Assembly: GCA_023130215.1 (NCBI GenBank)
Contig: JAGMAN010000015.1
Location: 1-8,840 of the forward strand
Direction: 5' to 3'
Length of the DNA: 8,840 bases
DNA from: a bacterium
Lineage (GTDB): Bacteria > NPL-UPA2 > JAGMAN01
The notes under the pieces were generated by a model. That model had not been told where the DNA came from and did no database searches. It saw nothing but the letters and a program-made list of their open reading frames with translations. Positions 1 to 8,840 of the stretch are shown here, one piece after another. Position 1 is the stretch's first letter; each line of letters starts with the position of its first letter. A program made the translations under genes and the position numbers.

Positions 1-775
1 CGGGATTGAGTAAAAAGAGTTTATTTTTCCTTGTAATCCCGAATTCTTTCAACTTGTCTTCTATTTGTTTTGTAGTTTCAGATGGTATACGAGCTTTCGG
101 AAGAGCGATGTCTTTGTCCTCGATTCTTTCAGCCATCTCCGGACTATCTTTTTTCTCCTGGTTAACAGTTTGCCATAAGGATAAGTAACTCTTGCTTATG
201 TGGAGCAAGGGATTATATTGAATGCGATGAGTCAAAAAGTCGCCGCGATACAAACCTTCAAAAGTATAATTATAAAAACCTATTTTTTTATCGGCCTGGC
301 TTAGAAATGTGAGTATGGCGGTAAAGCGTGAAAATAGCTCCAGATCAAAGATAATGTCTGCCCTTTCTTTCACCATTTTTTTAACTATTTTAAAAGTATC
401 GCGTATAAATACCGATATCGAATCTTCCTGTATAGTCAGGATATTATCGTCTTCAACAATATTTCCCAGAAGCTCAAAAATACTTCTATTCTTTTCGAAG
501 GTAACAAAGGATAGTTTGACCCCAGGGTATTCTTCCCTGGCACGTTTTAAAAGAGGATAGGCTAAAATAATAGCGCCTAATTCGGACAGCTTTATAAAGA
601 GTATTTTCTTTGGAAGGGCATTTCTCTTGGTCTTCTTAAAACCGAAAAGTTTCAAGGTGGCGTTCAGGCAACTCAGCAGAAAGCAGAGAGGTATCCCTAA
701 CCAGTAGTCCGCATATCTCATCAGGTTAACACTCATGGAATTTAGGTGGGCAGGATGACCATTGGCCTTCGGCAA
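1..775 (-). CDS. Glycosyltransferase family 9 (heptosyltransferase-like), C-terminus beyond left edge
   Basis: This is the N-terminal 258 residues of a GT9 protein, the family of ADP-heptose:LPS heptosyltransferases, which add sugars to lipopolysaccharide core or related glycans at the inner face of the cytoplasmic membrane. Visible are a hydrophobic stretch near residues 25-46 (YWLGIPLCFLLS), then the Rossmann-type start KILFIKLSELGAIILAYPLL (about 57-76), and the family-like segments FDLELFSRFTAILTFLSQA and FYNYTFEGLYRG. The reading frame is open to the window edge, so the C-terminal nucleotide-sugar domain is unseen. I chose the TTG at 773-775 because AAAGGAG lies 8 nt upstream; the alternative ATG at 734-736, 13 codons downstream, has no ribosome site. 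It is transcribed divergently from the 6S RNA. The acceptor sugar cannot be told from sequence; some GT9 proteins of this type act on capsule or O-antigen rather than heptose. Confidence 0.88.
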   Translation of the reverse strand, partial: MPKANGHPAHLNSMSVNLMRYADYWLGIPLCFLLSCLNATLKLFGFKKTKRNALPKKILFIKLSELGAIILAYPLLKRAREEYPGVKLSFVTFEKNRSIFELLGNIVEDDNILTIQEDSISVFIRDTFKIVKKMVKERADIIFDLELFSRFTAILTFLSQADKKIGFYNYTFEGLYRGDFLTHRIQYNPLLHISKSYLSLWQTVNQEKKDSPEMAERIEDKDIALPKARIPSETTKQIEDKLKEFGITRKNKLFLLNP

Positions 776-821
776 GGTTTTCTCTCCTTTAAGGGCAGCA
801 CTTTTGTGACGCTCTGTTCAA

Positions 822-848
822 ATTATCACAGGCTGAGAAGGAAATCAA
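822..848 (-). promoter_or_regulatory. Probable extended -10 promoter of the GT9 gene
   Basis: On the minus strand GATAAT (822-827) is preceded by TG one base upstream, giving an extended -10 (TGTGATAAT). A TTGATT at 843-848 lies 15 bp upstream, short of the optimum, but extended -10 promoters tolerate a weak -35. Transcription would start near 815, leaving a leader of about 40 nt before the TTG start at 775. The -10 lies in a 15-bp sequence that recurs at 8130-8144. Confidence 0.45.
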
Positions 849-866
849 GAAAAATGTTTGAAAAAT

Positions 867-895
867 TTGACAAACTTTCTCATTAGTGATATAAT
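867..895 (+). promoter_or_regulatory. Consensus sigma-70 promoter of the 6S RNA
   Basis: TTGACA at 867-872 and TATAAT at 890-895 are separated by exactly 17 bp, a perfect match to the housekeeping sigma-70 consensus. The predicted start is at the G at 902-903. No protein start with a ribosome site follows; a structured RNA does. Such strength is expected for an abundant small RNA. Read-through would also supply the rarA operon. Confidence 0.9.
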
Positions 896-901
896 TAAAA
901 T

Positions 902-1095
902 GGCTATAGTTTTTCCCTGCCCTGTTCGTGTTGAATCGGTCATTTTTGAGCCAACACTAATAGAAAGGGAACCTGGCTTTAGGTGTGGCTTGCAGGCCGC
1001 CTTTGGGTGGAAGCATAAAGCACCTAAGAGGGTACCCACTTGTTGAGAGCCGGTTCAGAAGATATCTTTTCACACGGCAGGGCGGGGATTTTTTT
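902..1095 (+). ncRNA. ssrS: 6S RNA (RNA polymerase-binding regulatory RNA)
   Basis: 6S RNA binds housekeeping RNA polymerase by imitating an open promoter and lowers transcription in stationary phase. About 190 nt follow a perfect promoter and fold by eye into one rod. The closing stem pairs 915-931 with 1072-1087 (16 pairs, one bulge at 926). A second stem pairs 932-940 with 1049-1057. A largely unpaired central region follows, with 941-966 opposite 1038-1048. The apical arm pairs 967-974 with 1030-1037 (one mismatch), 978-985 with 1021-1028, and 988-991 with 1011-1014, with a terminal CCGCC/GGTGG hairpin. Length, shape, central bubble and position match the family; in E. coli ssrS is co-transcribed with ygfA, and that gene is two positions downstream here. 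Ends are inferred from the promoter and T-run. Short open frames across this region on both strands are artefacts of the structured sequence. Confidence 0.87.
1072..1095 (+). terminator. 6S RNA 3' end: closing-stem 3' arm plus T-run, leaky terminator
   Basis: The G/C-rich 3' arm of the closing stem (1072-1087) is followed by one A and seven T (1089-1095). The hairpin is long-range, because its 5' arm lies about 150 nt upstream, so termination or processing here may be inefficient. The rarA ATG lies 5 nt further on, so read-through is probably required for rarA expression. Confidence 0.6.
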
Positions 1096-1100
1096 AAATC

Positions 1101-2411
1101 ATGGATTTATTCGAAGCCGAGAAGAAAGAAGAGGTCGAGAAAGAAGCCCCCTTAGCCCGACGGATGAGGCCTCGCTCTCTAAAGGAATTCGTCGGCCAAG
1201 AGCATATCCTCGGGCCAGAGAAGCTCCTCAGAAGAGCCATTCAAGCCGACCGAATAACTTCTCTCATCCTTTATGGTCCCCCCGGGTGCGGTAAGACCGC
1301 TTTAACTTACGTCATTGCTAATAGCACTAAGTCCCATTTCTCCCAACTCAATGCGGTCACCTCAGGGGTAGCCGATATACGCAGAATGATAGAGGAGGCC
1401 AAGGGGAGAAGGAGACTTCGGAGCAAAAAGACCATTCTCTTCATTGATGAGATCCACCGCTTTAATAAAGCTCAGCAGGATGCCCTCATGCCCGATGTGG
1501 AAGATGGAACCGTTACCCTCATTGGAGCCACTGTTCATAACCCTTATTTTTCCATAAATTCTCCCCTACTTTCCCGCTCTCAAATCTTTGAACTATTTCC
1601 ATTGAGCGAAGATGAACTGAAGGTCATCTTAAATAATGCTTTAGGGGACAAGGAGAGAGGACTGGGCCGCTTTAAGGTGAAGATAGATAAGGAAGCCTTA
1701 GAGCATATAGTGACCATTTCTGATGGCGATGCCCGCCGAGCCCTCAATGCTTTAGAGGTAGGAGTTCTTACCACTCAGCCGAAAGATGGGCTTATTCATT
1801 TTACTCTTCCAGTAGCTGAAGAATCGATCCAGCGCAAGGCCATTGTTTACGATAAAGATGGCGATGCTCATTACGATACTGCTTCTGCTTTCATCAAGAG
1901 CATGCGTGGTGGAGATCCAGATGCTTCGCTCTACTGGTTAGCCAAGATGCTCTATGCCGGTGAGGACCCGAGATTTATCGCCAGGCGCATCGTCATCTGT
2001 GCCGCCGAGGATGTGGGCAATGCCGATCCCCAGGCCCTGGTCTTGGCTAACGCTGCCCTTCAGATATCTGAGTTCGTTGGCCTACCGGAAGCCAGGATTC
2101 CTTTAGCTCAGGCAGTTGCCTACATTGCCTGTGCTCCCAAGTCAAATAGCACTTATTCAGCCATATCGGAGGCAATGAAAGATGTGGAGGAAGGCAGAAC
2201 AGAGGCTGTGCCCAAACATCTTCAGGATAGTCACTACCCGGGAGCCGCTAAGCTCAATCGGGGAAAGGGATATAAGTATCCGCACAGTTACCAGGGTCAC
2301 TTCGTTGAGCAGGAATACAGGCCAGGTGACAAGATTTATTATCGTCCCTCTGATGAGGGATATGAGGCTAAGATTAAGGAGAGATTGAATAAGTGGAGGA
2401 AGAAAGCGTAG
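1101..2411 (+). CDS. rarA: Replication-associated recombination ATPase RarA (MgsA/WHIP family)
   Basis: RarA is a tetrameric AAA+ ATPase related to clamp-loader subunits that acts at stalled replication forks. The 436 residues are full length. They begin MDLFE as in many relatives, then PLARRMRPRSLKEFVGQEH (17-35), Walker A GPPGCGKT (59-66), Walker B ILFIDEIH (112-119), sensor 1 GATVHNP (142-148), an arginine finger in SPLLSR (R159) and sensor 2 GDARRALN (209-216). The C-terminal half carries the family's oligomerisation region with AEDVGNADPQAL and ends KYPHSYQGHFVEQEYRP...YYRPSDEGYE. The ATG at 1101 is the natural family start, yet the only ribosome-site candidate is GGGG at 1084-1087, 13 nt upstream and inside the 6S closing stem. 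The gene overlaps the next one by 19 nt, implying coupled expression. Confidence 0.96.
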   Translation: MDLFEAEKKEEVEKEAPLARRMRPRSLKEFVGQEHILGPEKLLRRAIQADRITSLILYGPPGCGKTALTYVIANSTKSHFSQLNAVTSGVADIRRMIEEAKGRRRLRSKKTILFIDEIHRFNKAQQDALMPDVEDGTVTLIGATVHNPYFSINSPLLSRSQIFELFPLSEDELKVILNNALGDKERGLGRFKVKIDKEALEHIVTISDGDARRALNALEVGVLTTQPKDGLIHFTLPVAEESIQRKAIVYDKDGDAHYDTASAFIKSMRGGDPDASLYWLAKMLYAGEDPRFIARRIVICAAEDVGNADPQALVLANAALQISEFVGLPEARIPLAQAVAYIACAPKSNSTYSAISEAMKDVEEGRTEAVPKHLQDSHYPGAAKLNRGKGYKYPHSYQGHFVEQEYRPGDKIYYRPSDEGYEAKIKERLNKWRKKA

Positions 2412-3007
2412 AAAAAAACCGGCTCAGGAAAGAAATGCTCGGGAGGCGCAGTAGCCTTTCCCTGCAAGCAGTCATTGAGAAGAGTAATCTAATAAGAAAA
2501 AATTTATTTGCCCTACCACAGTTCGAGGTTGCTAAGGTGGTTATGTTCTATGTAGCCAAAGATAATGAGGTGAGGACAGGAGAGATGATCAAGGAAAGCC
2601 TTCGGATGGGAAAGACCGTTGCCGTGCCCATAACCAGGGTGAAGGAAAGGAATTTAGTTCCATCTCTCTTAACTGACTATGATTTGGAATTAGCTCCGGG
2701 AACTTACCGGATTCTTGAGCCGAAGGAAGAATATATTCGGCCAATCTCACCTCAGGAGATAGACTTAGTTATCGTCCCGGCGGTAGCCTTTGACCATCGG
2801 GGCAGTCGTCTTGGCTTCGGGGGAGGATTTTACGACAACTTCCTGAGGCAGGTCCCTCCCAAGACCATCCGCATTGGTCTTGCCTTCCAGCTACAAATGG
2901 TGGAAGGGTTGCCATCTCAGGAGAAGGACGAAAGGGTGAATATCATTGTAACTGAGGAGGGAGTCCTGATTTTATTGACATCAAGAGGAGAAGGCGATAT
3001 CATTTGA
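2393..3007 (+). CDS. fau: 5-formyltetrahydrofolate cyclo-ligase
   Basis: This cytoplasmic enzyme converts 5-formyl-THF to 5,10-methenyl-THF using ATP, returning a storage folate to one-carbon metabolism. The 204 residues show the typical N-terminus KNRLRKEMLGRR (8-19), the core strand VVMFYVAKDNEVRT (49-62), the segment LVIVPAVAFDHRGSRL (125-140), the glycine loop GFGGGFYD (141-148), which binds nucleotide, and the terminal DERVNIIVTEEGV. The start is GTG at 2393, inside the rarA end, with AAGGAG 11 nt upstream; the first ATG further in would cut off the conserved basic N-terminal helix. The E. coli orthologue (ygfA/fau) follows the 6S RNA gene directly and contributes to persistence; here rarA is interposed. 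Confidence 0.95.
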   Translation: MEEESVEKNRLRKEMLGRRSSLSLQAVIEKSNLIRKNLFALPQFEVAKVVMFYVAKDNEVRTGEMIKESLRMGKTVAVPITRVKERNLVPSLLTDYDLELAPGTYRILEPKEEYIRPISPQEIDLVIVPAVAFDHRGSRLGFGGGFYDNFLRQVPPKTIRIGLAFQLQMVEGLPSQEKDERVNIIVTEEGVLILLTSRGEGDII

Positions 3008-3022
3008 ATCGCAGGAGAGATT

Positions 3023-3760
3023 ATGGGATTTAAGATTGATATACGCAAGGACCTGGTCCATAGCGAGAAGGTCAGCCTTATCCAGGTAGGTGGATATGTT
3101 GATACCTCAAACTTTGTTAGGCTGAAAAGAGTGATTGAAGGTCAGATTAAGCAGGGGAAATCTTACATTATCTTATACTGTAAAGAGTTAGAATATATAA
3201 GCAGTGCTGGAATTGGTGTTCTTAAGAGCATTGGAAATAAATTACAGAATATGGGCGGTGACCTGACACTGGTCAGTCTTACTCCCAAGGTTAAAAAAGT
3301 GATTGAATTAATAGGTTTACAGCATCTTATTAAAATTTACGATGACCTGAAACAGGTGGAGTCTGCATTGAAAAGAGAGAGAAAGGAGGCGGATAGAGCT
3401 GTCCTGGCTGAGCGAGCTCCCCGTCACCGGAAGAAATTAACTATCGTTGCAAGAAAGCGCTCTCTTCTGAAGAAAACACTCATCAGAGCCGTCATGTCGG
3501 ATATCAGTCTTTCCGGGATGAAGATTGTTGCAGATGAGGACATAGGCAAAGGAGAAAAGATCGAAGCTACCATCTACCCACCAGGTGTTGCCCCAAAGGA
3601 CATCGCCCTTTCCTCAGATAAGCCTATCGTTATTCAGACAAATGTTGTTGGTTCAGAGCAAGTGGAGACGGACAAAGGGAGAGCGAACAGGCTTTTTCTG
3701 CAATTTGTTAATTTATCACAAGAGGATACCAAGAAACTGGACGAATGGTTATGGGCATAG
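3023..3760 (+). CDS. STAS domain-PilZ domain fusion protein
   Basis: Residues about 1-115 form a STAS domain of the anti-sigma-factor-antagonist type: strand KVSLIQVGGYVDTSNFVRLKR, then YISSAGIGVLKSIGNKL (58-74), where S60 aligns with the serine phosphorylated in SpoIIAA-like proteins. A charged linker (about 115-140) leads to a C-terminal PilZ-like domain with SDISLSGMKI (159-168), the D-x-S-x-x-G half of the cyclic-di-GMP signature. The other half, RxxxR, is not clean: the basic stretch RAPRHRKK (131-138) has several arginines but not at that spacing, so cyclic-di-GMP binding is uncertain. The ATG has AGGAG 5 nt upstream. It lies 15 nt after the cyclo-ligase gene and 18 nt before sppA. The domain pair suggests a switch joining phosphorylation-based partner binding to second-messenger sensing; no target is visible here. 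Confidence 0.85.
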   Translation: MGFKIDIRKDLVHSEKVSLIQVGGYVDTSNFVRLKRVIEGQIKQGKSYIILYCKELEYISSAGIGVLKSIGNKLQNMGGDLTLVSLTPKVKKVIELIGLQHLIKIYDDLKQVESALKRERKEADRAVLAERAPRHRKKLTIVARKRSLLKKTLIRAVMSDISLSGMKIVADEDIGKGEKIEATIYPPGVAPKDIALSSDKPIVIQTNVVGSEQVETDKGRANRLFLQFVNLSQEDTKKLDEWLWA

Positions 3761-3778
3761 TTTTAGGAGGGATGTAAG

Positions 3779-4735
3779 ATGCGCGAGCGGTTAGCAGCTA
3801 CTTTGCTCTTGGCGCTGTTTGGGCTTTCCCTGATTGTGGGGCTATTTCTCGTTTTCCAATCACGGGAGGAGCTTCCTGCCTCTGAATTTGCCGCCTTAGG
3901 TGGTTTGGGCAAAGAAATTATTGGGATAGTCAGGGTTTATGGAGCAATCTCTACCCAGCGTCCGGCTGGCCCTTTCGGGCTTCGGGAAAGAGGAGCCGAT
4001 TACTATGTGCAGAGAATCAAGCGCCTCGCTGAGAACCCTCGGGTGAAAGCCATTGTCCTGCGGGTCAATAGCCCCGGTGGTTCGGTGGGAGCCTGTCAGG
4101 AGATATATGATGAGGTTCGCAGGGCAAAAGAGGAGAAGGGGAAGAAGGTCATCGTCTCTATGGGAGATATTGCCGCTTCTGGTGGTTACTATATCTCAGC
4201 CGGGGCGGATTATATTTTAGCCAATCCGGGAACCATTACCGGAAGCATCGGAGTGGTGATTGGAAACATTAATTTCCAGGAGCTAATGGCTAAATGGGGA
4301 ATCAAGATGAACATCATCAAGAGCGGCAAATACAAGGATACGCTATCCAGCTGGCGTGAGATGACTGAAGATGAGCAAGAACACCTTCAGAAATTGGTGA
4401 ACAAAGTTTATTTACAGTTTATTAATGCTATAGCTGAGGGCAGGAAGATGGATTTGGACGAGGTTAAGAGGATAGCCGATGGAAGGGTATTTACCGGGGA
4501 GGAGGCCCTGGAACTTGGCTTAATTGACCGATTAGGAGGATTCCAGGAAGCCATTGAGGTAGCAGTTGAGAAGGCTGGGATTAAGGGTAAGCCAGCTTTG
4601 ATATATGAGGAAAGACTTCCCTGGGGGAGATTCCTGTCATCTGCGGCGAGCAGTAAAGAAGATGCTATCTCAAAACTGTTAGGGCAGTCGGAGGATTCTT
4701 ATCTGCCAGTTCAATACATCTACTATCCACCTTAG
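3779..4735 (+). CDS. sppA: Signal peptide peptidase SppA, short (36K) type, peptidase family S49
   Basis: SppA degrades cleaved signal peptides at the membrane with a Ser/Lys dyad. An uncleaved N-terminal anchor (about residues 5-26) precedes one S49 domain with IVLRVNSPGGSVGACQEIYD (92-111), the nucleophile S134 in MGDIAASGGYY, and the general base K186 in IKSGKYKD; the 52-residue Ser-Lys distance equals that in Bacillus SppA. The ADGRVFTGEEALELGLID segment marks the end of the domain. At 318 residues with a single domain it is the short form that assembles as an octamer, not the 67K E. coli form. AGGAGG lies 8 nt before the ATG, the strongest ribosome site of the operon. The neighbouring Yip1-type membrane protein follows after 9 nt. 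Confidence 0.95.
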   Translation: MRERLAATLLLALFGLSLIVGLFLVFQSREELPASEFAALGGLGKEIIGIVRVYGAISTQRPAGPFGLRERGADYYVQRIKRLAENPRVKAIVLRVNSPGGSVGACQEIYDEVRRAKEEKGKKVIVSMGDIAASGGYYISAGADYILANPGTITGSIGVVIGNINFQELMAKWGIKMNIIKSGKYKDTLSSWREMTEDEQEHLQKLVNKVYLQFINAIAEGRKMDLDEVKRIADGRVFTGEEALELGLIDRLGGFQEAIEVAVEKAGIKGKPALIYEERLPWGRFLSSAASSKEDAISKLLGQSEDSYLPVQYIYYPP

Positions 4736-4744
4736 GCAAGGTCT

Positions 4745-5341
4745 ATGGAGCTAATCTATCAACTTTTTACCAGTCCCAGACTGGCAATGCGGCGAGTTTC
4801 CAAGGAAAGGCCTCTTGGGCTCGCTTTCCTTGTCGTCATCTTAGCTATTTTGAGCAACCGGATTGGCTGGCTCTTAATCCTACCAACTGGACATGCTAAG
4901 ATCTTGCTCAGCTTGGGTTTAATCATAGAACTGATGGTAGCCTTCGGCGGCCTCTTCCTCTTAGTCGCCATATTCCATTTAATGGCTAACTTCTGCGGCG
5001 GCTCAGGCAGAGGAGCTTCTCTCTACAGCGTCTGCGGTTTTGCCCTTATTCCAATCTGGCTAATGACCCCACTGGCTATAATGCTCAAGCCATTAGGGAC
5101 GGCCAGGCTTCTTCTACTGCCCCTGTTTGGTATGATAATCTTAGTGTGTATGGCTGGCTTATTTGTCCTGGGGATTCAGGAAGTGCATCATCTTCCTCGG
5201 GGGAAAGCGGTGGCTACTTTTATCATTCCTTTAATGGGGATAAGTTTCACTTTTATCATTCTCCTTGTCCTCTCCCTGACTATCCTTTTCCTGAGCGCTG
5301 GTCACCTGTTCCAGACATTCCCTTCTCTGGCAGGGATGTAA
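4745..5341 (+). CDS. Yip1-type integral membrane protein
   Basis: The protein has 198 residues and about five hydrophobic helices, near residues 24-46, 52-80, 93-115, 119-143 and 155-184. A cytoplasmic N-terminus MELIYQLFTSPRLAMRRV is typical of prokaryotic Yip1-domain proteins, whose N-termini commonly read as a short 'region-with-P-x-x-A/T' before the first helix. The glycine-rich loop after helix 2 and the small fourth loop fit too. Function in bacteria is unknown. The ribosome site is weak (AGG 8 nt or AAGG 3 nt before ATG), and it starts 9 nt after sppA, so translation is probably coupled. It is the last gene of the rarA operon; a convergent gene lies beyond. I call the family with moderate confidence; a generic polytopic membrane protein is the alternative. 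Confidence 0.75.
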   Translation: MELIYQLFTSPRLAMRRVSKERPLGLAFLVVILAILSNRIGWLLILPTGHAKILLSLGLIIELMVAFGGLFLLVAIFHLMANFCGGSGRGASLYSVCGFALIPIWLMTPLAIMLKPLGTARLLLLPLFGMIILVCMAGLFVLGIQEVHHLPRGKAVATFIIPLMGISFTFIILLVLSLTILFLSAGHLFQTFPSLAGM

Positions 5342-5350
5342 AACGAGGTT

Positions 5351-5371
5351 AAGGGAAATTCCACCCTTTTT
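5351..5371 (+). terminator. Weak candidate terminator after the operon
   Basis: AAGGG (5351-5355) pairs with CCCTT (5364-5368) around an 8-nt loop, followed by T up to 5371. A 5-bp stem is short for an intrinsic terminator, but it lies 10 nt after the last stop codon and nothing better is seen before the convergent gene. Confidence 0.35.
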
Positions 5372-5378
5372 GCACAAC

Positions 5379-5387
5379 TTATCCACA
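5379..5387 (+). other. Perfect DnaA-box sequence, isolated
   Basis: TTATCCACA matches the DnaA-box consensus exactly and sits in the spacer between convergent genes. I see no second box nearby and no dnaA or dnaN, so this is not an origin. It may be a DnaA titration site or chance. Confidence 0.3.
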
Positions 5388-5535
5388 TTTTCTTCCTATT
5401 TTCACGGCAATCTCCCTCTTTAATAGCGGATTAGACTGACATTGAGAAAGTATTTTATGTTGCGACTGTGTTATTTCAACTTGGGCCTCGACTTGCTCAC
5501 CTTTTTTGCCTTAAGCCGAGCTTGGGAATGGGCAC

Positions 5536-6726
5536 TTAAAATGGTGGCAAAATAGCTCCTTTCTCTCTCAATCTTCTAAATTCTCTCTGCACCCGCCTCA
5601 ATTCTGCTTCCAACTTCTTTTCTTCCGGTAACTGCAAACGGTATTGAGAAGCAAGGACTTTGTTTTTCAATCCTCCCAGAGCGTAATGAACAACTGCCTC
5701 ATCTCGCTCAGCACATAAAATTATCCCCACGGGCGGATTCTCTTCCGGAAGCATCATATTCTCAGCCACAAAATTCAGATAAAGATTCATTTGTCCGGCG
5801 TCTGAATGAGTAAATTTACCAACCTTTAAATCAATTACTACCAGACAACGAAGTTTGCGATGGTACAATAACAGATCTATACGGTACCACTCATTACCGA
5901 TACGCAGACGCTTTTGACGGGCTACAAAAGCAAATCCATAACCCATCTCTAACAAGAAATCCTCCAGCTTATGAATAAGAGCATCTTCTAAATCTGACTC
6001 CGAATATTCATCTTTAAGATCTAAAAATTCCAATATGGTTGGGTCTTTAATTTCTTCTTCCGGAGTAATAATATCTTCTTTTTTAAGCCTCTGGCCTTTC
6101 TTCAACATCGCTGCTTTATTTTTTGAAAGTAATATTCTCTCATAAAATTGACTGCTTATCTGCCTGTCTAATTGCCTCACCGACCATGCACCGCGAATTG
6201 CTTCGGCTTCATAAAAATTTCGAACTTGTTCATCATCTACCGAAAGCAAACGAATATAAAGGGACCATGAAAGAGGAAATATTTTACTGACCTTTTCCAA
6301 AGGAACCGCTGTTAACCCTCCAGATAGTGTCCGGATCTTTGATTTCAACCCTTTTTTTCCTAATTGTGCAGACACTGCCTGCACTTTTTTATAATATGAT
6401 AGATAAAACAACCTCATTTGAAAGAGATTCCTTCTAGAAAAACCTCGCCCGAAACGCATTGTCAAATCTTTTGCCAGTCTTTCGATAATCTCTTCTCCAT
6501 ATTCAGCAGAAGGCTTTCCTTTCTGCTCAAATTTGACAATCCTACGTCCAATTTCCCAATAGGTGGCCGTAAGAATAGTATTAACGGCTCTAACAGATAC
6601 CCTTCGTGCATCTTCAAGAATGCTTGATATGCCTGATAACAAATCCTTGTATTTCGTATCTTTGCCAGTTAAGTTTAACGCCTTATAGCGCACAATTCTT
6701 TTTTCGCCAATCCTTTTTTTGCTCAC
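5536..6726 (-). CDS. DUF1016 / PD-(D/E)xK nuclease, YhcG family
   Basis: The protein has 396 residues and two parts. An N-terminal DUF1016 domain (about 25-200) has the family features LTATYWEIGRRIV, RFGRGFSRRNLFQMRLFY, LSWSLYIRLLSV and AWSVRQLDRQISSQFYERI. A C-terminal PD-(D/E)xK nuclease domain (about 225-370) has GYGFAFVARQKRLRIG, D284 in RIDLLLYH, D299 and K301 in VIDLKVGKF, and Q312 in GQMNLYLN, so the catalytic set appears intact. The end, rich in K/E/R, looks like a coiled coil. YhcG proteins are common in variable regions, often beside restriction or mobile genes; a DNA-cleaving or DNA-processing role is inferred. The start is GTG at 6724-6726 with AGGAG 6 nt upstream. It overlaps by 4 nt the stop of a mini-ORF upstream. 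It is convergent with the core operon and lies in the accessory block. Confidence 0.92.
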   Translation of the reverse strand: MSKKRIGEKRIVRYKALNLTGKDTKYKDLLSGISSILEDARRVSVRAVNTILTATYWEIGRRIVKFEQKGKPSAEYGEEIIERLAKDLTMRFGRGFSRRNLFQMRLFYLSYYKKVQAVSAQLGKKGLKSKIRTLSGGLTAVPLEKVSKIFPLSWSLYIRLLSVDDEQVRNFYEAEAIRGAWSVRQLDRQISSQFYERILLSKNKAAMLKKGQRLKKEDIITPEEEIKDPTILEFLDLKDEYSESDLEDALIHKLEDFLLEMGYGFAFVARQKRLRIGNEWYRIDLLLYHRKLRCLVVIDLKVGKFTHSDAGQMNLYLNFVAENMMLPEENPPVGIILCAERDEAVVHYALGGLKNKVLASQYRLQLPEEKKLEAELRRVQREFRRLREKGAILPPF

Positions 6727-6755
6727 TTACTACTCCTGTCTTTTATCTCTAACAT
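6723..6755 (-). other. 10-codon mini-ORF overlapping the DUF1016 nuclease start
   Basis: ATG at 6753-6755 opens MLEIKDRSSK and stops at a TGA that overlaps the nuclease GTG (GTGA). Its own ATG overlaps the stop of the fragment upstream (TAATG). It contains the ribosome site used by the nuclease. It may be a leader peptide or the tail of a lost gene; homology is not recognisable at this length. Confidence 0.35.
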
Positions 6756-6811
6756 TAATCAAAAATTCCCATTCCGTTTATTAACTCATTAATATTTGCC
6801 GGCAGTGCCAT
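6755..6811 (-). pseudogene. N-terminal fragment resembling AlbA_2/Schlafen-type protein (RecG-like regulators)
   Basis: The 18-codon frame MALPANINELINGMGIFD closely resembles the usual opening of AlbA_2-domain putative ATP-binding proteins (MALP-x-NI-x-x-LI-x-G followed by EWERLEFK). Here the match stops after the NG, and the frame ends four codons later. It is therefore read as the surviving N-terminus of a deleted gene. Its ATG overlaps the TAA of the fragment upstream. A functional leader peptide is the alternative. The family call rests on 13 residues from memory, so confidence is moderate. Confidence 0.45.
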
Positions 6812-6903
6812 TATGTATACCCTTTACGGCCACTCTTCATAATTACTTCTTTTACATCTTTCATCTCTTGCTTCTTCTTACACTTTACACAATGGGGTTC
6901 TAT
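6811..6903 (-). pseudogene. Truncated DUF5679-like zinc-ribbon gene with ATA where a start is expected
   Basis: The frame reads EPHCVKCKKKQEMKDVKEV then IMKSGRKGYT and stops. DUF5679 proteins are about 40-60 residues and read YCVKCK-x-K-x-E-(M/I)-K-(D/N)-x-K-EV-x-MKNGR followed by a second CPVCGTK half. The first zinc-binding pair (C4, C7 of this frame) and the middle are kept, and the second pair is missing, so a zinc ribbon cannot form. No ATG, GTG or TTG lies before the conserved part. An ATA at 6901-6903 sits 7 nt after AAGGA, exactly where the start should be, suggesting an ATG to ATA change; an in-frame stop at 6928-6930 closes the frame upstream. Deletion has joined it to the AlbA_2-like fragment. 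Confidence 0.6.
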
Positions 6904-6928
6904 GCTAGCTTCCTTCTGTATTAGCTGT

Positions 6929-6940
6929 TAGCAATTGCTA
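6929..6940. repeat. 12-bp perfect palindrome beside the attC-like site
   Basis: TAGCAATTGCTA is a perfect palindrome whose last base is the first base of the attC-like element's outer box. With flanks it reads GTTAGCAATTGCTACCTAAC, so a second, inverted GTTAG core lies 20 bp from the first. It could be an operator or a scar of a lost cassette end. Confidence 0.4.
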
Positions 6941-7028
6941 CCTAACGTTTCGAGCGTATCTGAAGTCCAGCCGTAGGCGGATTTGGGCGAAGGTGCGAAG
7001 CACCGTAGCCAGATACGCTTTGTTATCT
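6940..7028 (-). other. attC-like integron recombination site of the HNH cassette
   Basis: In the direction of the HNH gene the 89-bp element begins AGATAAC (7028-7022) and ends with GTTAGGT (6946-6940), a perfect match to the core GTTRRRY. Inside are 10-bp arms, AGCGTATCTG (6953-6962) and CAGATACGCT (7010-7019). Between the arms are two hairpins: 6963-6984 (6-bp AAGTCC/GGATTT plus GCC-GTA-GGC, one bulged A) and 6992-7004 (GGTGC-GAA-GCACC). The spacers between core boxes and arms are unequal (2 and 6 nt), as attC sites need unpaired or bulged bases for strand choice. It lies 47 nt after the HNH stop codon, where a cassette carries its attC. Length is in the normal attC range. No integrase is present. 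A structured RNA or other palindromic repeat is the alternative. Confidence 0.65.
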
Positions 7029-7037
7029 GCCGTCGTA
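7022..7037 (+). repeat. Inverted 16-bp boundary repeat, HNH 3' side
   Basis: GTTATCTGCCGTCGTA here matches the reverse strand of 7970-7985 at 15 of 16 positions, the first 10 without mismatch. The pair flanks the HNH gene. In integron terms this is the R'' region of the cassette's attC, complementary to the cassette's own 5' boundary. Confidence 0.75.
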
Positions 7038-7075
7038 ATAGGTGAAATGTTTCTTGAGGGAAAGATAGCTTCCAA

Positions 7076-7924
7076 TTATTTCTTGTAAATATTATGATAG
7101 TGGTATTCAATATATTCCTTTTTTGGAAACGGTGGTTTTAAAGTACCAATCCCATGTCCTCCACCATCTATCACAGCTATACCATCTTCTGGAGAAACTG
7201 CAATCTCTCCATAGTCAAACAATATATGATGATTGGGACATAAAACCAACATATTCGATTCTATGTCAGGTCCTTCTTGACCTAATGGCTTGACATGATG
7301 CGTTTCTGCATATCCCTTGCCTTTTATAATCAAGGTAGTACCACACACTTGACACTGATAATTACGTTCTTCTTTAATCTTATTAGATAACGCGGTATCA
7401 CGAACAGCCCTCGTGATCGTGGTAGTAATTTTGTTTGGTGGATATTCTTCATATCTCATGTCTGGGATTTCAGATAAAGATTCCTTATCGGTTGGCAGAT
7501 GTCCCAGCAAATTAATAAAATCCCCAACCGTGTGAAAGGGCTTACTATATTGCAGAGTTTTTCCAGTGCTAATTTTATACTCATTTTTATTCTTTCCCCT
7601 TCCTAGAGGCCAAAGACTCTCATTTACATAGCGTTCCACATCCTGATCCGTCAATAGGTATCCATTGTTAGGTGTTTCAAGTAATAGAACTATAAACCAT
7701 TTTTTACCAGATGTTTGTAGCTCTTCAATTCTATTCTTTGTCACTCCCCATCGATAAGGCGATTCAGATCGGATTTTAAAGTAGAGCAAGCAATTGATGC
7801 GTCCAGATAACTCAATTATATTATTGATCCTTCGTATTTTACTTTCGTATTTTTGACACTGAAAACCTCTTTCTTTTCCGATTCCCTCTAACATTGACAT
7901 AAATTCTTTTTGGATGCTGGCCAT
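7076..7924 (-). CDS. HNH endonuclease with an extra N-terminal domain
   Basis: The 282-residue protein ends in a zinc-bound HNH nuclease domain (about 175-245): C191 and C194 in YQCQVCGTTL, AETHHVKPLGQ (H209, H210), N224 in ESNMLVLCPNHHILFDYGE, with C229 and H232/H233 completing the zinc and metal sites. All expected residues are present. The N-terminal part (about 1-145) is not recognised with certainty; WGVTKNRIEELQTSGKKW and GYLLTDQDVERYV look like a conserved recognition domain, and IELSGRINCLLYFK recalls a degenerate PD-(D/E)xK strand pair. The start ATG has AGGTGAG 6 nt upstream. The gene lies between inverted boundary sequences with an attC-like site 3' of it and is visibly richer in A/T than the core operon. 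A restriction or defence nuclease is the likely role; an orphan with no methylase in view. Confidence 0.9.
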   Translation of the reverse strand: MASIQKEFMSMLEGIGKERGFQCQKYESKIRRINNIIELSGRINCLLYFKIRSESPYRWGVTKNRIEELQTSGKKWFIVLLLETPNNGYLLTDQDVERYVNESLWPLGRGKNKNEYKISTGKTLQYSKPFHTVGDFINLLGHLPTDKESLSEIPDMRYEEYPPNKITTTITRAVRDTALSNKIKEERNYQCQVCGTTLIIKGKGYAETHHVKPLGQEGPDIESNMLVLCPNHHILFDYGEIAVSPEDGIAVIDGGGHGIGTLKPPFPKKEYIEYHYHNIYKK

Positions 7925-7969
7925 TTCATTCTCACCTCGCTAATTTATTTTTTCTAAGGCTGGCTTTCC

Positions 7970-7985
7970 TACGATGGCAGATAAC
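7970..7985 (-). repeat. Inverted 16-bp boundary repeat, HNH 5' side
   Basis: Reading toward the HNH gene the sequence is GTTATCTGCCATCGTA, the partner of 7022-7037 (one mismatch). A G|TTATCT cut at 7985 would be the 5' end of the cassette, 61 nt before the HNH ATG, a usual distance in integron cassettes. Confidence 0.7.
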
Positions 7986-8053
7986 TGTTCATATCTGAAG
8001 TACTTCGTTTATGCTCCCAAATCGGTATATTTTGCGAAGTATTTCCATCAGAT
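7978..8053 (-). other. Folded element upstream of HNH, possible degenerate attC or attI
   Basis: Nested inverted repeats are seen: ATCTGA (7993-7998) with TCAGAT (8048-8053), GAAGTACTTCG (7997-8007) with CGAAGTATTTC (8035-8045, one G-T), and separately CAGATA (7978-7983) with TATCTG (7992-7997). Toward HNH it ends ACTTCAGATA then GTTATCT, sharing ACTTCAGATA with the attC-like site at 6940-7028, also just before a GTT core. I cannot find a matching outer RYYYAAC box, so it is degenerate, an attI, or unrelated. Confidence 0.4.
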
Positions 8054-8129
8054 CTAATAGCATGGAACCTGGCTCGTTTGTAAAAAAGGTTTGATATGTG
8101 TTCATTTCTTCACATTGAATAATACAAAG

Positions 8130-8144
8130 TGTGATAATTTGAAC
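8130..8144 (+). promoter_or_regulatory. 15-bp promoter-like sequence shared with the GT9 promoter
   Basis: TGTGATAATTTGAAC is identical to the minus strand of 816-830. At both places it holds an extended -10 (TG-n-GATAAT) and lies about 45-60 nt before a start codon: the GT9 TTG at 775 there and the ATG at 8200 here. Either a promoter module or a common operator; TGTGA at its start recalls a CRP/FNR-type half site, without a convincing second half. Confidence 0.45.
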
Positions 8145-8146
8145 TT

Positions 8147-8175
8147 ATTATACTGCTTTTAAGCGCTGCCGGCAA
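8147..8175 (-). promoter_or_regulatory. Sigma-70 promoter directed toward the HNH gene
   Basis: On the minus strand TTGCCG (8170-8175) and a perfect TATAAT (8147-8152) are 17 bp apart. Transcription would start near 8140 and cross the folded element at 7978-8053 before the HNH start at 7924. Its place outside the cassette boundary, firing in, is that of an integron cassette promoter. Confidence 0.6.
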
Positions 8176-8199
8176 GCCAAAAATTTGAAAGGTTTGGAA

Positions 8200-8316
8200 A
8201 TGGGAAGAGTCAGCGCAATGATAAATCTTCTCCTGTTCTTGGCTGCAATCGGAACAACCCTTTTAGCTGGTGCACTGCACGAAGGAGATAATCCCTTCAA
8301 GGACCTAAGTAAATGA
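8200..8316 (+). pseudogene. 38-residue ORF resembling the first helix of a site-2 protease
   Basis: The frame MGRVSAMINLLLFLAAIGTT continues LLAGALHEGDNPFKDLSK and stops. The segment TTLLAGALHEGDNPF is very like the region before the HExxH helix in bacterial and archaeal site-2 proteases (TTL-x-AGAL-x-x-G-x-[N/D]P), where GLPFSxxLLxILxxHExGH should follow; that part is absent. AAAGG lies 7 nt before the ATG, and a promoter-like sequence is 56 nt upstream. It is probably a gene remnant cut off beside the permease gene, or possibly a small single-helix membrane protein in its own right. The intergenic stretch after it to the convergent permease gene is 31 nt with no clear terminator. Confidence 0.5.
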
Positions 8317-8347
8317 GGAACTCTATTGTTAAGGAAATCTCTAAGGT

Positions 8348-8840
8348 TTATTTTAACCGATAAACCAGACCATTCACAAGGAAAGCAGTTAGAAAGAGGA
8401 CTATTCCCAAGCTTAGAGCAAATTCAAAGTTTCCCTTTCTTACCTCAGAGATAATGGCCGTGGACATTACCTGAGTGGAACCTTTGATGTTTCCGCCAAC
8501 AATCATAGCCGCTCCCACTTCGGTAATTATGCGGGCAAATCCAGCCATGAGGGCAGTTAGAATAGCCGCTCTCGTCTCCTGGAGCACCACCCACATAGTC
8601 TGAAACCTGCTTGCCCCCATGGTCACTGCGGCCTCAATTAGTGACCTGTCCACACCACTTACCGCAGATACAGAGAGGGCACAGACAATTGGGGTGGCCA
8701 GAATTGTCTGGGCAATGACCATAGCCACTGGAGTAAAGAGCAATCCCAATGCTCCGGCTGGACCTGAACGGGAGAGAAGAAGATAAGCCACGAGTCCCAC
8801 CGTCACCGTAGGAAACCCCATACAGGTATTAAAGAGAGTA
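8348..8840 (-). CDS. tupB: Tungstate ABC transporter permease, TupB type; N-terminus beyond right edge
   Basis: The visible 163 residues are the C-terminal part of an ABC permease for tungstate (TupB/WtpB-like; molybdate and sulfate permeases are relatives). The frame is open to the window edge; residues TLFNTCMGFPTVTVGLVAYLLLSRSGPAGALGL form the first part, so the ATG at 8819-8821 is internal. The EAA loop that contacts the ATPase is present (EAAVTMGASRFQTMWVVL), followed by the TupB-like GFARIITEVGAAMIVGGNI and the terminal EVRKGNFEFALSLGIVL. About four hydrophobic helices are seen. Relatives run to about 230 residues, so about 65 are missing. The substrate-binding protein and ATPase genes would be expected to the right of the window. 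Tungstate uptake supports aldehyde or formate oxidoreductases of anaerobes; that is inference. Confidence 0.88.
   Translation of the reverse strand, partial: TLFNTCMGFPTVTVGLVAYLLLSRSGPAGALGLLFTPVAMVIAQTILATPIVCALSVSAVSGVDRSLIEAAVTMGASRFQTMWVVLQETRAAILTALMAGFARIITEVGAAMIVGGNIKGSTQVMSTAIISEVRKGNFEFALSLGIVLFLTAFLVNGLVYRLK

Follow-up and report, generated by a model that had tools for sequence, protein, structure and literature searches.

The window analysed here, a stretch of 8,840 nucleotides of bacterial DNA, contains on its minus strand a gene for an HNH endonuclease, and it raises the question whether this gene is the cargo of an integron gene cassette which stands in its genome without an integrase. 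The original prediction had given this reading, and upon re-reading of the sequence its coordinates for the boundary, the ORF, R'' and R' were found to agree. The cassette which had been observed there is real, the reading as a whole is supported, and most of the checks proposed along with it came out in its favour. The locus is best seen as what a decayed array has left behind, a cassette which stands alone or was the last in line.

The unit of 1,039 bp which is read as the cassette comprises minus strand positions 7984 to 6946; its first base is the T past the G|TT junction of 7985/7984, and its last, at 6946, is the G in the G|TT found downstream. Its 5' boundary (7985-7979, minus strand) consists of a G at 7985 followed by TTATCT at 7984-7979, and the ATG of the HNH ORF at 7924 follows 60 nt past it. 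The leader at this boundary, TTATCTGCCATCG, is similar to the leaders of other cassettes belonging to the same attC family (for instance TTATACGCCATCG, TTATCTGCAATCG, and TTATCTGAAATCG), in which the consensus past the boundary is roughly TTAnnYGmmATnG. At its 3' end the unit runs into an attC site at 7028-6940 of the minus strand, with R'' at 7028-7022, stem arms at 7019-7010 and 6962-6953, and R' (GTTAGGT) at 6946-6940. The folded element of 89 bp ending in a perfect GTTRRRY which had been described is thus recovered, as R'' to R' measures 89 nt and GTTAGGT fits the motif. R'' (AGATAAC) departs from RYYYAAC at positions 2 and 3, yet this form is common in the attC family concerned.

A cassette which derives from a circle must have a start boundary complementary to the R'' at its end. 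This complementarity, already claimed for the first box, is exact, AGATAAC at 7028-7022 being the complement of the cassette's own start GTTATCT, a heptamer which by itself is common and occurs three times on the minus strand of the window. Ten cassettes of this family which lie next to one another in arrays have boundary and R'' in agreement at 33 of 40 variable positions (four per cassette), which is a lower bound because one of the ten, L036, was under-scored through a coordinate shift; the background is 1.95 of four for unrelated pairs and 2.2 of four within one attC. The rule is obeyed exactly by a PIN-gene cassette in a genome of the same order (G004:C1, GTTAGGC/GCCTAAC) and by a cassette with a GmrSD-type nuclease in the same phylum (G008:C18, GTTATAC/GTATAAC).

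When folded as DNA, the bottom strand of the element yields -19.0 kcal/mol, with an outer stem of 9-10 bp and two inner arms forming hairpins, a fold which none of 200 shuffled sequences equalled (z = -3.9). Bulges and a three-way junction are seen when the bottom strand is folded, and they are at most candidates for the extrahelical bases which set the choice of strand in attCs. The AAC and GTT boxes are present in the putative attC (AGATAAC and GTTAGGT), and of the 47 distinct sites related to it 43-44 retain the AAC/GTT pairs. A simple scan for attC geometry, in which attCs known from class 1 integrons are detected with scores of 8-11.5, gave the element 11.0, the top score in the window. 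As this score was reached in 31 of 2000 Markov-simulated windows (1.6%), shape alone is suggestive and no proof; the same score together with a complementary own boundary 250-1500 bp upstream was found in none of the 2000.

Plain BLAST of the region detected the element in a genome of the same genus (G002) and in G008, in both cases adjoining other genes. Covariance models were built from five sites (R1) and from ten sites (R2), and score the window site, itself in the training set, at 98 and 89 bits, respectively. Matches to R2 were obtained in 31 of 241 genomes, many of them in arrays, with 22 of 26 gaps between sites on the same contig being shorter than 4 kb; the element thus occurs beside other ORFs, as the cassette reading had called for. 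In the same-genus genome G001 (contig C82) two attCs 718 bp apart flank a DUF4258/MqsA-like gene pair. The attC covariance model which had been proposed as a check was run in a form based on nine class 1 integron attCs (R3) and gave no match in the window, but this model also misses the relatives of the site, among them both attCs of G001:C82 and the array in Bacteroidales described below, and is therefore too narrow to decide. Used in reverse, R2 does not credibly find class 1 attCs. A model built from the lineage itself thus detects sites which a class 1 attC model misses.

Another finding was the covariation of the stem. When 48 sites are aligned, each of the ten stem pairs has changes on both of its sides; 124 stem cells are changed in this way versus 48 +/- 6 in shuffles, while slid controls collapse. 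These figures are biased towards the model, to which the alignment was fitted, yet the effect is so large that there is hardly room for doubt. Two attCs, L039 (1847-1766, minus strand) and L037 (1354-1442), have L''/L' arms which do not pair and folds no better than shuffles; each has the look of a chimaera of two attCs.

A homologous HNH gene is found in a cassette of another phylum. With the HNH protein as the query, and hence independently of the attC models, a contig of a Bacteroidales metagenome-assembled genome (L054) was found, where residues 125-282 are matched with 64% identity in the best segment. The gene lies between two attCs, spotted by eye and then matched by R1, with the same kind of boundaries. 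The first 20 bases of the window and L054 cassettes are identical at 17 positions, although the N-terminal coding parts differ; as other cassettes have similar leaders, this likeness may be a trait of the whole family and not of this gene in particular. In a plasmid search all HNH relatives were below 60% identity and none spanned most of the protein.

As had been stated, no integrase accompanies the cassette: with the TIGR02249 IntI profile no protein of its own genome assembly, which is 90% complete, exceeds the cut-off of 265 bits, the best reaching 93 bits. A clear IntI of 405 bits is encoded in another genome of the phylum (G006) on a contig with core genes. This integrase (L057, G006:C41, 10926-12158) is extended at its N-terminus by about 100 residues, and downstream of its gene sequence resembling attI and attC was seen by eye. 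In G094, G155, and G179 no attCs of the R2 type were found beside the IntI genes (L117, L118, L119, and L120); these three genomes hold such attCs elsewhere, away from the IntI genes.

The small genome of the window has one recognisable attC only, as judged by R1 and R2, and a degraded second site is possible. A complete integron (intI plus attI) was not found in its 90% complete assembly. In IntegronFinder 2 at least two attCs are required for a CALIN, and one which stands alone is regarded as a possible true site (PMC9024848), so that the window locus is no CALIN but a single attC, while at least two attCs within 4 kb and no integrase are found in G001:C82. The original prediction had left the choice between a cluster of attC sites and a single insertion; of the two, the single insertion or remnant is the better match. 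With CALIN cassettes (IntegronFinder 2.0, PMC9024848) the locus shares an ORF plus attC, the lack of a local integrase, the complementarity of boundary and R'', and restriction-type cargo, and it differs in the number of recognisable attCs in the genome. Integrons in archaeal metagenome-assembled genomes are mostly CALINs, with attCs common to distant groups (Ghaly et al. 2022, PMC9668308). The cargo types and an attC family spanning distant groups are alike here, whereas the host is a bacterial phylum, represented here by nine genomes, and the attC family was modelled de novo.

The flanking genes had been taken for core genes, a claim which proved too simple, since the immediate flanks consist of remnants of genes and attCs together with a candidate defence gene. 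Upstream, a hairpin and direct-repeat element (7986-8045, minus strand) ends at the cassette boundary, with 81% identity over 7978-8045 to contig C65 of the same genome. Its core is also found in G008:C18, G001:C82, and G004:C12, and in C65 and G008:C18 it adjoins cassette-like boundaries. The full-length copy in G008 gives a weak R2 match of 19.2 bits and the copy in the window gives none; we take the element for a degraded attC, of which it would probably be the 3' half, or for an attI-like site. Further upstream lie what is left of a gene's 5' end (MNTDQTFFTNEPGS..., 8051-8113, minus strand; frame assigned by eye), with 81% identity over 63 bp to a gene in G008:C5 (L040), and a promoter-like stretch, TTGCCG-17-TATAAT, at 8137-8175 of the minus strand, which points at the cassette and is shared only with C65. 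Such promoter-like matches are in general no commoner than in shuffles. Downstream, what appears to be the start of a next, decayed cassette (TTAGGTAGCAATTG...) extends over 6945-6816 of the minus strand, and its part at 6893-6824 is about 75% identical in DNA sequence to G005:C55 and G007:C93; it contains a truncated small ORF which may belong to a DUF5679-like family. This is followed by a DUF1016/YhcG PDDEXK nuclease gene at 6726-5536 of the minus strand (Pfam YhcG_C, 2.5e-59; PADLOC PDC-S02, 4.6e-136), the candidate defence gene. With R2 no attC was found downstream of it, and it is a candidate cassette member at most.

These surroundings bear on the most serious competitor of the decayed array, in which IntI would have put a single cassette directly at a chromosomal site other than attC, a so-called attG, and no array ever existed here. 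Insertion at attG sites has been published (Loot et al. 2024, as cited in PMC12901181). The single attC in the genome agrees with it, as does the lone PIN-gene cassette in G004:C1, which lies among other genes with G|TT at its left junction and no attC seen leftward. Against it stand the upstream attC-like or attI-like half site, which is common to C65 and G008:C18, and the apparent leader of a second, decayed cassette downstream, two features which together suggest a former array; we therefore consider direct insertion at attG unlikely, though it deserves to be kept in mind.

A more daring proposal concerns the upstream module itself. Promoter-like stretch, variable middle, hairpin/repeat, and G|TT boundary are present in at least two copies in the genome (contigs C44 and C65), and might serve as a docking platform without integrase, where cassettes would be inserted in trans and transcribed from the module, in effect a Pc-attI unit apart from intI. 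We give this idea a slim chance. The second copy, in C65 (L044, G000:C65, 888-680, minus strand), contains the promoter-like stretch and the hairpin element ending in G|TTATATGAAATTCGG, and precedes an oxidoreductase-like ORF which runs off the contig; it is possibly a second cassette.

A precise absence of the unit in a related strain had been named as a further check. Contig C101 of the same-genus genome G001 has the locus without the segment containing the HNH and DUF1016 genes, but its junctions do not fall at the exact G|TT positions; no base-exact empty site was found in it, as the locus differs over the entire 5391-8204 and in other changes. This extensive difference from G001 could be taken as a sign that a transposon-like element, a MITE or an insertion sequence, brought the HNH gene. 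The ends of the unit carry no inverted repeats and obey the cassette rule instead, and no transposase was found among the proteins scanned, so that delivery by a transposon was set aside as very improbable. That the element is just a folded terminator or an intergenic inverted repeat resembling attC, for which the chance rate of its geometry score might speak, is refuted for practical purposes by the arrays, the boundary rule, and the covariation across many genomes, with no terminator-like site being found either, and has next to no probability left. A palindrome arisen by chance was likewise dismissed. Beyond the cassette, at 8205-8346, the start of a protease-like gene, presumably M50, is fused to its own downstream flank; the gene is whole in G001 and shortened in the window, where about 750 bp are missing compared with G001:C101.

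We are highly confident in the integron gene cassette, consisting of the HNH ORF and its own attC, as the explanation of the locus. What speaks against it is that R2-type attCs were not found beside the IntI genes of the three genomes named above, that the genome has a single attC, that no base-exact empty site was found, and that R'' deviates from RYYYAAC twice. In integrons generally, attC is recombined by IntI in the form of its folded bottom strand, and the circular cassette goes in at attI (PMC8352920). In the window the bottom strand would likewise be folded in the cell, and the cassette was probably placed by an IntI which worked in trans or was lost later. An older recombination site, partly deleted, would have adjoined the point of insertion, and the cassette would now be fixed in place without integrase. 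Its mobility, past and present, is what we infer from these features.

The ORF itself (7924-7076, minus strand) encodes 282 amino acids with matches to HNH_2/HNH domains (Pfam PF13391, E = 3.7e-9) and, at residues 146-264, to the modification-dependent restriction enzyme TagI (PDB 6ghs, E = 6.7e-18). Weak matches to a type IV mREase and to ZorE were obtained with PADLOC (E about 1e-6), and the NCBIfam model PT-DNA_restrict gave 47 bits, under its cut-off of 180. The C-terminal HNH part thus resembles the TagI/McrA-type enzymes (PDB 6ghs and 6ghc), whereas the protein is unlike them in this score far under the cut-off and in its N-terminal 145 or so residues, for which searches of Pfam, NCBIfam, and PDB gave no match and recognised no domain reading modified bases. 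These similarities make a modification-dependent restriction nuclease the most likely cargo, an enzyme which would cleave modified or foreign DNA and in this way restrict the latter. Other cargo of the attC family includes the GmrSD-type nuclease of G008:C18, the PIN gene of G004:C1, and the DUF4258/MqsA-like pair of G001:C82. Cassettes commonly carry genes for restriction and for toxin-antitoxin systems; in archaeal cassettes with predicted function, toxin-antitoxin accounts for 10.5% and methylation/restriction for 8.3% (PMC9668308).

Integron cassettes are thereby documented in a bacterial phylum which has been sampled sparsely and in which one full IntI is encoded, and related cassettes carrying restriction-type nucleases occur in unrelated groups. 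This type of cassette is already known, and the interest of the locus is modest and lies in the host group, the relative across phyla, and the restriction-type nuclease bound to a cassette. Rfam scans of the window found nothing credible at the element, their sole result being a 6S RNA (RF00013, 118.5 bits) at 911-1092 of the plus strand, immediately before an MgsA-type ATPase gene.
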